Shown: positions 1 through 60,668 of the stretch, in pieces | Numbering within the stretch: the first letter of the stretch is position 1 | Layout of the letters: every line of letters starts with the position of its first letter | From: Gammaproteobacteria bacterium 13_2_20CM_66_19 | GTDB lineage: Bacteria > Pseudomonadota > Gammaproteobacteria > Steroidobacterales > Steroidobacteraceae | Direction: 5' to 3' | Assembly: GCA_001914695.1 (NCBI GenBank) | Contig: MNCZ01000017.1 | Span: 1 to 60,668 of the forward strand | Length of the DNA stretch: 60,668 nucleotides | Notes under the pieces: generated by a model | What the model was told of the DNA's origin: nothing | The model's input: the letters and a program-made list of their open reading frames with translations, nothing else | Database searches by the model: none | Position numbers and translations under genes: made by a program

Positions 1-2
1 TC

Positions 3-695
3 GTCATCGACGACGATCGGGAGCTCTGCGCGATGCTCGCGGAGTATCTCGCCCCCGAGGGGTTCACGGCGCTCACCGCCGGCACGGGGAAGGAGGGGCT
101 CGAGCAGCTCGCCCGTGCAGCCGTCGACCTGGTGGTGCTCGATGTGATGCTGCCCGAGCTTTCGGGCTTCGAGGTGCTGCGCCGCATCCGCGCGGGAAGT
201 CGCGTGCCGGTCATCATGCTGACGGCCCGGGGTGAGGAGGTCGACCGCGTGGTGGGCCTCGAGATGGGCGCCGACGACTACCTCGCCAAACCCTTCAGCC
301 CGCGCGAGCTGGTGGCGCGGATCCGCGCGGTGCTGCGGCGCATGCCGGGCGAGGGCCAGGGCGTGCACGGACCGATCCTGTGGGGCCCGCTGCGCCTCGA
401 CCTGCGCGCGCGCCGCGCCGAGATCGGCGAGTCCGATCTCGAGCTGACATCGGCGGAGCTGCGGATTCTGGAGCTCCTGGTGCGCGCCGACGCGCGGACC
501 GTGAGTCGCGACGAGCTCATGACCCAGGCGCTCGGCCGGCGCCTGCTGCCGACCGATCGCAGCCTCGACACCCACGTGAGCAACCTGCGCAGAAAGCTCC
601 AGAAGCACACCGACCGGGTGACGCTGCAGAGCGTGCGCGGCTCGGGCTACGCGCTCACCCTCGTGCCGGCGCGTGCGCCGGCGCCGCAGAGTTAG
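3..695 (+). CDS. cpxR: CpxR-like OmpR-family response regulator, 5' end outside window
   Basis: DNA-binding response regulator, partner of the kinase encoded 34 bp downstream; in the Cpx family the pair reports envelope stress. The frame is already open at base 3 and reads VIDDD, the acidic pocket at the start of a receiver domain, so only a few N-terminal residues are missing. The phospho-acceptor Asp is in VVLDVMLP and the switch Lys in YLAKPFSP. The C-terminal winged helix contains LGRRLLPTDRSLDTHVSNLR, which closely resembles CpxR, and the final wing RGSGYALT. It is cotranscribed with the kinase. The CpxR assignment rests on the winged-helix wording; family membership is certain, the exact orthologue less so. 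Confidence 0.9.
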   Translation, partial: VIDDDRELCAMLAEYLAPEGFTALTAGTGKEGLEQLARAAVDLVVLDVMLPELSGFEVLRRIRAGSRVPVIMLTARGEEVDRVVGLEMGADDYLAKPFSPRELVARIRAVLRRMPGEGQGVHGPILWGPLRLDLRARRAEIGESDLELTSAELRILELLVRADARTVSRDELMTQALGRRLLPTDRSLDTHVSNLRRKLQKHTDRVTLQSVRGSGYALTLVPARAPAPQS

Positions 696-729
696 CGCCG
701 CTTAGGTTGGCGCCGCTCAGGTCAGCCGC

Positions 730-2163
730 ATGCACTCGCTCTACTGGCGGATCTTTCTCGCGTTCTGGGTGGCACTCGCCCTGATACTCGTGGGCACGGT
801 CACCGTCGCGGTCAACGCGACCGCGCACCGCGCAGATCGCCCAGGGTTGCAGCGCGGGCAGCTCTACGGACAGGCCGCACGCGCCTTCGAGACGGGCGGG
901 CCCGCGGCGCTCGAGGACTGGCTCCGGTCGCTCCCCGCGGAGCCCTTCGGCCGCACGTTCATCATCGAGCCGGGCGGGCGCGAGATGCTCCGCCGCCCCC
1001 TGCCGCCTTCCTCGAGCGGCGCGAACGATGCCGAGCGAGCGGCGGGGAAGTCTCCCGGAGCTGCGCCCGCGCCCGGCACCGCGGCGGGGGCGATCGCGCC
1101 GCTCGGGGGTGCGTTGGAGCTGGTGGCCCCGGGCGGCAGCACCTATCGCGTGGTCGTCGCGCCGCACAGACCGCGCCTGTTCGGGGAGCTGGAGCTGCCG
1201 GGTGTGCCGCTGGCGTTGCTCGCGATCGCGCTCGGCGTCAGCGGGGCGGTGTGTTACTTCCTCGCCCGCTATCTGGCGGCGCCCGTCGACCGGCTGCGGC
1301 TCGCGACGCGCCAGCTCGCGGCGGGCGATCTCAACGTGCGCGTGCTGCCGGCGCTCAAGGGGCGCCAGGATGATCTCGGGCTCCTCGCCGCCGACCTCGA
1401 CAGCATGGCGGAGCGGCTACGGCTACTCCTCGAGGCGAAGCAGCAGCTGCTGCGGGATGTGTCCCACGAGCTTCGCTCGCCGCTCGCTCGGCTGCAGCTC
1501 GCGCTCTCGCTCGCGAGCCGCGAGCCAAGCGGAGTGGAGCGCCACCTCGCGCGCATCGCCCGCGAGGCCGAGCGGCTCGAGCAGCTCATTGCGCGCACGC
1601 TGAAGCTCGCGAGCCTCGAGCGTCCCGGGCACACGCTCGAGCAGACGCGCGTCGATGTCGGCGAGCTGCTGCAGACGATTGCCGCCGACGTCGCGATCGA
1701 GGCGGCTGCGCGCGGCTGTCAGGTTGAGCTGGCGGCGGACGGCGAGCTCGCCGTGTCGGGCGATCCGGAGCTCCTGCGCAGCGCCTTCGAGAACGTGATC
1801 CGCAACGCTGTGCGTTTCAGCCCGACCCGTGGCGCGCTCGTCATTTCCGCGCGCCGGCGGCCGGCGGACGATCGGCCGCAGGGGGCACTCATCGACGTCA
1901 TCGTCCGCGATCACGGCCCCGGCGTGCCGGAGAAGGACCTCGGGCTCATCTTCGAGCCTTTCTACCGGGTCGATGCGGCGCGTGGACACGACGGCACCGG
2001 CGGCGAGGGCCTGGGACTCGCGATCGCCTCACGCGCGGTCGCCCTGCACGGGGGGCACATCGTGGCGCGGAATGCCGAAGGCGGGGGCCTCGCGGTGTCG
2101 ATCACACTGTCGGCGACGAGCCAACCACGATCGGCGGAGCAGGCGGCGGTTGCGGTCGCTTAG
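730..2163 (+). CDS. cpxA: CpxA-like membrane sensor histidine kinase
   Basis: Inner-membrane sensor kinase of 477 residues that should phosphorylate the regulator encoded just upstream. Transmembrane helix 1 is at about residues 8-28, a periplasmic sensor region of about 125 residues follows, helix 2 is at about 158-178, then a HAMP segment. The phospho-acceptor His is H247 in DVSHELRSPLARL, and the ATPase domain has the N box (ENVIRNAVRFSP), DHGPGVP and GEGLGLAIA. The periplasmic part has a low-complexity stretch rich in Ala, Pro and Gly (about 95-125), so the sensed signal need not be that of E. coli CpxA. The gene ends 4 bp inside the convergent small gene downstream. Confidence 0.9.
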   Translation: MHSLYWRIFLAFWVALALILVGTVTVAVNATAHRADRPGLQRGQLYGQAARAFETGGPAALEDWLRSLPAEPFGRTFIIEPGGREMLRRPLPPSSSGANDAERAAGKSPGAAPAPGTAAGAIAPLGGALELVAPGGSTYRVVVAPHRPRLFGELELPGVPLALLAIALGVSGAVCYFLARYLAAPVDRLRLATRQLAAGDLNVRVLPALKGRQDDLGLLAADLDSMAERLRLLLEAKQQLLRDVSHELRSPLARLQLALSLASREPSGVERHLARIAREAERLEQLIARTLKLASLERPGHTLEQTRVDVGELLQTIAADVAIEAAARGCQVELAADGELAVSGDPELLRSAFENVIRNAVRFSPTRGALVISARRRPADDRPQGALIDVIVRDHGPGVPEKDLGLIFEPFYRVDAARGHDGTGGEGLGLAIASRAVALHGGHIVARNAEGGGLAVSITLSATSQPRSAEQAAVAVA

Positions 2164-2441
2164 CGGGGAAGTGCCGGCGTCGGAAGCGTAAGCGTCGCTG
2201 GCTGGGGCTCGGGCACAGGCGCGTCATCGCCGCTGCCGGTGTCTTCGGAGTCGTCGTCGTCCCTGACGGGCTTGGGGTCTGCAAGGCTGGCTCGCCCCGC
2301 GTTGGACCACGCGGGCCGCGCGCCGCCCGCCCAAGCGCCGGTCGAGAGCGCGGACTGGGCAATAGCCGCTGAGCTCCATAGGGCGGCAGCCATCGCGAGG
2401 CTGGCCGCACCGACGATCAAGCTGAGGTTCTTCCGGCTCAT
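2160..2441 (-). CDS. Small secreted protein with acidic C-terminal half, unknown function
   Basis: Predicted 93-residue protein that I do not recognise. The N-terminus is a convincing signal peptide (basic MSRKN, hydrophobic core to about residue 25, cleavage near AIAQS). The mature part is low-complexity, with an acidic run DDDDSEDTGSGDD at about 61-73 and a Pro-rich tail containing VPEP. That tail resembles the start of a PEP-CTERM signal, but no membrane helix or basic end follows. It overlaps the end of the kinase gene by 4 bp on the opposite strand. A purine-rich AGGGGA lies unusually close to the ATG, so the start is uncertain. The signal peptide is the main support for this being a gene. 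Confidence 0.5.
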   Translation of the reverse strand: MSRKNLSLIVGAASLAMAAALWSSAAIAQSALSTGAWAGGARPAWSNAGRASLADPKPVRDDDDSEDTGSGDDAPVPEPQPATLTLPTPALPR

Positions 2442-2473
2442 TCCCCTGTAGTACGCCCGCCATCTGCATCCGG

Positions 2474-2500
2474 GTTTACTACCTTAGGTGAGTAGCAAAC
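2474..2500. promoter_or_regulatory. Imperfect inverted repeat between divergent genes
   Basis: Two 9-bp arms, GTTTACTAC and GTAGCAAAC, are complementary at 8 of 9 positions and separated by 9 bp. A second, smaller symmetry (ACCT-T-AGGT) lies inside. The site is in the AT-richer gap between the small secreted gene on the minus strand and the carrier-protein operon on the plus strand, where an operator would be expected. A possible -10 element (TAATAC) occurs near 2560. The regulator is unknown. Confidence 0.35.
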
Positions 2501-2644
2501 ATCGTGCCTGCGCCGCTCCCGCCCTGGCTCGCCAATGACTTGCGACGCGCTTGTGACTTAATACACTCCCGCTCACGCGGAGACTGTAAAGTCCGCGCCA
2601 CGTGTCGCCGGGGTTGGCGCGTAGCGCGGAGGAAAGTGAGAGTC

Positions 2645-2890
2645 ATGTCAGTGAAGTCCACGATCGTGTCCCAGTTCGAGCAGGTCGCCACCGAGCAGGA
2701 GCGCAAACTCGCGCGACTCAGCGACGACACCAAGCTCATCGAGTGCGGCCTCGACTCGCTGAGCTTTGCGATCATCGTCGCGCGCCTCGAGGATTCCCTC
2801 GGTGTCGATCCCTTCAGCGCCGAGCGCGCCGTGGACTTTCCGGTGACCTTCGGCGATTTCGTCACCCTGTACGAAGGCCTTGCCAAGTAA
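2645..2890 (+). CDS. Acyl carrier protein
   Basis: An 81-residue stand-alone carrier protein. The phosphopantetheine attachment site is S38 in the motif CGLDSLSFAII, followed by the acidic second helix typical of ACPs. I chose the ATG at 2645 because GGAGGA lies about 10 bp upstream and the next two genes overlap the frame; upstream in-frame codons would add residues foreign to the family. It opens an operon with an AMP-forming ligase (11-bp overlap) and a short-chain reductase (8-bp overlap), which points to a dedicated loading and reduction unit and not to the housekeeping fatty-acid ACP, normally found beside fabD/fabG/fabF. The cargo cannot be read from the sequence. Confidence 0.88.
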   Translation: MSVKSTIVSQFEQVATEQERKLARLSDDTKLIECGLDSLSFAIIVARLEDSLGVDPFSAERAVDFPVTFGDFVTLYEGLAK

Positions 2891-4277
2891 GCCGCGCTCG
2901 CTGTGGGACTCGATCACGGCCGCCGGACCGCCCGCCGGCTCGCTCTACGGCTGTGGCGGCGGGGTCGCGCTCGCCGGGCTTGCGCACGCCTCGATCCTCG
3001 GCGGGCGGCTCGAGGAGCTGCGCGGCCGTTCGGTGCTGCTCGCCATTACAGATCAGCTCACCGCGGCTCTCGCGATCGCTGAGCTCGACGGGGTGGCGAG
3101 GCGGATGGTGCTCCTGACGCCCGGGCTCGCCGCCGAACACCTGCCGGCCGTCATCGCGGGCGCCGCAGCCGATGCCCGCGTGCAGGATACCGACCGCTGT
3201 TCGCCGGGCCGCGAGATCGGCATCGGGATCTCGGTCGATGCCCGGGCGCGGCTCGAGCCCCACCCGGTGAGGCGGGCGAGCACGTGTGAGACCGAGTGGA
3301 TTCTCCTCACTTCCGGTACCACCGGTGCACCGAAGCTCGTGCAACACGATCTGGCGAGCCTCACCGCCGCGCTCGCCGATCGCCCGCCGGCGCCCGAGGT
3401 CGTCTGGGCCACCTTCTACGACATCCGGCGCTACGGCGGGCTGCAGATCTACCTCCGCGCGCTGCACGCGGGCTCGCTGGTGCTGTCGGATCCCGCAGAG
3501 CCTCTGATCGGCTTCCTCGCCCGGGCCGCCGCGGCCGGAGTCACCCACATCTCGGGGACCCCCTCGCACTGGCGGCGGGTGCTGATGAGCGGTGCCGCCG
3601 CGACCATCGCGCCGCGCTACGTGCGCCTCTCGGGCGAGATCGCCGACCAGGCAATCCTCGACGGGCTCAAGGCCGCGTATCCCGAAGCAACCGTCGCGCA
3701 TGCCTTCGCCTCGACCGAGGCGGGAGTCGCTTTCGAGGTCCGCGACGGCCGCGCCGGCTTTCCTGCGACGCTGCTCGATGCACCGGGATCCCCGGTGCAC
3801 CTGCGCGTGGCGGAGGGGACGCTGCGCATCCGCTCGGCCGGCAACGCGCACGGCTACCTGGGCGTGGACACCGGGTCATTCCCGCGAGCATCCGATGACG
3901 CAGTCGATACCGGGGACCGCATCGAGCAGCGCGCGGATCGCTGTTACTTTCTCGGCCGTCAGGGCGGAGTGATCAACGTCGGGGGACTCAAGGTGTACCC
4001 GGAAGAGATCGAGGCGGTCATCAACTCTCATCCCTGGGTGCGCATGTCGCGGGTCAGCGCGCGGCGCAACCCGATCACGGGTGCCGTGGTCGTCGCCGAC
4101 GTAGTGCTCGCCGAGGCGGACGGCACCGGCGGGCGTCCGCCGTCCGAGGCGCTCGAGCGCGAGCTCCTTCACAGCTGCCGGCGATCGCTCGCGCCCTACA
4201 AGGTGCCGGCCGCCATCCGCATCGTGCCGGGGCTCGAGGTGTCGGCCGCCGGCAAGCTGGCGCGACCTGATGCGTAA
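2880..4277 (+). CDS. AMP-forming acyl/aryl acid ligase (acyl-CoA or acyl-ACP synthetase)
   Basis: ANL-superfamily adenylating enzyme of 465 residues, expected to activate a carboxylic acid as an acyl-adenylate and pass it to CoA or, given the neighbour, to the carrier protein just upstream. The phosphate-binding loop is TSGTTGAPK, the hinge region reads YFLGRQGGVINVGGLKVYP, and the C-terminal catalytic Lys is in AAGKLARP. It is shorter than typical acyl-CoA ligases because the N-terminal part is reduced. Translation appears to start at TTG 2880, 11 bp inside the carrier-protein gene; there is no in-frame ATG nearby, so translational coupling is likely. The substrate is unknown. Confidence 0.82.
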   Translation: MPSKPRSLWDSITAAGPPAGSLYGCGGGVALAGLAHASILGGRLEELRGRSVLLAITDQLTAALAIAELDGVARRMVLLTPGLAAEHLPAVIAGAAADARVQDTDRCSPGREIGIGISVDARARLEPHPVRRASTCETEWILLTSGTTGAPKLVQHDLASLTAALADRPPAPEVVWATFYDIRRYGGLQIYLRALHAGSLVLSDPAEPLIGFLARAAAAGVTHISGTPSHWRRVLMSGAAATIAPRYVRLSGEIADQAILDGLKAAYPEATVAHAFASTEAGVAFEVRDGRAGFPATLLDAPGSPVHLRVAEGTLRIRSAGNAHGYLGVDTGSFPRASDDAVDTGDRIEQRADRCYFLGRQGGVINVGGLKVYPEEIEAVINSHPWVRMSRVSARRNPITGAVVVADVVLAEADGTGGRPPSEALERELLHSCRRSLAPYKVPAAIRIVPGLEVSAAGKLARPDA

Positions 4278-5001
4278 TGTCATCGTCACCGGCGCGAGCC
4301 GTGGCCTCGGCTTCGTGATCAGTACGGCGCTCGCAGCGGCCGGCTACCGGGTGATCGCGATCGCGCGGCATGAGACCGCGGAGCTGCGCGCCGCCGCCGC
4401 GGCGAGCGAGGCGCAGCGCGGCGCGCTCGAGTTCCGGGCCTTCGACCTCGCGCAGATCGGGGCTATCGCTAAGCTCGCCGCCAGCCTCCACGAGGAGTAC
4501 GGCCCGCTCTACGGGCTCGTCAACAACGCCGGAATCGGCACGACGGGCGTACTCGGCCTCATGCCGGACGCCGCGATCGCGGAGCTGCTGCGCCTCAACG
4601 TCGAGTCGCCGGTCGTGCTCACGAAGTACGTCGTGCGGCGCATGATGAGCGAGCGGGCAGGGCGCATCGTCAACATCTCCTCGATCGTGGCTGCGACCGG
4701 TTACCACGGACTGTCGGTCTACTCCGCGACCAAGGCGGCGCTCGGCGGGTTCACCCGCTCGCTCGCTCGCGAGGTGGGGCCGCTCGGCATCACGGTGAAC
4801 GCGGTGGCGCCGGGATTCGCCGACACGCAGATGACGCGCGCGCTCGTTGCGGATCAGCGCGAAAAGATAGTGCGGCGAAGCGCGCTGCGGCGCCTGATCG
4901 GGGTCGAGGATGTCGCAGCCGCGGTCGAGTTCCTGCTGAGCGACGCCGCGAAGAACATCACCGGCACGACGCTGACCGTGGACGCGGGCAACACCGCTTG
5001 A
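4270..5001 (+). CDS. Short-chain dehydrogenase/reductase, FabG-like
   Basis: NAD(P)H-dependent oxidoreductase of 243 residues with a Rossmann fold. The cofactor loop is TGASRGLG, the structural motif NNAG, and the catalytic Ser-Tyr-Lys set lies in NISSIVAAT and YSATKAAL; the C-terminus (TGTTLTVDAG) is typical of FabG-type 3-oxoacyl-ACP reductases. It overlaps the ligase gene by 8 bp and is the last gene of the carrier-protein operon, so reduction of a carrier-bound beta-keto group is a reasonable role. It is convergent with the acyl-CoA synthetase gene that ends 21 bp away. The exact substrate is inferred only. Confidence 0.85.
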   Translation: MRNVIVTGASRGLGFVISTALAAAGYRVIAIARHETAELRAAAAASEAQRGALEFRAFDLAQIGAIAKLAASLHEEYGPLYGLVNNAGIGTTGVLGLMPDAAIAELLRLNVESPVVLTKYVVRRMMSERAGRIVNISSIVAATGYHGLSVYSATKAALGGFTRSLAREVGPLGITVNAVAPGFADTQMTRALVADQREKIVRRSALRRLIGVEDVAAAVEFLLSDAAKNITGTTLTVDAGNTA

Positions 5002-5021
5002 AGGCCGGGCCCGGCGGTGTC

Positions 5022-6812
5022 CTAGGGGCGCACCTGCCCGGCGAGCAGGCGCTGGTAGAGCGGTACGTCGAGGCGCTGGTACTCCTGCCGTGCGGCATCG
5101 CCGAGGTAGAGCTCGTCGCTCACCGTGCGTGGATCGTAGCCCTCGCGCGCGAGCTCGCGCGTTCGCTGCTTGAAGGTGCCGGTGAGCTCGAGTGCGGCCA
5201 CGATCCGCAAGAAGAGCGGCCGCGCGTAAGGGGGCAGCTCCGCCGTGACCTTGCGGTGCAGCTCCCCGAGCTCGAAGCCGGCGCCCGTCACGATCGCCGC
5301 CATCCCGGCGCGGCCGTCCGCGTCTGGCACCGGGACGCCGTAGACCGCCACCTCGGTCACGCCGCGGCAACGGCCGATCACGTCCGCGACCTCCGTGGTC
5401 GACACGTTCTCTCCCTTCCAGCGGAAGGTATCGCCGACCCGGTCGACGAAATAGAAGAATCCCTGCGCGTCGCGGCGCATCAGATCGCCGCTGCGATACC
5501 AGGCGTCGCCCGGGGAGAACGCCTCGCGCAGCACCTTGCTGCGCGAGGCGGCGGGATCGGCGTAGCCCTCGAAGCGAGTGGTGCCGTGATCGTCCAGAAT
5601 CTGACCGATCGCCTCGCCCACCTCGTCCGCGGCGCAGCGCACGCAGTGGCCGCGCGCGTCGCGAAGCGGGGCGCCCGCCTCGACGTCGAAGCGCACGATC
5701 TCGACCGGCATGCGGTGCGCGAGAAAGGGCGGGATCCGCCCGATCGACCCCGGGCGACCCTCGCAGTTGTAGAGCGAGAAGTTGCCTTCGGTCGCGGCGT
5801 AATACTCGAGGATCTGCGGGATGCGAAAGCGCTGCTGGAATTCCCGCCAGACTTCCCCGCGCAGACCGTTGCCGCAGGCGAGGCGCAGCACGTGCTGGCT
5901 CTCCGCGGCCTGATGCGGCGCGTTGACCAGATAGCGGCACAGCTCGCCGATGTACTGGAAGAGCGTGCAGCGCTCGGCGGCGACGTCCTGCCAGAAGCGG
6001 CTCACCGAGAAGCGCTCGCGCACCACGACCGCGGCGCCGCCGACCAGGGCCGCGCCGCACGCGACGACCCCGCCCACGCTGTGATACATCGGCAGGCAGT
6101 TGTAGAGCCTGTCGTGCGGCTGCACGTCGATCAGGCCCGCGAACCACTCGCTCCATTGCATGAGGCGCAGGTGACTCACGATGGCGGCCTTCGGCAGGCC
6201 CGTGGTGCCGGAGGTGTAGATGTAGAGCGCGCGGTCGGCGAGCGCGGGCGGCGCGCGCTCCGCGGGACGCAGCGGCTCGCCCGGCAGACCCGCCACCTCG
6301 AGGTCGAGGCGCGGCAGATCGTGCGCGCCGGGCCCGTGCGCCGAGCAGCCGACCCCGGCGGCGAGCCGACTGCGCACCGCCGCGAGCGCGCGAGAGAGTT
6401 CGGCGCCCGCGATCACGTGGCGCGGCGCGACGATGCCGAGCGCGTGCGCGAGCGGCTCGCCCGTCAGATTGGTGTTGATGAGCGCGACCGTGGCACCGAT
6501 GCGGCTAAGGCCGAGCCAGATCGCCAGGTACTGCGGGCAGTTCTTCATGAGAAGGCACACGACATCGCCCGGGGCGAGGCCCCGTGCAAGGCCCCAGCGG
6601 GCGTAGCGGTTCGCGGCCGCGGCGAGCTCGCGATAGCCGAGCGTGCCCTCCGAGCCGATGAGAGCCGGGGCATCCGCGAAGCGCCCCGCAAGCCGCTCGA
6701 TCAGGACGGGGAGGGTGACGGAGGGATCGCGACCGACGGCGGCGGTGCGCTCGAGCGCGCGGATCCACGCCTTGAGAGGCGATCGGACGCTTTCATCAGG
6801 TGTAGCTATCAT
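5022..6812 (-). CDS. Long-chain/very-long-chain acyl-CoA synthetase, FATP/FadD6 type
   Basis: AMP-forming acyl-CoA synthetase of about 596 residues in the fatty-acid-transport-protein group. The P-loop is YTSGTTGLPKAA; family landmarks include LPMYHSVGG, YYAATEGNFS (typical of the FATP branch), YRSGDLM, FVDRVGDTFRWKGENVSTTEV, and the C-terminal catalytic Lys in LTGTFKQRT. I take the ATG at 6812 (MIATPDES) as the start; a longer frame to 6893 adds a charged, unrelated extension. The gene faces the carrier-protein operon and has its own promoter region, shared with the divergent metY leader. Likely role: activation of long-chain acids for degradation or lipid synthesis. Confidence 0.85.
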   Translation of the reverse strand: MIATPDESVRSPLKAWIRALERTAAVGRDPSVTLPVLIERLAGRFADAPALIGSEGTLGYRELAAAANRYARWGLARGLAPGDVVCLLMKNCPQYLAIWLGLSRIGATVALINTNLTGEPLAHALGIVAPRHVIAGAELSRALAAVRSRLAAGVGCSAHGPGAHDLPRLDLEVAGLPGEPLRPAERAPPALADRALYIYTSGTTGLPKAAIVSHLRLMQWSEWFAGLIDVQPHDRLYNCLPMYHSVGGVVACGAALVGGAAVVVRERFSVSRFWQDVAAERCTLFQYIGELCRYLVNAPHQAAESQHVLRLACGNGLRGEVWREFQQRFRIPQILEYYAATEGNFSLYNCEGRPGSIGRIPPFLAHRMPVEIVRFDVEAGAPLRDARGHCVRCAADEVGEAIGQILDDHGTTRFEGYADPAASRSKVLREAFSPGDAWYRSGDLMRRDAQGFFYFVDRVGDTFRWKGENVSTTEVADVIGRCRGVTEVAVYGVPVPDADGRAGMAAIVTGAGFELGELHRKVTAELPPYARPLFLRIVAALELTGTFKQRTRELAREGYDPRTVSDELYLGDAARQEYQRLDVPLYQRLLAGQVRP

Positions 6813-6906
6813 TAACGCCCGCGTGACCGGCGCGGGCGCACCGCGCGGCGCGAAGTCGCCGAGCGGCCCCTTTCGATGCCGGTCGCACGTCACGCGATTC
6901 TATAGC

Positions 6907-6959
6907 GTGAGGCATCTCATTGCGTGAGGCGCAAGGATGAAGTGAGGCGCCAGGATGAA
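6907..6959 (+). repeat. Three imperfect 17-18 bp direct repeats forming the metY leader, with a two-codon upstream ORF
   Basis: GTGAGGC recurs at 6907, 6924 and 6942. The last two units (6924-6941 and 6942-6959) are 18-bp copies differing at one position, and each carries AGGATGAA. The first ATG (6936) therefore starts a minimal frame ATG AAG TGA, and the second ATG (6955) is the metY start. The translation initiation site has thus been duplicated, leaving a two-codon reading frame 10 bp upstream of the real start. Whether this is regulatory or a neutral duplication cannot be told from the sequence. Confidence 0.7.
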
Positions 6960-8235
6960 GCCCGAAACCATTGCTCTGCACGGCGGCTACGGCGGCGACC
7001 CCACCACCAAGGCGGTCGCAGTCCCCATCTACCAGACCGTCGCCTACTCCTTCGACAGCGCGGCGCACGGCGCGGCGCTCTTCGACCTCGAGGTCGAGGG
7101 CTATCGCTACACCCGCATTGGCAATCCGACCGTTGATGTGCTCGAGCGCCGTATCGCCGAGCTCGAGGGCGGAATCGATGCGCTCGCCGTCGCCTCCGGC
7201 CAGACGGCGGTGTACTACACCATGCTGAACCTCGCCCAGGCCGGCCAGAACATCGTCTCGGTCCCGCAGCTCTACGGCACGACTCATACGCTCTTCGCGC
7301 ACATCCTGCCGCAGCTCGGAGTGAGGGTGCGCCTCGCCAGGTCGGACAGTCCCGCCGAGCTCGAGTCGCTGATCGACGCGGACACGCGCGCGCTCTTCTG
7401 CGAGACGGTCGGGAACCCCGCGGGCAACATCTGCGATCTCGAGGCGCTCGCGGCGGTCGCGCGCCGCGCGCACATCCCGCTCGTGGTCGACAACACCGTC
7501 GCGACCCCGATCCTCTGCCGGCCGATCGACTACGGCGCCGACATCGTGGTGCACTCGCTCACCAAATTCCTCGGCGGACACGGCACGAGCCTCGGCGGGG
7601 CGATCGTCGACAGCGGCCGCTTCCCCTGGGCGAAGCACGCGGCGCGCTACCCGAGGCTCACGCAGCCGGACGAGTCCTACCACGGGCTCGTCTACACCGA
7701 GCACTACGGGGCGAAGGCGTTTCTCGGCCGCGGCCGCAGCGTCTTCCAGCGGACCATGGGCGCGGTGCTCTCGCCCTTCAACGCCTTCCTGCTGCTGCAG
7801 GGGATCGAGACGGTGGCGCTGCGGGTCGAGCGGCACGTCGCGAACGCGCGTCGCGTCGCGGAATTCCTCCGCGCCGACCGCCGGATCAGCTCGGTGAGCT
7901 ACGCCGGCTTCCCCGACAATCCCCACCATGCACTCTGCCAGAAGTACCTCGGGGGGCGCGCCTGTTCGCTCATGACGTTCGAGATCCGCGGCGGATACGA
8001 CGCCGGCACACGCTTCTACGACGCGCTCGAGCTCTTCAAGCGCCTCGTGAACCTCGGCGATGCCAAGTCGCTCGCCTGCCACCCCGCCTCGACCACCCAC
8101 CGGCAGATGTCCGCCGAGGAGCAGCGGCAAGCCGGCCTCGGGCCTGCCACGATGCGCCTGAGTGTCGGCATCGAGCACATCGACGACATTCTCGCCGACC
8201 TCGACCAGGCGCTCGCCGCGGCGACCCGCGCGTGA
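6955..8235 (+). CDS. metY: O-acetylhomoserine/O-succinylhomoserine sulfhydrylase (MetY family)
   Basis: PLP-dependent Cys/Met-metabolism enzyme of 426 residues that replaces the acyl group of an activated homoserine with sulfide or a thiol. PLP binding is shown by YRYTRIGNPT, SGQTAVYYT, the Asp in VVDNTVATP and the Schiff-base Lys K204 in VHSLTKFLGGHG. The length (about 425) fits MetY better than the shorter MetB/MetZ proteins. The start ATG 6955 has CAGG just before it, inside a duplicated leader. The next gene overlaps by 4 bp (GTGA). A MetA-family protein is encoded about 3 kb downstream, which could supply an acyl-homoserine, but see that entry. Confidence 0.88.
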   Translation: MKPETIALHGGYGGDPTTKAVAVPIYQTVAYSFDSAAHGAALFDLEVEGYRYTRIGNPTVDVLERRIAELEGGIDALAVASGQTAVYYTMLNLAQAGQNIVSVPQLYGTTHTLFAHILPQLGVRVRLARSDSPAELESLIDADTRALFCETVGNPAGNICDLEALAAVARRAHIPLVVDNTVATPILCRPIDYGADIVVHSLTKFLGGHGTSLGGAIVDSGRFPWAKHAARYPRLTQPDESYHGLVYTEHYGAKAFLGRGRSVFQRTMGAVLSPFNAFLLLQGIETVALRVERHVANARRVAEFLRADRRISSVSYAGFPDNPHHALCQKYLGGRACSLMTFEIRGGYDAGTRFYDALELFKRLVNLGDAKSLACHPASTTHRQMSAEEQRQAGLGPATMRLSVGIEHIDDILADLDQALAAATRA

Positions 8236-9695
8236 GTGAGCGGCCCATGACGAGCCGAGCCCCTCTGCCGCCGCCCGTCGCGGCGCTCTTTCCGCCGCGG
8301 GACGAGCGCGAGCGGATCGATGAGCTCCTCGGCCGCGAGCTCGCCGAAGCGACCGCGCGCGTCGTCGCCGGGCCGGTCATGCCGACGCTCGAGCGGGAGA
8401 GGCTGCGCCGCGAGCTCGAGCCGTTCGATTTCGCTCGCCCGCGGCCGCTCGAGGAGCTGATCGCCTGGGCGATCGGTGTGATGGAGCAGGGGGTGGTTCA
8501 TATGAACAACCCGCGCTATTTCGGGCTCTTCAATCCGCCGGCCAGCTTTCCCTCGCAGTGCGCCGATCGCATCTCGGGAGCCTTCAACCCGCAGCTTGCG
8601 AGCTCGGGCTCCTCTCCCGCCCCGGTCGAGATCGAGGCGCACGTGATCCGTGCTTTCGCGCGCCGCGCGGGACTTCCGGCGGCGAGCGGCGGGCACTTCA
8701 CCACCAGCGGCTCGGAAGCCAACTACACCGCACTCGTCTGCGCACTCACCAGGGCAGAGCCGCGCTTCGGCACCGACGGCGTGCGGGCCTTCCCCGGCCC
8801 GGTGGCGATGTATACCTCGCGCGCCTGCCAGCCGGCCTGGTTCAAGATCGCGCATCACGCCGGGATCGGACGCGCGGCGCTCAAGCTCATCGACACCGAC
8901 GGCAGCGGCCGCATGCACGTCGCCGCGCTCGAGGCAGCCGTGAAGCGCGATCGCGCGGCAGGGGTCGTCCCGGTGCTCGTCTCGCCGACCGCGGGGACCA
9001 CCGGAGCGGGGATGATCGATCCGCTCGCCGAGTGTGCGCGCATCGCGCGCGAGCACGGCGCCTGGTACCACGTCGATGCGGCCTGGGGCGGGGCGGCGCT
9101 CGCCTCCGAGCGGCTGCGCGGCCTTCTCGCCGGGATCGAGACGGCGGATTCGATCACCATCGATGCCCACAAGTGGCTCGCCACCACCATGGGGTGCGGC
9201 ATGTTCATCACCCGCTACCCGCAGACACTGAGCGAAGCCTTTCGGGTCACGGCGGAATTCATGCCCTCGAGCGACACCCAGCTCGACCCCTACCTCAATT
9301 CCCTGCAGTGGTCGCGGCGCTTCATGGGGCTGCGGCTGTTCCTGTCGCTCGCCGCCGGAGGCTGGGAGGGCTACGCGGCGCACGTGGAGCGAGCCGCGGC
9401 CGTGATCGAGCGGGTGAAAGAGGGGCTGTCGGCGCGCGGCTGGACGATCGCCAACGACTCGGCGCTCGCGGTGCTGTGCGCCCTGCCGCCGCCGGGCGCA
9501 CCCCCCGTGCGCGAGATCGTCCGCCGGATGCTCGAGTCCGCGCGCGCCTGGGCCGCGGTCGCGATCCACGAAGGGCGGGACGTGGTCAGGATCTGCGCGA
9601 CGCACGGCGAGACGTCCGAGGGCGATGTCGAGGCGCTCGTCGGCGCTCTCGAGGCGGCATGCTTGGAACCCACCGTCGCTGAGGTTCCGCGATGA
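8232..9695 (+). CDS. Group II pyridoxal-dependent amino acid decarboxylase
   Basis: PLP enzyme of 487 residues in the aromatic-L-amino-acid/diaminobutyrate decarboxylase group. Visible motifs are FTTSGSEANYTAL (phosphate and ring binding), SPTAGTTGAG, HVDAAWGG with the pyridine-N Asp, and the Schiff-base Lys K314 in DAHKWLATT. The GTG start overlaps the metY stop (GTGA), and its own end overlaps the next gene by 4 bp, so metY, this gene and the aldo/keto reductase form one operon. The substrate amino acid cannot be assigned. Coupling to metY suggests a non-standard or sulfur-containing amino acid, which is inference only. Confidence 0.85.
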   Translation: MSERPMTSRAPLPPPVAALFPPRDERERIDELLGRELAEATARVVAGPVMPTLERERLRRELEPFDFARPRPLEELIAWAIGVMEQGVVHMNNPRYFGLFNPPASFPSQCADRISGAFNPQLASSGSSPAPVEIEAHVIRAFARRAGLPAASGGHFTTSGSEANYTALVCALTRAEPRFGTDGVRAFPGPVAMYTSRACQPAWFKIAHHAGIGRAALKLIDTDGSGRMHVAALEAAVKRDRAAGVVPVLVSPTAGTTGAGMIDPLAECARIAREHGAWYHVDAAWGGAALASERLRGLLAGIETADSITIDAHKWLATTMGCGMFITRYPQTLSEAFRVTAEFMPSSDTQLDPYLNSLQWSRRFMGLRLFLSLAAGGWEGYAAHVERAAAVIERVKEGLSARGWTIANDSALAVLCALPPPGAPPVREIVRRMLESARAWAAVAIHEGRDVVRICATHGETSEGDVEALVGALEAACLEPTVAEVPR

Positions 9696-10813
9696 CGATA
9701 CGGAGTGAGTCCGGTCTGACACGTCGGACGTTGTTGACGGGAGGCGCGTTCGCGGGCCTCCTGGCTGCTGGCGCGCTGGGGCGGGCCTGGCAAGAGTTGC
9801 AGCGTTTGAAGTACGACCCCGAGACAGAGCTTCCTTCGACAGCTCCGGAGGTCGTTGCGCGGGTGGGCGCCATGCCCTATCGGCGCTTCGGGGCCACTGG
9901 TTTGCAGGTTTCGGAGATCGGTTTTGGCGCTTGGGCTATCGGTGGGAAGGCGTACGGCGCCGTCGACGTCAAGGACTCGCTCAGGGCTCTGGCACGGGCC
10001 GAGGAGCTGGGCTGCAATCTCGTCGATACGGCTTCGGCGACGGTCTACGGGGACTCGGAGCTCGTCTTAGGGGAGTTTCTGCGCGAACGTCGCAGCCGTT
10101 GGATCGTCGCGACCAAGTACTCCTTCCAGCCCGAGGGCATGACCGCGACGCTGGAGGCGCAGCTCAAGCGCCTCGGCACCGATGCGATCGACTTTTATCA
10201 GCTGCATTGGCTGCCTGGGGACCCTCACCTGTACGACGAGCTGTACGGACTCAAGAAGGCCGGCAAGGTGCGCTTCATCGGTGCCTCGATCTATGCGGCC
10301 AGTGATATCGACCATGTCATCGACCACTTGCACCTCGACGGCGTGCAGCTGCCCTTCAGTCTCCTCGATCCCGATCCGTTTCTGCTGCGGGTCGACCGGT
10401 TGCGGCAGAGGGGTCTGGCGGTCCTCATTCGCTCTGCGCTGAAGGAAGGCTTCCTTACGGGCAAATTCCGACGCGATGCGACCTTCCCCGACCCGAACGA
10501 CCAGCGGCATAGCTGGAGCGCGGAGAAAATCTCGCGCACGTTCGATGAGGTCGAGCGGTTTAGATTCCTGGAGGCGGATGCCGGATCGCTGTTGCGAGCC
10601 GCCGTGGCCTATCCGTTGTCCTACCCGGAGGTGTCGTCGGTTCTGCTCGGGACGAAGACCGCGGCTCAGGCGGAGAGCAACTTCCATGAGATCCCGGGTG
10701 CGCGCCTCAGCACCCCCAGTCTGCACAGGATACTGACGCTACAGGACGAGATGGATGCAGGTGGCCGGCGCAGGCCGGGGGCGCTCGTCCGTCGAGTGCT
10801 GGGTTTGTCGTGA
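9692..10813 (+). CDS. Aldo/keto reductase with a Tat-type signal
   Basis: Aldo/keto reductase of 373 residues preceded by an N-terminal twin-arginine-like signal (TRRTLLTGG at about 10-18, then a hydrophobic stretch GAFAGLLAAGALG). The catalytic tetrad can be followed: Asp in NLVDTA, Tyr in TVYGDSE, Lys in VATKYSF and His in QLHWLP. The enzyme family uses NAD(P)H, which is not thought to be available outside the cytoplasm, so export would be odd; the protein might stay tethered on the inside or use another cofactor. It overlaps the decarboxylase by 4 bp. Base composition is slightly lower in G+C than the flanking genes, with more TTG and GTT codons. Confidence 0.85.
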   Translation: MTIRSESGLTRRTLLTGGAFAGLLAAGALGRAWQELQRLKYDPETELPSTAPEVVARVGAMPYRRFGATGLQVSEIGFGAWAIGGKAYGAVDVKDSLRALARAEELGCNLVDTASATVYGDSELVLGEFLRERRSRWIVATKYSFQPEGMTATLEAQLKRLGTDAIDFYQLHWLPGDPHLYDELYGLKKAGKVRFIGASIYAASDIDHVIDHLHLDGVQLPFSLLDPDPFLLRVDRLRQRGLAVLIRSALKEGFLTGKFRRDATFPDPNDQRHSWSAEKISRTFDEVERFRFLEADAGSLLRAAVAYPLSYPEVSSVLLGTKTAAQAESNFHEIPGARLSTPSLHRILTLQDEMDAGGRRRPGALVRRVLGLS

Positions 10814-10823
10814 TCGCGGACGG

Positions 10824-10840
10824 CGAGGGTCTAACCCTCG
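10824..10840. terminator. Hairpin between convergent operons
   Basis: A perfect 7-bp stem (CGAGGGT/ACCCTCG) with a 3-nt loop sits exactly where the reductase gene and the carrier-protein gene converge; the loop is the carrier-protein stop codon. There is no T-tract on either side, so it may be a weak bidirectional terminator or simply a protective 3' hairpin. Confidence 0.4.
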
Positions 10841-11115
10841 GCGGCGAGCAGCCGCCTCACCAGCGCCTCAACCGAATTGATCGAGCGGAAGTTCTCCGGC
10901 GTGATCTCGTTCTGGGGAATGCTGAGATCGAACTCCACCTCGACCGACAACATCAGGCTCACCATCTTGAGAGAGCTCACGCCGAGCTCACTCAGCGCGG
11001 CCTCCGGCGCGAGGCTCGGTCCTGCGCCCGGTCTATCGAGGACCTTCTCGACGAGGCCGAGCAGCCGGTGGCGCAGCGCGAACTGCGGCTTTGGATCCTC
11101 GGCAGCCGGGCTCAT
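10831..11115 (-). CDS. Carrier protein of the amino acid:[carrier protein] ligase system
   Basis: A 94-residue carrier protein. The attachment site is atypical: LGVSSLKMV with S48 as the probable phosphopantetheine Ser (SSL in place of DSL). The following region (FDLSIPQNEITPENFRSI) has the E-I-T-P-E-N-F wording seen in carrier proteins that accompany seryl-tRNA-synthetase-like ligases. Its ATG overlaps the stop of the MetA-like gene (ATGA), so the two are translationally coupled. A ligase gene of the matching type lies 2.3 kb away in the divergent operon. Expected role: hold an amino acid as a thioester for modification. No NRPS modules are nearby. Confidence 0.85.
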   Translation of the reverse strand: MSPAAEDPKPQFALRHRLLGLVEKVLDRPGAGPSLAPEAALSELGVSSLKMVSLMLSVEVEFDLSIPQNEITPENFRSINSVEALVRRLLAAEG

Positions 11116-12122
11116 GGCCCGGCCAATGATACTTCTTCCGCGCTGCTCGCTCTGGCGGCGGCAATGAAATCAAGCCAGTTGCGGTAGAGGGTGACGGCGG
11201 CGGGGCGCCAGGTGTTGCGAAGCGTCGCGGCCGCGGCGGCAAACGGAAAGTCCTCGAGGAGTGCGGGCGAGCGCTCCCCGAGTGCGCGTGCCTCGAATGC
11301 CTCGAGGAGCTCGCGCCCCTCGGCACTCAGATACCCCTGCGGCAGCGTCGGGTAGTGAGACTGCTGGCCATTGAGATAGCGCCCCACATCGCGCCGGTAT
11401 TCCTTGAGGAGAGTCGTGTCTTCGTACTCCGGATGGCCCTGGAAGAAGAGCATGAGACTCTGGTCGTGGCGCACGAAGGCGTCGGCGCCGCTCTCGGGGG
11501 AGAAGCTGAGGATCTCGTAGCCGGCCGCGCGCAGCGCCTCGACCGGCAGCTCGTTCCAGCGCGAGTGCGGCATGGGGAGTGGCGCGCTCACACCGTCGAG
11601 CAGCGCATGGCCGGCGAGAATGTCGTGCGCAAACACCCCACAGCGTTTCTCGGCGAGGCGTCGCCGCTGAATGCCGTCGATACTCTCGACGACCGCGTGC
11701 GCCGCGAGGCATGACCAGATGCTCGCCACCGCGTGCTCCTCCGCCCAGGTGATCAGCTCGACCAGGCGCCTCCAATAGGGCTCATCGGCCAGGCGAGCGG
11801 CGATCGGCTCGGTACCGGTGACGATGAGCGCGTCGGGCTCCGCGGCGAGGAGCGTCTCGATCGGCCAGTAGCCGCGCGCGATGCGCGCGCGGGCGTCCGG
11901 GCCGCGCGGCACCTCCGGCAGTGACGAGAAGCGCAGCTGCACCGAGTGCCTCCCGGCTGCGGCTGCGAGCAGGGCGGAGAACTGTGCCTCGGTGGAGGCG
12001 AGCGCCGCGTCCGGCATGTTGTTGACCAGGCCGACGAATATCGCGCCGTCGCACCGGGTGGACGACACGGGGGCGCGCCGGGGGTGGGGTGGGGCGGTGT
12101 GCGCCTCGATCTCTACCGACAT
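11112..12122 (-). CDS. MetA-family (homoserine O-succinyltransferase-like) protein
   Basis: Class-I-amidotransferase-fold acyltransferase of 336 residues related to MetA. The nucleophile is C138 (IWSCLAAHA), with H230 and E232 in FFQGHPEYE, and the conserved PHSRWNE is at 185-191; the Cys-to-His spacing is as in E. coli MetA. The loop that sets acyl-donor choice in MetA reads VTGTEPIAAR, and the aligned position has Ile, neither the Gly of succinyl-CoA enzymes nor the Glu of acetyl-CoA enzymes. Coupling to a carrier-protein gene suggests the acyl partner may be carrier-bound and not CoA. It could still make O-acylhomoserine for the MetY encoded nearby. Function beyond the family is unproven. 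Confidence 0.75.
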   Translation of the reverse strand: MSVEIEAHTAPPHPRRAPVSSTRCDGAIFVGLVNNMPDAALASTEAQFSALLAAAAGRHSVQLRFSSLPEVPRGPDARARIARGYWPIETLLAAEPDALIVTGTEPIAARLADEPYWRRLVELITWAEEHAVASIWSCLAAHAVVESIDGIQRRRLAEKRCGVFAHDILAGHALLDGVSAPLPMPHSRWNELPVEALRAAGYEILSFSPESGADAFVRHDQSLMLFFQGHPEYEDTTLLKEYRRDVGRYLNGQQSHYPTLPQGYLSAEGRELLEAFEARALGERSPALLEDFPFAAAAATLRNTWRPAAVTLYRNWLDFIAAARASSAEEVSLAGP

Positions 12123-12164
12123 GGGTTTTCAGCTCAGGGGTTGTGACGCCGGCCAATAGTCAGA

Positions 12165-12205
12165 AAGACCTATGTGTCTTCATTCTCCAGCATTGTTTTA
12201 ACAAT
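12165..12205. promoter_or_regulatory. Divergent promoter region with two palindromes
   Basis: The 121-bp gap between the MetA-like gene (minus) and the flavoprotein gene (plus) is the most AT-rich stretch nearby. It holds a perfect palindrome ATTGTT-TT-AACAAT at 12192-12205, overlapping a possible -10 element (AATATAAG), and a weaker inverted repeat AAGAC-CTATGT-GTCTT at 12165-12180. Its position suggests one regulator controlling both operons of the carrier-protein system. No regulator gene lies within the locus. Confidence 0.5.
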
Positions 12206-12243
12206 ATAAGTTGAGCCAGTGAGCCGGGAGGTTCATTAGCTTG

Positions 12244-13455
12244 ATGGAAGCTCAGCTGCTGACGGAGGTGGCCCGCGGAATCGGCGGCGCCGCGACCGGC
12301 GATCCCGGGGTGCGTGCCCAGCGCGTTGCGCAGGTTGCGGCCCAACACGCGGTCGAGGTCGACAGCGCCGCCCGATTCCCCCACGAGGCCGCGGCCGCGC
12401 TCAAGGCCGAGCGACTGCTCGGTATCCTGGTACCGAAGTCGCTCGGTGGGGAGGGCCTCGCGCTCGGCGACGTGGCCGACATCTGCTTCCTCCTCGGGCA
12501 GTCCTGCTCATCGACCGCCATGATTTACGCGATGCACCAGGTGAAGATCGGGTGCATCACGCGTCACATGGGAAGGAGCCGCGCGCTCGAGCGCATCCTG
12601 ACCGCGCTGTGCGCCGAGCAGCTGCTGCTCGCGTCCTCGACGACCGAGGGGCAGGGCGGGGGCAACATCCGCTCGAGCGAGGCGCCGGTCGAGCACCACG
12701 ACGGCGGGCGCATCAGTCTCGAGCGCCGCGCGAGCGTCATTTCCTACGGCGCCCACGCGGACGGCGTCGTCACCACGGCCCGCCGCGCTGCCGATGCCGC
12801 CCCGTCCGATCAGGTGCTGATCGCCTTCCTCAAGAGCGACTACACGCTGACCCGCCTGCAGGGCTGGGACGCGCTCGGCATGCGCGGCACCTGCAGCGAG
12901 GGCTACACGCTCAAGGCGCAGGGGGACGCCGGGCAGATTCTGCCCGAGCCCTACGAGGTGATTCACTCGCGCACCATGGTGCCCTTCGCACACCTGCTGT
13001 GGGGCTCAGTGTGGGCGGGCATAGCCGCCGGCGCGACGCAACGCGCGCAGGCCTTCATCCGCAACGCCATGCGTCACGGCAACGGACAGCTGCCGCCCGG
13101 CGCCCCCCAGTTCACCAAGGCGCTGACGACGCTGCGGACGCTGCGCAGCATGCTGGCCACGTCGCTCCGCAGCTACGAGAACTGCATGCACGACCCGAAG
13201 GCGCTCGCCGCGCTCGACTTTCAGACCCTGATCACGCTCACCAAGGTCGAGGCCTCGGAGCTCGCCGCCGCGACCGTGATGAGCGCCATGCGGGCCTGCG
13301 GCCTCTCGGGCTATCGCAATGACGGCGACTACACGATCGGACGATACCTGCGCGACGTGTTGTCCTCACCCATCATGATCAACAACGACCGCATCCTGGC
13401 CAACCTGGCGCCTTCGGCGCTCGTGAGCCCGATTCCGAGGTTCCTCCGCGAATGA
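12244..13455 (+). CDS. Acyl-CoA dehydrogenase-like flavoprotein
   Basis: FAD-dependent protein of about 403 residues with the three-domain acyl-CoA dehydrogenase fold: N-terminal helical part (FPHEAAAALKAERLLGILVP), middle beta domain (ASSTTEGQGGGNIRSSEAPV and ALGMRGTCSEGYTL), C-terminal helical bundle. The usual catalytic-base Glu near the C-terminus is not in its normal motif; the region reads SSPIMINNDRIL, as in the monooxygenase or oxidase side branches. ATG 12244 is preferred over TTG 12241; GGGAGG lies about 12 bp upstream. It overlaps the ligase gene by 4 bp. A likely role is oxidation of the carrier-bound aminoacyl group, as acyl-CoA-dehydrogenase-like enzymes do to prolyl-carrier proteins in pyrrole pathways; that parallel is inference. 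Confidence 0.82.
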   Translation: MEAQLLTEVARGIGGAATGDPGVRAQRVAQVAAQHAVEVDSAARFPHEAAAALKAERLLGILVPKSLGGEGLALGDVADICFLLGQSCSSTAMIYAMHQVKIGCITRHMGRSRALERILTALCAEQLLLASSTTEGQGGGNIRSSEAPVEHHDGGRISLERRASVISYGAHADGVVTTARRAADAAPSDQVLIAFLKSDYTLTRLQGWDALGMRGTCSEGYTLKAQGDAGQILPEPYEVIHSRTMVPFAHLLWGSVWAGIAAGATQRAQAFIRNAMRHGNGQLPPGAPQFTKALTTLRTLRSMLATSLRSYENCMHDPKALAALDFQTLITLTKVEASELAAATVMSAMRACGLSGYRNDGDYTIGRYLRDVLSSPIMINNDRILANLAPSALVSPIPRFLRE

Positions 13456-14408
13456 GCGCCGCCCACCCGGAGCCCCTGCGCGCGAGTGCGTCACGGGCTC
13501 ACGAGGGCGCCGAGGCGCCCGATCCGCTCTCCGGCCTTGCGCCGGCGCTCTTCATGGGGCTCGGGTCCGACGGGGTCTACGCCCGCACGGCACTCTACGA
13601 GCGCGTGTTGGAGCGTCTCGCGGCGCTGATCGATCGACTGCGGGATGTGCGCGCCGAGGTGCTGCGCTTCCCGCCCGTCATGAACCGCCGCCAGCTCGAG
13701 AGGTCGGGTTACCTGAAGAGCTTCCCGAACCTCCTCGGCTGCGTATCCGTGCTGCACGGCAGCGAGGCCGCGATCCGGGCGGCCGCCGATCGCTGCGAAA
13801 CGGGCGGCGACTGGACGGCCTCGCTCGGCGCCGCCGACCTGGTGCTGACGCCGGCGGCTTGCTATCCGCTGTATCCGCTCGTGGCCGGCCGCGGACCGCT
13901 GCCGCCCGGCGGGCTCATCTTCGACGTCGCAGCCGACTGCTTCCGTCGCGAGCCCTCGCGCATGCTCGACCGGCTGCAGTCCTTCCGGATGCGCGAGTTC
14001 GTGCGCTTCGGCTCACCGGAGGACATCGTGGCGTTCCGCGAAGGCTGGATCGCGCGCGCCCGGGAGCTCGCCGCCGAGCTCGCGCTGCCGTACGCGGTCG
14101 ACATCGCGAACGACCCGTTCTTCGGCCGAGTGGGGCAGTTGATGGCCGTGAGCCAGCTGCAGCAGTCGCTCAAATTCGAGCTGCTGATCCCCTACCACGC
14201 CCGCGCCAGGCCCACCGCCTGCATGAGCTTCAACTACCACCGTGAGCATTTCGGTCAGGTGTGGGGCATCAAGGGCAGCGGCGCGGAGCCGGCGCACACC
14301 GGCTGCGTGGCCTTCGGCATCGACCGCCTCGCCGTGGCGCTGTTCGCAAATCACGGCCTCGACCCCGATCAATGGCCGGCATCGGCGCGCCGCACGCTCG
14401 CGCTGTGA
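13452..14408 (+). CDS. Amino acid:[carrier protein] ligase, class II seryl-tRNA-synthetase homologue
   Basis: Protein of 318 residues matching the catalytic core of atypical (methanogen-type) seryl-tRNA synthetases without the tRNA-binding domain. Family landmarks: FPPVMNRRQLERSGYLKSFP (73-92), motif 2 around CFRREPSRMLDRLQSFRMRE (163-182), motif 3 HTGCVAFGIDRLAVALF (282-298). The three expected zinc ligands are C137 (LTPAACYPLYP), E182 (MREFVRFG) and C285. Characterised members activate a small amino acid with ATP and load it on a partner carrier protein, not on tRNA. The partner here is encoded at 10831-11115. ATGA overlap joins it to the flavoprotein gene. The amino acid used cannot be predicted with confidence. 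Confidence 0.88.
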   Translation: MSAAHPEPLRASASRAHEGAEAPDPLSGLAPALFMGLGSDGVYARTALYERVLERLAALIDRLRDVRAEVLRFPPVMNRRQLERSGYLKSFPNLLGCVSVLHGSEAAIRAAADRCETGGDWTASLGAADLVLTPAACYPLYPLVAGRGPLPPGGLIFDVAADCFRREPSRMLDRLQSFRMREFVRFGSPEDIVAFREGWIARARELAAELALPYAVDIANDPFFGRVGQLMAVSQLQQSLKFELLIPYHARARPTACMSFNYHREHFGQVWGIKGSGAEPAHTGCVAFGIDRLAVALFANHGLDPDQWPASARRTLAL

Positions 14409-14423
14409 GCGGCCAGTAATGCA

Positions 14424-14497
14424 CCCCACGAAATCAAGCATCACACGAACAGCGGGTGACTGCGGTCCATCAAGACGCTTGATTTCGCGGGGACCCC
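14424..14497 (-). repeat. Dispersed hairpin element, single copy
   Basis: On the minus strand two 16-nt arms, CCCCGCGAAATCAAGC and GCTTGATTTCGTGGGG, pair along their whole length with one G-T wobble and enclose 37 nt beginning GTCTTGGATGG. A GGGGT precedes the first arm. The same architecture, arm ends, wobble position and loop start occur twice at 18571-18736 on the plus strand, but three adjacent base pairs of the stem differ and remain complementary. The element lies just after the amino acid:carrier protein ligase gene. It may be a REP-like element, a bidirectional terminator or a small structured RNA. Confidence 0.8.
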
Positions 14498-14544
14498 GCT
14501 AGGCGCCGCGAATCGCCCGCCCCCCAGCTCCCGCGGGAGAGTCC

Positions 14545-15546
14545 ATGCCACTCGATCCGCGCGCCAAGCGCTTCCTCGACACTCTGGCGGCTTCGGGGGC
14601 TGCCAACACTCTCGCGCTCACGGTCGAGCAGCGCCGCCGCTCGCTCGCGCAACTGCTCAGCTTCGCCGGACCCTTGCCGACGGTCGGCGGCGTCGAGGAG
14701 CGGACTTTCCCTCGGCCCGCCTCCTCGCTCCGGGTGCGGATCTACGCGCCGGCCGGGGTCGGCGCCCACGAGGTGCTACCGGGACTCGTCTACTTTCACG
14801 GTGGGGGACTCGTCGCCGGGAGTCTCGAGACACACGACGGCATCTGCCGGGCGCTCGCCGCCGCCAGCCGCTGCCGCCTGCTCTCCGTCGATTACCGCCT
14901 CGCCCCCGAGCATTCCTTCCCGGCCGCGATCGACGATGGCCTCGCGGCGACCTGGTGGGTCGCTACCCACGCCGCCGAACTCGGGCTCGATCCCGATCGC
15001 CTCGGGGTGTGCGGCGACTCTGCGGGGGCGACGCTCGCCGCCGTCGTATGTCAGTCCGCCGCCGCCCTCGGGCAGCCGCGCCTCGCCTGTCAGTTCCTCC
15101 TCTGTCCGATCATGGATTACGCTGCGGAGAGCGACTCGCGCCGCAGCCTCGCGCAGGGTTACCTCATCGACCGGGCGACCCTCGAGCACGACCTGCGGCA
15201 CTACCTCGGTCCCGAGGCCGACCGCGCCGACCCGCGCGTCTCGCCGCTGCGCGCGCCTGGAGTCATGAATCTCCCGCCCACGGTCATCCACACCGCCGAG
15301 TTCGATCCGCTGCGCGACGAGGGGGCGGCTTACGCCGAACGGCTGCGGGAGGCGGGGGTCAAGATCACTTACCGCTGCCACCCCGGTATGATTCATCTCT
15401 TCTATGGCCTGGGTGCGCTCATTCCCTATGCCGGCGCCGCCTTCGGGCTCATGGGCGCGGATGTCGGCTCCCTGATGGCGAAGCCGGCGAAGACGATGAT
15501 CCCGGCGGGGAGAGAACTCGAAGATGAGCGGGCGCCGCCAGGTTGA
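14545..15546 (+). CDS. Alpha/beta hydrolase of the hormone-sensitive-lipase family
   Basis: Esterase-like protein of 333 residues, probably cytoplasmic. The oxyanion-hole motif is YFHGGGLVAGS, the nucleophile Ser is in CGDSAGATLAA, the acid in AEFDPLRDEG and the His in GMIHLFYG, a complete HSL-family triad. The start is ATG 14545 with GGGAGAG about 7 bp upstream. It ends 23 bp inside the next gene, so the two are cotranscribed. It follows the ligase gene at 136 bp with the hairpin element between, and may or may not belong to the same pathway; an esterase or thioesterase could release a carrier-bound product. Confidence 0.85.
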   Translation: MPLDPRAKRFLDTLAASGAANTLALTVEQRRRSLAQLLSFAGPLPTVGGVEERTFPRPASSLRVRIYAPAGVGAHEVLPGLVYFHGGGLVAGSLETHDGICRALAAASRCRLLSVDYRLAPEHSFPAAIDDGLAATWWVATHAAELGLDPDRLGVCGDSAGATLAAVVCQSAAALGQPRLACQFLLCPIMDYAAESDSRRSLAQGYLIDRATLEHDLRHYLGPEADRADPRVSPLRAPGVMNLPPTVIHTAEFDPLRDEGAAYAERLREAGVKITYRCHPGMIHLFYGLGALIPYAGAAFGLMGADVGSLMAKPAKTMIPAGRELEDERAPPG

Positions 15547-15907
15547 AGAGCTTCTGCAGGGCCTGCACGCCGCCCGTATCGAGGGCAGTCTCGAGCGGGT
15601 GTGCGCATGCTTCTCCCCCGATGCGCGGCTGCGCATCGCAGGCTCGAGCGACGGCAAGCCGATCGCGATCGCCGCCGCCGGCATCAGCCAGATCCGCCCC
15701 TGGCTTGGCATCCTGGTCAAGACCTTCCGGTTGAGCGGCTACGAACTGCGCTCGCTCACCATCGAGGGCACACGGGCCGCGGCTCACTGGCGCGTCGACA
15801 TACACTCCAAGATCACCGGCGCGATGGTCGCGACCGAGCTCGTCGATCTCATCGAGGTGCGCGACGGGCGCATCGGCTCGTTCGTCGAATTCTTCATGCC
15901 GTGCTGA
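15524..15907 (+). CDS. SnoaL/NTF2-like protein
   Basis: A 127-residue protein of the cone-shaped NTF2-like alpha+beta fold (SnoaL-like or ketosteroid-isomerase-like). Typical wording is LLQGLHAARIEGSLERVCACF followed in the C-terminal half by a beta sheet (AAAHWRVDIHSK, VDLIEVRDGRIGSFVEFF). Members bind small hydrophobic ligands and act as isomerases, cyclases or hydrolases, or only as binding subunits; no catalytic residue can be named here. It starts 23 bp inside the esterase gene, indicating coupled expression, and the GNAT gene follows 49 bp later in the same direction. Confidence 0.72.
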   Translation: MSGRRQVEELLQGLHAARIEGSLERVCACFSPDARLRIAGSSDGKPIAIAAAGISQIRPWLGILVKTFRLSGYELRSLTIEGTRAAAHWRVDIHSKITGAMVATELVDLIEVRDGRIGSFVEFFMPC

Positions 15908-15956
15908 GCGCCATGAGCGCACGCGCCGCTCGCAGCTCGAGCGGCGATGGCGGCCG

Positions 15957-16991
15957 ATGAGCCGCTCGATACGGCCTTCGACGCCGGCAGATGCGGCGGC
16001 CATCGTCGCGCTGCTGGCGCAGGCAGGATTGCGTCCGCACACCGAGCCGGAGCACCTCGACTGGAAGTACTGGCGCCCGCGCAGCGACTGGCCGGGGCCC
16101 CGCTCCTTCGTGCTGACCGAGGGGACTGCGCCGATCGCTCACGCGGCCATCGTGCCCGGGGCGTGGAGCTCGGGCAGTCAACGCGCGAGCGTCTTTCATG
16201 CAATCGACTGGGCGGCGCGCCCGGGCGAGGCCGGGGCGGGAGCCACGCTCATGAAGGCGATCGGGTCCCAGGCTGGGGCTCTCATCGCGATCGGCGGCAG
16301 CGCCGACACGCTCGCCATTCTCCCCCATCTCGGTTTCCGCGCCGCCGGCGCCGCGGCGCTCTACGTGCGGACGCTGCGTCCGCTGCGACTCTTCGACGGC
16401 GCCGGGCGCGCCCCGTGGCGGGCGCTGCCCCGGTTCGTCCGGGGCGTGGCGGGGGTACTTGCGGCTCCCGCCCCGGCGGCGCCCGAGTGGCGGGTACGCC
16501 GCATCAGCGCCGAGGGTCTCGAGCAGATGGGCGGGGCGCTGCCGGTTTCGGGACACGGCACCACCGCGCTCGAGCGCAGCGCTGCGCTCTTCGCCCACTG
16601 GCTCGCCTGCCCGATCGCGCCGATGCGGCTTTATCTTCTGAAGCGTGCCGGTCGAGTGCGGGGATATTTCCTGCTCGCCTCGGCGCCAGCCCAGGTCCGC
16701 ATCGCGGACTGCTGGGTGGATTCGGAAGAGCCAGCCGACTGGCGCGCGCTGATCGCCTGCGCCGTCGCCGAAGCGAGACTCGACACGCAGGTCGCCGAGG
16801 TCGTCGGGTGGGCGAGTGATCCGTTGCACGCAGGCGCCTTCAAGGCGTGCGGATTCCTCGCGAGGGAGGCGACCCCCGTTCAGGTCCGGCCGTCGCGCGG
16901 GTCGGCGATGCCGCCAGGGACGCTTCGCGTACAGATGCTGGATAACGACGCCGCGTATCTCCATCGAGGCCGGAACGAGTTCTGGACGTGA
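15957..16991 (+). CDS. GNAT-type N-acyltransferase, tandem-domain form
   Basis: Protein of 344 residues with an N-terminal GNAT-like domain (IRPSTPADAAAIVALL, then HLDWKYW, and an acetyl-CoA loop region around AGAGATLMKAI) and a second GNAT-like half ending in the characteristic VQMLDNDAAYL...FWT tail. Similar two-lobed proteins are common near exopolysaccharide or exosortase loci of proteobacteria; I know of no assigned substrate. It is the last gene of the rightward run that starts at the flavoprotein gene and lies 123 bp before a PrsR-like regulator. Identification rests on fold-level motifs, so a specific acyl acceptor should not be assumed. Confidence 0.65.
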   Translation: MSRSIRPSTPADAAAIVALLAQAGLRPHTEPEHLDWKYWRPRSDWPGPRSFVLTEGTAPIAHAAIVPGAWSSGSQRASVFHAIDWAARPGEAGAGATLMKAIGSQAGALIAIGGSADTLAILPHLGFRAAGAAALYVRTLRPLRLFDGAGRAPWRALPRFVRGVAGVLAAPAPAAPEWRVRRISAEGLEQMGGALPVSGHGTTALERSAALFAHWLACPIAPMRLYLLKRAGRVRGYFLLASAPAQVRIADCWVDSEEPADWRALIACAVAEARLDTQVAEVVGWASDPLHAGAFKACGFLAREATPVQVRPSRGSAMPPGTLRVQMLDNDAAYLHRGRNEFWT

Positions 16992-17048
16992 CGCGGCCGG
17001 TCTCGAGCCGCAACTGTGAGGTCTATTCACAGCTCGGGTCAGGCTTCG

Positions 17049-17068
17049 CTTTACACTCTAGTGTAAAG
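17049..17068. promoter_or_regulatory. Perfect 9+2+9 palindrome upstream of the PrsR-like gene
   Basis: Arms CTTTACACT and AGTGTAAAG are exactly complementary around a CT centre. The site is 46 bp before the start of the sigma54-dependent regulator and inside the 123-bp gap after the GNAT gene. A site this symmetrical in such G+C-rich DNA is probably an operator, either for autoregulation by the downstream gene or for another dimeric repressor. I found no convincing -24/-12 promoter next to it. Confidence 0.6.
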
Positions 17069-17114
17069 TCCGGCCCGGTCGGTTTCGGGTTCTGCTCGGC
17101 AAGGGGGCGCGTTG

Positions 17115-18569
17115 ATGTCCATCGCGATGCAGCGTCGGAAGCTCCTGATCCTCGAGAACGATCGCGCGCTGAGACGCGATCTCGAGGCGGTGTTCTCCGA
17201 TCTCGACGTGAACGGATGCGAAACCTCCGAGGCGCTCGCCGCCGTGCGGCGCACCGAGCCCGACGCCGTGCTGTTCGACCTCGGCACCGCGCGCGAGCCG
17301 GCGGTGGCCGCGCAGAGCCTGGAGCTGCTGCGCCAGATCCTCAACATCAGCCCGGACACCAAGATCATCGCGATGACCGAGCACGATGCGCGCGAGCTCG
17401 CGGTGGCCGCGGTGGGGCTCGGCGCGACCGATTTCTATCACAAGCCGCTCGATGCCGGGGTGCTGTCGATCGTGGTGCGGCGGGCGCTGCGCATCCGTGA
17501 GCTCGAGGAGGAGAACTGGCGGCTGCGCGAGCGCACCGGGGCGATGGCCCTCGAGGGCATCCTCGGGGTCAGCGACTCGATGCGGAGCCTGTGCCGCGCG
17601 GTCGAGAAGGTCGCCCCGACGAGCGCGTCGGTGCTGTTGCTCGGGGACAGCGGCACCGGCAAGGAGCTCCTGGCCCGCGCGCTGCACCGCCTCTCGGGCC
17701 GTTCACACAAGCCCTTCGTCGCCATCAACTGCGCGGCGATTCCCGAGACGCTCCTCGAGAGCGAGCTCTTTGGATACGAGAAGGGCGCCTTCACCGGCGC
17801 CGCGAAGCGCACCGCCGGAAAGCTCGAATCGGCCGAGGGCGGCACGGTGTTTCTCGATGAGATCGGCGAGATGCCCCCGTCGCTCCAGGCGAAGCTGCTG
17901 CGGGTGGTTCAGGAGCGCACGGTGGAGCGCGTCGGCGGACGCGTGCCGGTGTCCCTGGATTTTCGTCTCGTGTGTGCGACCAACCGCAACCTCGACACCC
18001 TGATCGGCAACGGGAGCTTTCGCGATGACCTCTTCTATCGCATCAGCGAGGTGAGCATCCGCGTGCCCCCGCTGCGCGATCGCCAGGGCGACAGTCTCCT
18101 GCTCGCCCAGTTCCTGCTGCAGCAGCACTCGGAGCGTTTTGGCAAGCCGACGCGGGGCCTGGCGCCCGATGCCATCCGCGCGATCCAGGCCTATCGCTGG
18201 CCGGGGAACGTCCGCGAGCTCGAGAATCGCATCAAGGGCGCGGTCATCATGGCCGAGGGCGCCGTGGTGACCGCGAGCGATATGGGGCTCGAGGATCCGG
18301 GTGACGACCCCGAGTACCTCAATCTGCGCACGGCGCGGCAACGCGCCGAGGCGCAGGCGGTACGCCAGTCGCTCGCGGTGGCCAAGGGGAACCTTTCGCG
18401 CGCGGCGGAGCTTCTCGGAGTCACCCGGCCGACGCTCTATGACCTGCTCGGCAAGCACGGAATCGACGCCGCGCAGTTCGGGCGGCATGCGACGCAGGCT
18501 CCGGAAGCCGCGACAGCCACCGTGGAAGCCGCGGCACCGCCCGGTGACATTGCCGGCGGCGGAGAGTAG
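17115..18569 (+). CDS. prsR: PrsR-type sigma54-dependent response regulator (PEP-CTERM/EPS associated)
   Basis: NtrC-class regulator of 484 residues: receiver with phospho-acceptor Asp in AVLFDLG and switch Lys in FYHKPLDA; AAA+ domain with Walker A GDSGTGKE, the sigma54-contact loop ESELFGYEKGAFTGA and Walker B GGTVFLDEIGE; C-terminal Fis-type helix-turn-helix (NLSRAAELLGVTRPTLYDLL). The receiver wording (LNISPDTKIIAMTEHD, AVGLGATDFYHKP, IRELEEENWRL) matches the PEP-CTERM-system regulators called PrsR. The expected kinase PrsK is not in this window; EpsA/EpsL-type genes occur about 39 kb away. I start it at ATG 17115, 7 bp after AAGGGGG, not at TTG 17112. Confidence 0.82.
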   Translation: MSIAMQRRKLLILENDRALRRDLEAVFSDLDVNGCETSEALAAVRRTEPDAVLFDLGTAREPAVAAQSLELLRQILNISPDTKIIAMTEHDARELAVAAVGLGATDFYHKPLDAGVLSIVVRRALRIRELEEENWRLRERTGAMALEGILGVSDSMRSLCRAVEKVAPTSASVLLLGDSGTGKELLARALHRLSGRSHKPFVAINCAAIPETLLESELFGYEKGAFTGAAKRTAGKLESAEGGTVFLDEIGEMPPSLQAKLLRVVQERTVERVGGRVPVSLDFRLVCATNRNLDTLIGNGSFRDDLFYRISEVSIRVPPLRDRQGDSLLLAQFLLQQHSERFGKPTRGLAPDAIRAIQAYRWPGNVRELENRIKGAVIMAEGAVVTASDMGLEDPGDDPEYLNLRTARQRAEAQAVRQSLAVAKGNLSRAAELLGVTRPTLYDLLGKHGIDAAQFGRHATQAPEAATATVEAAAPPGDIAGGGE

Positions 18570-18570
18570 C

Positions 18571-18736
18571 CCGGGGTCCCCGCGAAATTGCGCGTCTTGC
18601 CCGATGGCCGGACACTCGCCGGTCCCGGCAAGCGCAATTTCGTGGGGTGGTTACCGGGGTCCCCGCGAAATTGCGCGTCTTGCCCGATGGCCGGACACTC
18701 GCCGGTCCCGGCAAGCGCAATTTCGTGGGGTGGTTA
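18571..18736 (+). repeat. Perfect tandem duplication of an 83-bp hairpin element
   Basis: Units 18571-18653 and 18654-18736 are identical over all 83 bp. Each contains arms CCCCGCGAAATTGCGC and GCGCAATTTCGTGGGG (full pairing with one G-T wobble) enclosing 38 nt starting GTCTTGCCCGATGG, and is preceded by GGGGT, so GGGG could alternatively pair with the adjacent CCCC. The pair fills the gap between two convergent regulator genes, beginning 2 bp after the stop codon of the prsR-like gene. It belongs to the same family as 14424-14497. Confidence 0.92.
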
Positions 18737-18754
18737 GCGGGCGCCCCAGCGCGC

Positions 18755-20127
<1,373 letters not shown>

Positions 20128-20131
<4 letters not shown>

Positions 20132-20817
20132 CGTCCCGTGCTCCCTGGTTTGCGCTCGTTCAGCGAGCGCTCGATGTTGGCAATGGCGTCGAGCTTGGCG
20201 CGCGCCTCCTCGAGCTCCCGGCGCAGCCGGGCGTTCTCGTCCAACTCGGCCTGGAGGCGGTGGTTGGCGTTGGCCATGCGCTGCTGATCGGCCCGCACTG
20301 CATCGTTCTGCAGCCTGCGGTTTTCCGACTCCAGCGTCAAATGGTCGTCGATTAGCGATAGCTCGAGAAAGGTGAGGGCCCGCTCGACGGGCAACAGCAT
20401 CTCCGGGTTGGCCATCAGCTCGCGCAGCAGCCCCTGGGCCCTCGGGAGGTCCGCCACGGGGTGCCCCGGGGTGCCGAGAATCAGCGCCAGTTTCAGCTCC
20501 CGGCTCGGGGTCGGCGCCACGTCGTAATCGCGCTGCGCGTTGGCCACGATCTCGGCCTGCTGCGAGGGGGTGCCCTGGACCAGCTTCTGGAGCAGCAGCA
20601 GATATTCACCCAACACGGTGGAGCCCGCCGAGGCGGTCTTGATCACCGGCGACGGCGTAGGCGCGCGCTGCCCGAGGCCGAGACTGCTGCAGCCGGCGCC
20701 GATGAGCACCGCCGCGGCCGCGAGCGCCCCCCCGGTGGCGCCGCGCCGCGCGCACGGGCGTCCCCGGGGCGCCGCGGTCCGGTTTCTCAGCAGCACCTCA
20801 GTCCTTTCAGGCAGCAT
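20128..20817 (-). CDS. qseG: QseG/YfhG-like lipoprotein
   Basis: Predicted lipoprotein of 229 residues encoded between the GlrK-like kinase and GlrR-like regulator, the conserved position of qseG. The lipobox is in LIGAGCSS, so the mature protein begins near residue 43 with Ser at +2, which favours outer-membrane sorting. After a helical middle part (LLQKLVQGTPSQQAEIV), the C-terminus is a long coiled coil (about 155-215, ENRRLQNDAVRADQQRM and LDENARLRRELEEARAKL). In E. coli the protein binds the kinase periplasmic domain. The start at ATG 20817 overlaps the kinase gene by 11 bp; a start 21 bp earlier is possible. Confidence 0.78.
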
Positions 20818-22312
20818 GGGCGCGCGCCTTCGCCTCACTCTTCACGGGCCGATCACCGCTCGTCGGACGATCCCCGCTCGTCACCCGGATCGGCATGATG
20901 ATGCGGAAATGCGCGCCGGCGAACTCGCCATCGACGATCTGCACGGTGCCGCCGTGCGCGGCCACGAACTCGAGGACCACCGACAGTCCGATTCCCGTGC
21001 CCTTCACCGCCGTGCCGCGCGCCGCGCGCCCGGTGTAGAACGCCTCGAACACGTGCTCGCGATCCTCGCGGGGGATCCCAGGGCCGCTGTCGGCGACATC
21101 CAGCACCAGCTGGGCGCCGGCGGCCCGCGCGCGCAGGTGGATGGTACCGCCCTTGGGCGAGTACTTGACGGCGTTCGACACCAGGTTCTCGAGGATCAGG
21201 CGAATCTTGCCGCGATCGGCGACGAGCGTCACGTCCTCGACGCGCACGTCGAGGCGCACCCTTTGCGACAACAAAGTGAGCTGCTGGTTCTCCAGAACCT
21301 GCTTCACGAGCGGCCGGAGGCGAAACTCGGTGGCCTCGAGGCCGACGCTGGAGGTCTGCCAGGCGCTGAAGGAGAGGAGGTTCTCGATCATGCGCTGCAG
21401 CTTGATGCCGTTCTCGCGCAGGATGGCGGTCACCTCGCGCTGGTTGGAATCGAGCTCTCCCACGGCCCCGTCCATCAGGAGCTCCGTGCCCTCGCGGATA
21501 TTCGCGAGCGGGGTCTTCAGCTCATGCGATATGTGCCGGAGGAACCGATTGCGCTCGTGCGCCAGATCGAGCAGACGCTGCCGCAGCCACTCGAGCTGGC
21601 CGCCGAGGCGCTCGAGGTCGTGGGGGCCCGCCACCGCGATCGGGTTGGTGAAGGCGCCCTGGCCGAGCTCGCTGATGGCGCGGTCGAGCTGGCGCAGCGG
21701 CCGGCCGACGCCGAGGGTGAGGACGAAGACGGCGACGAGCGCGAGCGGCAGGAGAGGCGCCGTCTGCCACAGGAGGCGATTGCGCGCGTGGAGCGTCCGC
21801 GCTTCGAGTGCCGCCACCTCGCTGTCGACCTGGGCATTGCTCTGCTGGGCGACCCGCCCGACGAGCGCCGACAGCTCGGCGAAACGGCTCGAAAGATCGG
21901 AGGTCGCCGCGGCGCCGCTGCTCGGCGGAGTGCTCATGACGGTGAAGCGGATATTCCGCTGCAGCTCTCCGAGCTGCTCGAGCGTCTGTGCCGTGTCGGT
22001 GGCGGCGTGCAGGCGCAGCTGCTCGCGCGTCGCGCTCAAGAGCTCATCCTGCGTGCGGTAAAGGTCGAGGAGGTTGGATTGTCCGAGCACCTGGTACAGG
22101 CGCGCCGTGCGCTCGAGGGAAGCCATCTGGCCGAACAGCTGCTGGCTGGCGCGCGCGCCCGCGACGCCCTGGATCACGATCTTCTGGCCCCGGTCCGCCA
22201 GATCACGGATCTGGAGCACCGCGGTCAGGATGGCGATCAAGAGCGGTACGGCGATGAGCGCCAGCCCGACCAGCATCAGGCCGCTCAATGACTTGGGGCG
22301 CCACCACCGCAT
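20807..22312 (-). CDS. glrK: GlrK/QseE-like sensor histidine kinase
   Basis: Membrane sensor kinase of 501 residues. Transmembrane helices at about 11-33 and 188-207 frame a helical periplasmic domain of about 155 residues; HAMP follows (VGRPLRQLDRAISELG). The phospho-acceptor His is in FLRHISHELKTPLANIREG and the ATPase domain contains ENLVSNAVKYSPKGG, DSGPGIP and KGTGIGLSV. Gene order kinase, lipoprotein, regulator is that of the glrK-qseG-glrR operon, which supports the name. The C-terminus has a short direct repeat (TSGDRP twice). The 89-bp gap upstream, after galE on the same strand, presumably carries the operon promoter. Confidence 0.88.
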   Translation of the reverse strand: MRWWRPKSLSGLMLVGLALIAVPLLIAILTAVLQIRDLADRGQKIVIQGVAGARASQQLFGQMASLERTARLYQVLGQSNLLDLYRTQDELLSATREQLRLHAATDTAQTLEQLGELQRNIRFTVMSTPPSSGAAATSDLSSRFAELSALVGRVAQQSNAQVDSEVAALEARTLHARNRLLWQTAPLLPLALVAVFVLTLGVGRPLRQLDRAISELGQGAFTNPIAVAGPHDLERLGGQLEWLRQRLLDLAHERNRFLRHISHELKTPLANIREGTELLMDGAVGELDSNQREVTAILRENGIKLQRMIENLLSFSAWQTSSVGLEATEFRLRPLVKQVLENQQLTLLSQRVRLDVRVEDVTLVADRGKIRLILENLVSNAVKYSPKGGTIHLRARAAGAQLVLDVADSGPGIPREDREHVFEAFYTGRAARGTAVKGTGIGLSVVLEFVAAHGGTVQIVDGEFAGAHFRIIMPIRVTSGDRPTSGDRPVKSEAKARAHAA

Positions 22313-22401
22313 GGGAGGTCATTTTACCGGGGGCGCGCGAGCTAAGCGTCTTGGATTGGCCACGCCGGGCGGCGGCCTTTCGGACGGTGGGCGGGACGCG
22401 C

Positions 22402-23394
22402 TCACCAGGGGTTGCGCAGCAGCCGCTCCTCCCACGCGAGCCCGGTGCGGACGATGGTATCGAGATCGTTGAGGCGCGGCTTCCAGCGAAGCTCCCGGCG
22501 GATGCGCTCGGCGCGGGCTACGAGCGCCGGCGGATCTCCGGGGCGGCGCGGCTCCTCGCGCACCTTGAGGGGCTTGCCCGACACCCGCTCGACGCTGGCG
22601 AGAACCTGCCGCACGCTGTAACCGTGTCCGTAGCCGACGTTCAGCGTGGTCGAGCCGCCCCCCGCGCGCAGGTACTGGAGGGCGTCGAGGTGCGCGGCCG
22701 CCAGATCCTCGACGTGAATGTAGTCGCGGACGCCCGTGCCATCGGGCGTCGGATAGTCGGTGCCGAAGATCGCGACCTCGGCTCGCTTGCCGACCGCCGC
22801 CTCGCAGGCGACCTTGATGAGCAGCGTCGCATTCGGGGTCGCCTGGCCGATGCGGCCGCCGGAATCCGAGCCCGCCACGTTGAAGTAGCGCAGCGACACG
22901 TAGCGAAGCGGCGAGGCTTCGGCCACGGCCGCGAGCATCCACTCCGACATGAGCTTGGAGGAGCCGTAGGGATTGATGGGCGAGGTCGGGGTGTCCTCGG
23001 CGGCCACGCCTGCGGCCGGGATGCCGTAGACCGCCGCGGTGGAGGAAAACACGAAGTGCCGCACCTCGCCCTCGAGGCAGCACTGAAGGAGCGAGCGGGT
23101 CGCGCAGGTGTTGTTGAGATAGTACTTGAGCGGATCGCCCACCGACTCCGGCACGACGGTGCAGGCGGCGAAATGCATCACCGTGTCGACGCCATGCGCG
23201 TCGAGCGCGGCGCGCACGGTGTCGCGGTCGCCGACGTTGCCGACCACGAGCGGTACATCGAGCACCGCTTGCCTGAACCCGCGCGAGAGATCGTCGAGAG
23301 CCACCACCCGCTCGGCGCGCGCGCGCAGCTGCAACGCCACGTGACTGCCGATGTAGCCTGCGCCGCCGGTGATTAATATGGCGCCGTGCTTCAT
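22402..23394 (-). CDS. galE: UDP-glucose 4-epimerase
   Basis: NAD-dependent epimerase of 330 residues that interconverts UDP-glucose and UDP-galactose, supplying sugar nucleotides for the polysaccharide genes elsewhere in the window. The cofactor loop is TGGAGYIGSH; other landmarks are HFAACTVVPESV, the Ser in FSSTAAVYG, the Tyr-Lys pair in PYGSSKLMSE and the substrate loop LRYFNVAGSD. The length is normal for GalE. ATG 23394 is used; a longer frame upstream lies in the divergent srkA gene. Only 9 bp separate this start from that of srkA, so promoters of the two must overlap each other's coding regions. Confidence 0.92.
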   Translation of the reverse strand: MKHGAILITGGAGYIGSHVALQLRARAERVVALDDLSRGFRQAVLDVPLVVGNVGDRDTVRAALDAHGVDTVMHFAACTVVPESVGDPLKYYLNNTCATRSLLQCCLEGEVRHFVFSSTAAVYGIPAAGVAAEDTPTSPINPYGSSKLMSEWMLAAVAEASPLRYVSLRYFNVAGSDSGGRIGQATPNATLLIKVACEAAVGKRAEVAIFGTDYPTPDGTGVRDYIHVEDLAAAHLDALQYLRAGGGSTTLNVGYGHGYSVRQVLASVERVSGKPLKVREEPRRPGDPPALVARAERIRRELRWKPRLNDLDTIVRTGLAWEERLLRNPW

Positions 23395-23403
23395 GAGGGA
23401 GCG

Positions 23404-24402
23404 ATGATAAACAAAACCCGCGGCAGCGACCTGCAGCCTTTCTCCGGGCTGACACCCGAGGTGGTGCTCGATGCCGCCGCCGCGTTCGGGCTCGCGCCGG
23501 ACGGGCGGCTGTTCGCCCTCAACAGCTACGAGAACCGCGTCTACCAGCTCGGCGCCGGCGAGGGGCAGCTGGTGCTCAAGTTCTATCGGCCGCGCCGCTG
23601 GACGGATGCGCAGATCGTCGAGGAGCATCAATTCACCGCCGAGCTCGCGGCCGCCGAGCTCGCCGTGGCGGCGCCGCTCGCGATCGGCGGGGAGACGCTG
23701 CTGCGCTATCACGAATTTCGATTTGCGGCCTTCCCGTGGATGCGCGGTCGCTCGCCCGAGCTCGATGCGCCCGAGGCGCGGCAGATCCTCGGCCGCAGCG
23801 TCGCGCGGCTTCACCAGGTCGGCGCCGTGCAGCCCTTCGCGGCGCGACCGCGTATCGGCATCGAGCGGCTCGGGTGGGAGGCGCGCTCACAGGTGCTCGC
23901 GAGCGAGCTGCTGCCGGATGCGTTGCGCGAACGCTATGTGACCGTGAGCGGCGCGCTGCTCGAGCGCGTGAGCGAAGCGTTCACCGCCGCGGCGGGCGTG
24001 CGCGAGATCCGCCTGCACGGCGATTGCCACCTCGGGAACCTGCTCTGGAACGAGCACGGGCCGGTGTTCGTCGACCTGGATGATTGCGCGAGCGGTGTGC
24101 GGGCGCAGGACCTGTGGATGATGCTGGCGGGCTCGCCCGCCGAGCAGCAGCGCCAGTGGGGCGAGCTGCTCGAGGGCTACCGCCAGTTTGCCGACTTCGA
24201 TTTCGCCGAGGTGCGCCTCATCGAGCCCCTGCGGGCCCTGCGTATGCTCCACCATGCTGCGTGGGTGGCGCACCGGTGGCGCGATCCGGCCTTTCCGCGC
24301 GCCTTCCCGTGGGCAGCCGAGCCGCGCTACTGGGAGGGGTACCTGCAGGATCTGCTCGAGCAGATCGCCGTCATCGACGAGCCCCCGCTGCTGCGCCAGT
24401 AG
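23404..24402 (+). CDS. srkA: Stress response kinase A (SrkA/RdoA/YihE family)
   Basis: Aminoglycoside-phosphotransferase-fold Ser/Thr kinase of 332 residues. The N-lobe includes NSYENRVYQLG and the ATP-binding Lys in VLKFYRP; the catalytic loop is LHGDCHLGNLLW and the metal-binding Asp is in VFVDLDDCASG. C-terminal wording EPLRALRMLHHAAWVAHRWRD is diagnostic of SrkA, which in E. coli is part of the Cpx stress regulon; a Cpx pair lies at the left end of this window. I start at ATG 23404 (MINKTRG); an in-frame ATG 18 bp earlier lies within the galE start region. Confidence 0.9.
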   Translation: MINKTRGSDLQPFSGLTPEVVLDAAAAFGLAPDGRLFALNSYENRVYQLGAGEGQLVLKFYRPRRWTDAQIVEEHQFTAELAAAELAVAAPLAIGGETLLRYHEFRFAAFPWMRGRSPELDAPEARQILGRSVARLHQVGAVQPFAARPRIGIERLGWEARSQVLASELLPDALRERYVTVSGALLERVSEAFTAAAGVREIRLHGDCHLGNLLWNEHGPVFVDLDDCASGVRAQDLWMMLAGSPAEQQRQWGELLEGYRQFADFDFAEVRLIEPLRALRMLHHAAWVAHRWRDPAFPRAFPWAAEPRYWEGYLQDLLEQIAVIDEPPLLRQ

Positions 24403-24512
24403 GGACGGCGGAGTCGATCGTCGACGTGCGCACGGGCAGGCAGACGCGCTATTGTCCGGCAGGGCGCGCCCGGGGTAGGGGAGCGGGACCCGCGAAGTCT
24501 GAAGACACCGCC

Positions 24513-25094
24513 ATGCGACCGTTCGCGAGAAGTAGAAGACTGCGGTGCAGCGCCGCGGCGCTCGGCGCCGTGGCGATCCTCGGCGCGTGCAGCTCGGGCG
24601 AGACGCCGGGTGCGGCCGCCTCCGCCGCCCGCCCCAGCCAGGCCGCCCAGCGCAAGAGCCTGCCGTCGAATGTCCTGTCGCCCGACATGGTGAGCGCGGT
24701 GAGCGCCGGAGGCACCGGGGCGCCGGCGGTACAGGTGAAATTCGAGCTGCGCCAGCGCCCGGGTGTCGCGCAACCGGTCGACATCGACCTCGCGATCGTG
24801 CCCGCCTCCGGCGCCCTCGACCGGGTCTCCGGCAAGGTCGAGGTCGGGGACGGGCTCGAGCTCGTCGCCGGCGGCGAGATCCCGCCCACCGAGCGCCCCG
24901 TGGAGGGCGTTCCGATCCTCCACAGCATCAAGGTCCTGCCAAAGAAGGACGGGATCTTCACGGTCAGCGCCGTCCTCGGTGTGGATGCCGCCGGCGAATC
25001 CTCGAGTCAGACCTTCTCGATACCGGTCATCGTGGGGGCGGGTCTCCCCGAGCAGCCGGCCAAGCCCGCCGCGAAGCGCTCCACCGCCCGTTAG
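24513..25094 (+). CDS. Lipoprotein of unknown function
   Basis: Predicted lipoprotein of 193 residues. The signal sequence starts MRPFARSRRLR and ends in a lipobox ILGAC, with Ser following the Cys (outer-membrane type). After an Ala/Ser/Pro-rich linker (about 30-55) there is a beta-rich domain (VQVKFELRQRP, VDIDLAIVP, GKVEVGDGLEL, GIFTVSAVLGVD) suggestive of an immunoglobulin-like or FixG-like sandwich, and a Pro/Ala/Lys tail. I do not recognise a named family. It stands alone between srkA and the large GGDEF/EAL gene, 110 bp after the former and 85 bp before the latter. Confidence 0.72.
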   Translation: MRPFARSRRLRCSAAALGAVAILGACSSGETPGAAASAARPSQAAQRKSLPSNVLSPDMVSAVSAGGTGAPAVQVKFELRQRPGVAQPVDIDLAIVPASGALDRVSGKVEVGDGLELVAGGEIPPTERPVEGVPILHSIKVLPKKDGIFTVSAVLGVDAAGESSSQTFSIPVIVGAGLPEQPAKPAAKRSTAR

Positions 25095-25179
25095 GGCTGC
25101 GCGAGAGAACCGGGAGGGGCTTCACGGGGAAGTCGCCAACGCCCTCGTATGATGGTCCTCGGGTTCTGTCTCTTGCGTT

Positions 25180-28100
25180 ATGTCAAACCCCCAGAACGTG
25201 CGGACGGTCGCCGATTCGCCGGAGGCAGCTCCTGGCGCGACCACCACGTTCGTGCGGGCTGACCCGCGCCCCTCAGCCGAGGGCTACGCGGACCTGCATC
25301 CGCAGCTGCGCGCACAGCTGCGGGAGCTCCAGCTGCGCACCGGCACCGCCACTCCCGACGTCGGGCTGCTGCTGCGCCTGGTGAACGAGCATTACCAGCG
25401 CATCGAGACCGAGCGGCGCGGCATCGCCGAGTCCATGCGCTTGATGGCGGACGAGGCGCGAGCGCTCGAGCACACGGCGCGCGAGCAAGGCTCCGAGCAC
25501 CTGCAGGTCATCCTCGATCACATCAAGGACGTCGTGCTCTCGGTCGAGGAGGACGGCACGCTGCGCACCTTCAATCCCACCGGCGAGCGCGTGTTCGGCT
25601 ATACCGAAGCGGAAGTCGTCGGACAGCGCATCGAGCTGCTGATCCCCGAGATCACCATCGCCGAGAGCGAGACGGTCCCGGAGGCGCTGCAGCGCCTCGC
25701 CGCGAGCACCGGCGACACCGCGCTGGACCTGGCCGGGCGGGAGCTCTGGGCACGGCGCAAGGACGGGGAGAGCTTCCCGGCTGAGATCGCCGTCAGCAAG
25801 GCGCCGCTCGCGCGGCGCGAGATGTTCGTGCTGTGCCTGCGCAATGTCACCGAGCGGCGCGAGTCCGAGCAGGCGATGCGCGAGAGCGCCGCACGCTATC
25901 GCCTCCTGGTCGACCACGCCCCCGAGGCGATCGTGGTGCTGGACGTGGACACCGGGCGCTTCATGGACGCGAACGACAAGGCCCAGAAGCTCTTCGGTCT
26001 CGACCGCGCGAAGCTGCTCGAGGTCGGCCCCGTCACCTTGAGCCCGCCGTACCAGCCCGATGGCGGCGCTTCCGAGCAGCGCGCGCGCGCCTACATCCAG
26101 CAGGCGTTGGAGGGCGAGACGCCGGCCTTCGAGTGGACGCACCTCGACGGGCCCGGACGCGAGATCATCTGCGAGGTGCGCCTCGCGCGGCTGCCGAGCG
26201 GCAAACGCCGGCTGGTGCGCGGCAGCATCGCCGACATCTCCGAGCGCAAGCGCGCCGAGCGCATGGCCAGCGCCGAGCACAGAGTGTTCGAGCAGGTGAC
26301 CCGCAACGCCCCGCTCCCCGAGGTGCTGGCGTCGATCACGCGGCTGGTCGAGTCGGCCGCCCCCGGCACCGCCGCCTCGGTGGCGATGCTGGCCGAGGAC
26401 GGCCACGCCTTCGCCTGCTCGGTGGCGCCGCAGCTTCCGGAGGCGCTGCGCACGGCGCTCGAGCGCTCGAGCATCGGCATCCGCTGCGGCTCCTGCGCGG
26501 CGGCGGTGTACCTCGGGCGCCAGGTGCTGGTGGCCGATCTCGGCAAGGATCCCTTCTGGCTCGAGCACCGCGAGCTCGCCCTCGGCGCGGGGCTGCGCGC
26601 GGCCTGGTCGACACCCATCCAGGCGGCCGGCGGGAAGCTCCTGGGCTCGCTCGGGGTGTACCGTTGCGAGCCGGGACTTCCGACGGCCGGCGAGTCGCAG
26701 ATCATGGCGCGTGCCGCGCAGCTCGCGCGCATCGCGATCGAGCGGCGCCTCGCGGAGGAGGCGCTGCGCGGGAGCGAAGCGAAGTTTCGCGGCCTCTTCG
26801 AGAGCATCGCGGAGGGCGTCTACCAGAGCCGGCGGGACGGGCGGATGATGTCGGTCAACCCGGCCTTCGTCGACATGCTCGGCTACCGCACCGCCGAGGA
26901 GCTGTACGCGCTGCCGAGCGTGGAGGCGCTCTACTGGGATCCCGCCGATCGCGCCGAGTTCGTCCGCCGGGTCGAGTCTGAAGGGGAGATCCGCGCCGCG
27001 GAGTTCCTCATGCGCCGGCGCGACGGGCAGCAGCTCGTGATCCTGGAGAACGCGCGCCTCATGCGCGACGGCGCCGGCCGCATCCTGGGCTACGAGGGCT
27101 CGATCACCAACATCACCGAGCGCAAGCGCGCCGAGCAGGCGATCTTCGCCGAGAAGGAGCGCGCCCAGGTGACGCTGCAGTCGATCGGCGATGCCGTGAT
27201 CAGCACCGACGCCGAGGGACGCATCGAGTACATCAACCCGGTCGCCGAGCGCCTCACGGCCTGGAGCCTCGCGGAGGCTCGTGGCCAGCCGATCGGGACG
27301 GTGCTGAGGCTCGTCAACGAGCTCACCCGCGAGCCCGTCGAGAGCTCCCTCACCGGCGCGCTGGGGCGCGGCGGCGTCGGTGGCCCGACCGATCACTCGG
27401 TGCTCATCACGCGCACCGGAAACGAGGTCGCCATCCAGGAGTCCGCTGCGCCGATCTGCGACCGCGCGGGCCGGGTGATGGGCGCGGTGATGGTGTTCCA
27501 CGACGTCACCAAGGAGCGGCGTCTGAAGCGCGCGCTCGCCTGGCAGGCGGGTCACGACGCGCTCACCGGGCTCATCAACCGGCGCGAGTTCGACAATCGC
27601 CTGCACGCGGCGCTGCTCTCCGCGCAGCGTGGCGAAGGCTCCTACGCGCTGCTGTACATCGATCTCGACCAATTCAAGGTGGTCAACGACACCTGCGGCC
27701 ACCAGGCGGGCGACCGGCTGCTGCGCGATGTGACGGGGCTCCTGCAGAGCCGGGTGCGGGCTTCGGACACCATCGCGCGCCTCGGCGGCGATGAGTTCGG
27801 GGTGTTGCTCGAGGGCTGTACGCTCGAGCAGGCGTGCCGGATCGCCGAGGCCGCGCGTCAGGCGATCCGCGACTTCCGCTTCAACTGGGGCTCGAGCACG
27901 ATGTCGGTGGGTGCGAGCATCGGCATCGTGCAGATCTGCGCCGAGACCGAGAACGTCGCTCACGTCATGAGCGCCGCCGACATCGCCTGTTATGCCGCCA
28001 AGGACGCCGGGCGCAACCGCATTCATGTCTACCAGGCGGACGGCGTCTCCGACCGACACCGCGAGATGAAGTGGGTGGCGCGCGTGACGCGCGCCGCGGA

Positions 28101-28812
28101 CGACAACCGGCTCGAGCTCTTCTTCCAGCCGATCGTCTCGCTCGGCTCACCCGGCAGCCGCGGCTTTCACGAGCTGACCGTGCGGCTGCGCGACGAGGGC
28201 GGGGAGCTGGTGCCGCCCTCCGAGCTCATCCCCGCCGCGGAGCGCTACAACGTCATGTCCGTGCTCGATCGCTGGGTGGTCGGACAGGCGATGACGCGGC
28301 TCGTGGAGCGCCAGCGCCGCGGCCATCCGCTGCCCCTCCTGGCGGTGAAGCTCTCCGGCACTTCCGTGAGCGAGCAGTCGTTCGTGGATTTCGTTCTGCA
28401 CGGCCTCGCGGACCCGGCGATCGCCGCCGCGCTGTGCTTCGAGATCACCGAGACCGCCGCCGTCAACAGCGTCTCGAACGCCCGCTATCTCATGGGCGAG
28501 CTCAGGCGGCGCGGCTGCAAATTCGCGCTCGGTGACTTCGGCACGGGCGTGTCCTCGTTCGTGTACCTGAAGACGCTCCCGGTGGATTTCCTCAAGATCG
28601 ACCGCCAGTTCATCAGTCACATCGCGGACGATCCGGTCAACCGCAGCATGGTCGAGGCCATCGGCAAGGTCGGCCGGGCGCTAGGGATCGCCACCATCGC
28701 CGAATGCGTGGAGACCGAGACGGTGCTCGCGGAGCTCAAGCGCATCGGCGTCGACTTCGCGCAGGGAATCTTTCTCGCGCATCCGCTGCCGATCGCGCAG
28801 CTGCCGAAGTAG
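25180..28812 (+). CDS. PAS-PAS-GAF-PAS-PAS-GGDEF-EAL signalling protein with degenerate EAL domain
   Basis: Cytoplasmic sensor of 1210 residues without membrane helices. Domains in order: helical N-terminus, PAS (about 105-225), PAS (230-355), GAF (about 365-520), PAS (530-650), PAS (655-785), GGDEF (about 790-950) and EAL (970-1205). The GGDEF active site is intact (RLGGDEFGVLLE), so cyclic-di-GMP synthesis is likely. The EAL domain looks inactive: the usual Asn of the NLS motif is Lys (AVKLSG) and the first Asp of DDFGTG is Gly (LGDFGTG); the EAL tripeptide is ELT, keeping Glu. Cys residues in the GAF domain (IRCGSCAA) might bind a ligand. It is probably a diguanylate cyclase with an EAL-derived regulatory end. 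Confidence 0.9.
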   Translation: MSNPQNVRTVADSPEAAPGATTTFVRADPRPSAEGYADLHPQLRAQLRELQLRTGTATPDVGLLLRLVNEHYQRIETERRGIAESMRLMADEARALEHTAREQGSEHLQVILDHIKDVVLSVEEDGTLRTFNPTGERVFGYTEAEVVGQRIELLIPEITIAESETVPEALQRLAASTGDTALDLAGRELWARRKDGESFPAEIAVSKAPLARREMFVLCLRNVTERRESEQAMRESAARYRLLVDHAPEAIVVLDVDTGRFMDANDKAQKLFGLDRAKLLEVGPVTLSPPYQPDGGASEQRARAYIQQALEGETPAFEWTHLDGPGREIICEVRLARLPSGKRRLVRGSIADISERKRAERMASAEHRVFEQVTRNAPLPEVLASITRLVESAAPGTAASVAMLAEDGHAFACSVAPQLPEALRTALERSSIGIRCGSCAAAVYLGRQVLVADLGKDPFWLEHRELALGAGLRAAWSTPIQAAGGKLLGSLGVYRCEPGLPTAGESQIMARAAQLARIAIERRLAEEALRGSEAKFRGLFESIAEGVYQSRRDGRMMSVNPAFVDMLGYRTAEELYALPSVEALYWDPADRAEFVRRVESEGEIRAAEFLMRRRDGQQLVILENARLMRDGAGRILGYEGSITNITERKRAEQAIFAEKERAQVTLQSIGDAVISTDAEGRIEYINPVAERLTAWSLAEARGQPIGTVLRLVNELTREPVESSLTGALGRGGVGGPTDHSVLITRTGNEVAIQESAAPICDRAGRVMGAVMVFHDVTKERRLKRALAWQAGHDALTGLINRREFDNRLHAALLSAQRGEGSYALLYIDLDQFKVVNDTCGHQAGDRLLRDVTGLLQSRVRASDTIARLGGDEFGVLLEGCTLEQACRIAEAARQAIRDFRFNWGSSTMSVGASIGIVQICAETENVAHVMSAADIACYAAKDAGRNRIHVYQADGVSDRHREMKWVARVTRAADDNRLELFFQPIVSLGSPGSRGFHELTVRLRDEGGELVPPSELIPAAERYNVMSVLDRWVVGQAMTRLVERQRRGHPLPLLAVKLSGTSVSEQSFVDFVLHGLADPAIAAALCFEITETAAVNSVSNARYLMGELRRRGCKFALGDFGTGVSSFVYLKTLPVDFLKIDRQFISHIADDPVNRSMVEAIGKVGRALGIATIAECVETETVLAELKRIGVDFAQGIFLAHPLPIAQLPK

Positions 28813-28820
28813 GCGCGGCG

Positions 28821-28837
28821 CGGGGAACGGCTCCCCG
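28821..28837. terminator. Hairpin downstream of the GGDEF/EAL gene
   Basis: A CGGGGA/TCCCCG stem with a 5-nt loop begins 9 bp after the stop codon and is followed by a second G/C-rich symmetric stretch. No T-run follows, so it is at best a weak intrinsic terminator. The rest of the 146-bp gap before the peptidase gene holds nothing else I can identify. Confidence 0.35.
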
Positions 28838-28958
28838 GGCCCCCGCGGCACGGCCGGCGAGCTGCCGCAAACGACCCCACGCGCTGTCCGACTGTGCATG
28901 GTGCGCTCGCGGGCCCATGCGTAGAATGCGCGCTCCTTCGCTGCCAGGGAATTCATAG

Positions 28959-30464
28959 GTGGACCACGCTCTTCACACGCCGGACGCGCGGCGTCGCCGG
29001 CGCCGCGCGATCGGCTGCCTCCTGTCTCTCAACGCCGCTGCGATCGGCGCACCCGCTTTCGTGTCCGTCGCGGCGCCGGCCCCGCCGCCGGGCGAGTCCC
29101 CCGAGGTCGTGGCGACGCGGCTGCGCGATGCGGCGCTCGCCGGCCATACACTCGCCTACGAGTGGGTGGGCGAGCTCACCACGCGCTTCGGTCCGCGTCC
29201 GGCGGGCTCGACGAACGAGCATCAGGCCGCCGAGTGGGCGGCCGCGCGCTTTCGCGAGCTCGGCTTCGAGAATGTGGCGGTGCAGAGCTTCCCCGTAACC
29301 GCCTGGGTCCGCGGCACCGAGAGCGGTGAGATCACCTCCCCGAGCGTGCAGCCGCTCGTGATCGCCGCGCTCGGCGAGTCCCCGCCGACGCCGCTCGCGG
29401 GCCTCGAGGGCGAGGTCGCCCTCTTCCCGAGCTTCGATGCGCTCAAGGCCGCGCCGCCGGGTTCGCTCGCGGGCAAGGTCGCGATGGTGACGCGTCGGAT
29501 GGTGCGAACGCAGGACGGGGCGGGTTACGGCGCGGCGGTGGTGGCGCGCGCCGACGGGCCGGGCGAGGCGGAACGGCGCGGCGCGCTCGCGTTTCTCGTG
29601 CGCTCGGTGGGCACCGACAGCCACCGCCTGGCGCACACCGGCGCGACGCGCTACGTCGGCGGGCGGGTGCCGGTCCCCTCGTTTGCGCTCAGCAACCCCG
29701 ACGCCGACCAGATCGAGCGCTTGGCGTCTCTCGGAAAGCCGGTGCGCGTGCGGCTCTTCTCGAGCGCCTCTTACGTCCAGGATGCTCGTTCGCAGAATGT
29801 CATCGCCGAGGTGCGCGGCCGCGAGCGGCCGGAGGAGATCGTCCTCCTTGGCGCGCACATGGACAGCTGGGACCAGGGCACGGGCGCTATCGACGACGGC
29901 ACCGGCATGGCCATCATCGTCGCGGCGGCGAAGCTCATCCGCGATGTCCCGCATCGGCCGCGCCGTACGGTGCGCGTGGTGCTGTTCGGCTCGGAGGAGG
30001 TCACCCAGCCGGCGCCGCCTGGAGGCGCCTTCGGCGGCCACGCCTACGTCGACGGGCACCGGTCGGAGCTCGCGACACACGTGCTCGCGGGCGAGAGTGA
30101 CACGGGTGCCGACCGGGTCTATCGCGTGGGGCTGCCTCAGGCCGTCTTGGCTAGCGACTTCGCGCGGACGGCGTTGCGCGTGCTGATGCCGGTCGGCGTG
30201 ATCGGCGCCGCCTACCCGCCGACCGAGGCCGGGACCGACGTCGGCCCGTCGGTGGAGGCGGGAGTTCCCTCCTTCACGCTCAGCCAGGACGCGAGCCGCT
30301 ACTTCGAGATCCATCACACCCCCGACGACACGCTCGACAAGATCGACAGGTCGCAACTCGACCAGAACGTCGCCGCGTGGGCGGCGCTCGTGTGGCTCGC
30401 GGCCGACAGCGATGTCGACTTCCGCGCCCGGCCCGGGACGGCGCCGCGGGAGCCGCTGAGGTAA
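28959..30464 (+). CDS. M28-family metallopeptidase (carboxypeptidase Q/aminopeptidase type)
   Basis: Exported zinc aminopeptidase or carboxypeptidase of 501 residues. The N-terminus (RRRRRRAIGCLLSLNAAAIG, then an Ala/Pro stretch) looks like a signal peptide with a strongly basic start. Metal ligands of the M28 fold are all visible: His and Asp in LGAHMDSWDQG, Asp in AIDDGTG, the Glu pair in FGSEEV, Asp in GESDTGA and His in IHHTPDD. A protease-associated domain appears to be inserted around residues 140-250. The GTG start at 28959 is assumed. The gene is followed after 10 bp by an enoyl-CoA hydratase gene, with no obvious functional link. Confidence 0.88.
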   Translation: MDHALHTPDARRRRRRAIGCLLSLNAAAIGAPAFVSVAAPAPPPGESPEVVATRLRDAALAGHTLAYEWVGELTTRFGPRPAGSTNEHQAAEWAAARFRELGFENVAVQSFPVTAWVRGTESGEITSPSVQPLVIAALGESPPTPLAGLEGEVALFPSFDALKAAPPGSLAGKVAMVTRRMVRTQDGAGYGAAVVARADGPGEAERRGALAFLVRSVGTDSHRLAHTGATRYVGGRVPVPSFALSNPDADQIERLASLGKPVRVRLFSSASYVQDARSQNVIAEVRGRERPEEIVLLGAHMDSWDQGTGAIDDGTGMAIIVAAAKLIRDVPHRPRRTVRVVLFGSEEVTQPAPPGGAFGGHAYVDGHRSELATHVLAGESDTGADRVYRVGLPQAVLASDFARTALRVLMPVGVIGAAYPPTEAGTDVGPSVEAGVPSFTLSQDASRYFEIHHTPDDTLDKIDRSQLDQNVAAWAALVWLAADSDVDFRARPGTAPREPLR

Positions 30465-30474
30465 GCTCCGTCGC

Positions 30475-31230
30475 ATGAGCGACCCGCTGCTCACCTCAAG
30501 CGCCGATGGCGTCCGGGAGATGCGCCTCAATCGTCCCGAGAAGCGCAACGCCATCACCTACGCCATGTACGAGGCGCTCTATCGCGGCCTCACCGGGGCG
30601 CAGGCGGACGAGACGGTGCGGGTAGTGCTGCTCACGGGCGAGGGGGCCGGGTTCTGTGCTGGAAACGACCTCAATGATTTTCTGAACGGGCCGGAGTTCA
30701 GCAGCGAGCACCCGGTGATGGGGTTTCTGCACACCCTGGCGACGTTCGGGAAGCCGCTGGTGGCGGGGGTGCACGGGCAGGCGGTCGGCATCGGCGTCAC
30801 CATGCTGCTGCATTGCGACCTCATCGTCGCCTCACGCACCGCGCAGCTGTCGATGCCGTTCGTCAAGCTGGGACTGGTGCCGGAAGCCGCGAGCTCGCTG
30901 CTGTTGCCGCGGCTCGTGGGCCCGCAGCGGGCCGCGGAGCTCCTCCTCCTCGGAGAGCCCTTCGATGCCGCCACGGCCTTCAGTCTCGGGCTCGTCAATC
31001 GCGTGGTCGAGGACGCGTCGCTCCTTTCCGAGGCCCGGAAGCTCGCGCTCGAGGTGGCGCGGCAGCCGCAGGGTGCGCTCCTCGAGACGCGTCGCCTGCT
31101 GCGCGGCGAGCCTGATCAGATCCGGGCGCGGATCGACGCGGAGGCGCGCATCTTCGGCGCGCAGCTGCGCTCGGAGGAGTTTCGAACGGCCATCAGCGCC
31201 TTCCTCGCCCGGGGACGCGCGGCCCCGTAG
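30475..31230 (+). CDS. Enoyl-CoA hydratase/isomerase family protein
   Basis: Crotonase-fold protein of 251 residues acting on acyl-CoA thioesters. The CoA-binding and oxyanion-hole segments are NRPEKRNAIT, GAGFCAGNDLNDF and GVHGQAVGIGVTML. The position that carries the first catalytic Glu in hydratases is not Glu here, while the later region has FVKLGLVPEAASS, a pattern closer to delta3,delta2-enoyl-CoA isomerases, which keep only the second Glu. It starts 10 bp after the peptidase gene and precedes the PaaY-like gene by 27 bp in the same direction; with PaaY this suggests a link to phenylacetyl-CoA-like or fatty acid catabolism, as an inference. Confidence 0.85.
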   Translation: MSDPLLTSSADGVREMRLNRPEKRNAITYAMYEALYRGLTGAQADETVRVVLLTGEGAGFCAGNDLNDFLNGPEFSSEHPVMGFLHTLATFGKPLVAGVHGQAVGIGVTMLLHCDLIVASRTAQLSMPFVKLGLVPEAASSLLLPRLVGPQRAAELLLLGEPFDAATAFSLGLVNRVVEDASLLSEARKLALEVARQPQGALLETRRLLRGEPDQIRARIDAEARIFGAQLRSEEFRTAISAFLARGRAAP

Positions 31231-31257
31231 GCACGGCCGCCGGAGGGAAGAAAAACG

Positions 31258-31860
31258 ATGCCGGCGTACAGTCTGGAAGGCCTCGTTCCGGTCGTCGACC
31301 CGACGGCGTTCGTGCACCCGCAGGCGGTGCTCATCGGCGATTGCCTGGTAGGAGCGGGCTGCTATGTCGGCCCCGGCGCGACGCTCCGGGGCGACTTCGG
31401 GCGCATCATCCTCGGCCCGGGCTCGAACGTGCAGGACGGCTGCGTGCTGCACTCCTTTCCCGGCAGGCAGACGCGGCTCGAAGAGGACGCGCACATCGGC
31501 CACGGGGCGGTCCTTCACGGGTGCACCATACGCCGCGGCGTGCTCGTCGGCATCGGCGCGATCGTCATGGACGACGCGGTGGTGGAGGAGGAGGCTTTTG
31601 TTGGCGCCGCGAGCTTCGTCCCCGCGGGCTTCGTCGTGCCGGCCCGGACGCTCGTGCTGGGCGTGCCGGCGCGGGTCGTGCGCGACCTCAAGCCCGAGGA
31701 GCTCGCGTGGAAGGTGGCGGGGACACGCGAGTATCAGGAGCTCGCGGTGCGCTGCCGCGCGAGTCTCAAGGAATGTGCGCCACTCGGTGCGCCCGCGGCT
31801 GACCGCCCGACGATGGGCGCCACCGGCACCGTGCCGCTGCATACCATCGAGCGCAAGTGA
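31258..31860 (+). CDS. Gamma-carbonic-anhydrase-like hexapeptide protein, PaaY-like
   Basis: Left-handed beta-helix protein of 200 residues in the gamma-carbonic-anhydrase/PaaY family. The hexapeptide repeat runs from about [16 protein letters not shown] to [11 protein letters not shown]. Metal-binding His positions are present ([17 protein letters not shown]), as is the family Arg/Asp pair in LRGDFGRI. The C-terminal extension, [20 protein letters not shown], is typical of PaaY, which has thioesterase activity in phenylacetate catabolism. A GGAGGGAAG stretch precedes ATG 31258. No other paa gene is in the window, so a general role in hydrolysing stalled CoA esters is as likely. Confidence 0.82.
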
Positions 31861-31913
31861 GACGCGGAGCGCGCCTGCGGCGCGCGCGGCGCGCGCCCCC
31901 GACGCGCGGGACG

Positions 31914-32258
31914 TCAGTCCGGCACCGGGGGATCGGCGGCATCGGGGTTGATCACCCCGAAGAGCGCCGGGATGCGGGAGTAGAAGAGTCGTACCTTCGC
32001 CTCACTGAGCAGCGCGAGGAGCCTGTTGGCTTCCTCCTCGGTGACGATGAACTCCACCTCGACGGTGAGCGTACCGGCGAGCTCGAAGAAATGACTCTCG
32101 TGCAGCACGTGGTGGCGTCCGAAGCCGGCCATGGCGCGGAACGCGGAGCCGCCGCGGATGCCGAGCTCATTAGCTCTCTCGAGCAGCCACTCCCACACCA
32201 GCCGCCCGTGATGGCGCTGACCTTCGTGAACGTAGAACCGCAGCAGTGAGCCCTGCAT
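31914..32258 (-). CDS. DUF190 protein
   Basis: A 114-residue cytoplasmic protein of the DUF190 family, recognisable by LRFYVHEGQRHHGRLVWEWLL, GIRGGSAFRAMAGFG and the beta strand VEVEFIVTEEEANRLL. The fold resembles GlnK/PII-like ferredoxin folds. It is commonly encoded next to crcB, as here (31 bp downstream on the same strand), and is therefore thought to assist or regulate fluoride export; this is guilt by association. AGGGGGAG lies 4 bp upstream of ATG 32258, supporting the start. Confidence 0.85.
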   Translation of the reverse strand: MQGSLLRFYVHEGQRHHGRLVWEWLLERANELGIRGGSAFRAMAGFGRHHVLHESHFFELAGTLTVEVEFIVTEEEANRLLALLSEAKVRLFYSRIPALFGVINPDAADPPVPD

Positions 32259-32289
32259 GGGGAAGCTCCCCCTAGTTGACCGCGGTCGG

Positions 32290-32670
32290 TCAGCCGCGGA
32301 TCCAGACGACGGTGCCGATGCCGGCGAACGTCATGACGATCGAGCCGATGAGGTGCGCGCCCGCCGCGCCGAGGGCCCACGGTGCCCGTCCCTGCTGCAT
32401 GAGCGTCACGACTTCCGCCGAGAACGTGGAGAACGTCGTGAGTCCCCCGCAAAAGCCGGTGATGACGAACAAGCGCCATTCGGGCGCGAGCGCCGAGTAA
32501 GTCCCGAAGAAGGCCACCGCCATCCCGACCACGTAGCCGCCGATCAGGTTGGCGGCCAGCGTCCCCGGCGGAATGGCGGGAAGGTACGCATTCAGCTTCA
32601 GCCCCAACCACCACCGCAGGAGCGCCCCGAGTGCGCCGCCTAAACCGATGGCGAGGATCGCTTTCCACAT
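32290..32670 (-). CDS. crcB: Fluoride exporter CrcB (Fluc channel)
   Basis: Inner-membrane fluoride channel of 126 residues with four transmembrane helices. Diagnostic motifs are [11 protein letters not shown] in helix 1, the break in helix 3 [13 protein letters not shown] (phenylalanine box and central sodium site) and the Asn of NLIGGYVVG. The protein works as a dual-topology dimer. ATG 32670 gives the normal length; the longer frame adds a non-membrane extension. AGAAGG is about 11 bp upstream. The 97-bp gap to the divergent DUF885 gene shows no fluoride riboswitch that I can recognise. Confidence 0.92.
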
Positions 32671-32767
32671 GAGGAGGCCTTCTACCCCAGGACGCGAGCG
32701 CCGCGCAACGGTTCGAGTATGCTCACGCCCTCGTACGTTCGCTCGCGCCGGGCGTGGAGAGAACACG

Positions 32768-34525
32768 ATGCGCACCGCGCTGGTACCCGCACTGAGCGCC
32801 GCCCTCATCGCCGCAGCGCTCGCCGCCTGCTCGCAGCAGTCCCGGCAGAACGCCGCTGACGAGCGGCTGCGGGCCATCTACACCAGCGAGTGGAAATGGC
32901 GCACCGATCAGCTGCCGGACACCGAGGACAGTTCCCGCCCCGTGGCCGATCGCCTGCCGAAAGTGGACCCGGCGACCCAGGAGATGCGGCTCAGATACTG
33001 GGAAGACGTGCTGCATAGGCTCGACGCCATTCCGCGGGCGGGCCTCTCGGCAAAGGAGCAGGTCAACTACGACGTCTACCGCGCGCAGATCGCGACGCTG
33101 ATCGCGAACCAGCGCTTCCGCGACTTCGAGATGCCGGCAAATTCCGACACCACGTTCTGGACCGATCTCGGCTACACCGCGCGCCGGCCGTTCCGCCACC
33201 GGGTGGACTACGAGCACTGGATCGCGCAGATGCGCGATGTCCCGCGCTACTTCCACGAGCAGATGGACGAGATGCGCGCCGGGATGAAGCGCGGGTTCAC
33301 TCCGCCGCGCATCACGATGGCGGGACGGGACGGCTCCATCACCGCGGTCACGGACGCGGCCCCCGAGCCGAGTCTCTTCTACGCCCCCTTCAAGGACATG
33401 CCGGGCGTACCCGCCGCGAGGCAGGCGACACTGCGCGCCGAGGCCGTGAAGACCATCCGCGAGGTGGTGCAGCCGGCGTATGTGGAGCTGCTGAAGTTCA
33501 TGCGCACCGAGTACGTGCCCGGGATGCGCACGACGCTCGCGGCCGCGGACCTCCCGGACGGGCGCAACTACTACCGCGCCAAGATCCGCGAGTTCACGAC
33601 CCTCGACATGGATCCCGACGAAATCCACCGGCTCGGCGTCGCCGAAGTGGGGCGGCTGCACGAGGCGATGCTCGCGACCATGCGCGAGACCGGCTTCAGC
33701 GGCGATTTCGCGGCGTTCCTCAAGTTTCTGCGCACCGATCCGCGCTTCTACGCCCGTTCGCCCGAGGAGCTCTTGATGCGGGCGGCGTGGATCGCCAAGC
33801 GCTTCGATGGCAAGGCGGGGCAGTTCTTCGGCTACCTGCCGCGCGCGCGCTTCGCCATCAAGCCGGTGCCCGAGGACCTCGCGGCGTTCTACACGGCGGG
33901 ACGCGGGGGACCGGGCGTCTACCTTCTCAACACCTATGACCTCCCGAGCCGCCCGCTGTACAACCTCACCGCGCTCACGCTGCACGAGTCGGCGCCCGGG
34001 CACGCCTTTCAGATGCCGATTGCCATGGAGCACAAGGATCAGCCGATGTTCCGCCAGCTCACCTATATCTCGGCCTACGGCGAGGGCTGGGCGCTCTACT
34101 GCGAGCAGCTCGGTCTCGAGATGGGGATGTACGAGAGCGCTTACGAGCGCTTCGGCATGCTCGGCTACCAGATCTGGCGCGCCGCGCGGCTGGTGGTCGA
34201 CACCGGCGTCCATGCACAGGGCTGGACGCGCGAGCAGGCGATGGATTACCTCAAGCAGTACACCGCGCTCCCCGAGCACGAGATCGCCACCGAGGTGGAC
34301 CGATATATCGCCTGGCCGGGCCAGGCGCTTTCCTACTACCTCGGCGAGCGGACCCTGCTCGAGGCGCGCTCGCGCGCCGAGAAAGCCCTCGGCGACCGCT
34401 TCAACGTGCGCGCGTTTCACGATGCGGTGCTCGAGCTCGGATCCGTGCCCTTGCCGGTGCTCGAGACGCAGATCGACCGCTTCATCGCCGGCGGCGGCCG
34501 CGGGCCCTACCCGGACATGGAGTAG
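32768..34525 (+). CDS. DUF885 putative metallopeptidase, lipoprotein
   Basis: Exported DUF885 protein of 585 residues. It begins with a lipoprotein signal peptide ([21 protein letters not shown]), so it is probably anchored to the outer membrane (Ser at +2? the sequence is CSQQ). The putative zinc site is HESAPGH, followed about 40 residues later by [13 protein letters not shown]; both are hallmarks of the family, which is related to M32/M3-type gluzincins. The C-terminal helical part contains [18 protein letters not shown] 32768 has GGAGAG 7 bp upstream. Substrates of this family are poorly known. It stands alone, divergent from crcB. Confidence 0.85.
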
Positions 34526-34539
34526 AGGACCTGCAGTAG

Positions 34540-34565
34540 AGAGGCTGACGTGAGAGGCTGACGTG
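34540..34565. repeat. Two tandem 13-bp repeats after the DUF885 gene
   Basis: AGAGGCTGACGTG occurs twice without interruption in the 105-bp gap between the DUF885 and PsiF genes. Nothing else is recognisable there; it is probably a recent slippage duplication. Confidence 0.75.
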
Positions 34566-34630
34566 GAGTCGAACGCCGCGAAGGGGTTACCATGCGCCGT
34601 TCACTCCCCCTCTCGCAAAAGGAGTTTGTC

Positions 34631-35008
34631 ATGAGACGTTCGACGTGGTTCGTGGTGATCGGCGCGGCGCTCGCGCTCCTTGCCGGGCAGGCCGCCTTCG
34701 CTCAGGCTTCGCAGCCGAGCAGCCAGCAGGAAAAGATGACGACCTGCAGTGCGGATGCGAAGGCGAAGGGACTGATGGGCGCCGAGCGCAAGGCGTTCAT
34801 GAAGAATTGTCTCTCCGAGAAGGGCGCGGAGGCCACAGCAGGCGCCATCACCAGCGCGACCGGTACCTCGGGCTCGGCCGCCCCGAGGGCCAATAGCCAA
34901 ACGGAGAAGATGAAGAGCTGCAACGCGGACGCCAAGACCAAGGGACTGAAGGGTACCGAGCGCAAGGCGTTCATGAAGAGCTGCCTGAGCGGCAGCGCAG
35001 CTCACTAG
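34631..35008 (+). CDS. PsiF-repeat periplasmic protein
   Basis: Small exported protein of 125 residues. A signal peptide (MRRSTWFVVIGAALALLAGQ, cleavage near AFAQA) is followed by two PsiF repeats, each about 35 residues and nearly identical in wording: EKMTTCSADAKAKGLMGAER with AFMKNCLS, and EKMKSCNADAKTKGLKGTER with AFMKSCLS. Each repeat has two Cys likely to form a disulfide. PsiF of E. coli is phosphate-starvation inducible; its function is unknown. ATG 34631 is chosen because AAGGAG lies 8 bp upstream and the signal peptide starts there. Confidence 0.88.
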   Translation: MRRSTWFVVIGAALALLAGQAAFAQASQPSSQQEKMTTCSADAKAKGLMGAERKAFMKNCLSEKGAEATAGAITSATGTSGSAAPRANSQTEKMKSCNADAKTKGLKGTERKAFMKSCLSGSAAH

Positions 35009-35093
35009 CAGCGCCCGCCGAACCCGGCGACACCTGCTCCGCGCGCGCGCTCGGACCGCGAGCCAACGGTGCCGCCGGATTTCGGCCGAGAGC

Positions 35094-35585
35094 GTGAGCG
35101 ACCCAGCGCCATTCTTCGCCGAGGGCGGTTGCACCTGCCGGGCGGTGCGCTTCTCGCTCGCGAGCACGCCGCTCATCGTGCACTGTTGTCACTGCCGGTG
35201 GTGCCAGCGCGAGAGCGGCGCCTCCTTTGCGCTCAACGCCGTCATCGAGGCCGAGCGCGTGAGGCTCCTCAAGGGGAGTCCGGTGCTCGTGATGACGCCG
35301 AGCGCGAGCGGCAAGGGCCAGAGGATCGCCCGCTGTGCCGATTGCCACATCGCGCTCTGGAGCCACTACGCCGGTGCGGGCCATGCCTTGCGCTTCGTGC
35401 GAGTGGGCACGCTCGATGACCCGGATCGCCTCCCGCCCGACATTCACATCTACACCGAGTCGAAGCAGCCCTGGGTGGCGATCCCGGCGGGAGCGCGAGC
35501 GGTGCCCCAGTACTACAGGCGGAGCGAAGTCTGGAGCGCCGAGAGTCTCGCGCGCCGGGAGAGGCTCCTCGGAACGAAGGGTTGA
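35094..35585 (+). CDS. GFA-family zinc protein
   Basis: Protein of 163 residues of the glutathione-dependent-formaldehyde-activating (GFA, also CENP-V) family. Zinc ligands are visible in GGCTCRAVRFSL, HCCHCRWCQRESGASF and ARCADCHIALW, and the C-terminal IYTESKQPWVAIP is typical. The GTG start 35094 follows CGAGAG. The original enzyme assignment (formaldehyde-glutathione adduct formation) is disputed, so only the zinc-fold family should be relied on. It is followed by 163 bp without a gene, containing the AT-rich palindrome. Confidence 0.85.
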   Translation: MSDPAPFFAEGGCTCRAVRFSLASTPLIVHCCHCRWCQRESGASFALNAVIEAERVRLLKGSPVLVMTPSASGKGQRIARCADCHIALWSHYAGAGHALRFVRVGTLDDPDRLPPDIHIYTESKQPWVAIPAGARAVPQYYRRSEVWSAESLARRERLLGTKG

Positions 35586-35633
35586 AGGGCGGGCGGGGAG
35601 AGTTCCTCACCCGGGGGGTTCGGCGTCCCGCCT

Positions 35634-35654
35634 GATATAGATATATTGCATATC
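35634..35654. promoter_or_regulatory. AT-rich palindromic site before the aminomuconate genes
   Basis: A 21-bp island of almost pure A/T, with terminal inverted repeat GATAT...ATATC, about 95 bp upstream of the aldehyde dehydrogenase start. In DNA this G+C-rich it stands out sharply. It may be a binding site for the LysR-type regulator encoded at 38842-39795 or a promoter -10 region. No experimental counterpart is known to me. Confidence 0.45.
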
Positions 35655-35748
35655 GGAGGGGCAAAATACCATTATTCCTTGGGTGCCGTTCCTTCCTAGA
35701 ATCTCCGCTGGCACGCCCCTTGAGGTCTTTAGGGGCTTTAGGCCGCGG

Positions 35749-37233
35749 ATGCTGACTCAAGCCTACCCATATCCCTTCGCGGGTCGACCGCTGCCCTGTC
35801 TCGTGGGCGGCGAGCTCGTGAGCCACGGACGGACATTCGAGAACATTTCCCCGGTCAATGGCGCCCTCCTGGCCACCGTCACCGAGGCCGACGCCGCGCT
35901 GGTGGATCGCGCGGTTCGGGCGGCGCGCGCGGCGCTGCGCGGGCCGTGGGGACGGCTGTCGACGGCCGAGCGCTGCAACCTGTTGCGCAAGGTGGCCGAG
36001 CGGATCGAGCAGCGCTTCGACGAATTCGTGAGCGCCGAGATCGCCGACACCGGCAAGACGCTCGAGCAGGCGCGCTCGCTCGACATTGCCCGCGGCGCGG
36101 CGAACTTCCGCGCCTATGCGGACCTGGCCACGGCGCGCGGCTCCGAATGCTTCGAGATGGCGACGCCCGACGGCCGGGGTGCGCTCAACTACTCGGTGCA
36201 CAAGCCCGTCGGCGTGGTGGCGGTGATTGCGCCCTGGAACATGCCGTTCCTGCTCATGACCTGGAAGGTCGCCCCCGCACTCGCATGCGGCAATGCCGTG
36301 GTGGCAAAGCCCTCGGAGGAGACGCCGTCCTCGGCCGCGCTACTCGCCGAGGTCATGCAGGAAGTCGGCGTGCCCCCCGGCGTGTTCAACCTGGTGCATG
36401 GCTTCGGCCCGGGATCCGCGGGCGAGGCGCTCGTGAGTCATCCGGACGTCAATGCCATCGCCTTCACCGGCGAGTCCGCCACCGGTGCGGCCATCATGAG
36501 AAGCGCCGCCGATTCGGTGAAGGCGCTGTCCTTCGAGCTCGGCGGCAAGAACGCCGCCCTGGTGTTTGCCGATGCCGACTTCGAGGCCGCCGTCAGCGGC
36601 ACTATGCGCTCGGTGTTCTCCAACTGCGGACAGGTGTGCCTGTGCTCGGAGCGCGTCTACGTCGAGCGTCCGATGCATGCGCGCTTCGTGGACGAGCTTG
36701 CGCGGGGCGCGCGGCGCTTGAAGATCGGCGGACCCTACGAGGGCGCGGACCTGGGCCCGCTCATCTCGCGCGCCCATCGCGAGAAGGTGCTGTCCTACTA
36801 CCGGCTGGCGCGCGAAGAGCACGGTGAGATCGTCTGCGGCGGCGGCGTGCCGGCCTTCGGCGACGAGCGCGACGGCGGCGCCTTCATCGAGCCCACCATC
36901 GTCACCGGGCTCGCCGAAGACGCGCGCTGCGTCAAGGAGGAGATCTTCGGTCCCATCTGCCACGTGGCGCCGTTCGATTCCGAGGAACAGGCGGTACAGA
37001 TGGCGAACGCCACCCGCTATGGGCTCACCGCCGCCGTGTGGACTTCAAACCTGCAGCGCGCCCACCGCGTAGCGCGGCAGATGGAAGTCGGCATGGTCTG
37101 GGTGAACGATTGGTATCTGCGCGATCTACGCACGCCGTTCGGAGGCGTGAAGCTCTCTGGTCTCGGCCGCGAGGGCGGGATGCATTCGCTCGCGTTCTTC
37201 TCCGCGCCCATGAACATCTGCGTAAAACTATGA
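35749..37233 (+). CDS. 2-aminomuconate/2-hydroxymuconate semialdehyde dehydrogenase-like aldehyde dehydrogenase
   Basis: NAD-dependent aldehyde dehydrogenase of 494 residues. The cofactor region is [15 protein letters not shown] and [12 protein letters not shown], the general-base Glu is in [12 protein letters not shown] and the nucleophile Cys in [15 protein letters not shown]-terminal [12 protein letters not shown] and [16 protein letters not shown] are standard. The wording [20 protein letters not shown] and the following RidA and ACMSD genes point to the muconic-semialdehyde branch (ALDH8 type). I use ATG 35749; the longer frame from 35683 is not needed. It overlaps the RidA gene by 4 bp. 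Expected reaction: 2-aminomuconate semialdehyde to 2-aminomuconate. Confidence 0.87.
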
Positions 37234-37703
37234 GCCCCGACAGCGCCGTGGTGCCCGGCAAGGCGCGCCCGCGCGGCAGCTTTCCGCACTTTCGCCGCGC
37301 CGGCGACTTCATCTTCGTCTCGGGCACGAGCGCGCGCCGCGCCGACGATTCCATCGCCGGGGCGGAGGTGGGGCCCGGCGGTCGCCCGGCGCTCAACATT
37401 CGCCGGCAGACGCGCGCGGTGCTCGAGAACATCCGCGACATCCTCGCCGCCGCCGGTGCGCGCCTCGCCGACGTCGTCGAAGTGAGCACGTTTCTCGTCA
37501 ACATGGCCGACTTCGACGGCTACAACGAGGTCTACAGCGAATTCTTCGGCTTTGAGGGCCCGGCGCGCACCACCGTGGCGGTCAGCGCGCTGCCCCACCC
37601 GCAGCTGCTGATCGAGATCAAGGCGGTTGCCTATCGCCCGGGAGGCGCGGCGCGCATTGCGACGCCTGCGAGCCCCGGCTCCGGAGGCGTGACATGCGCA
37701 TGA
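37230..37703 (+). CDS. RidA-family protein, probable 2-aminomuconate deaminase
   Basis: RidA/YjgF-fold protein of 157 residues. The core reads [52 protein letters not shown] and [22 protein letters not shown]. Position next to a muconic-semialdehyde dehydrogenase gene (ATGA overlap) and an ACMSD gene (10-bp overlap) makes 2-aminomuconate deaminase, which belongs to this fold in 2-nitrobenzoate degraders, the best guess. Plain enamine deaminase RidA proteins are nearer 128 residues; this one is longer at the C-terminus. Confidence 0.82.
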
Positions 37704-38731
37704 TCGACATTCATACGCACTTCCTGCCGCGCACCTGGCCGGATCTGGCCGCGCGCTTCGGCACCCCGGACTGGCCGTGGCTTAAGCACTCAGGAAGCGG
37801 CCGCGCCATGCTCATGGTCGGGGACGAGGAATTCCGTCCGGTGACTTCGGCCTGTTGGGACGCGGCCGTGCGGCTCGAGGCCATGGACCGCGACGGCGTC
37901 GATGTGCAGATCATGTGCGCCACCCCGCTCCTCTTCTTCTATCATCGTCCCGCGGCGCAGGCGCTCGAGTGCGCCCGCCTGTTCAACGATGCCGGGCGCG
38001 AGATCTGCGAGCGTGCCCCGCGGCGGCTGAAGTCGCTCTGCCAGGTGCCGCTGCAGGACACGGACCTCGCCTGCCGGGAGCTCACCCGCGCAATGGCCGA
38101 TGGACACGTCGGGGTGCACATCGGCAACCACGTGGGCACGCGCGACCTGAACGACGAGGGACTCATCACTTTCCTCGAGCACTGCGCCGGCGAGGGAGCG
38201 GCGGTATTCGTGCATCCCTGGGACATGATGGCGCCGGAGCGCATGTCCCGCTATCAGCTTCCGTGGCTGGTCGCGATGCCGGCGGAAACGCAGCTCTCGA
38301 TCCTGTGGCTGATCCTGTCGGGCGCCCTCGAGCGCTTGCCGCGCTCGCTCAAGCTCTGCTTCGCGCACGGCGGCGGCAGCTTTCCCTACCTCCTGGGTCG
38401 CGTCGACAACGCCTGGCGCAACCGCGACATCGTGCGCGAGGACTGCCCGCGTCTGCCGTCCTCCTATGTCGATCGCTTCTACGTCGACGCCGCGGTCTTC
38501 AGCGGCGATGCGCTCGAGCTCCTGGTGAAGACCATGGGCGAGGACCGCGTCATGCTCGGTTCCGACTATCCCTTCCCGCTCGGTGAGCAGCAGGTCGGGA
38601 GCCTGATCCGCTCGCAGGCCACGCTGCCGGCGGCGGCGAGGGAGAAGCTGCTGCACCAGAACGCCGCCGACTTCTTCGGTGTCGATGCGCCGCGGGCCGC
38701 GATGCGCACCGCGGCGCTTCTGAGCGCCTGA
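37694..38731 (+). CDS. 2-amino-3-carboxymuconate-6-semialdehyde decarboxylase (ACMSD) family amidohydrolase
   Basis: Zinc-dependent decarboxylase of 345 residues. Metal ligands are the two His of IDIHTHFLP, the His in VFVHPWDM and the Asp in [25 protein letters not shown] carries the catalytic His region and is characteristic of ACMSD. In the kynurenine or 3-hydroxyanthranilate pathway it removes CO2 from the ring-opened semialdehyde, giving the substrate for the dehydrogenase encoded two genes upstream. The 3-hydroxyanthranilate dioxygenase that should make its substrate is not in the window. It overlaps RidA by 10 bp. Confidence 0.88.
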
Positions 38732-38841
38732 GGGACCGAAGCTTTTCGTCCGCGCGGCCTCCCTTCCCGCACGCGCCCCTTGGCGCGCCGGCGGACCCGG
38801 TATGATCGGCGGCGGTTCCGACATCCGAGAGAGCGCGCTGC

Positions 38842-39795
38842 ATGAGCTCGGCACGACTCGAGCGCTGGATCGAGCGCAAGTTCCGCCTGCGTCACGTCGA
38901 GCTGGTCGCCGAGCTGTATGACTCTCGCAGCATCCTCAAAGCTGCGCGCCGGCTGAACCTGACGCAGCCGACCCTCAGCAAGGCGCTGCAGGACGTCGAG
39001 GCGACCCTCGGCCTCACGCTCTTCGAGCGCACCAACCGCGGGCTCTCGCCGACCGCGTACGGGGAGATCTTCGCGCGGCACGCGAAAATCGTGCTCGCGC
39101 AGCTGCGGCACGCGGCCGAGGAGCTCGAGAGCCTGCGCGTCGGCTACAGCGGCAAGGTCACGGTGGGGACGCTCCTCGCCGCTTCCGCCAGCATCCTGCC
39201 GGATGCGATTGCGCGCCTGAAGAAGGAGCGGCCCGGGGTGACGGTCAGCGTCGTGGTCGGCACCTACGACATTCTGATGCCGTCGCTCCTCGCCGGGGAT
39301 CTGGACATGGTGCTCGGACGGCTGCCGGAGGAGGGGCGCAAACGCGAGCTCCTCTACGAGGAGTTCTATGCCGAGCCCATCTGCCTCGTGACCCGGCCCG
39401 GGCACCCGTTGCTGCGCCGCCGGCGGCTGGGGCTGCGTGACCTGGTCAACGAGGCCTGGCTGCTGCCGTTGCCCGAGACGGCGCTCCGGAGGCAGGTCGA
39501 GCGGGCCTTCCTCGAGGCGAATGCGCCGGTGCCACGCAACGTGATCGAGTCGGTGTCGATGCTCACGAACCGGGTGCTGCTGAGGAAATCCGACTGCATC
39601 GGCGTGATGCCGTATCACGTGGCGCTCGACGACATCGAGCAGGGACTGCTCTCGATCCTCCCGGTCAAGCTCAAATCGATCGAGACTCCGGTAGGCGCCA
39701 TTCTGCGGGCGCCCGGCGAGCTGCCGCCCGCGGCTGCGGCACTGTTCGAGTACCTGCGTCTGGCGGCCAAGGACGTGCCCTCGGCGCGGCTGTGA
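38842..39795 (+). CDS. LysR-type transcriptional regulator
   Basis: LysR-family regulator of 317 residues. The helix-turn-helix is RSILKAARRLNLTQPTLSKA, followed by the linker helix and the effector domain (VTVGTLLAASASILPDAIA). The order and wording (TYDILMPSLLAGDLDMVLGR, IGVMPYHVA) recall the GbpR/PcaQ-like branch that responds to aromatic or sugar acids. It is encoded 110 bp after ACMSD in the same direction, so it may regulate the aminomuconate genes; LysR genes are more often divergent from their targets, which weakens this. GAGAG lies about 10 bp before ATG 38842. Confidence 0.88.
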   Translation: MSSARLERWIERKFRLRHVELVAELYDSRSILKAARRLNLTQPTLSKALQDVEATLGLTLFERTNRGLSPTAYGEIFARHAKIVLAQLRHAAEELESLRVGYSGKVTVGTLLAASASILPDAIARLKKERPGVTVSVVVGTYDILMPSLLAGDLDMVLGRLPEEGRKRELLYEEFYAEPICLVTRPGHPLLRRRRLGLRDLVNEAWLLPLPETALRRQVERAFLEANAPVPRNVIESVSMLTNRVLLRKSDCIGVMPYHVALDDIEQGLLSILPVKLKSIETPVGAILRAPGELPPAAAALFEYLRLAAKDVPSARL

Positions 39796-39810
39796 GGCTT
39801 TAGTGCAGCC

Positions 39811-40602
39811 ATGATCGCCTGGGTGAGGGACGTGTCGCCTGCGCTCGCGCGCTGCGAGCTCACCCACCTCGAGCGCGCGGCGATCGATGCGCAGCGCGCC
39901 CGGCAACAACACGCACTCTACGTCACCGAGCTGGCGGCGCTCGGCTGCCGCATCGAGTGGCTGCCGCCGCTCGAGAGCCAAGCTGACGGGGTGTTCGTCG
40001 AGGACACCGCGGTGCTCGTGCGGGAGGTCGCGGTCGTGACGCGCCCCGGCGCCGCCTCGCGTCGCGGCGAGGTCGAATCCGTCGCCGCAGCGCTCGCCCG
40101 GCATCTCGAGGTGCGGCGCCTGAGCGACCCTGCCCGCCTCGAGGGCGGGGACGTGCTGCGCGTCGGCCGCGAGCTCTACGTCGGCCTCACCCGAGGGCCT
40201 GGCGCTCGCACCAACGCCGCCGGAATCGCACAGCTCGGCGAGGCGCTGAAATCCTTCGGCTATGCCGTGCGGGCGCTGGCCCTGCACGGCTGCCTGCATC
40301 TCAAGAGCGCAGCCACGTTCATTCCGCCCGAGACGCTGCTCGTCAATCCGGACTGGGTCGACTCAGCTGCGTTCACAGGCGTCGCGGTGATCGCGGTCGA
40401 CCCGCGGGAAGCTTATGGCGCCAACACCCTCACCGTAGCCGGAGTGACCCTGGTGAGCCAAGCCTACCCGCGAACGCAGGGCCGTCTGGACACGGCCGGC
40501 ATCGCCACCCGCGCACTGGACGTGAGCGAGCTGCACAAGGCGGAAGCCGCGCTCACCTGCATGAGCCTGCTGCTCGAGGGACGGGCGGAGCTTTCCGCTT
40601 AG
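39811..40602 (+). CDS. Dimethylargininase-like (DDAH) protein
   Basis: Amidinotransferase-fold protein of 263 residues in the DDAH family, which hydrolyses methylated arginines to citrulline and methylamines. Conserved segments are VFVEDTAVL, RLEGGDVLRVG, HGCLHLKSA (catalytic His) and AALTCMSLLLEG with the C-terminal catalytic Cys. It starts 15 bp after the LysR gene and overlaps the convergent aminotransferase gene by 4 bp. Bacterial proteins of this length also include related guanidine hydrolases, so the methylarginine substrate is probable, not certain. Confidence 0.85.
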   Translation: MIAWVRDVSPALARCELTHLERAAIDAQRARQQHALYVTELAALGCRIEWLPPLESQADGVFVEDTAVLVREVAVVTRPGAASRRGEVESVAAALARHLEVRRLSDPARLEGGDVLRVGRELYVGLTRGPGARTNAAGIAQLGEALKSFGYAVRALALHGCLHLKSAATFIPPETLLVNPDWVDSAAFTGVAVIAVDPREAYGANTLTVAGVTLVSQAYPRTQGRLDTAGIATRALDVSELHKAEAALTCMSLLLEGRAELSA

Positions 40603-41699
40603 GCGGCCTTGACCGCGCGCAGCGCCGTGAGGAAGGACGCCACCTCGGGCTCGGTGCCGATCGTGATCCGGCACCAGGTGGCAAAAGGCGGGAACAGCCG
40701 TCCGACGAGGATGTTGCGGGCCTGCATGAGCGAGGTGAAGCGCTCGAGCGGCATGCCGGTGTCGAAGAACACGAAGTTGCCCTGCGGCTCGGCAAACTTG
40801 AGCCCCAGGCGGCCGAGCTCGGTGGTGATGCGCGTGCGGCTGGCGAGGATGCGGCGGCGGGTGTCGGCGAGGAAGGCCTTGTCGTCGAGGCTCGCGCGCG
40901 CGGCGCGCACCGCGTAGATGTTGGGCGTCGTCATGCGCGTGTCCTCGAGCGTCTCGGCGAGATCCGGCCGCGTGATGGCATAGCCGAAGCGCAGCCCCGC
41001 CATGCCGTGGATCTTGGAGAAAGTACGCAGGACCACCACGCGGCGCTTGCCCTGCACGAGGTCCGCGACCGAGCGCAGATCCTGGCCCACCGTGAAGTCC
41101 ATGTAGGCCTCGTCCACGATCGTGACGACGTGCTCCGGGAGCGCGGCCACGAAGGCGCGCACCGCGGCGGCCGGCAGCGCCGTGCCGGTGGGGTTGTTGG
41201 GGTTGCAGAGGTAGATGGCGCGGGTGCGCTCGGTGACGGCGCCGGCCATGGCGGGGAGGTCGTGGCGCAGCTGCGCATCCACCGGCACGGGCTTCAGCGC
41301 CGCGCCGCGAAGCGCCGCATACTTCGGCAGCTCCTCGTAGGTGGGCGCGGCGCAGATGATCTCCGCGCCGTCGCGCCCGTACAGCAGCCCCAGGGCGCGC
41401 AGCAGCTCGCCCGAGCCGGTACCGGTGACGATGCTGTCGGCGTCGATCTTCTCGTGCGCGGCGAGCGCGCCCTCCAGCGCGTCGACCTCATCGTCGTCCG
41501 GATAGCGGCAACCGTCGGCAATCGCGCGGCTGACGGCGAGCCGCGCCGCGGGCGAGGGTCCGTAGGGGTTCTCGTTCCAACACAGCACGATCGGCTTGCC
41601 GCCCGCGGCCGCCCCCTGGTCGGCGGCGCGCAGCGCACCAGCGGGACCTGCGAGCAGCAGGGCGGAGGCGGTAATGAGGTCGCGGCGGCTCAGGCTCAT
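40599..41699 (-). CDS. Histidinol-phosphate-aminotransferase-like PLP enzyme with Tat signal
   Basis: Fold-type I aminotransferase of 366 residues (HisC-like). The first 26 residues are a twin-arginine signal (MSLSRRDLITASALLLAGPA, cleavage near LRAAD). The catalytic core is complete: WNENPYGPSP, GTGSGELLRALG, NPNNPTGTALP, VDEAYMDF, Schiff-base Lys in RTFSKIHGMAG and the C-terminal Arg in TWCRITIGT. AAGGAG 7 bp before ATG 41699 supports this start and hence the signal. Tat export fits a protein that must fold around PLP before transport. Its periplasmic substrate is unknown; biosynthetic HisC is cytosolic. Confidence 0.87.
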   Translation of the reverse strand: MSLSRRDLITASALLLAGPAGALRAADQGAAAGGKPIVLCWNENPYGPSPAARLAVSRAIADGCRYPDDDEVDALEGALAAHEKIDADSIVTGTGSGELLRALGLLYGRDGAEIICAAPTYEELPKYAALRGAALKPVPVDAQLRHDLPAMAGAVTERTRAIYLCNPNNPTGTALPAAAVRAFVAALPEHVVTIVDEAYMDFTVGQDLRSVADLVQGKRRVVVLRTFSKIHGMAGLRFGYAITRPDLAETLEDTRMTTPNIYAVRAARASLDDKAFLADTRRRILASRTRITTELGRLGLKFAEPQGNFVFFDTGMPLERFTSLMQARNILVGRLFPPFATWCRITIGTEPEVASFLTALRAVKAA

Positions 41700-41800
41700 G
41701 GCGCGGCTCCTTCGTTTTCCCGCGGGCGGCGGTTCTGCACGCGCGGCAAAAATACACCCTTTGGGTCGTAAGCGTGGACACAGCCGGAGATGCGAAGCTA

Positions 41801-41868
41801 GACTGCCCTCGGGGTGGGGACTGCCCTCGTGCCTAGACTGCCCTCGTGCCTGGACTGCCCTCGTGCCT
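41801..41868 (+). repeat. Four tandem 17-18 bp repeats abutting the dioxygenase start codon
   Basis: GACTGCCCTCGTGCCT-type units begin at 41801 (degenerate 3' half), 41819, 41836 and 41853; the last three share 16 identical bases and are spaced exactly 17 bp. The final unit ends 3 bp before ATG 41872, so the whole leader of the TmpA-like gene, including the place where a ribosome binding site should be, is repeat DNA. No purine-rich Shine-Dalgarno sequence is present. Confidence 0.88.
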
Positions 41869-41871
41869 CCC

Positions 41872-43020
41872 ATGCAAGGTTCACTGAGCCTCAAGATTGC
41901 CGGACCCGCTGAGCTCCTGCTGGAGCGCGCCGACGGCACCCGCTGCTCCATTCATCCCCTGTGGCTGCGCGAGCGCTGCAAGGACGCGGCCAGCGTAGAT
42001 CCGAGGACTCAGCAGCGGCTGCAGGACCCGTCGGATTTCGATCCTGATCTCGAGCTCCTCGCGGTCTCGCAGCCTTCGGCCGGCGTCTACCGGGTCAGAT
42101 TCAGCGACGGGCACGAGGCGAGCTTCAGCGCCGAGGAGATCCTTGCCGAGGCGGCGCTCGACCCCAACGATCACGACTGTCCGGCCCCGCGGCTGTGGGA
42201 CGGCACGCTCGCCGAGCTGCCGCGGGTGCGCTGGCGTGCCGACCCGGGGCGCGACGAGCTGATATCCTGGCTCGAGCCGTTCCTGACACTCGGCTTCGTG
42301 ATCTTCGAAGGCGTGCCGAGCGAGCCCGGCATGGTGCTCACGGTGGGCGCGATGTTCGGGTTCACGCGCGAGACGAATTTCGGCGCACTCTTCAACGTGC
42401 GCTCGACGCCCGACGCCAACGACCTCGCCTATACGTCGCTCGCGCTCGATCCGCACACCGATAATCCCTATCGCGCACCGGTGCCGGGGATCCAGCTGCT
42501 GCATTGCCTGGTGAATGAGACCAGCGGCGGTCTCTCGACGCTGGTGGACGGCTTTGCGGTGGCGCAGTCCTTGCGCGAGCAGCACGGCCAGGCCTTCAGG
42601 ATTCTCAGCAGCACTCCCGTGCGGTTCAGATACATCGACGTCGACGCCGAGCTCACGGCCAGCGCGCCGCCGATAGAGCTCGACGTCACGGGCGGTCTCA
42701 AGGCCATCCACTTCAGCCCGCGGCTCGATTTCGTGCCGCTCTTCGATCGCGAGCAGCTCGAGGCCTATTACCGCGCCCGCCGGCTGTTCGATCAGCGGCT
42801 GCGTGCGCCGGACTACCAGATCCGCTTCCTGCTCGAGTCGGGCGACCTGGTGATGTTCGACAACTGCCGACTGCTCCACGGGCGCAGCGGATTCGACCCG
42901 GCCGAGGGGCTGCGTCACCTGCAGGGCTGTTACATCGACATGGACGGCCCGCGCAGTCTCTATCGCGTGCTGCGCCGCCGCCCGAGCGGCGAGTCGTCCT
43001 ACGCGAGGCGCAGCGCATGA
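41872..43020 (+). CDS. Gamma-butyrobetaine-hydroxylase-like Fe(II)/2-oxoglutarate dioxygenase (TmpA/PhnY-type candidate)
   Basis: Non-haem iron dioxygenase of 382 residues with the two-domain architecture of gamma-butyrobetaine hydroxylase. Iron ligands are H195 and D197 (LDPHTDNPY) and H336 (RLLHGRSGF); R338 or a nearby Arg should bind 2-oxoglutarate. The N-terminal domain keeps WLRERC, but the other Cys/His of the usual zinc site are missing. Trimethylammonium-cage aromatics are only partly conserved. The key clue is the ATGA-coupled HD-domain gene: such pairs (TmpA/TmpB, PhnY/PhnZ) hydroxylate and then cleave organophosphonates. No phosphonate transporter is nearby, so the substrate remains open. 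Confidence 0.75.
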   Translation: MQGSLSLKIAGPAELLLERADGTRCSIHPLWLRERCKDAASVDPRTQQRLQDPSDFDPDLELLAVSQPSAGVYRVRFSDGHEASFSAEEILAEAALDPNDHDCPAPRLWDGTLAELPRVRWRADPGRDELISWLEPFLTLGFVIFEGVPSEPGMVLTVGAMFGFTRETNFGALFNVRSTPDANDLAYTSLALDPHTDNPYRAPVPGIQLLHCLVNETSGGLSTLVDGFAVAQSLREQHGQAFRILSSTPVRFRYIDVDAELTASAPPIELDVTGGLKAIHFSPRLDFVPLFDREQLEAYYRARRLFDQRLRAPDYQIRFLLESGDLVMFDNCRLLHGRSGFDPAEGLRHLQGCYIDMDGPRSLYRVLRRRPSGESSYARRSA

Positions 43021-43595
43021 GCGGCATCGTGAGCTTTCGGCGGATGCAGGACGGCACCCGCGAGGATTACCTGCTGCTCGATGAGTCCGAGCGCCAGTAC
43101 GCCGTGGGCCTCGCCGACCGGGTGCTCGAGCAGCTGCGCAAGCTCGATCATGCGCTGCAGGGCTATCCGGTCAGCCGGCTGCGGCATTCCCTTCAGGCCG
43201 CCACGCGTGCGATGAAGGAAGGCGCGGACGAGGAGATGATCACCGCGGCCTTGCTCCACGATATCGGGGATGAGCTGGCCCCGTACAACCATGCGGAGTT
43301 CGCCGCGGCCATGCTGCGGCCCTACCTGCGGCCGGAAGTGACGTGGATCGTGGAGCACCACGGCCTCTTCCAGAACTACTACTACGTGCATCACCTCGGG
43401 GGCGATCGCAACGCCCGCGAGCGCTACCGCGATCATCCCTGGTACGAGGCCTGCGTGCACTTCTGCGCGGCCTGGGATCAGTGCTCCTTCGATCCCGATT
43501 ACCCGACCGAGGAGCTCACCACCTTCGAGCCGCTCGTGCGGCGGATCTTCGCCCGCGACCCGCACGATCCGCGCTACCAGGCGGGCCAGGGCTGA
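43017..43595 (+). CDS. HD-domain protein, putative mixed-valent diiron oxygenase (TmpB/PhnZ-type)
   Basis: Protein of 192 residues with an HD fold. A full set of six possible diiron ligands is present: H57 (LRHSLQAA), H81-D82 (LLHDIGD), H92, H115 (VEHHGLF) and D154 (AAWDQCSF). In the oxygenase subgroup such proteins cleave C-P or C-C bonds of 1-hydroxylated substrates using O2. The coupled dioxygenase gene upstream (4-bp overlap) would supply the hydroxylated compound. Y50 stands 7 residues before the first metal His, in the lid region where PhnZ has its Tyr/Glu gate, but at a shifted position. The CDF transporter gene starts 1 bp after its stop. Confidence 0.75.
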   Translation: MSGIVSFRRMQDGTREDYLLLDESERQYAVGLADRVLEQLRKLDHALQGYPVSRLRHSLQAATRAMKEGADEEMITAALLHDIGDELAPYNHAEFAAAMLRPYLRPEVTWIVEHHGLFQNYYYVHHLGGDRNARERYRDHPWYEACVHFCAAWDQCSFDPDYPTEELTTFEPLVRRIFARDPHDPRYQAGQG

Positions 43596-43596
43596 C

Positions 43597-44502
43597 ATGA
43601 GTGGAGCGCACGGACACCATCAACATCATCACTCGGAGAGCGCGAGCCAGCGGCGCCTGTGGCTGGTGCTGGGCGTGCTCGCCACCTTCACGGCCGTCGA
43701 GGCCGTCGGAGGCTTCTGGGCCAATTCCATCGCCCTGCTCGCGGAGGCCGCGCACATGCTGGCGGACTGCGGGGCACTCGTCCTCGCGGTGGTCGCGATC
43801 GGGGTGAGTCAGCGCCCGGCGCGGGCGGACCGCACCTACGGACACCGGCGCTACCAGCCACTGGCCGCCTACACCAACGGTCTCATCCTGCTGGCGATCA
43901 CCGTCGGCGTGGTGACCGAGGCGCTGCGCCGTCTGGTGGCACCGCCCCCGGTCGACGGCGGCGTGATGCTGGCGGTGGCAATCCTCGGCGGCGGCGCGAA
44001 TCTCGCGGCGCTGCTGGTGCTATCGGGCGGAAGCTCTCTCAACGAGCGCGGCGCGCGCGCGCACGTGCTCAGCGATCTGCTCGGGGCGGTGGCGGCCATA
44101 CTCGCGGGCGGCGTCATTCTCGCCTTCGGCTGGCTGCCGGCGGATCCGCTGCTGTCGCTCGCGGTGTCGGTCTTGATTCTTCGCTCAGGCTGGCAGCTCA
44201 CGCGCGATTCCGCGCACGTGCTGCTCGAGGGCGCGCCGGCCGGTTTCGACGTCGGCGCCGTCGAGCGGGAGCTGCGCGACATGCCGAGCGTGCGCGGGGT
44301 TCACCACGTGCACGCCTGGTCGCTGACCGGGGACACGCCGATGGTGACGCTGCACGCGGAGCTCACCGAGGACGCGGACCGGCGAACCGTGCTGCTCGGA
44401 ATCAACGAGCGCCTGCGCCTGCGCTTCGGCATCGAGCATGCGACCGTGCAGTTCGAGGAGGGGGAGTGCGTCGCGCCCGTCGAGGGCTGCCACGACTCCT
44501 GA
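43597..44502 (+). CDS. Cation diffusion facilitator (ZitB/CzcD-like metal exporter)
   Basis: Inner-membrane divalent cation/proton antiporter of 301 residues with six transmembrane helices and a C-terminal cytosolic domain. A His-rich N-terminus (GHHQHHH) precedes the first helix. Transport-site residues are in EAAHMLADCGAL (helix 2) and HVLSDLLGA (helix 5), a His-Asp pattern typical of zinc transporters. The cytosolic domain contains VHHVHAWSLTGD, also metal-binding. It starts directly after the HD-domain gene, so it may be expressed with the iron-dependent oxygenase pair; whether it exports Zn, Fe or Mn is not decidable. Confidence 0.9.
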   Translation: MSGAHGHHQHHHSESASQRRLWLVLGVLATFTAVEAVGGFWANSIALLAEAAHMLADCGALVLAVVAIGVSQRPARADRTYGHRRYQPLAAYTNGLILLAITVGVVTEALRRLVAPPPVDGGVMLAVAILGGGANLAALLVLSGGSSLNERGARAHVLSDLLGAVAAILAGGVILAFGWLPADPLLSLAVSVLILRSGWQLTRDSAHVLLEGAPAGFDVGAVERELRDMPSVRGVHHVHAWSLTGDTPMVTLHAELTEDADRRTVLLGINERLRLRFGIEHATVQFEEGECVAPVEGCHDS

Positions 44503-44537
44503 GGGCGATTGTGGCGGGTGAGCTGAGCGCGATCCGC

Positions 44538-45176
44538 TCAGAGCAGGCCGTCGAGGTGATCGAGGTCGTTGATGACGCGCCAGCGCCCGCCGCCCTTCTC
44601 GACCCGGGCGCGCCAGTCGTCGAGCCGCGAGAGATACTCGCGGGGATCGAAGTTATCCGAGTGCAGCTTGGTCACGTTGAGCGCGACTACCTCGAAGCCG
44701 TGCAAGTCCATCGGGATGTTGCGCACGTAGCCCTTCGCCAGATCCTCCTTCATGTCCGAGAAGATGAGGATCTCCTTGCGGCCCGTGTGCTTCTCGTTCA
44801 GGAACTCGATCGCCTGCAGCAAGCCCCCCGTGATGTCGGTGAAGGCCGCGGGCCGTGATTCGCCGACGAAGCTCTCCACGCGGCTCGCGAAGGCACGCTT
44901 CTGCCGGTTGGTGCTGCTCGGGCGGTCGTCGAAGGACGCCTTGGCAATGATGTTCTTCTCGCTGAAGCTCCCGGCGTCGATGCGCGCCACCGCGATCGAG
45001 TCGAGCGGCTGCAGGCGCGAGAGCGCGTACAGGACGATCTGCTCCGCCTTGTTGAGCTGCCGGTTGTAGGAGCCGGAGGTATCGACCAGCAGGTACACGC
45101 CGGTACTGTGCGGCGCCGAGGCCCCGCACGAGGCGAGCGCCGTGGCGGCGGCCACTAACAGGGCCCGCGTCCTCAC
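44538..45176 (-). CDS. VWA-domain lipoprotein
   Basis: Predicted lipoprotein of 212 residues. The GTG start at 45176 overlaps the stop of the membrane-protein gene (GTGA) and gives a signal peptide VRTRALLVAAATALASC with a clear lipobox; the longer frame would bury it. The rest is a von Willebrand factor A domain with the MIDAS motif DTSGS, the Thr in FTDITGG and the Asp in IFSDMKED, so divalent-metal-dependent protein binding is expected. The C-terminus (LSRLDDWRARVEKGGGRWRVI) is helical. It is the last gene of the three-gene minus-strand envelope set. I know of no characterised homologue with this arrangement. Confidence 0.8.
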   Translation of the reverse strand: MRTRALLVAAATALASCGASAPHSTGVYLLVDTSGSYNRQLNKAEQIVLYALSRLQPLDSIAVARIDAGSFSEKNIIAKASFDDRPSSTNRQKRAFASRVESFVGESRPAAFTDITGGLLQAIEFLNEKHTGRKEILIFSDMKEDLAKGYVRNIPMDLHGFEVVALNVTKLHSDNFDPREYLSRLDDWRARVEKGGGRWRVINDLDHLDGLL

Positions 45177-46627
45177 GGCCGCGCCCCCCGCAAGGAGCGG
45201 CCCTCTCCCGAGGGTCCACGCGAGCCCTGCGGGCCCGCCGCGGGCTCGCTGGCGGCCATGCGCATCTCGATCCACAGCGGCACGAACAGCGGCAGGTCAT
45301 AGAGGCGCTGGGCCAGACCGCCGACGTGCCGGAAGCCGTTGCCCAGGACGCGCAGCAGCAGCGCCAGAGCCCGCAGGATCCCGATGGCGATCAGGCCGAC
45401 GACCGTGCGCAGCGAATGCACGAAGGTCTCGAGCGGGATCGCGACGAAGACGAGCGCGAAGGGGAGCACGAAGCCCATGCCCATCTGCGCCGCGGTGGTG
45501 ATCCACATATGGCCGCTCAGCATCGTGTCGGTGGCGTCGCCGCGCAGCAGGGCGCTGGTCGCGAGCTCGTCCTTGAGCAGCAGCTCGCGCATGTAGGCGA
45601 GTCCCGCCTCGACGCTCGCCATCAGCAGCAGGATCGTGAAGGTGACCATGATCATCCGCACGCGCATCTTGTCGGAGAGCGCGCCGATCACGGGGAACAG
45701 TCGCGTGATGCGCAGCGACTCCATGAGGAAGAGTCCCATGGAGATCTCGACCATGATGATGACGAGCGCCGCGATATCCGCGGTACGTAACACCCCGATG
45801 AAGCTCGTCCCGCCGACCATCTCGGCCATGGGGCGCGCGATGAGCGTGAAGTTGACGGCCGCGCCGGCCGTGGCAACGGCGAGCACCAGCAGCGAGACGA
45901 AGAAGTACACGATCGAGGAGGAGGACAGCACCGAGACCGCGCGATCCTCGCCGCGCACGATCGCCTCGTACTCTTCCATATGCCGATCGATCGTGAGCGC
46001 CCGCGCAATGACGCTCTCGACGCTCTTGGCCACGTGCCCGAGAGTTTCCGTAACCAGGCGCCAGTCGGGCATCATCCGCCGCAGCAGCGAGTGCCGCTCG
46101 CCGCTCGACTTGCGGTAGGCGCCCATCGCCTCGGAATGCGACTTGACCATCGACTTGTGGATGTCGGAGAGAATGTCGGCGCCGGCGTTGCGCGCGTCGA
46201 TATTCGCGACCACCTTTACCGCCTGCGCCCAGCCCGGCACCTCGGGGGGCACTTCGACGGCCTTCGCCTGCTGCTCCTCCATGCGGATGATCGCCTCGGA
46301 GAGCCGGCGGTGCAGCTCGGGATATCCGGCGAGATCCTTGCGGACCGTGTCGCCGACGCGCGTGAACTCGCGCTCGACGATGCGCTCCTTGGCCTCGCGC
46401 CCGGCCGCCAGCAGCACGTCGCGGTTGCGCGCCGCGAGCCGCTGCTCCGCGTGCGCCACCGAGTGCGAGGCCAGCCGCAGGCCCTTCGAGAGCGCATTGG
46501 CGGTGGCGGAGATCGCCTGGTGAGCCGTGCCGCGCGCGAGATACAGCGCGGTCACCAGCAGGATGAACAGGATGCTCGCGGACACCGCGGGCCATGGCGT
46601 GAACGCCAACAGAGTCGTGATGGACAT
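45173..46627 (-). CDS. Polytopic inner-membrane protein with large soluble helical domain, unknown family
   Basis: Protein of 484 residues that I do not recognise. One N-terminal transmembrane helix (about 6-30, AVSASILFILLVTALYLA) is followed by a soluble, helical stretch of about 205 residues (SVAHAEQRLAARNRDVLLAA, RRLSEAIIRMEEQQAKAV), then about five membrane helices between 245 and 455 (YFFVSLLVLAVATAGAAV, AALVIIMVEISMGLFLMESL, MIMVTFTILLLMASVEAGL, MGFVLPFALVFVAIPLE, VVGLIAIGILRALALLLRVL) and a short basic tail. ATG 46627 with GAGAG upstream is preferred; ATG 46654 is possible. It overlaps the VWA lipoprotein gene by 4 bp, implying a complex. Confidence 0.7.
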   Translation of the reverse strand: MSITTLLAFTPWPAVSASILFILLVTALYLARGTAHQAISATANALSKGLRLASHSVAHAEQRLAARNRDVLLAAGREAKERIVEREFTRVGDTVRKDLAGYPELHRRLSEAIIRMEEQQAKAVEVPPEVPGWAQAVKVVANIDARNAGADILSDIHKSMVKSHSEAMGAYRKSSGERHSLLRRMMPDWRLVTETLGHVAKSVESVIARALTIDRHMEEYEAIVRGEDRAVSVLSSSSIVYFFVSLLVLAVATAGAAVNFTLIARPMAEMVGGTSFIGVLRTADIAALVIIMVEISMGLFLMESLRITRLFPVIGALSDKMRVRMIMVTFTILLLMASVEAGLAYMRELLLKDELATSALLRGDATDTMLSGHMWITTAAQMGMGFVLPFALVFVAIPLETFVHSLRTVVGLIAIGILRALALLLRVLGNGFRHVGGLAQRLYDLPLFVPLWIEMRMAASEPAAGPQGSRGPSGEGRSLRGARP

Positions 46628-46732
46628 AAGTTTGTGACTCTCGTGCTCGGCCATTATTGGGGAGCGGCCGACAGGGTGAAGGCGGGGGGTTGCGACTGTC
46701 AACGCGCCCGGCGTCGCGATTTGACGCCACTG

Positions 46733-46785
46733 TTATGTCACATGCGGGCCTCGCGCTCCGCGGTCGCCGCTCAAGGGGATTATGT
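46733..46785. repeat. Two TTATGT motifs upstream of the membrane-protein gene
   Basis: TTATGTCA at 46733 and TTATGTCG at 46780 (ACATAA when read with the minus-strand genes) lie in the 226-bp gap between the membrane-protein gene and the upstream lipoprotein gene. The same 6-mer is found four more times in the next gene gap (48034-48285). The rest of this gap shows nothing else recognisable. It may be a shared regulator half-site. Confidence 0.5.
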
Positions 46786-46853
46786 CGTGACGCAGTTCAC
46801 GCCCCGTCCAGTTCACAGTTTCATACTACGCCGCGGAGATAAGGCCGCGCAGC

Positions 46854-47990
46854 TCAGCCGCGGCGCGCGCGTCCGAGCGCGTAGCCGGCCGCAAACGGCA
46901 GACCGAGCAGCACTAAGGCGAGCACGGTCACGAGCAACAGCATCTCGCGCGCGAGGCGGCGCGCCTCGTCCCCGGAGGATCGCACGACGCGCTCGGCTAT
47001 CGCGGCCGCATCCTGCGCGAGCGCCCGGCGCTCAGCGTCGGCGGCGGCGACGACCGCCTGGCGCTCGACGCGCACGTCCGCCGCCAGCGCCTCGCGCTCG
47101 GTGCGTAGCGCTTCGATCATCCGGGCCGACGAGGAGTCGACCCGCTCGAGCACATCGAGCACGCTGCGGCGAACCTCGCCGATGGTCTCGTGCAGGAGCT
47201 GCGGCGCATGCTCCGCGGCCTGCGACGCCGTGGCGAGGCGCTCGTCGAGCTGACGGAGCGCCGCGCGGATGTCGTCGCCGGAGTATCCCGCCTCGCGCAG
47301 CGCCAGCTGGGTTCTCCAGAGCGTCTGCAGAGCGAGCGCGTCGCTCGACATCTTCAGCCGATCCGAGACATCCGTCATGGCCTCGGGAATCGTGCCCATG
47401 GAGTCGACCAGCCGCGCTCCGCCGCCGTGAGCCGCGCTCCACAGCTCGAGGACCGAGGGGCGCACGAACTCGAGGCTGGCGAGCGGCTGATCGCGAACGT
47501 AGGCGTCGACGAATCGCTGATACTGGTCGAATTCATTGGATGCGGTGAGGCGGCGCGCCAGTGCCTGCGCCTCCTTGTCGAGCTCGCCGGCGAGCGCGAC
47601 GGCGGTCTCCTGGTGCGAGCCGAACAGCTCGCCGCCGGCCTGACCCGGCGACAGGAACGCGCGCATCTGCGCCGTGAGCGCCCAAGTATCGAGCAGGGAC
47701 ATCATCGGGGAGATGCGGCTCGCCGCGCGCTGACTCTCGGTCGCCGCCGCAATCTTCCAGCGCAGCGCACGGGTGAGCACCTCGGGATCGGTCTCGCCCG
47801 CGCCCATGTCGTCGGCGCACTGGCCGACCGCGGCGATGAAGTGATAGGAGAATTCCCGTGTCAGAATGCGCGCGTTCAGGTCGCGATTGGAGAGCGGGCG
47901 CTCCGGAGTCTTGAGCGAGACGAGCGAGCAACCCGCCACGCACACCGCCGCGGCCAGGATCGCCGGCAGGCGCAGGCCCATGAAAACCAT
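46854..47990 (-). CDS. Lipoprotein with coiled coil and C-terminal membrane helix, possible envelope tether
   Basis: Protein of 378 residues, not recognised. The N-terminus is a lipoprotein signal with lipobox CVAGC (lipidated Cys at about 21, Ser at +2, outer-membrane type). A helical domain follows, then a long coiled coil at about 265-345 rich in Glu, Arg and Ala (RRSVLDVLERVDSSSARMIE, TEREALAADVRVERQAVVAA), and the protein ends with a hydrophobic helix MLLLVTVLALVLLGLPFAAG and a basic ARRG tail. Lipid anchor at one end and transmembrane helix at the other would allow it to span the periplasm. ATG 47990 and ATG 47981 are both possible. It precedes the membrane and VWA genes on the same strand. 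Confidence 0.72.
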   Translation of the reverse strand: MVFMGLRLPAILAAAVCVAGCSLVSLKTPERPLSNRDLNARILTREFSYHFIAAVGQCADDMGAGETDPEVLTRALRWKIAAATESQRAASRISPMMSLLDTWALTAQMRAFLSPGQAGGELFGSHQETAVALAGELDKEAQALARRLTASNEFDQYQRFVDAYVRDQPLASLEFVRPSVLELWSAAHGGGARLVDSMGTIPEAMTDVSDRLKMSSDALALQTLWRTQLALREAGYSGDDIRAALRQLDERLATASQAAEHAPQLLHETIGEVRRSVLDVLERVDSSSARMIEALRTEREALAADVRVERQAVVAAADAERRALAQDAAAIAERVVRSSGDEARRLAREMLLLVTVLALVLLGLPFAAGYALGRARRG

Positions 47991-48374
47991 GTGTGTGCTC
48001 ACTTTTTCTGCAAGCCTACACAACGACGCGATGTTATGTAAACGCGTCCGGCCATTATGTAAGGGCGGCGAAACGATTATGTCAGCGTGCGGCCGGTGCC
48101 GCCGGCTGCAAGCGCTTGCACTCTCGCCGCGGCGGGGCATCGTCGGGCTTTTAGCTTGAACCTCGCGGTGTTACGAGGGTCTCAGCCGATGGATGTCCGA
48201 AGTGACTCCGCGGTGCGACGGCGCGCCATTGCCCGCCGAAACTGTGATGATGCTCACTTGCGCGCCACCGCATAGCGGGTTATGTATCAACCGCGCTCCG
48301 CCCAGCGTAAGTCACGCTGAAGCGGGCTCGCTGCCGGAGGGAGGAGACGGCCGCGGTTTTCAAGGAGGAATCTG
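47991..48374. promoter_or_regulatory. 384-bp gap with an array of TTATGT motifs
   Basis: No coding region is convincing here. TTATGT occurs at 48034, 48055 and 48077 (spacing 21 and 22 bp, about two helical turns) and again at 48280; the first two read TTATGTAA, the third TTATGTCA. The three-copy array ends 44 bp upstream of the lipoprotein gene start on the minus strand, a good position for activator or repressor binding on one DNA face. The fourth copy is 90 bp before the small plus-strand gene. An inverted repeat CCTCG/CGAGG lies around 48162-48178. Confidence 0.55.
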
Positions 48375-48623
48375 ATGAACAATCGAGCCATGCGTGCAGC
48401 GTGCAGCGACCTGCCGGCCCCGCCGGCCGGCGTGGCGGGCGCCGCAGACCCCCGCTCGCTTCTCGTCGACAGCGCCATCAGCCATGCAGAGAAGCTGAGA
48501 AGGGTGTTGCAGCTGGAGGAGTGGATCAACGGCACGCCGGACACACCGATGTTCGAAGCGACGCGCCGCAGCTGGCAGGAGCAGCGCGAGCGGTTGCTCG
48601 GCGAGCTTCATCTCGGGAACTGA
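48375..48623 (+). CDS. Small conserved-looking protein, unknown function
   Basis: Predicted 82-residue soluble protein of unknown family. A strong ribosome binding site AAGGAGGAA lies 6 bp before ATG 48375, better than most in the window, which is the main reason to accept it. The first 25 residues are Ala/Pro-rich and probably disordered; the remainder is helical and charged (SAISHAEKLRRVLQLEEWIN and RSWQEQRERLLGELHLG) with an HxxKLRRVLQLEEW heptad-like pattern. No signal peptide or membrane helix. It ends 2 bp from the convergent methyltransferase gene. Confidence 0.65.
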   Translation: MNNRAMRAACSDLPAPPAGVAGAADPRSLLVDSAISHAEKLRRVLQLEEWINGTPDTPMFEATRRSWQEQRERLLGELHLGN

Positions 48624-48625
48624 GC

Positions 48626-49462
48626 TCACACCTGCGGTCGTCGCGCGTAGAGCGACACCGTCGGGGAAGCCAGGTAGAAGAAGAACTTCCCGCGAGCGCG
48701 CCTGCCATGGGCTGGAGCCATCCAGCGCAGGGCAGCGCGCAGTCCCGTCATCCGCGCCGGGTCCATCAGATCGAGGCGGTCATAGACCTCGAGGTTCATT
48801 TCCCGCAGTACGCGCGAGAGTTGCGGATAGGAAAACCAGTTCACCGCAGGATAGTCCGTGTAGTTAACCAGGTCGCGGCGATGTTTCATGATCCAGGCGA
48901 GGACGCGGTCGCGGACCGGTCCCGGTAGCCACGGATAGAAAGGAAAGTGATTCACTTCGCCCTGAAACGGGTGATAGCGGTTTGAGGTGTGAAGCAGTAG
49001 GACTCCACCCGGAGCCAGCATGCGAACGGCTTCATTCACTGCCGCGCGCCAGTCCGGAACATGCTCGAGGAGGGAATTCAACGTCACGACGTCGAATTCA
49101 CCGATGCTCCGGGGCAGTTGGGTCGCATCCGCCACGATCGCTTCGAACAGGCTGGTTCCGGCCAGACCCTCCCGGCGGAGCGCTCGAGCGATGAAATCCG
49201 GATCGAAGTCGACGCCGCTGACCTTGCAGCCGCGAGCCACCCAATGCACGCTCCAGGCGCCGGTTCCGCATCCGATGTCCAGAACGCGCAGCGGCGTGCG
49301 CTCCGGCAGCAATCGCCTGAAACGCTCATACTCGCGACTGAACTCCTGCGGGTCACCCGGCGGCCCTATCGCGATCCTGTTCTGCGCGAGGTAGGCCGTG
49401 CGTATTTCGCCGGCGGCTGAAGCGAACGCGGAGGGATCATTGATGGGGGATGGAGCATTCAT
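48626..49462 (-). CDS. Class I SAM-dependent methyltransferase
   Basis: Methyltransferase of 278 residues with a Rossmann-like core. Motif I is VLDIGCGTGAWS, followed by the acidic strand end in VSGVDFDPDFI and the post-motif LNSLLEHVPDWRAAV (motif II) and LAPGGVLLLHTSNRYHP (motif III). The architecture resembles UbiG/Methyltransf_11-type enzymes that methylate small molecules or glycans. The C-terminal part contains WMAPAHGRRARGKFFFYLA, of no known meaning. It stands alone between the small gene and the LysE-type exporter, so the substrate cannot be predicted. Confidence 0.82.
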   Translation of the reverse strand: MNAPSPINDPSAFASAAGEIRTAYLAQNRIAIGPPGDPQEFSREYERFRRLLPERTPLRVLDIGCGTGAWSVHWVARGCKVSGVDFDPDFIARALRREGLAGTSLFEAIVADATQLPRSIGEFDVVTLNSLLEHVPDWRAAVNEAVRMLAPGGVLLLHTSNRYHPFQGEVNHFPFYPWLPGPVRDRVLAWIMKHRRDLVNYTDYPAVNWFSYPQLSRVLREMNLEVYDRLDLMDPARMTGLRAALRWMAPAHGRRARGKFFFYLASPTVSLYARRPQV

Positions 49463-49566
49463 GGAGCCCTCCCAGCCCCGTTCATGCTAGTGAGGCCCAA
49501 AGACCCCCGACACAGCAGATCCCTGGGTCAACCCTAGTTCATTCGGCCCATGGGGCTAGCCACCGC

Positions 49567-50202
49567 TCAGATGCTTCTGCGAGCGAGTGCCGTCCATAGG
49601 CCGGCGGCGGAGAGGAGCGACCCGCCGCTGATATGGAAGATCCGCCGTGCGTTGCCGGTGGCGAGCAACTGGGCGGCGTAACCCGCGAACGCCGTGTAGA
49701 GCGCGGCATTCACGATCGCGAGTGTCACGAACGTGACCGCCAGGATGAGCATCTGGGCTGCGGCAGGGGCTGCGGTATCGACGAATTGGGGCAGAAATGC
49801 CATGTAGAAGATGATTCCCTTCGGGTTCGTCGCCGTGACGCCGTAGGTGTTGAGAAACAGCCTGCGACGGGAAACGCCAACCGGCGTGGCGGCAGAACCG
49901 GCCGTCGCCTTGGCGAGGCCGGTGCGAATCATCTTCACACCGAGATAGACGAGGTAAGCGCCGCCGGCTGCTTTGACCAGCGTGAAGGCCATCGAGGAGG
50001 CGGCCAGCACGCTCCCCAGGCCGAGGAGCGAAAAGGCAAGCGCGGTCGAGTCTCCGAGCGCGACGGCGGTGACGAGGGGAATGGCGGCCCTGCGCCCGTG
50101 CGTGACCGAGTAGCTGATGACCGTCAGGATCGTCGGGCCTGGAATGACCAACAGGACCGCCGAGGCCGCGGCAAATGCGAGCCACGATTCAACGGGGATC
50201 AT
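49567..50202 (-). CDS. LysE/RhtB-family amino acid exporter
   Basis: Inner-membrane exporter of 211 residues with about six transmembrane helices. Family wording: the N-terminal PGPTILTVISYSVTHGRRAA, the second segment AAGGAYLVYLGVKMIRTG, and NPKGIIFYMAFLPQFV in the middle. Members export amino acids such as homoserine, threonine or lysine. Interestingly homoserine-type metabolism is suggested elsewhere in the window, but at a distance of 35 kb no link can be claimed. The ATG 50202 start gives the normal length; the gene is divergent from the HAD phosphatase gene. Confidence 0.88.
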   Translation of the reverse strand: MIPVESWLAFAAASAVLLVIPGPTILTVISYSVTHGRRAAIPLVTAVALGDSTALAFSLLGLGSVLAASSMAFTLVKAAGGAYLVYLGVKMIRTGLAKATAGSAATPVGVSRRRLFLNTYGVTATNPKGIIFYMAFLPQFVDTAAPAAAQMLILAVTFVTLAIVNAALYTAFAGYAAQLLATGNARRIFHISGGSLLSAAGLWTALARRSI

Positions 50203-50312
50203 CGCCGTGCTCCTGGTCTTACCCGATGCCAGAGTCCCCTGGCAGCGCGTATCCTCACGCTATCCGGTGACAAACTGAATAACAAGGGTCGAACGATACG
50301 GGTGAGTCGCGT

Positions 50313-50972
50313 ATGAGAGGACTGATCTTCGACCTCGACGGCACCCTCGTCGACACCGTCTATGCGCATGTCTTTGCGTGGCAGCGCGCGTTCGCCGAGG
50401 CAGGACTTGCCATCGAGGGCTGGCGCATCCACCGCCGCATCGGCATGAGCGGCGGCCTGTTCGCGCGCGCCGCGGCGCGCGAGCTCGGGCACGCCATCGA
50501 CGGCTCGGCGGCCGAGGATCTGCAGCGGCGGCACGGCGAGCTGTTCCGCGAATTCCTCCCCGAGCGGCGTCCACTCCCCGGAGCGGTGGAGCTGCTGAAA
50601 GACCTGCGTCGGCGCAAGATCGCCTACGGAATCGCCACCTCAGGGCGACGCCCGGAAATCGATCGCTCCCTCGAGGTGCTCGGTATCGGGGACGATGTCG
50701 TGGTGGTCGATCGGGGCGATGTCGCGCGCGCCAAGCCCGAGCCGGACCTCTTCCTCGCCTGCCTGAAGCGCCTCGGGATTGCGGCGGGCGAGTGCTACGT
50801 GGTCGGGGATGCGGTCTGGGATCACCTCGCGGCGCGGCGTGCGAGCGTTCTCAGCGTTGGGTTGCTGAGCGGCGGCTACGGCGAGAGTGAGCTGCTGAGC
50901 GCCGGAGCCTTTCGCGTCTATCGCGATCCTGCGGAGCTCCGTCGCTCGCTCGATGAGCTCGGGTTGCCGTAG
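50313..50972 (+). CDS. HAD-superfamily phosphatase (phosphoglycolate-phosphatase-like)
   Basis: Haloacid-dehalogenase-type hydrolase of 219 residues. Motif I FDLDGTLVDT carries the nucleophile Asp, motif II is the Ser in IATSGRRPE, motif III the Lys in RAKPEPDLFL and motif IV VGDAVWDHLAA. The helical cap between about 15 and 80 places it in subfamily IA with phosphoglycolate and beta-phosphoglucomutase-like enzymes. The start ATG 50313 has weak ribosome binding features. The convergent GST gene ends 23 bp away. The physiological substrate is unknown. Confidence 0.87.
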   Translation: MRGLIFDLDGTLVDTVYAHVFAWQRAFAEAGLAIEGWRIHRRIGMSGGLFARAAARELGHAIDGSAAEDLQRRHGELFREFLPERRPLPGAVELLKDLRRRKIAYGIATSGRRPEIDRSLEVLGIGDDVVVVDRGDVARAKPEPDLFLACLKRLGIAAGECYVVGDAVWDHLAARRASVLSVGLLSGGYGESELLSAGAFRVYRDPAELRRSLDELGLP

Positions 50973-50995
50973 CTCACCGCTCGGGTCGCGGTAGC

Positions 50996-51724
50996 TCACC
51001 GGTCGAGCTCCGGGTAATGCCGGAACAGGTCCTCGTTGTTGAAATCCAGCCGACGGCCGGATGCCGCGTAGCGCGCAATGCGCGGCCGGTCGAACACCGC
51101 CTGGTGCAGCGCGCGCAGCCGCGGGCGGCGACGAAGCGTGCGGGCGCTGGCTGACGGGAAGGCGTATTTGAGACCCGCGATCACCTGCGCCATGGACAGG
51201 TCCGCGTAGCTCAGGCGTGCCCCGACCATCCACGGCCGGCGCGAGCCATTCAGCTCGAGCACGCGCTCGAAGTAGCCGAGGAACTTCGGCAGACGCACGG
51301 CGAGGAAGTACCGGGTGCGCCGCTTCGCCTCCGCCTTCTGCTCCTCGTACGCGTAGCCGTCGCCGAGCGGGTGGTGGGTGTCGAAGATCTCGACGTAGAA
51401 ATCGAGGATCGTGAGCGCAAGCTGATGCGTCCAGAGTCGCCCTGGCTCGTCCCTCGGCGCGAGCTTCAACGGGCCGCCGAGAAACAGCAGGATGTTCGGC
51501 GTCTGAGCGATGAGCTGCCGGCCGGCCCTGAGAATCGGGGGCGCAAAGGGCGGGCGCCGGACGCCTGAGGTCCCGAGCACTCTCAAGATGGCGGGCACGC
51601 CGCCGCCCTGCGCCTCCGGGACCGCCGCCATGTCGAGGTAACGAGCGCCGGCCTCCTCCAGGGCGAGCCGCACGAATTCGGCGCGTCCCTGGATGCCGGG
51701 CCAGTAAAAGAGCTCGTAGGTCAT
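50996..51724 (-). CDS. Glutathione S-transferase
   Basis: Cytosolic GST-like protein of 242 residues. The N-terminal thioredoxin-like domain starts YELFYWPGIQGRAEFVRLAL, with the catalytic Tyr probably in ELFYW, and the cis-Pro/Glu-Ser region that normally reads QSxAI is represented by LIAQTPNILLFLG. The all-helical C-terminal domain contains PWMVGARLSYADLSMAQVI, the conserved N-capping and hydrophobic staple region. The GGGGGA 5 bp before ATG 51724 supports the start. A long same-frame extension upstream into the divergent kinase gene is spurious. The insert at about 30-75 is longer than in standard GSTs. Confidence 0.85.
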   Translation of the reverse strand: MTYELFYWPGIQGRAEFVRLALEEAGARYLDMAAVPEAQGGGVPAILRVLGTSGVRRPPFAPPILRAGRQLIAQTPNILLFLGGPLKLAPRDEPGRLWTHQLALTILDFYVEIFDTHHPLGDGYAYEEQKAEAKRRTRYFLAVRLPKFLGYFERVLELNGSRRPWMVGARLSYADLSMAQVIAGLKYAFPSASARTLRRRPRLRALHQAVFDRPRIARYAASGRRLDFNNEDLFRHYPELDR

Positions 51725-51895
51725 GAGGTCCCCCGTGGCGTCCCGGGCGATCACGCTCCGGACTGTCGTCGATTGGATACAGTACCGTATCACGGAGCAT
51801 GGGCCGTGCGGTTCCCCCCGATGGAGGTCTACGGCATGTCGCGGATTCACGGCAGGGCTCCGCTGACTGATAATGACGCTACCCAGGGAAGGGCC

Positions 51896-53080
51896 ATGAA
51901 CTCGATTCAAACGCAGGCGAGCATTCTTGCCGTCGACGATGACACTAGAAGCCTGATGGCGTTGCAGGGACTGCTGGCGGACATGTCGCTGCGGGTAGTC
52001 ACGGCCAAGTCGGGCGACGAGGCGCTGCGCTGCGTGCTCAAGCAGGACTTTGCCGTCATCCTCATGGACGCTCGCATGCCGGGGGTGGACGGCTTCGAAG
52101 CCGCGCGGCTGATCCGCGAGCGCGAGCGCTCGCGCCACACACCGATCATCTTTCTCACCAGCGCCTACGAGGACGCGCCGTCGGTGACCCGCGGCTACGA
52201 GGCGGGTGCCGTGGACTACATCGTGAAGCCGCTGCGGCCTGAGGTCCTGAAGTCCAAGATCTCGGTGTTCGTCAACTTGTACCGCAACAACGCGATCCTC
52301 ATGCAGGAGGTGAGGGATCGCATGACCGCCGAGGAGCACCTCAAGACCTCGCAGCAGAGTCTGCGTGCCCTCGCTTCTCACCTGCAATCGGTGCGCGAGG
52401 AGGAATGGACCCGGATCGCCCGGGAGATCCACGACCACCTGGCCCAGGCGCTCACGGGGCTGAAGATGGATCTCGCCTGGATCACGAGCCGATTGCCCAA
52501 GGGCTCCTCGGCCCTGCGCGCGAAGGCGCAGTCGATGTCCGGCCTGATCGATTCCACGATGGAGTCGATGCACGAGATCATGTCGCAGCTGCGGCCGGAG
52601 GTGTTGGATCGGCTGGGACTCGCTGCGGCGATCGGCTGGCAGGCGGGCGAGTTTCAGCGTCGCAGCGGGATTCGCTGCAACGTGTCGCTCCCCCAGGAGG
52701 AGCTGACGGTGGATCGGGACCGCTCCACCGCGGTGTTCAGGATCCTCCAGGAATTGCTGACCAACGTGGTGCGCCACGCCGGCGCTACCCGGGTCGACGT
52801 GGCGCTCCGCTCCGAGCCCAATGAGCTGCTGCTCACCGTCGCCGACAACGGCCGCGGCATCGACGAGGAGGCGGCCACGAGTCCCAAGTCGTTCGGCCTC
52901 ATGGGAGTGCGCGAGCGCGTCCTGCCCTTTGGCGGGAGGGTCGAGATCAGCGGCGTGCGCGCGCAGGGGACCACGGTGACCGTGGCGCTGCCGGCCGCGG
53001 CCGCCACCCAACCGGTCGCGGCCGCCACCCAACCGGTCGCGGCCGCCACCCAAGTCGAGCCTGGTGCCAAGGAGAGCTGA
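51896..53080 (+). CDS. Receiver-containing histidine kinase (HisKA_3/NarL type)
   Basis: Cytoplasmic kinase of 394 residues with an N-terminal receiver domain: acidic pocket ILAVDDDT, phospho-acceptor Asp in VILMDARMPG, Lys in YIVKPLRP. After a coiled linker (about 135-165) comes a HisKA_3 dimerisation domain, phospho-acceptor His in REIHDHLAQALTGL, and a HATPase_c domain (NVVRHAGATRVDV, ADNGRGID, FGLMGVRERV). The C-terminal tail has a 7-residue tandem repeat AATQPVA. GGGAAGGG before ATG 51896 supports this start. The NarL-type regulator encoded 1 bp downstream is the likely partner. Signals probably arrive from another kinase through the receiver. Confidence 0.88.
   Translation: MNSIQTQASILAVDDDTRSLMALQGLLADMSLRVVTAKSGDEALRCVLKQDFAVILMDARMPGVDGFEAARLIRERERSRHTPIIFLTSAYEDAPSVTRGYEAGAVDYIVKPLRPEVLKSKISVFVNLYRNNAILMQEVRDRMTAEEHLKTSQQSLRALASHLQSVREEEWTRIAREIHDHLAQALTGLKMDLAWITSRLPKGSSALRAKAQSMSGLIDSTMESMHEIMSQLRPEVLDRLGLAAAIGWQAGEFQRRSGIRCNVSLPQEELTVDRDRSTAVFRILQELLTNVVRHAGATRVDVALRSEPNELLLTVADNGRGIDEEAATSPKSFGLMGVRERVLPFGGRVEISGVRAQGTTVTVALPAAAATQPVAAATQPVAAATQVEPGAKES
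53000..53053 (+). repeat. In-frame 21-bp tandem repeat at the end of the kinase gene
   Basis: Two complete identical 21-bp units (53000-53020 and 53021-53041) and 12 bp of a third encode repeated AATQPVA. The unit length is a multiple of three, so copy-number change would keep the frame. It lies in a tail that is not part of the ATPase domain and is probably a slippage product. Confidence 0.85.
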
Positions 53081-53081
53081 G

Positions 53082-53708
53082 ATGAGGGTTTTGATCGCAG
53101 ACGATCACCCCGTCGTTCGCAAGGGGCTGAGGGAGATCGTCGCCTCGGAGCACGACATGATCGTCGTCGGCGAGGCGAAGAGCGGTGACGAGGCGCTCGA
53201 TCTGGCGAAGAAGCTGGACTGGGATGTCGCGGTGTTCGACTACGCGATGCCCGGCTGCAGTGGCGCCGATCTGGTGCGGGAGGTCAAGCGCCAGCATCCG
53301 GGCCGGCCGGTGCTGGTGCTGAGCATCCTGCCCGAGGAAGTGCACGCCGGCCAGGTATTCAAGGCGGGCGGCGCCGGATACATCAACAAGGGCAGCGCCA
53401 ACGAGGACCTGACCGGGGCGATCCGCAAGGTGGTCGGCGGTGGCAAGTACGTGAGCCCCGCCTTCGCGGAGAAGCTCGCGACCGAGCTCGCCGAGGGCGG
53501 CGAGAAGCCGCCGCACAACCTGCTCTCCGATCGCGAATACCGGGTAATGTGGCTGATCGCCTCGGGCAAGCACATCAACGAAATCGCGGCCGAGATGACT
53601 CTCAGCCCGAGCACGATCAGCACCTATCGGGCGCGAATCCTGAAGAAGCTGGGGTTGTCCAACAATGCGGAGCTGGTTCGCTACGCGGTCAAGTACCGGC
53701 TCATCTAG
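53082..53708 (+). CDS. NarL/LuxR-family response regulator
   Basis: DNA-binding response regulator of 208 residues. Receiver: IADDHPVVRKGL, phospho-acceptor Asp in VAVFDYAMPG, Lys in GYINKGSA. LuxR-type helix-turn-helix at about 142-200: LSDREYRVMWLIASGKHINE and LSPSTISTYRARILKKLGL. AAGGAGAG lies 6 bp before ATG 53082 and only 1 bp separates it from the kinase stop, so kinase and regulator form one operon. Targets are unknown. The following gap of 123 bp precedes a second response regulator. Confidence 0.9.
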   Translation: MRVLIADDHPVVRKGLREIVASEHDMIVVGEAKSGDEALDLAKKLDWDVAVFDYAMPGCSGADLVREVKRQHPGRPVLVLSILPEEVHAGQVFKAGGAGYINKGSANEDLTGAIRKVVGGGKYVSPAFAEKLATELAEGGEKPPHNLLSDREYRVMWLIASGKHINEIAAEMTLSPSTISTYRARILKKLGLSNNAELVRYAVKYRLI

Positions 53709-53831
53709 CGGCACCGCGCAAGCGTCTGCAGGCGCGGCCTTACACGGATGTGCGGCGGCGCCTACAGGCAGCTCGAATTTCCGCGACAGTGGTTCGATCG
53801 ACGACACAGCTAAGGACAAGGACTATCGATC

Positions 53832-54524
53832 ATGGGCGGCGCAATCCTCATCGTTGAAGACGAGCTGGTCACGCAGCGGCTGATCGCCGCGAGCCTCGAG
53901 CGCGCCGGATACCAGGCGATCCGGGCGGCGAGCGTCGAGCAGGCGGAAGCGGCGATTCGCGAAGTGCTTCCGGATCTGATGCTGCTCGACTGGATTCTTC
54001 CGGGCACCACCGGCATGTCCTTCCTCAGGCACCTGCGCAGCGAGCGGCGCACCCGGGAGATTCCCGTCATCATGCTCACGGGGCGCTCGGACGAGATCGA
54101 CAAGGTGGCCGGGCTCGAGGCGGGCGCCGATGACTACCTCACCAAGCCCTTCTCACATCGCGAGCTGCTCGCGCGCATCAAGGCGGTCGTACGCCGCCGC
54201 GCACCGCTCCTCGGCGACGAGCCGGTCGAGTTCGGCGACCTGAAGCTCGACCCCGCGGCACACCGCATCACGGCGGCCAGCGGCAAGATCAGCCTGTGGG
54301 CCACCGAATTCCGGCTGCTGCATTTCCTGATGACGCATCCTGATCGGGTATACAGCCGCGGACAGCTGCTCGATGAAGTTTGGGGCGACCACGTCTTCGT
54401 CGAGGACCGCACCGTCGACGTGCACATCCGGCGCCTGCGGCAGGCCCTGCAGCCGAGCGGTCACGAGAAGCGGATCGAGACGGTGCGCGGCGCCGGCTAC
54501 TGCTTTCGGGCCAACCCGGGTTAG
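53832..54524 (+). CDS. OmpR/PhoB-family response regulator
   Basis: Response regulator of 230 residues, PhoB-like. Receiver: ILIVEDELVTQRL, phospho-acceptor Asp in LMLLDWILPG, Lys in DDYLTKPFSH. Winged helix: WATEFRLLHFLMTHPDRVYS, RGQLLDEVWGDHVFVEDRTV and DVHIRRLRQAL. The wording LLDWILPG and VWGDHVFVEDRTVDVHIRRL is close to PhoB, but no phoR, pst or phoU gene is nearby, so it is either a solitary PhoB paralogue or part of a phosphorelay with the receiver-containing kinase encoded just upstream. Its end overlaps the convergent sugar-transferase gene by 4 bp. Confidence 0.87.
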   Translation: MGGAILIVEDELVTQRLIAASLERAGYQAIRAASVEQAEAAIREVLPDLMLLDWILPGTTGMSFLRHLRSERRTREIPVIMLTGRSDEIDKVAGLEAGADDYLTKPFSHRELLARIKAVVRRRAPLLGDEPVEFGDLKLDPAAHRITAASGKISLWATEFRLLHFLMTHPDRVYSRGQLLDEVWGDHVFVEDRTVDVHIRRLRQALQPSGHEKRIETVRGAGYCFRANPG

Positions 54525-55921
54525 TAGGCGTTACGGTCGTTGAGCACGGTGAACACCGTCTTCAGCACGATCCACAGGTCGAGCTGCAGCGACCAGTGAC
54601 GGAGGTACGCCAGATCGTAGGCGATGCGGCTCTCCATCCGGTCGAGCGTGCGGGTCTCGCCGCGAAATCCGTTGACCTGCGCCCAGCCGGTGATGCCGGG
54701 CCTGACTTTGTGCCGGATCATGTAGCCCTTGATGAGCCTGCGATACATCTCACTATGGGCCACCGCGTGCGGGCGCGGACCGACCACGCTCATTCGCCCC
54801 TGCAGCACGTTGATGAACTGCGGCAGCTCGTCGAGGGAGTAGCGGCGCAGGAAGGCGCCGAAGCGGGTCACGCGCTCATCGTCGCGCGTCGCCTGCCGGA
54901 TGACTTCGCCGTCCTCCGTGACCCTCATCGAACGGAACTTGTAGACCTGGATCTCCCGGCCATCGAGGCCGTAGCGGCGCTGCCGGAACAGCACCGGCCC
55001 GGGAGAGCTCAGCTTGACCCCGATCGCGATCGCGAGCAGCAACGGCGAGATGAGAAGCAGGATCAGCAGCGCGAGGACGATGTCGCTGGCGCGCTTCACG
55101 ACGCCGTCCAATCCGTGGAAGGGAGTCTCGCACACCGCGGCGACGGGTATGCCGCCGATGGTGTCGATGCGCGCCTGGATCAGATCGAAGAGGAAGATGT
55201 CCGGCACGAAGTAGATCGACGCCGTGGTGTCGTGCAACTGGTCGAGGAGCCGCACGATGCGCGGTTGAGAGGCCATCGGCAGCGTGATGTAGATCAGGTC
55301 CACCCGATGCGACTTGGCGTACGAGGGCAGCTCGTCGATCGTGCCCAGGATCGGGCCGATACCCCGCGCCGACTCCATCGTGCGCTCGGGGCCGCGGTCA
55401 TCGAAGAATCCCGCGATGCGCACCCCGAGCAGCGGTTGGCGGCGGATCTGCTCTGTCAGGGTGCGGCCCAGTCCGCAGGCGCCGGCGATGACGGCTACAC
55501 GCTGCGCGCCCTCGGCGGCGAGCAGGCGCAGCAGCAGCTTGGGCACGCCCAAGTGCGTCGCGAAGCGGGCCACGGGCGTGGCGATGAGCCACGCGCTCAG
55601 CACGCGCGGGTCGAAGATCTCCATGGTGCCCGTCGCCCAGCCGATGAACAGCAGCAGCGCGACCGTCGTGACCCACCCGATCACGACCTCGCCCGCCAGC
55701 GCGCCGACAGTGCTCGCGCCAGGCAATTGGCCTGGAAAGGTGAGCGAGAAGACGACCAGCGCCAGGATGAGATAAGGACCGTCGAAGGGCACCCGGAACA
55801 GCGCCATCGCGAGCAGCAGCACGCAGATCGTGACCAACGGATCGATGAGCGCCATCACCTGGGCCGCGGGAGCGGCCCGGGGCTCGAAGAACTGCCGTTG
55901 TGTCTGTGGATCTGCCAGCAA
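54521..55921 (-). CDS. Undecaprenyl-phosphate sugar phosphotransferase (WcaJ/EpsB-like polyisoprenyl-P hexose-1-P transferase)
   Basis: Membrane enzyme of 466 residues that starts exopolysaccharide repeat units by moving a hexose-1-phosphate onto undecaprenyl phosphate. About four N-terminal helices (to about 120), a Rossmann-like CoA-binding_3 domain (VAVIAGACGLGRTLTEQI), a fifth hydrophobic segment (ASDIVLALLILLLISPLLLA), then the catalytic domain: SSPGPVLFRQRRYG, VYKFRSMRV, RRYSLDELPQFINVLQGRMS, VGPRPHAV and KVRPGITGWAQVNG. This is a complete WcaJ-type protein. It is divergent from epsA across a 280-bp gap, the start of the polysaccharide locus running off the right end. Confidence 0.9.
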   Translation of the reverse strand: MLADPQTQRQFFEPRAAPAAQVMALIDPLVTICVLLLAMALFRVPFDGPYLILALVVFSLTFPGQLPGASTVGALAGEVVIGWVTTVALLLFIGWATGTMEIFDPRVLSAWLIATPVARFATHLGVPKLLLRLLAAEGAQRVAVIAGACGLGRTLTEQIRRQPLLGVRIAGFFDDRGPERTMESARGIGPILGTIDELPSYAKSHRVDLIYITLPMASQPRIVRLLDQLHDTTASIYFVPDIFLFDLIQARIDTIGGIPVAAVCETPFHGLDGVVKRASDIVLALLILLLISPLLLAIAIGVKLSSPGPVLFRQRRYGLDGREIQVYKFRSMRVTEDGEVIRQATRDDERVTRFGAFLRRYSLDELPQFINVLQGRMSVVGPRPHAVAHSEMYRRLIKGYMIRHKVRPGITGWAQVNGFRGETRTLDRMESRIAYDLAYLRHWSLQLDLWIVLKTVFTVLNDRNAY

Positions 55922-56201
55922 GGTACGTGCACCTTAGGGATCGCGCTGCGGCGCGCGGATGACCCGTGGGCGCGATTCCGTAGTTCGAATGGACTAGCGC
56001 GCCAAATCCCCTCGCAGGACACCTCGGCCGCGGGTCGAACACCGGAATTTCCCGATAAACCGGCGACCGGAACTGTGCCCGGTACGGGGTGCGCGAACCG
56101 CCGGCGCCTCATCCGTGTCACATCACAATCGCGTAACAACCGGTTTACATAGTCAAAAACGCGATGGGACGGAGTTGTTCCAAGCGGTGCGAAAGCAACC
56201 T

Positions 56202-57053
56202 ATGGACTCTCAGGTGACTGTGCATCCCCGGAGGACCGAGCAGGGTTCGAGGTTAGGAACGTCAGAGCCCCGACGCAGCGAGAGCGGCGGCGCGGCGTTA
56301 CTGCACCCGCAGGAGCTCGAGTCGCTGCTGCTCAACATCGACGCATCGCTCCGGGTGCATTCGCGTCATCAGCTGTTTGGCTGGACTCAGGGAATGCTCC
56401 AGAGCCTGATCAAGCACGAGCTGCTGGTGTGCGCAGTGCGCGGGGCCCGCCCCACGGCCTATCAGGTCGATTGCTTCGCGAGTCCCTGGATCGACCCGGA
56501 GAAGGTCGGCGACGTATTCCGGCGGGACACGGCCTTCGTGACGCACCTCGCCACCCAGTGGACCGAGTCGGAATTCCATCCGGTGGTCTTCGCGGCCGGA
56601 GGCGCTGAGCCGCTCTCGCGCGGCCCCTTCGCCGCGGAGCTGCAACGTCTCGGGACGGAGGGCGTCCTGGCGCACGGTACCTACGACGCGCTCGGCAAGC
56701 CCGTGAGCCTGTTCGTGCTGGCTACCATGCCGTGCGACTTCGATCGCGAGCAGGCGTTTCCGCTCGAGCTGATCGCTCCGTTCCTGCACCTCGCGTGGAT
56801 GCGTTCGCAGCTCAGCGGCCCTCTCGAGGAGAGCGGCACGACGGCGCAGAGCGTCGACCCGCTCACTGCGCGCGAGAAGGAGATCCTGCGCTGGATCCAT
56901 CTCGGCAAGAGCAACTTCGAGATCGGAACCATCCTCGGCATCAGCCCGCTGACGGTGAAGAATCACGTGCAGAAAATCCTGCGCAAGCTCAACGTTCAGA
57001 ACCGCACGCACGCAGTCGGCAGGGCCCTCGAGCTGCGCATCCTCGACGTCTGA
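56202..57053 (+). CDS. epsA: EpsA-type LuxR transcriptional regulator (exosortase/EPS associated)
   Basis: Regulator of 283 residues with an N-terminal sensing domain (LLLNIDASLRVHSRHQLFGW, VCAVRGARPTAYQVDCFAS, RDTAFVTHLATQW) typical of EpsA of the PEP-CTERM polysaccharide system, and a C-terminal LuxR helix-turn-helix (LTAREKEILRWIHLGKSNFE, ISPLTVKNHVQKILRKLNVQ). I prefer ATG 56202; the frame is open to a GTG at 56115, but that stretch is AT-rich and promoter-like. It is expected to control the polysaccharide genes around it. The 280-bp divergent gap to the sugar transferase contains an AT-rich segment near 56120-56165 where the promoters should be. Confidence 0.85.
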   Translation: MDSQVTVHPRRTEQGSRLGTSEPRRSESGGAALLHPQELESLLLNIDASLRVHSRHQLFGWTQGMLQSLIKHELLVCAVRGARPTAYQVDCFASPWIDPEKVGDVFRRDTAFVTHLATQWTESEFHPVVFAAGGAEPLSRGPFAAELQRLGTEGVLAHGTYDALGKPVSLFVLATMPCDFDREQAFPLELIAPFLHLAWMRSQLSGPLEESGTTAQSVDPLTAREKEILRWIHLGKSNFEIGTILGISPLTVKNHVQKILRKLNVQNRTHAVGRALELRILDV

Positions 57054-57079
57054 CGACCTTGAGAGACGGAGCGGTCAGC

Positions 57080-58756
57080 TTGAGATACCGTGGAGGGAGA
57101 ATCCTGGCGACCTGGCTGGCGGCGATGCTCGTGCATGGGGCCGCCGTGGCGGCGCCGCAGGCGGCCAGTCGGGACGCGCGCCCCGCCCACTGGACGCACC
57201 ACGTCGGAGATCATGGCGGAGATCGCGGCGCGCTGGACCGGATCCTCGTTGAGATCGTGCACGGCGTGCCCGCACCGACGCGGCGACCCGGCAACTGGGC
57301 ACTCGCTCTCGCGGGCCTGATTGGCGCGGGGGCCATTGCACGACGACGCGTGTCGTTCGCGAGGCAGCGCTCGCTCGTCGTGTTCCCGCCCACCGATGTT
57401 GCGCGGATCGCCGACGCTTCACAGGTTGGGGACGCTGCGCGCGCGGACGATGCCCCAGCGATTGGCGACTTACCCCGGCCTGCCGACGTCGTCGAGCTGC
57501 ACCCGGCGCGGGATCGCGCGACGCACGCGGCGGGCCGAGGTGCACACCTGACCTACTGCCTCGCCGCCGGCTTGCTGCTGTCGCCGGCCGTGCGCGCCGA
57601 GGGGCAGGATCCCGCCAAGCTGACGCCGTTCGTCGAGGAGACCCTCACCACGGACGACAACGTCTTTCGGCTATCGAAGGACGTCGATCCGGCTACGGTG
57701 ATCGGATCGTCCTCACGAGCCGATACCTATCACACCACGGCCTTCGGCCTCAATGCCGAGATGCCCCTCAGCCTGCAGCGCTTCGTCGCCAACCTGACAT
57801 TCAACAGCACCCGCTACCAGCGCTTCTCCAGATTCGACTCCGATGGACACGATCTGCGGGGAAGCTGGCTGTGGCAGGCGGGCAGGGACCTGCACGGGGA
57901 GCTGGGCTACGCCGATACCGTTTCGCTGGCGTCGTTCGCGCAGCTGCTGAGCCCCACGCTCGATCGGCTCCAGGTGCGTCAGGAGTTTGTAAACGGCACA
58001 TGGATGGTCACGCCCTACTGGCGGCTGCGTGCGGCAGGGGACCGCCTCGAGCAGCGCAACAGCGCCCCGGCGACGCTCTTCAACGACGTCACGATCGATG
58101 GCGTCGAGGCAGCGCTCAGCCGTGTCAGCAAGGCCGGAAATTCCATCGGCTTCAGCACGCGCCTCGAGAGGGGAAAATTTCCGACGGCCGAGCCGTTCAC
58201 CACGCCGCTCTCCACCACGCTGATCGACAACGCTTACCGGCAATACGCGGCGAGTCTCACGCTCGACTGGACAGTCACGGGCATCTCCCACCTCGTGGCC
58301 CGCGCCGATCAGGTCAGTCGGCGCTACGATCAGCTGCCGCAGCGAAACTTCACCGGACAGACCGGCCGCATCGAGCTCACCTGGACGCCGACCGGGAAGA
58401 CGACCCTGACCGCGATCGTCCAGCGCGACATCAGTCCCTACGAGTACACCCGATCGAGCCTCGTCCTGCTGAAAGGGTTCGGGTTGCGCCCGGGGTGGCA
58501 CGTCACCCCGAAGATCGACCTGTCGGCTGACCTGGAGGCGGTCACCCGAAGCTATGTTGCCGACCCCGCGCAGGCGCTCGGCTTCACCGGTCAGCGGGAT
58601 GACCGGGTGCGCTCGATGAGCGCGCTCATCTCCTATCACCCCATTGCGAGGATCGGCGTGCAGGCCAGCCTGCTGCACGAGACGCGCTCATCGAACGCCG
58701 CCTTCGGCGACTACGCTGCGAACGTCGTCTGGCTCAACGCGCGGTTCGCCTTCTGA
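57080..58756 (+). CDS. epsL: EpsL-like outer-membrane beta-barrel with N-terminal extension carrying a PEP-CTERM-like signal
   Basis: The frame encodes 558 residues. From about 174 on it is an EpsL-type exopolysaccharide outer-membrane barrel: LTPFVEETLTTDDNVFRLS, repeated amphipathic strands, and a C-terminal aromatic ending NARFAF. The barrel is preceded by its own signal-like segment (LTYCLAAGLLLSPAVRAEG, 157-175). In front of that is an unusual extension: a first signal peptide (residues 1-25), a His/Asp-rich stretch, then VPAP (63-66) and WALALAGLIGAGAIARRR (73-90), a near-perfect PEP-CTERM sorting signal. No stop separates the parts. The start is assumed at TTG 57080 with GGAG 8 bp upstream; ATG 57125 is the first ATG. 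Gene fusion or a lost stop is possible. Confidence 0.75.
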   Translation: MRYRGGRILATWLAAMLVHGAAVAAPQAASRDARPAHWTHHVGDHGGDRGALDRILVEIVHGVPAPTRRPGNWALALAGLIGAGAIARRRVSFARQRSLVVFPPTDVARIADASQVGDAARADDAPAIGDLPRPADVVELHPARDRATHAAGRGAHLTYCLAAGLLLSPAVRAEGQDPAKLTPFVEETLTTDDNVFRLSKDVDPATVIGSSSRADTYHTTAFGLNAEMPLSLQRFVANLTFNSTRYQRFSRFDSDGHDLRGSWLWQAGRDLHGELGYADTVSLASFAQLLSPTLDRLQVRQEFVNGTWMVTPYWRLRAAGDRLEQRNSAPATLFNDVTIDGVEAALSRVSKAGNSIGFSTRLERGKFPTAEPFTTPLSTTLIDNAYRQYAASLTLDWTVTGISHLVARADQVSRRYDQLPQRNFTGQTGRIELTWTPTGKTTLTAIVQRDISPYEYTRSSLVLLKGFGLRPGWHVTPKIDLSADLEAVTRSYVADPAQALGFTGQRDDRVRSMSALISYHPIARIGVQASLLHETRSSNAAFGDYAANVVWLNARFAF

Positions 58757-58772
58757 AGCCGTCTAATGCGGC

Positions 58773-60272
58773 ATGCTGTTCACCTCCGGTGAGTTCCTGT
58801 TCGTCTACCTGCCGCTCACCCTGCTTCTGTTCTTCCTGATTGCGCGTTATGTCGGCAACGCCGCCGCGGCCGCCTGGCTCGTGCTCGCATCCTTCGTCTT
58901 CTATGCGTACTGGCTGCCGCTCTACACGGGCTTGCTTGCCGCTTCTGTCGTGTTCAACTACGCGCTCGGAAACCGGATTTTGGCGTGCCCCGCGGATCGA
59001 CGCCGGCTGCGCCTGGGATTGCTGTGCTTCGCAGTCGGGGTTGATTTGCTCCTTCTCGGGTACTTCAAGTACGCGAATTTCTTTCTGGGCACCGTAGCGG
59101 AGCTGAGCGGCCGGCCGCTCGGCGCGCTCAACGTGATCCTGCCGATCGGAATTTCTTTCTTCACATTTACGCAGATTGCCTATCTCGCGGACGTCCATGC
59201 CGGCAAGGTGCGGGAGCGCAATCCGCTGCACTACGCGCTGTTTGTAAGCTACTTCCCCCACCTGATCGCCGGCCCGGTGTTGCATCACGCGGAAATGATG
59301 CCGCAGTTCGCGCTGCCCCGGATCTACCGGCCGCGACTGGAGAACTTCGCCATGGGACTCGCGTTCCTTCTGATCGGGCTTGCAAAGAAGGTGCTGCTGG
59401 CCGACAGCTGGGCACCGCTAGCGGACGACCTGTTCGACTCGCCCGTGAGTGCTGCGGTCCATGCGGGCGAGGCGTGGCGCGGAGTTCTGGCGTATACGCT
59501 GCAGATCTACTTCGACTTTTCCGGATACTCGGACATGGCGATCGGACTCTCGCTGCTCATCGGAGTCCGGTTGCCGTTCAACTTCAATTCCCCGTACCAG
59601 GCGACCAGCATCATCGATTTCTGGCGTCGCTGGCACATGACGCTGTCCCGATTCCTGCGCGACTATCTTTACTTCCCCCTGGGCGGAAATCGTCGCGGGT
59701 CCGTGCGGCGTTACGTGAATCTGATGATCACCATGCTGCTCGGCGGCCTTTGGCACGGCGCGTCATGGACATTCGTGGTCTGGGGCGGGCTGCATGGAAT
59801 CTATCTCGCGCTTAATCACGCCTGGCGCTTCCTGCGAGACAGGATTGCGGGGCTCGCGGCCGCGGGAACGTCCGGAGCCCTGCGCCTCATCGGTCGGTCG
59901 CTGGCCATGACGCTCACGCTGTTCGCGGTGGTGATCGCGTGGGTATTTTTCCGCGCGCACAGCGGCCAGGAGGCGTGGCACATTCTCGGCACCATGTTCG
60001 CGGCCAGAGCCAGCGGGCCGGCGCCGGAACAGGTCATCGCGCTGCCGACCGTTCTATCGCTCGCGGCCGGGTTCGCGCTGGCGACCATGGCGCGGAACTC
60101 TCAGCAAATAATCGATGGCTCGATGGCCGCCGCCGTGCGGCGCATCGCCGCCGGTGGTTGGCGCGTCGTCGCTCTTGGGGCTGTCGTCGGCGCTGAGCTG
60201 ACCGCGATCGCGATGTTGGCGCTGATCTCGGCTTCACGCAGCACGACCGAGTTCATCTACTTCAACTTCTGA
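58773..60272 (+). CDS. MBOAT-family O-acyltransferase (AlgI-like)
   Basis: Polytopic inner-membrane acyltransferase of 499 residues, expected to pass acetyl groups across the membrane for modification of the polysaccharide made by this locus. AlgI-type landmarks: MLFTSGEFLFVYLPL at the N-terminus, YFKYANFF, LPIGISFFTFTQIAYLADV, FPHLIAGPVLHH, QIYFDFSGYSDMAIGL, FWRRWHMTLSRFLRDYLYFP, and the catalytic-His segment LGGLWHGASWTFV. About 10-11 membrane helices. It starts 16 bp after the EpsL-like gene and is followed at once by an SGNH-like gene, the usual AlgI plus AlgJ/AlgX-type partner arrangement. Confidence 0.92.
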   Translation: MLFTSGEFLFVYLPLTLLLFFLIARYVGNAAAAAWLVLASFVFYAYWLPLYTGLLAASVVFNYALGNRILACPADRRRLRLGLLCFAVGVDLLLLGYFKYANFFLGTVAELSGRPLGALNVILPIGISFFTFTQIAYLADVHAGKVRERNPLHYALFVSYFPHLIAGPVLHHAEMMPQFALPRIYRPRLENFAMGLAFLLIGLAKKVLLADSWAPLADDLFDSPVSAAVHAGEAWRGVLAYTLQIYFDFSGYSDMAIGLSLLIGVRLPFNFNSPYQATSIIDFWRRWHMTLSRFLRDYLYFPLGGNRRGSVRRYVNLMITMLLGGLWHGASWTFVVWGGLHGIYLALNHAWRFLRDRIAGLAAAGTSGALRLIGRSLAMTLTLFAVVIAWVFFRAHSGQEAWHILGTMFAARASGPAPEQVIALPTVLSLAAGFALATMARNSQQIIDGSMAAAVRRIAAGGWRVVALGAVVGAELTAIAMLALISASRSTTEFIYFNF

Positions 60273-60668
60273 GTGCTTGTGTCCCGGACCCTCACCACCC
60301 TTCTGGCGGCCGCTCTCGGGGCGACACTGCTACTGATGGCTCTCGAGGCCGCGCTGCACCTGTTGCCAGTTCAGAACGGGTTGGCCGGGGGTGATCCGAC
60401 CCCAGACTGGCCGACCCATCGTCTCAGTCCCGACGTCCACTACACTTTCTCGGACGCCTGGGACCTGCGCAACGTGCATCGCGGCTTCACCAACAACATG
60501 GGGTACGTGGCGCCGTTTCCATACCGCCCGGGGAGCGATGGGATCGCGGTCGTTGGGAACAGCTTCATCGAAGGGCTGATGAATCGATACGAGGAAACGC
60601 TGCAGGGGCAGCTGGCGCGGCTGCTGCCCGATGCCCCCGCGATGCTGAACTTCGGTGTCTCGGGCGCG
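60273..60668 (+). CDS. SGNH-hydrolase-like protein, 3' end outside window
   Basis: Open frame from GTG 60273 (or GTG 60279) to the end of the window, 132 codons visible. The N-terminus has a signal anchor (TLTTLLAAALGATLLLMALE). Around residues 89-96 it reads AVVGNSFIEG, the block-I position of SGNH/GDSL-type hydrolases with Ser in GNSF, followed by LQGQLARLLPDAPAMLNFGV and SGA, resembling block II. It begins directly after the MBOAT stop. In alginate-like systems such a protein accepts the acyl group in the periplasm and transfers it to the polymer. The catalytic Asp-His block is beyond the window edge. Confidence 0.7.
   Translation, partial: MLVSRTLTTLLAAALGATLLLMALEAALHLLPVQNGLAGGDPTPDWPTHRLSPDVHYTFSDAWDLRNVHRGFTNNMGYVAPFPYRPGSDGIAVVGNSFIEGLMNRYEETLQGQLARLLPDAPAMLNFGVSGA

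Follow-up and report, generated by a model that had tools for sequence, protein, structure and literature searches.

Amino acid:[carrier protein] ligases have been known since 2010, structures included. The closest described system to the locus reported here is Bll0957, presumably of Bradyrhizobium, with aminoacyl carrier protein 1 (PDB 3mey, 4h2s). In the DUF1839-type clusters, as in Agrobacterium (Atu2571, the carrier, and Atu2574, with the ligase presumably being Atu2573), a carrier protein, a flavoprotein of the acyl-CoA dehydrogenase (ACAD) fold, and a ligase are encoded together, as they are in the window (the whole 60,668-nucleotide stretch of DNA analysed here, whose host is a soil bacterium). 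Those clusters also contain DUF1839 and a GH2-type glycosidase, whereas the window carries MetA, MetY, and acyl ligases in their place. The DUF1839-type ligase clusters are described in PMC2922099, DUF1839 is given as papain-like (PMC10318531), and the biological role of the ligases was still termed unknown in a review of 2022 (PMC9437257). The MetA-MetY pair of methionine biosynthesis shares with the window an HTS acyltransferase with its catalytic triad and a MetY partner, but in the window the pair lies within a biosynthetic cluster and a separate MetX is present. Loline biosynthesis uses LolC-LolD for gamma-substitution of a homoserine ester followed by decarboxylation, and valanimycin biosynthesis (VlmD/VlmH/VlmL/VlmA) combines a decarboxylase, a flavin N-oxygenase, and SerRS-type activation. 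The likeness of these two systems to the window is an analogy of gene roles.

The core locus consists of four genes in two divergent pairs, and all four open reading frames were confirmed at the positions given in the original prediction. On the minus strand lie the genes for a 94-residue aminoacyl carrier protein with phosphopantetheine serine S48 (10831-11115, assigned by PF00550 and its best PDB match, 4h2s_C) and a MetA-like homoserine O-acyltransferase of the HTS family (11112-12122, assigned by PF04204, NF003776, and conserved catalytic residues). On the plus strand lie the genes for an ACAD-fold flavoprotein, putatively a carrier-bound aminoacyl oxidase or oxygenase (12244-13455, assigned by Pfam, an AlphaFold model, and fold matches), and a clade-B amino acid:[carrier protein] ligase (13452-14408, assigned by NF005479, identity to Bll0957, and a tree). 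Both pairs are coupled through ATGA, as had been claimed: the ligase ATG is at 13452 and the ACAD gene ends at 13455, while the carrier protein gene starts at 11115 on the minus strand and the MetA-like gene ends at 11112. The ACAD ATG at 12244 is the second codon of a TTG open reading frame from 12241, and this M2 was invariant in a 38-row alignment. Together with the MetA-like ATG at 12122, it leaves a divergent intergenic region of exactly 121 bp (12123-12243). The proposed sharing of one promoter region stands by divergent position only, since a scan of 12050-12320 gave no sigma-70-like site. The four genes recurred with identical order and strands in 21 of 80 related loci, indicating that the arrangement is not due to chance.

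As judged from sequence, the ligase and carrier form a pair of an already known kind, that of Bll0957 and its co-crystallised partner. The ligase scored 437.8 bits against the curated NCBIfam profile NF005479 (cut-off 357) and was identical to crystallised Bll0957 at 198 of 297 residues (67%); Bll0957 itself shared 94-95% identity with the clade-B ligases from loci L058-L063. Residues C137, E182, and C285, which we take to be the zinc-ligand positions, aligned with C, E, and C of the Bll0957 chain as expected, and were invariant in 58/58 ligases of both groups (2 distant rows omitted). The reported absence of a tRNA-binding domain was also verified, the protein having 318 amino acids, of which only residues 125-310 matched residues 307-503 of the 527-residue type-2 SerRS. 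In the tree, the ligases fell into two groups, the DUF1839/glycosidase group and clade B, which contains Bll0957 and the window ligase. No ligase relatives were found in viral contigs. The carrier protein scored 32.4 bits against PF00550 (cut-off 20.8), which identifies a PP-binding domain, and fell below the curated acyl carrier protein family NF005480 (PRK07081; 46.7 bits, cut-off 72). Its best PDB match, and closest solved relative, was the Bll0957 partner (4h2s_C, 'Aminoacyl carrier protein 1', 67 bits), with S48 aligned with the serine of that chain, and a pairwise search detected a carrier close to the ligase in 24 of 27 phylum-sample loci. The NF005479 score and the closeness of both proteins to the Bll0957 pair bear out a ligase with a cognate-type carrier. 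The small carrier protein is probably loaded with an amino acid by this ligase, which is itself related to a tRNA-charging enzyme.

The flavoprotein exceeded the cut-offs for PF02771 and PF00441, and its AlphaFold model (pLDDT 92.4) confirmed the ACAD fold. Its predicted partnership with the ligase was upheld, the two being found together in 27/27 fetched loci of phylum-sample ligases over the cut-off. Alignment with 3pfd showed that the catalytic Glu of the YEGT loop is absent, with I380 in its place; across 38 aligned rows, conservation at this position was 90% or higher, and the true dehydrogenase 7p98 also has a residue other than Glu (Thr) there. In comparisons of fold and sequence with the group D flavin monooxygenases (DszC, KijD3), the profile search ranked dehydrogenases first (7p98, 85 bits), with 5z8t as the best monooxygenase-titled chain (67 bits), whereas Foldseek placed DszC first and VIA-align left dehydrogenases and monooxygenases tied. 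The carrier-bound aminoacyl oxidases AnaB and ColB1, which act on carrier-tethered amino acids according to their PDB titles, have the same fold at only 17-18% identity, and FMN monooxygenases such as DszC are as close in fold. It is plausible that the flavoprotein acts on the carrier-bound aminoacyl group by oxidation, which may be either desaturation or oxygenation.

The conserved unit extends far beyond the four genes, comprising about 13 genes at positions 2504-15907. Upstream on the plus strand are a second acyl carrier protein, ACP2 (2504-2890, start codon uncertain; PF00550 26.6 bits; 41/80 loci), an overlapping second AMP-forming ligase, AMP2 (2880-4277; PF00501; 44/80), and, overlapping AMP2, a FabG-like short-chain dehydrogenase, SDR (4270-5001; PF00106; 41/80). 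These are followed by an acyl-CoA synthetase-like ligase of the PRK08279 type on the minus strand (5022-6893; NF006134 737.8 bits, cut-off 625; 48/80). On the plus strand again are a MetY, O-acylhomoserine aminocarboxypropyltransferase-like (6955-8235; TIGR01326 592 bits, cut-off 495; 61/80 MetA-like loci), and a PLP-dependent decarboxylase with a 4-bp overlap with metY (8232-9695; PF00282; 39/80), which is missing from the Bradyrhizobium loci. Beyond the ligase, also on the plus strand, lie an alpha/beta hydrolase (14545-15546; HSL-like; PF07859; 26/80), a possible release enzyme, and a SnoaL-like protein (15524-15907; PF12680; 23/80). The AKR gene (9692-10813), with one weak match in 80 loci, was excluded from the cluster, and P8 (15957-16991) was rejected as a relative of the GNAT-like open reading frame of L128 (E 0.033 only). 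The GNAT-like open reading frames of L058, L068, and L128, named by eye, received no Pfam or NCBIfam label. The methionine salvage genes mtnP-mtnA follow the carrier gene in the six loci L058-L063 only, and are annotated in L058.

A survey for joint occurrence, which the original prediction had proposed as a refuting test, found all four core genes in 30 of 80 MetA-like loci, and the prediction withstood this test. The claim that the MetA-like protein belongs to the ligase system was sustained at genome level, since this subfamily was present in 14/14 genomes with a clade-B ligase (the window's included) vs 0/19 others, also where the genes were not adjacent. Within one genus (g160), three genomes had the clade-B ligase and the MetA-like gene, and two had the other ligase group without the MetA-like gene. 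In the window's family, 24 genomes of which were examined, the MetA-like gene was confined to the two with a clade-B ligase and, at 36% identity, to G085. MetA-like relatives without a clade-B ligase occurred in G085 and in 16 phylum-sample genomes. AMP2 was present in 14/14 clade-B genomes vs 2/15 others (G122, G337). All these co-occurrence counts follow a few lineages and are not independent. In the 80 MetA-like loci, a haem-oxygenase-like iron oxidase was found in 13, in Acidobacteria and Rokubacteria, and the ligase in 35, with both in none. No description of a MetA-like/MetY pair or an ACP2/AMP2/SDR trio with a Bll0957-type ligase was found in the open-licence literature. The DUF1839 group was already described in 2010; what is new here is the clade-B context with the MetA-like protein, MetY, the second ACP ligase, and the flavoenzyme.

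The MetA-like protein scored 198.6 bits against PF04204 (cut-off 27) and 390 bits against NF003776 (cut-off 358), but only 123.9 bits against the classical succinyl-type MetA, TIGR01001 (cut-off 495). The triad C138/H230/E232 and the putative homoserine-site residues R188/E241/R244 were kept in 93/93 rows. The position of E. coli MetA residue 111 holds Gly in the succinyl type and Glu in the acetyl type; the window has neither, its equivalent being I107, and R or K occupies the position in 63/93 rows. MetY was encoded in 29 of 31 MetA-like loci of at least 18 kb. Separate MetX matches of 353-491 bits were detected in 13/13 other clade-B genomes and in the window genome, the curated cut-off of 500 being reached by no clade-B genome nor by any of 14 control genomes. 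Because the catalytic residues are kept, MetY is the partner also where the ligase is lacking, and a separate MetX occurs in all 14 genomes, a role as a dedicated homoserine O-acyltransferase that supplies MetY is more probable for the MetA-like protein than the unloading of the carrier.

The latter role, release or transfer of the carrier-bound amino acid, had been proposed originally. In such a mechanism, the carrier's oxidised aminoacyl group would be the acyl donor, forming an acyl-enzyme at Cys138 of the MetA-like protein, and would then pass to homoserine or another acceptor. The 4-bp metA-like/cp overlap, which the window shares with at least six relatives (L088, L089, L090, L096, L097, and L103), would fit a direct reaction of this kind, and the residue-111 position suggests that the acyl donor may be unusual. 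However, the steady partner is MetY, including in genomes without the ligase, and in nine clade-B genomes metY-metA lies apart from the carrier gene. Moreover, of the 43 genomes in which the MetA-like locus has no ligase, 27 had none anywhere, among them all 23 Acidobacteria and Rokubacteria searched (all titled MAG and possibly incomplete); MetY was present in 20 of these 23 loci, and the other 3 end at a contig edge. With the catalytic and putative homoserine-site residues also intact, the release role appears unlikely.

That the MetA-like protein and MetY serve ordinary methionine biosynthesis, beside an unrelated ligase operon by chance, would agree with the name of NF003776 (homoserine O-succinyltransferase) and with family f55, in which 6/6 loci have an isolated MetA-MetY pair belonging to this NCBIfam family. 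In f55, however, nothing above 21 bits matched MetX in 3/3 genomes tested, in contrast to the separate MetX of the clade-B genomes. The 14/14 co-occurrence with the clade-B ligase and the repeated clustering of the MetA-like gene with those for AMP ligases, ACP2, and SDR, in loci whose titles name several phyla, also make this explanation very improbable. Attachment of amino acids to a sugar or lipid of the cell surface, as suggested for the DUF1839 group in the note added in proof of PMC2922099, would suit the carrier-ACAD-ligase core common to both ligase groups, but is highly doubtful for clade B, as no DUF1839 match was found in the loci of 44 clade-B tree rows, no glycosidase of the DUF1839-group kind in the clade-B loci drawn, and the surroundings are those of homoserine and acyl chemistry.

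On balance, we consider it probable that the four genes belong to a conserved pathway of specialised metabolism, encoded by about 13 genes, in which a MetA-like/MetY arm runs in parallel to the carrier arm. What was observed directly is which genes are present, the conservation of their order, their joint occurrence at genome level, the retained residues, and the separate MetX. The substrates, reactions, and step order of the following scheme are all proposed. The SerRS-derived ligase would adenylate a small amino acid, perhaps of the glycine or alanine class as in relatives that have been studied, and load it on S48 of the carrier, where the ACAD-fold flavoenzyme would oxidise the aminoacyl group. 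In parallel, homoserine would be O-acylated by the MetA-like enzyme, and MetY would exchange the acyl group for a nucleophile, giving a gamma-substituted 2-aminobutyrate; this would be decarboxylated by the PLP decarboxylase, in whose place some relatives would use an aminotransferase and a TPP enzyme. A further acyl unit may be prepared by ACP2, AMP2, and SDR together with the PRK08279-type ligase, and the parts may be released or joined by the alpha/beta hydrolase or an acyltransferase.

The presence of a spare methionine-type enzyme set beside a carrier-loading ligase suggests an undescribed natural-product pathway. In its fullest form, which we offer tentatively as possible though somewhat doubtful, this would be a widespread pathway in which a ligase-loaded, carrier-oxidised (possibly N-oxygenated) amino acid is the source of the MetY nucleophile, which is coupled to MetA-activated homoserine before decarboxylation, the iron oxidase replacing the ligase-carrier-flavoprotein module in Acidobacteria and Rokubacteria. 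If true, such a two-unit pathway would explain the purpose of the orphan Bll0957 ligase. Among named isolates, the system is present in Bradyrhizobium lablabi, B. jicamae, B. algeriense, and Bauldia litoralis. Co-occurrence links the Bll0957 clade with MetY, a homoserine O-acyltransferase, a flavoenzyme, and a second ACP ligase, and thereby provides specific pathway partners and a testable role for a long-orphan family.

The four genes of the original prediction were confirmed in the sequence of the window: a carrier protein (CP; 10831-11115) and a MetA-like protein (11112-12122) on the minus strand, and an ACAD-fold flavoprotein (12244-13455) and a ligase (13452-14408) on the plus strand. The ligase scored 437.8 bits against NF005479 (cut-off 357), and its residues 21-317 aligned with the chain of the crystallised amino acid:[carrier protein] ligase Bll0957 (3mey and others), with 198 of 297 positions identical. 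The closest solved structure to the CP was 'Aminoacyl carrier protein 1' (4h2s_C, 67 bits), the partner co-crystallised with Bll0957. Because both proteins match this pair, the ligase and carrier of the window are, as judged from sequence, a near relative of an already studied pair and not new. The CP also matched an 8zt4 chain ('Carrier protein,GNAT family transferase') at 30.8 bits. Glycine or alanine is named as the substrate of such ligases in a passage of one paper (PMC5370406), and a passage of a 2022 review called their biological role unknown (PMC9437257).

Of 398 genomes sampled from the phylum, 28 had a ligase above the cut-off and 44 had any ligase match. An ACAD gene lay near the ligase in all 27 loci fetched with a ligase above the cut-off (window excluded), a CP in 24 by pairwise search, and a MetA-like gene in three. 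The ligase tree comprised 60 rows, sequences outside 260-360 aa (e.g., loci L044, L054, L055 and L064) being excluded. Clade B, which contains Bll0957 and the window, held 44 rows (support 96/100) with a MetA-like gene at the locus or elsewhere in the same genome, and six of these (L058-L063) were 94-95% identical to Bll0957. DUF1839 rows numbered 14, in two adjacent groups, and the remaining two were distant. Residues C137, E182 and C285, which had been placed at the zinc-ligand positions, were kept in all 58 ligases of clade B and the DUF1839 group. The neighbourhood of DUF1839-type ligases was already described in 2010, according to a section of that article (PMC2922099), and DUF1839 is predicted to be papain-like in an excerpt of another (PMC10318531); no publication on the MetA-linked clade was found in the open-licence literature, which leaves out most subscription journals. 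A single tree row, L157, had a DUF1839-type ligase set together with a MetA-like gene. Loci L071-L078, of other families, carried a distant relative of the ligase with longer ORFs (about 400-445 aa) that scored 97-113 bits against the window ligase query P0004; they had no ACAD and, except for one weak match in L072, no CP. Ligase relatives, all below 60% identity, were also present in 94 plasmid records from Azospirillum, Rhizobium, Burkholderia, Mycetohabitans, Streptomyces and other hosts.

The MetA-like query P0002 was searched against 32 ligase-bearing genomes, 13 of clade B and 19 others (four of the latter classed by neighbours instead of the tree; G080 and G248 with the distant ligase only). 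It was detected in all 13 clade-B genomes at 42-62% identity, and thus in 14 of 14 with the window genome, which bears out the co-occurrence originally proposed, whereas the 19 others showed no match (13) or only a distant MetA of 27-29% identity (6). These counts and those that follow come from related lineages and are not independent. Within one genus (g160), three genomes had the clade-B ligase with MetA-like and two had a ligase of the other group and no MetA-like. The MetA-like gene was away from the ligase in nine of the 13 genomes, about 20 kb off on the same contig in G417 and G297, and farther off or on another contig in seven. NF003776 matched 29 of the same 398 genomes with at least 292 bits, the next score after a gap being 211; 13 of these were clade B and 16 were not (15 in family f55, plus G350). 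Among 24 listed genomes of the window's family, MetA-like was found in the two clade-B genomes and in G085 (36%). A second AMP ligase (AMP2) was present in 14 of 14 clade-B genomes versus 2 of 15 others (G122 and G337).

When genomes were scanned with an alignment of five MetA-like sequences, 367 relatives were obtained, and the best 80 were taken as loci, many of which end at contig ends and a few of which share a MAG (G110 is also L093). With score thresholds of our own choosing, the neighbours among these best 80 of 367 were MetY (61), a PRK08279-type AMP ligase (48), AMP2 (44), ACP2 (41), SDR (41), PLP decarboxylase (39), ligase (35), CP (33), ACAD (33), hydrolase (26) and SnoaL (23). Ligase, CP, ACAD and MetA-like were all present at 30 of the 80, with the exact gene order and strands of the window at 21; where a locus extended over 18 kb or more (31 cases), MetY occurred in 29 and ligase in 16. 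The system exists and is conserved, and in the window the cluster exceeds four genes, spanning 2504-15907. An aldo-keto reductase gene (9692-10813) overlaps the decarboxylase gene; its product begins, by eye, with a twin-arginine-like signal (TRRTLLTGG), and the gene is not a conserved member of the cluster. The six genomes of L058-L063 share a genus code and have, after cp, genes for MTA phosphorylase and MTR-1-P isomerase (annotated in L058). A GNAT-like protein, recognised by eye and with no Pfam match, lies beside the ligase in L058 and L118 and after MetA-like in L141, and is a candidate carrier-to-acceptor transferase. The divergent gap (12123-12243) and 18 related gaps share little except TCACA near the metA-like start (14 of 19 rows).

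Two pairs of modules were never found at one locus among the best 80 of 367: the PLP decarboxylase (39 loci) versus an aminotransferase IV with a TPP enzyme (L124, L127, L128, L137, L141, L147 and L155), and the ligase (35) versus a haem-oxygenase-like iron enzyme (13; L116, L120-L122, L129 with PF14518, L133, L144, L149, L152, L154, L159, L162 and L163). The latter possibly substitutes functionally for the ligase; both patterns track taxonomy, however, and may reflect it alone.

For the flavoprotein, a confident structure model (pLDDT 92.4) gave FMN-bound DszC as the top Foldseek match, and VIA-align returned a tie of dehydrogenases, DszC/TdsC and ColB1, the entry title of which refers to assembly-line-tethered cysteine dehydrogenation. 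The sequence profile favours dehydrogenases (7p98, 85 bits, versus 67 for the best monooxygenase-titled chain). I380 replaces the catalytic Glu of YEGT, which is also missing in 7p98, so the flavoprotein may act by dehydrogenation or by oxygenation. For the DUF1839-group flavoprotein, a passage of the 2010 note by Iyer and Aravind favours monooxygenation (PMC2922099).

The placement of the genes and half of the original interpretation thus hold, but a role of the MetA-like protein as the release enzyme of the carrier is less likely, since its usual partner is MetY, also in genomes without ligase. MetY adjoins MetA-like in all nine clade-B genomes in which the latter is away from the ligase. 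The ligase was searched in 43 MetA-like genomes lacking it locally, the other 37 loci having a ligase (a fragment in L101) or a genome covered via another locus. It was elsewhere in 16, all Proteobacteria by title, and in none of the other 27, all titled MAG (23 Acidobacteria/Rokubacteria and 4 Proteobacteria by title); MetY was present in 20 of these 23 loci, and the other three reach a contig end. The catalytic triad, R188, E241 and R244 were invariant in 93 of 93 MetA-like sequences, and the residue-111 position was R or K in 63; we take these positions to concern homoserine binding or acyl-donor choice. The MetA-like protein is more likely a homoserine acyltransferase that supplies MetY. 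In f55 the MetA-MetY pair occurred in all six loci examined, a seventh locus, from another family (G350), having MetA without MetY. MetX gave no match above 21 bits in the three f55 genomes tested, and matched at 353-491 bits in all 13 clade-B genomes and at 355 bits in the window genome, scores below the curated cut-off of 500 bits, as in all 14 control genomes. Given this difference between the three f55 genomes and the clade-B and window genomes, f55 probably makes its methionine through the MetA-MetY pair, whereas in the clade-B and window genomes the pair is probably a spare copy with a dedicated role.
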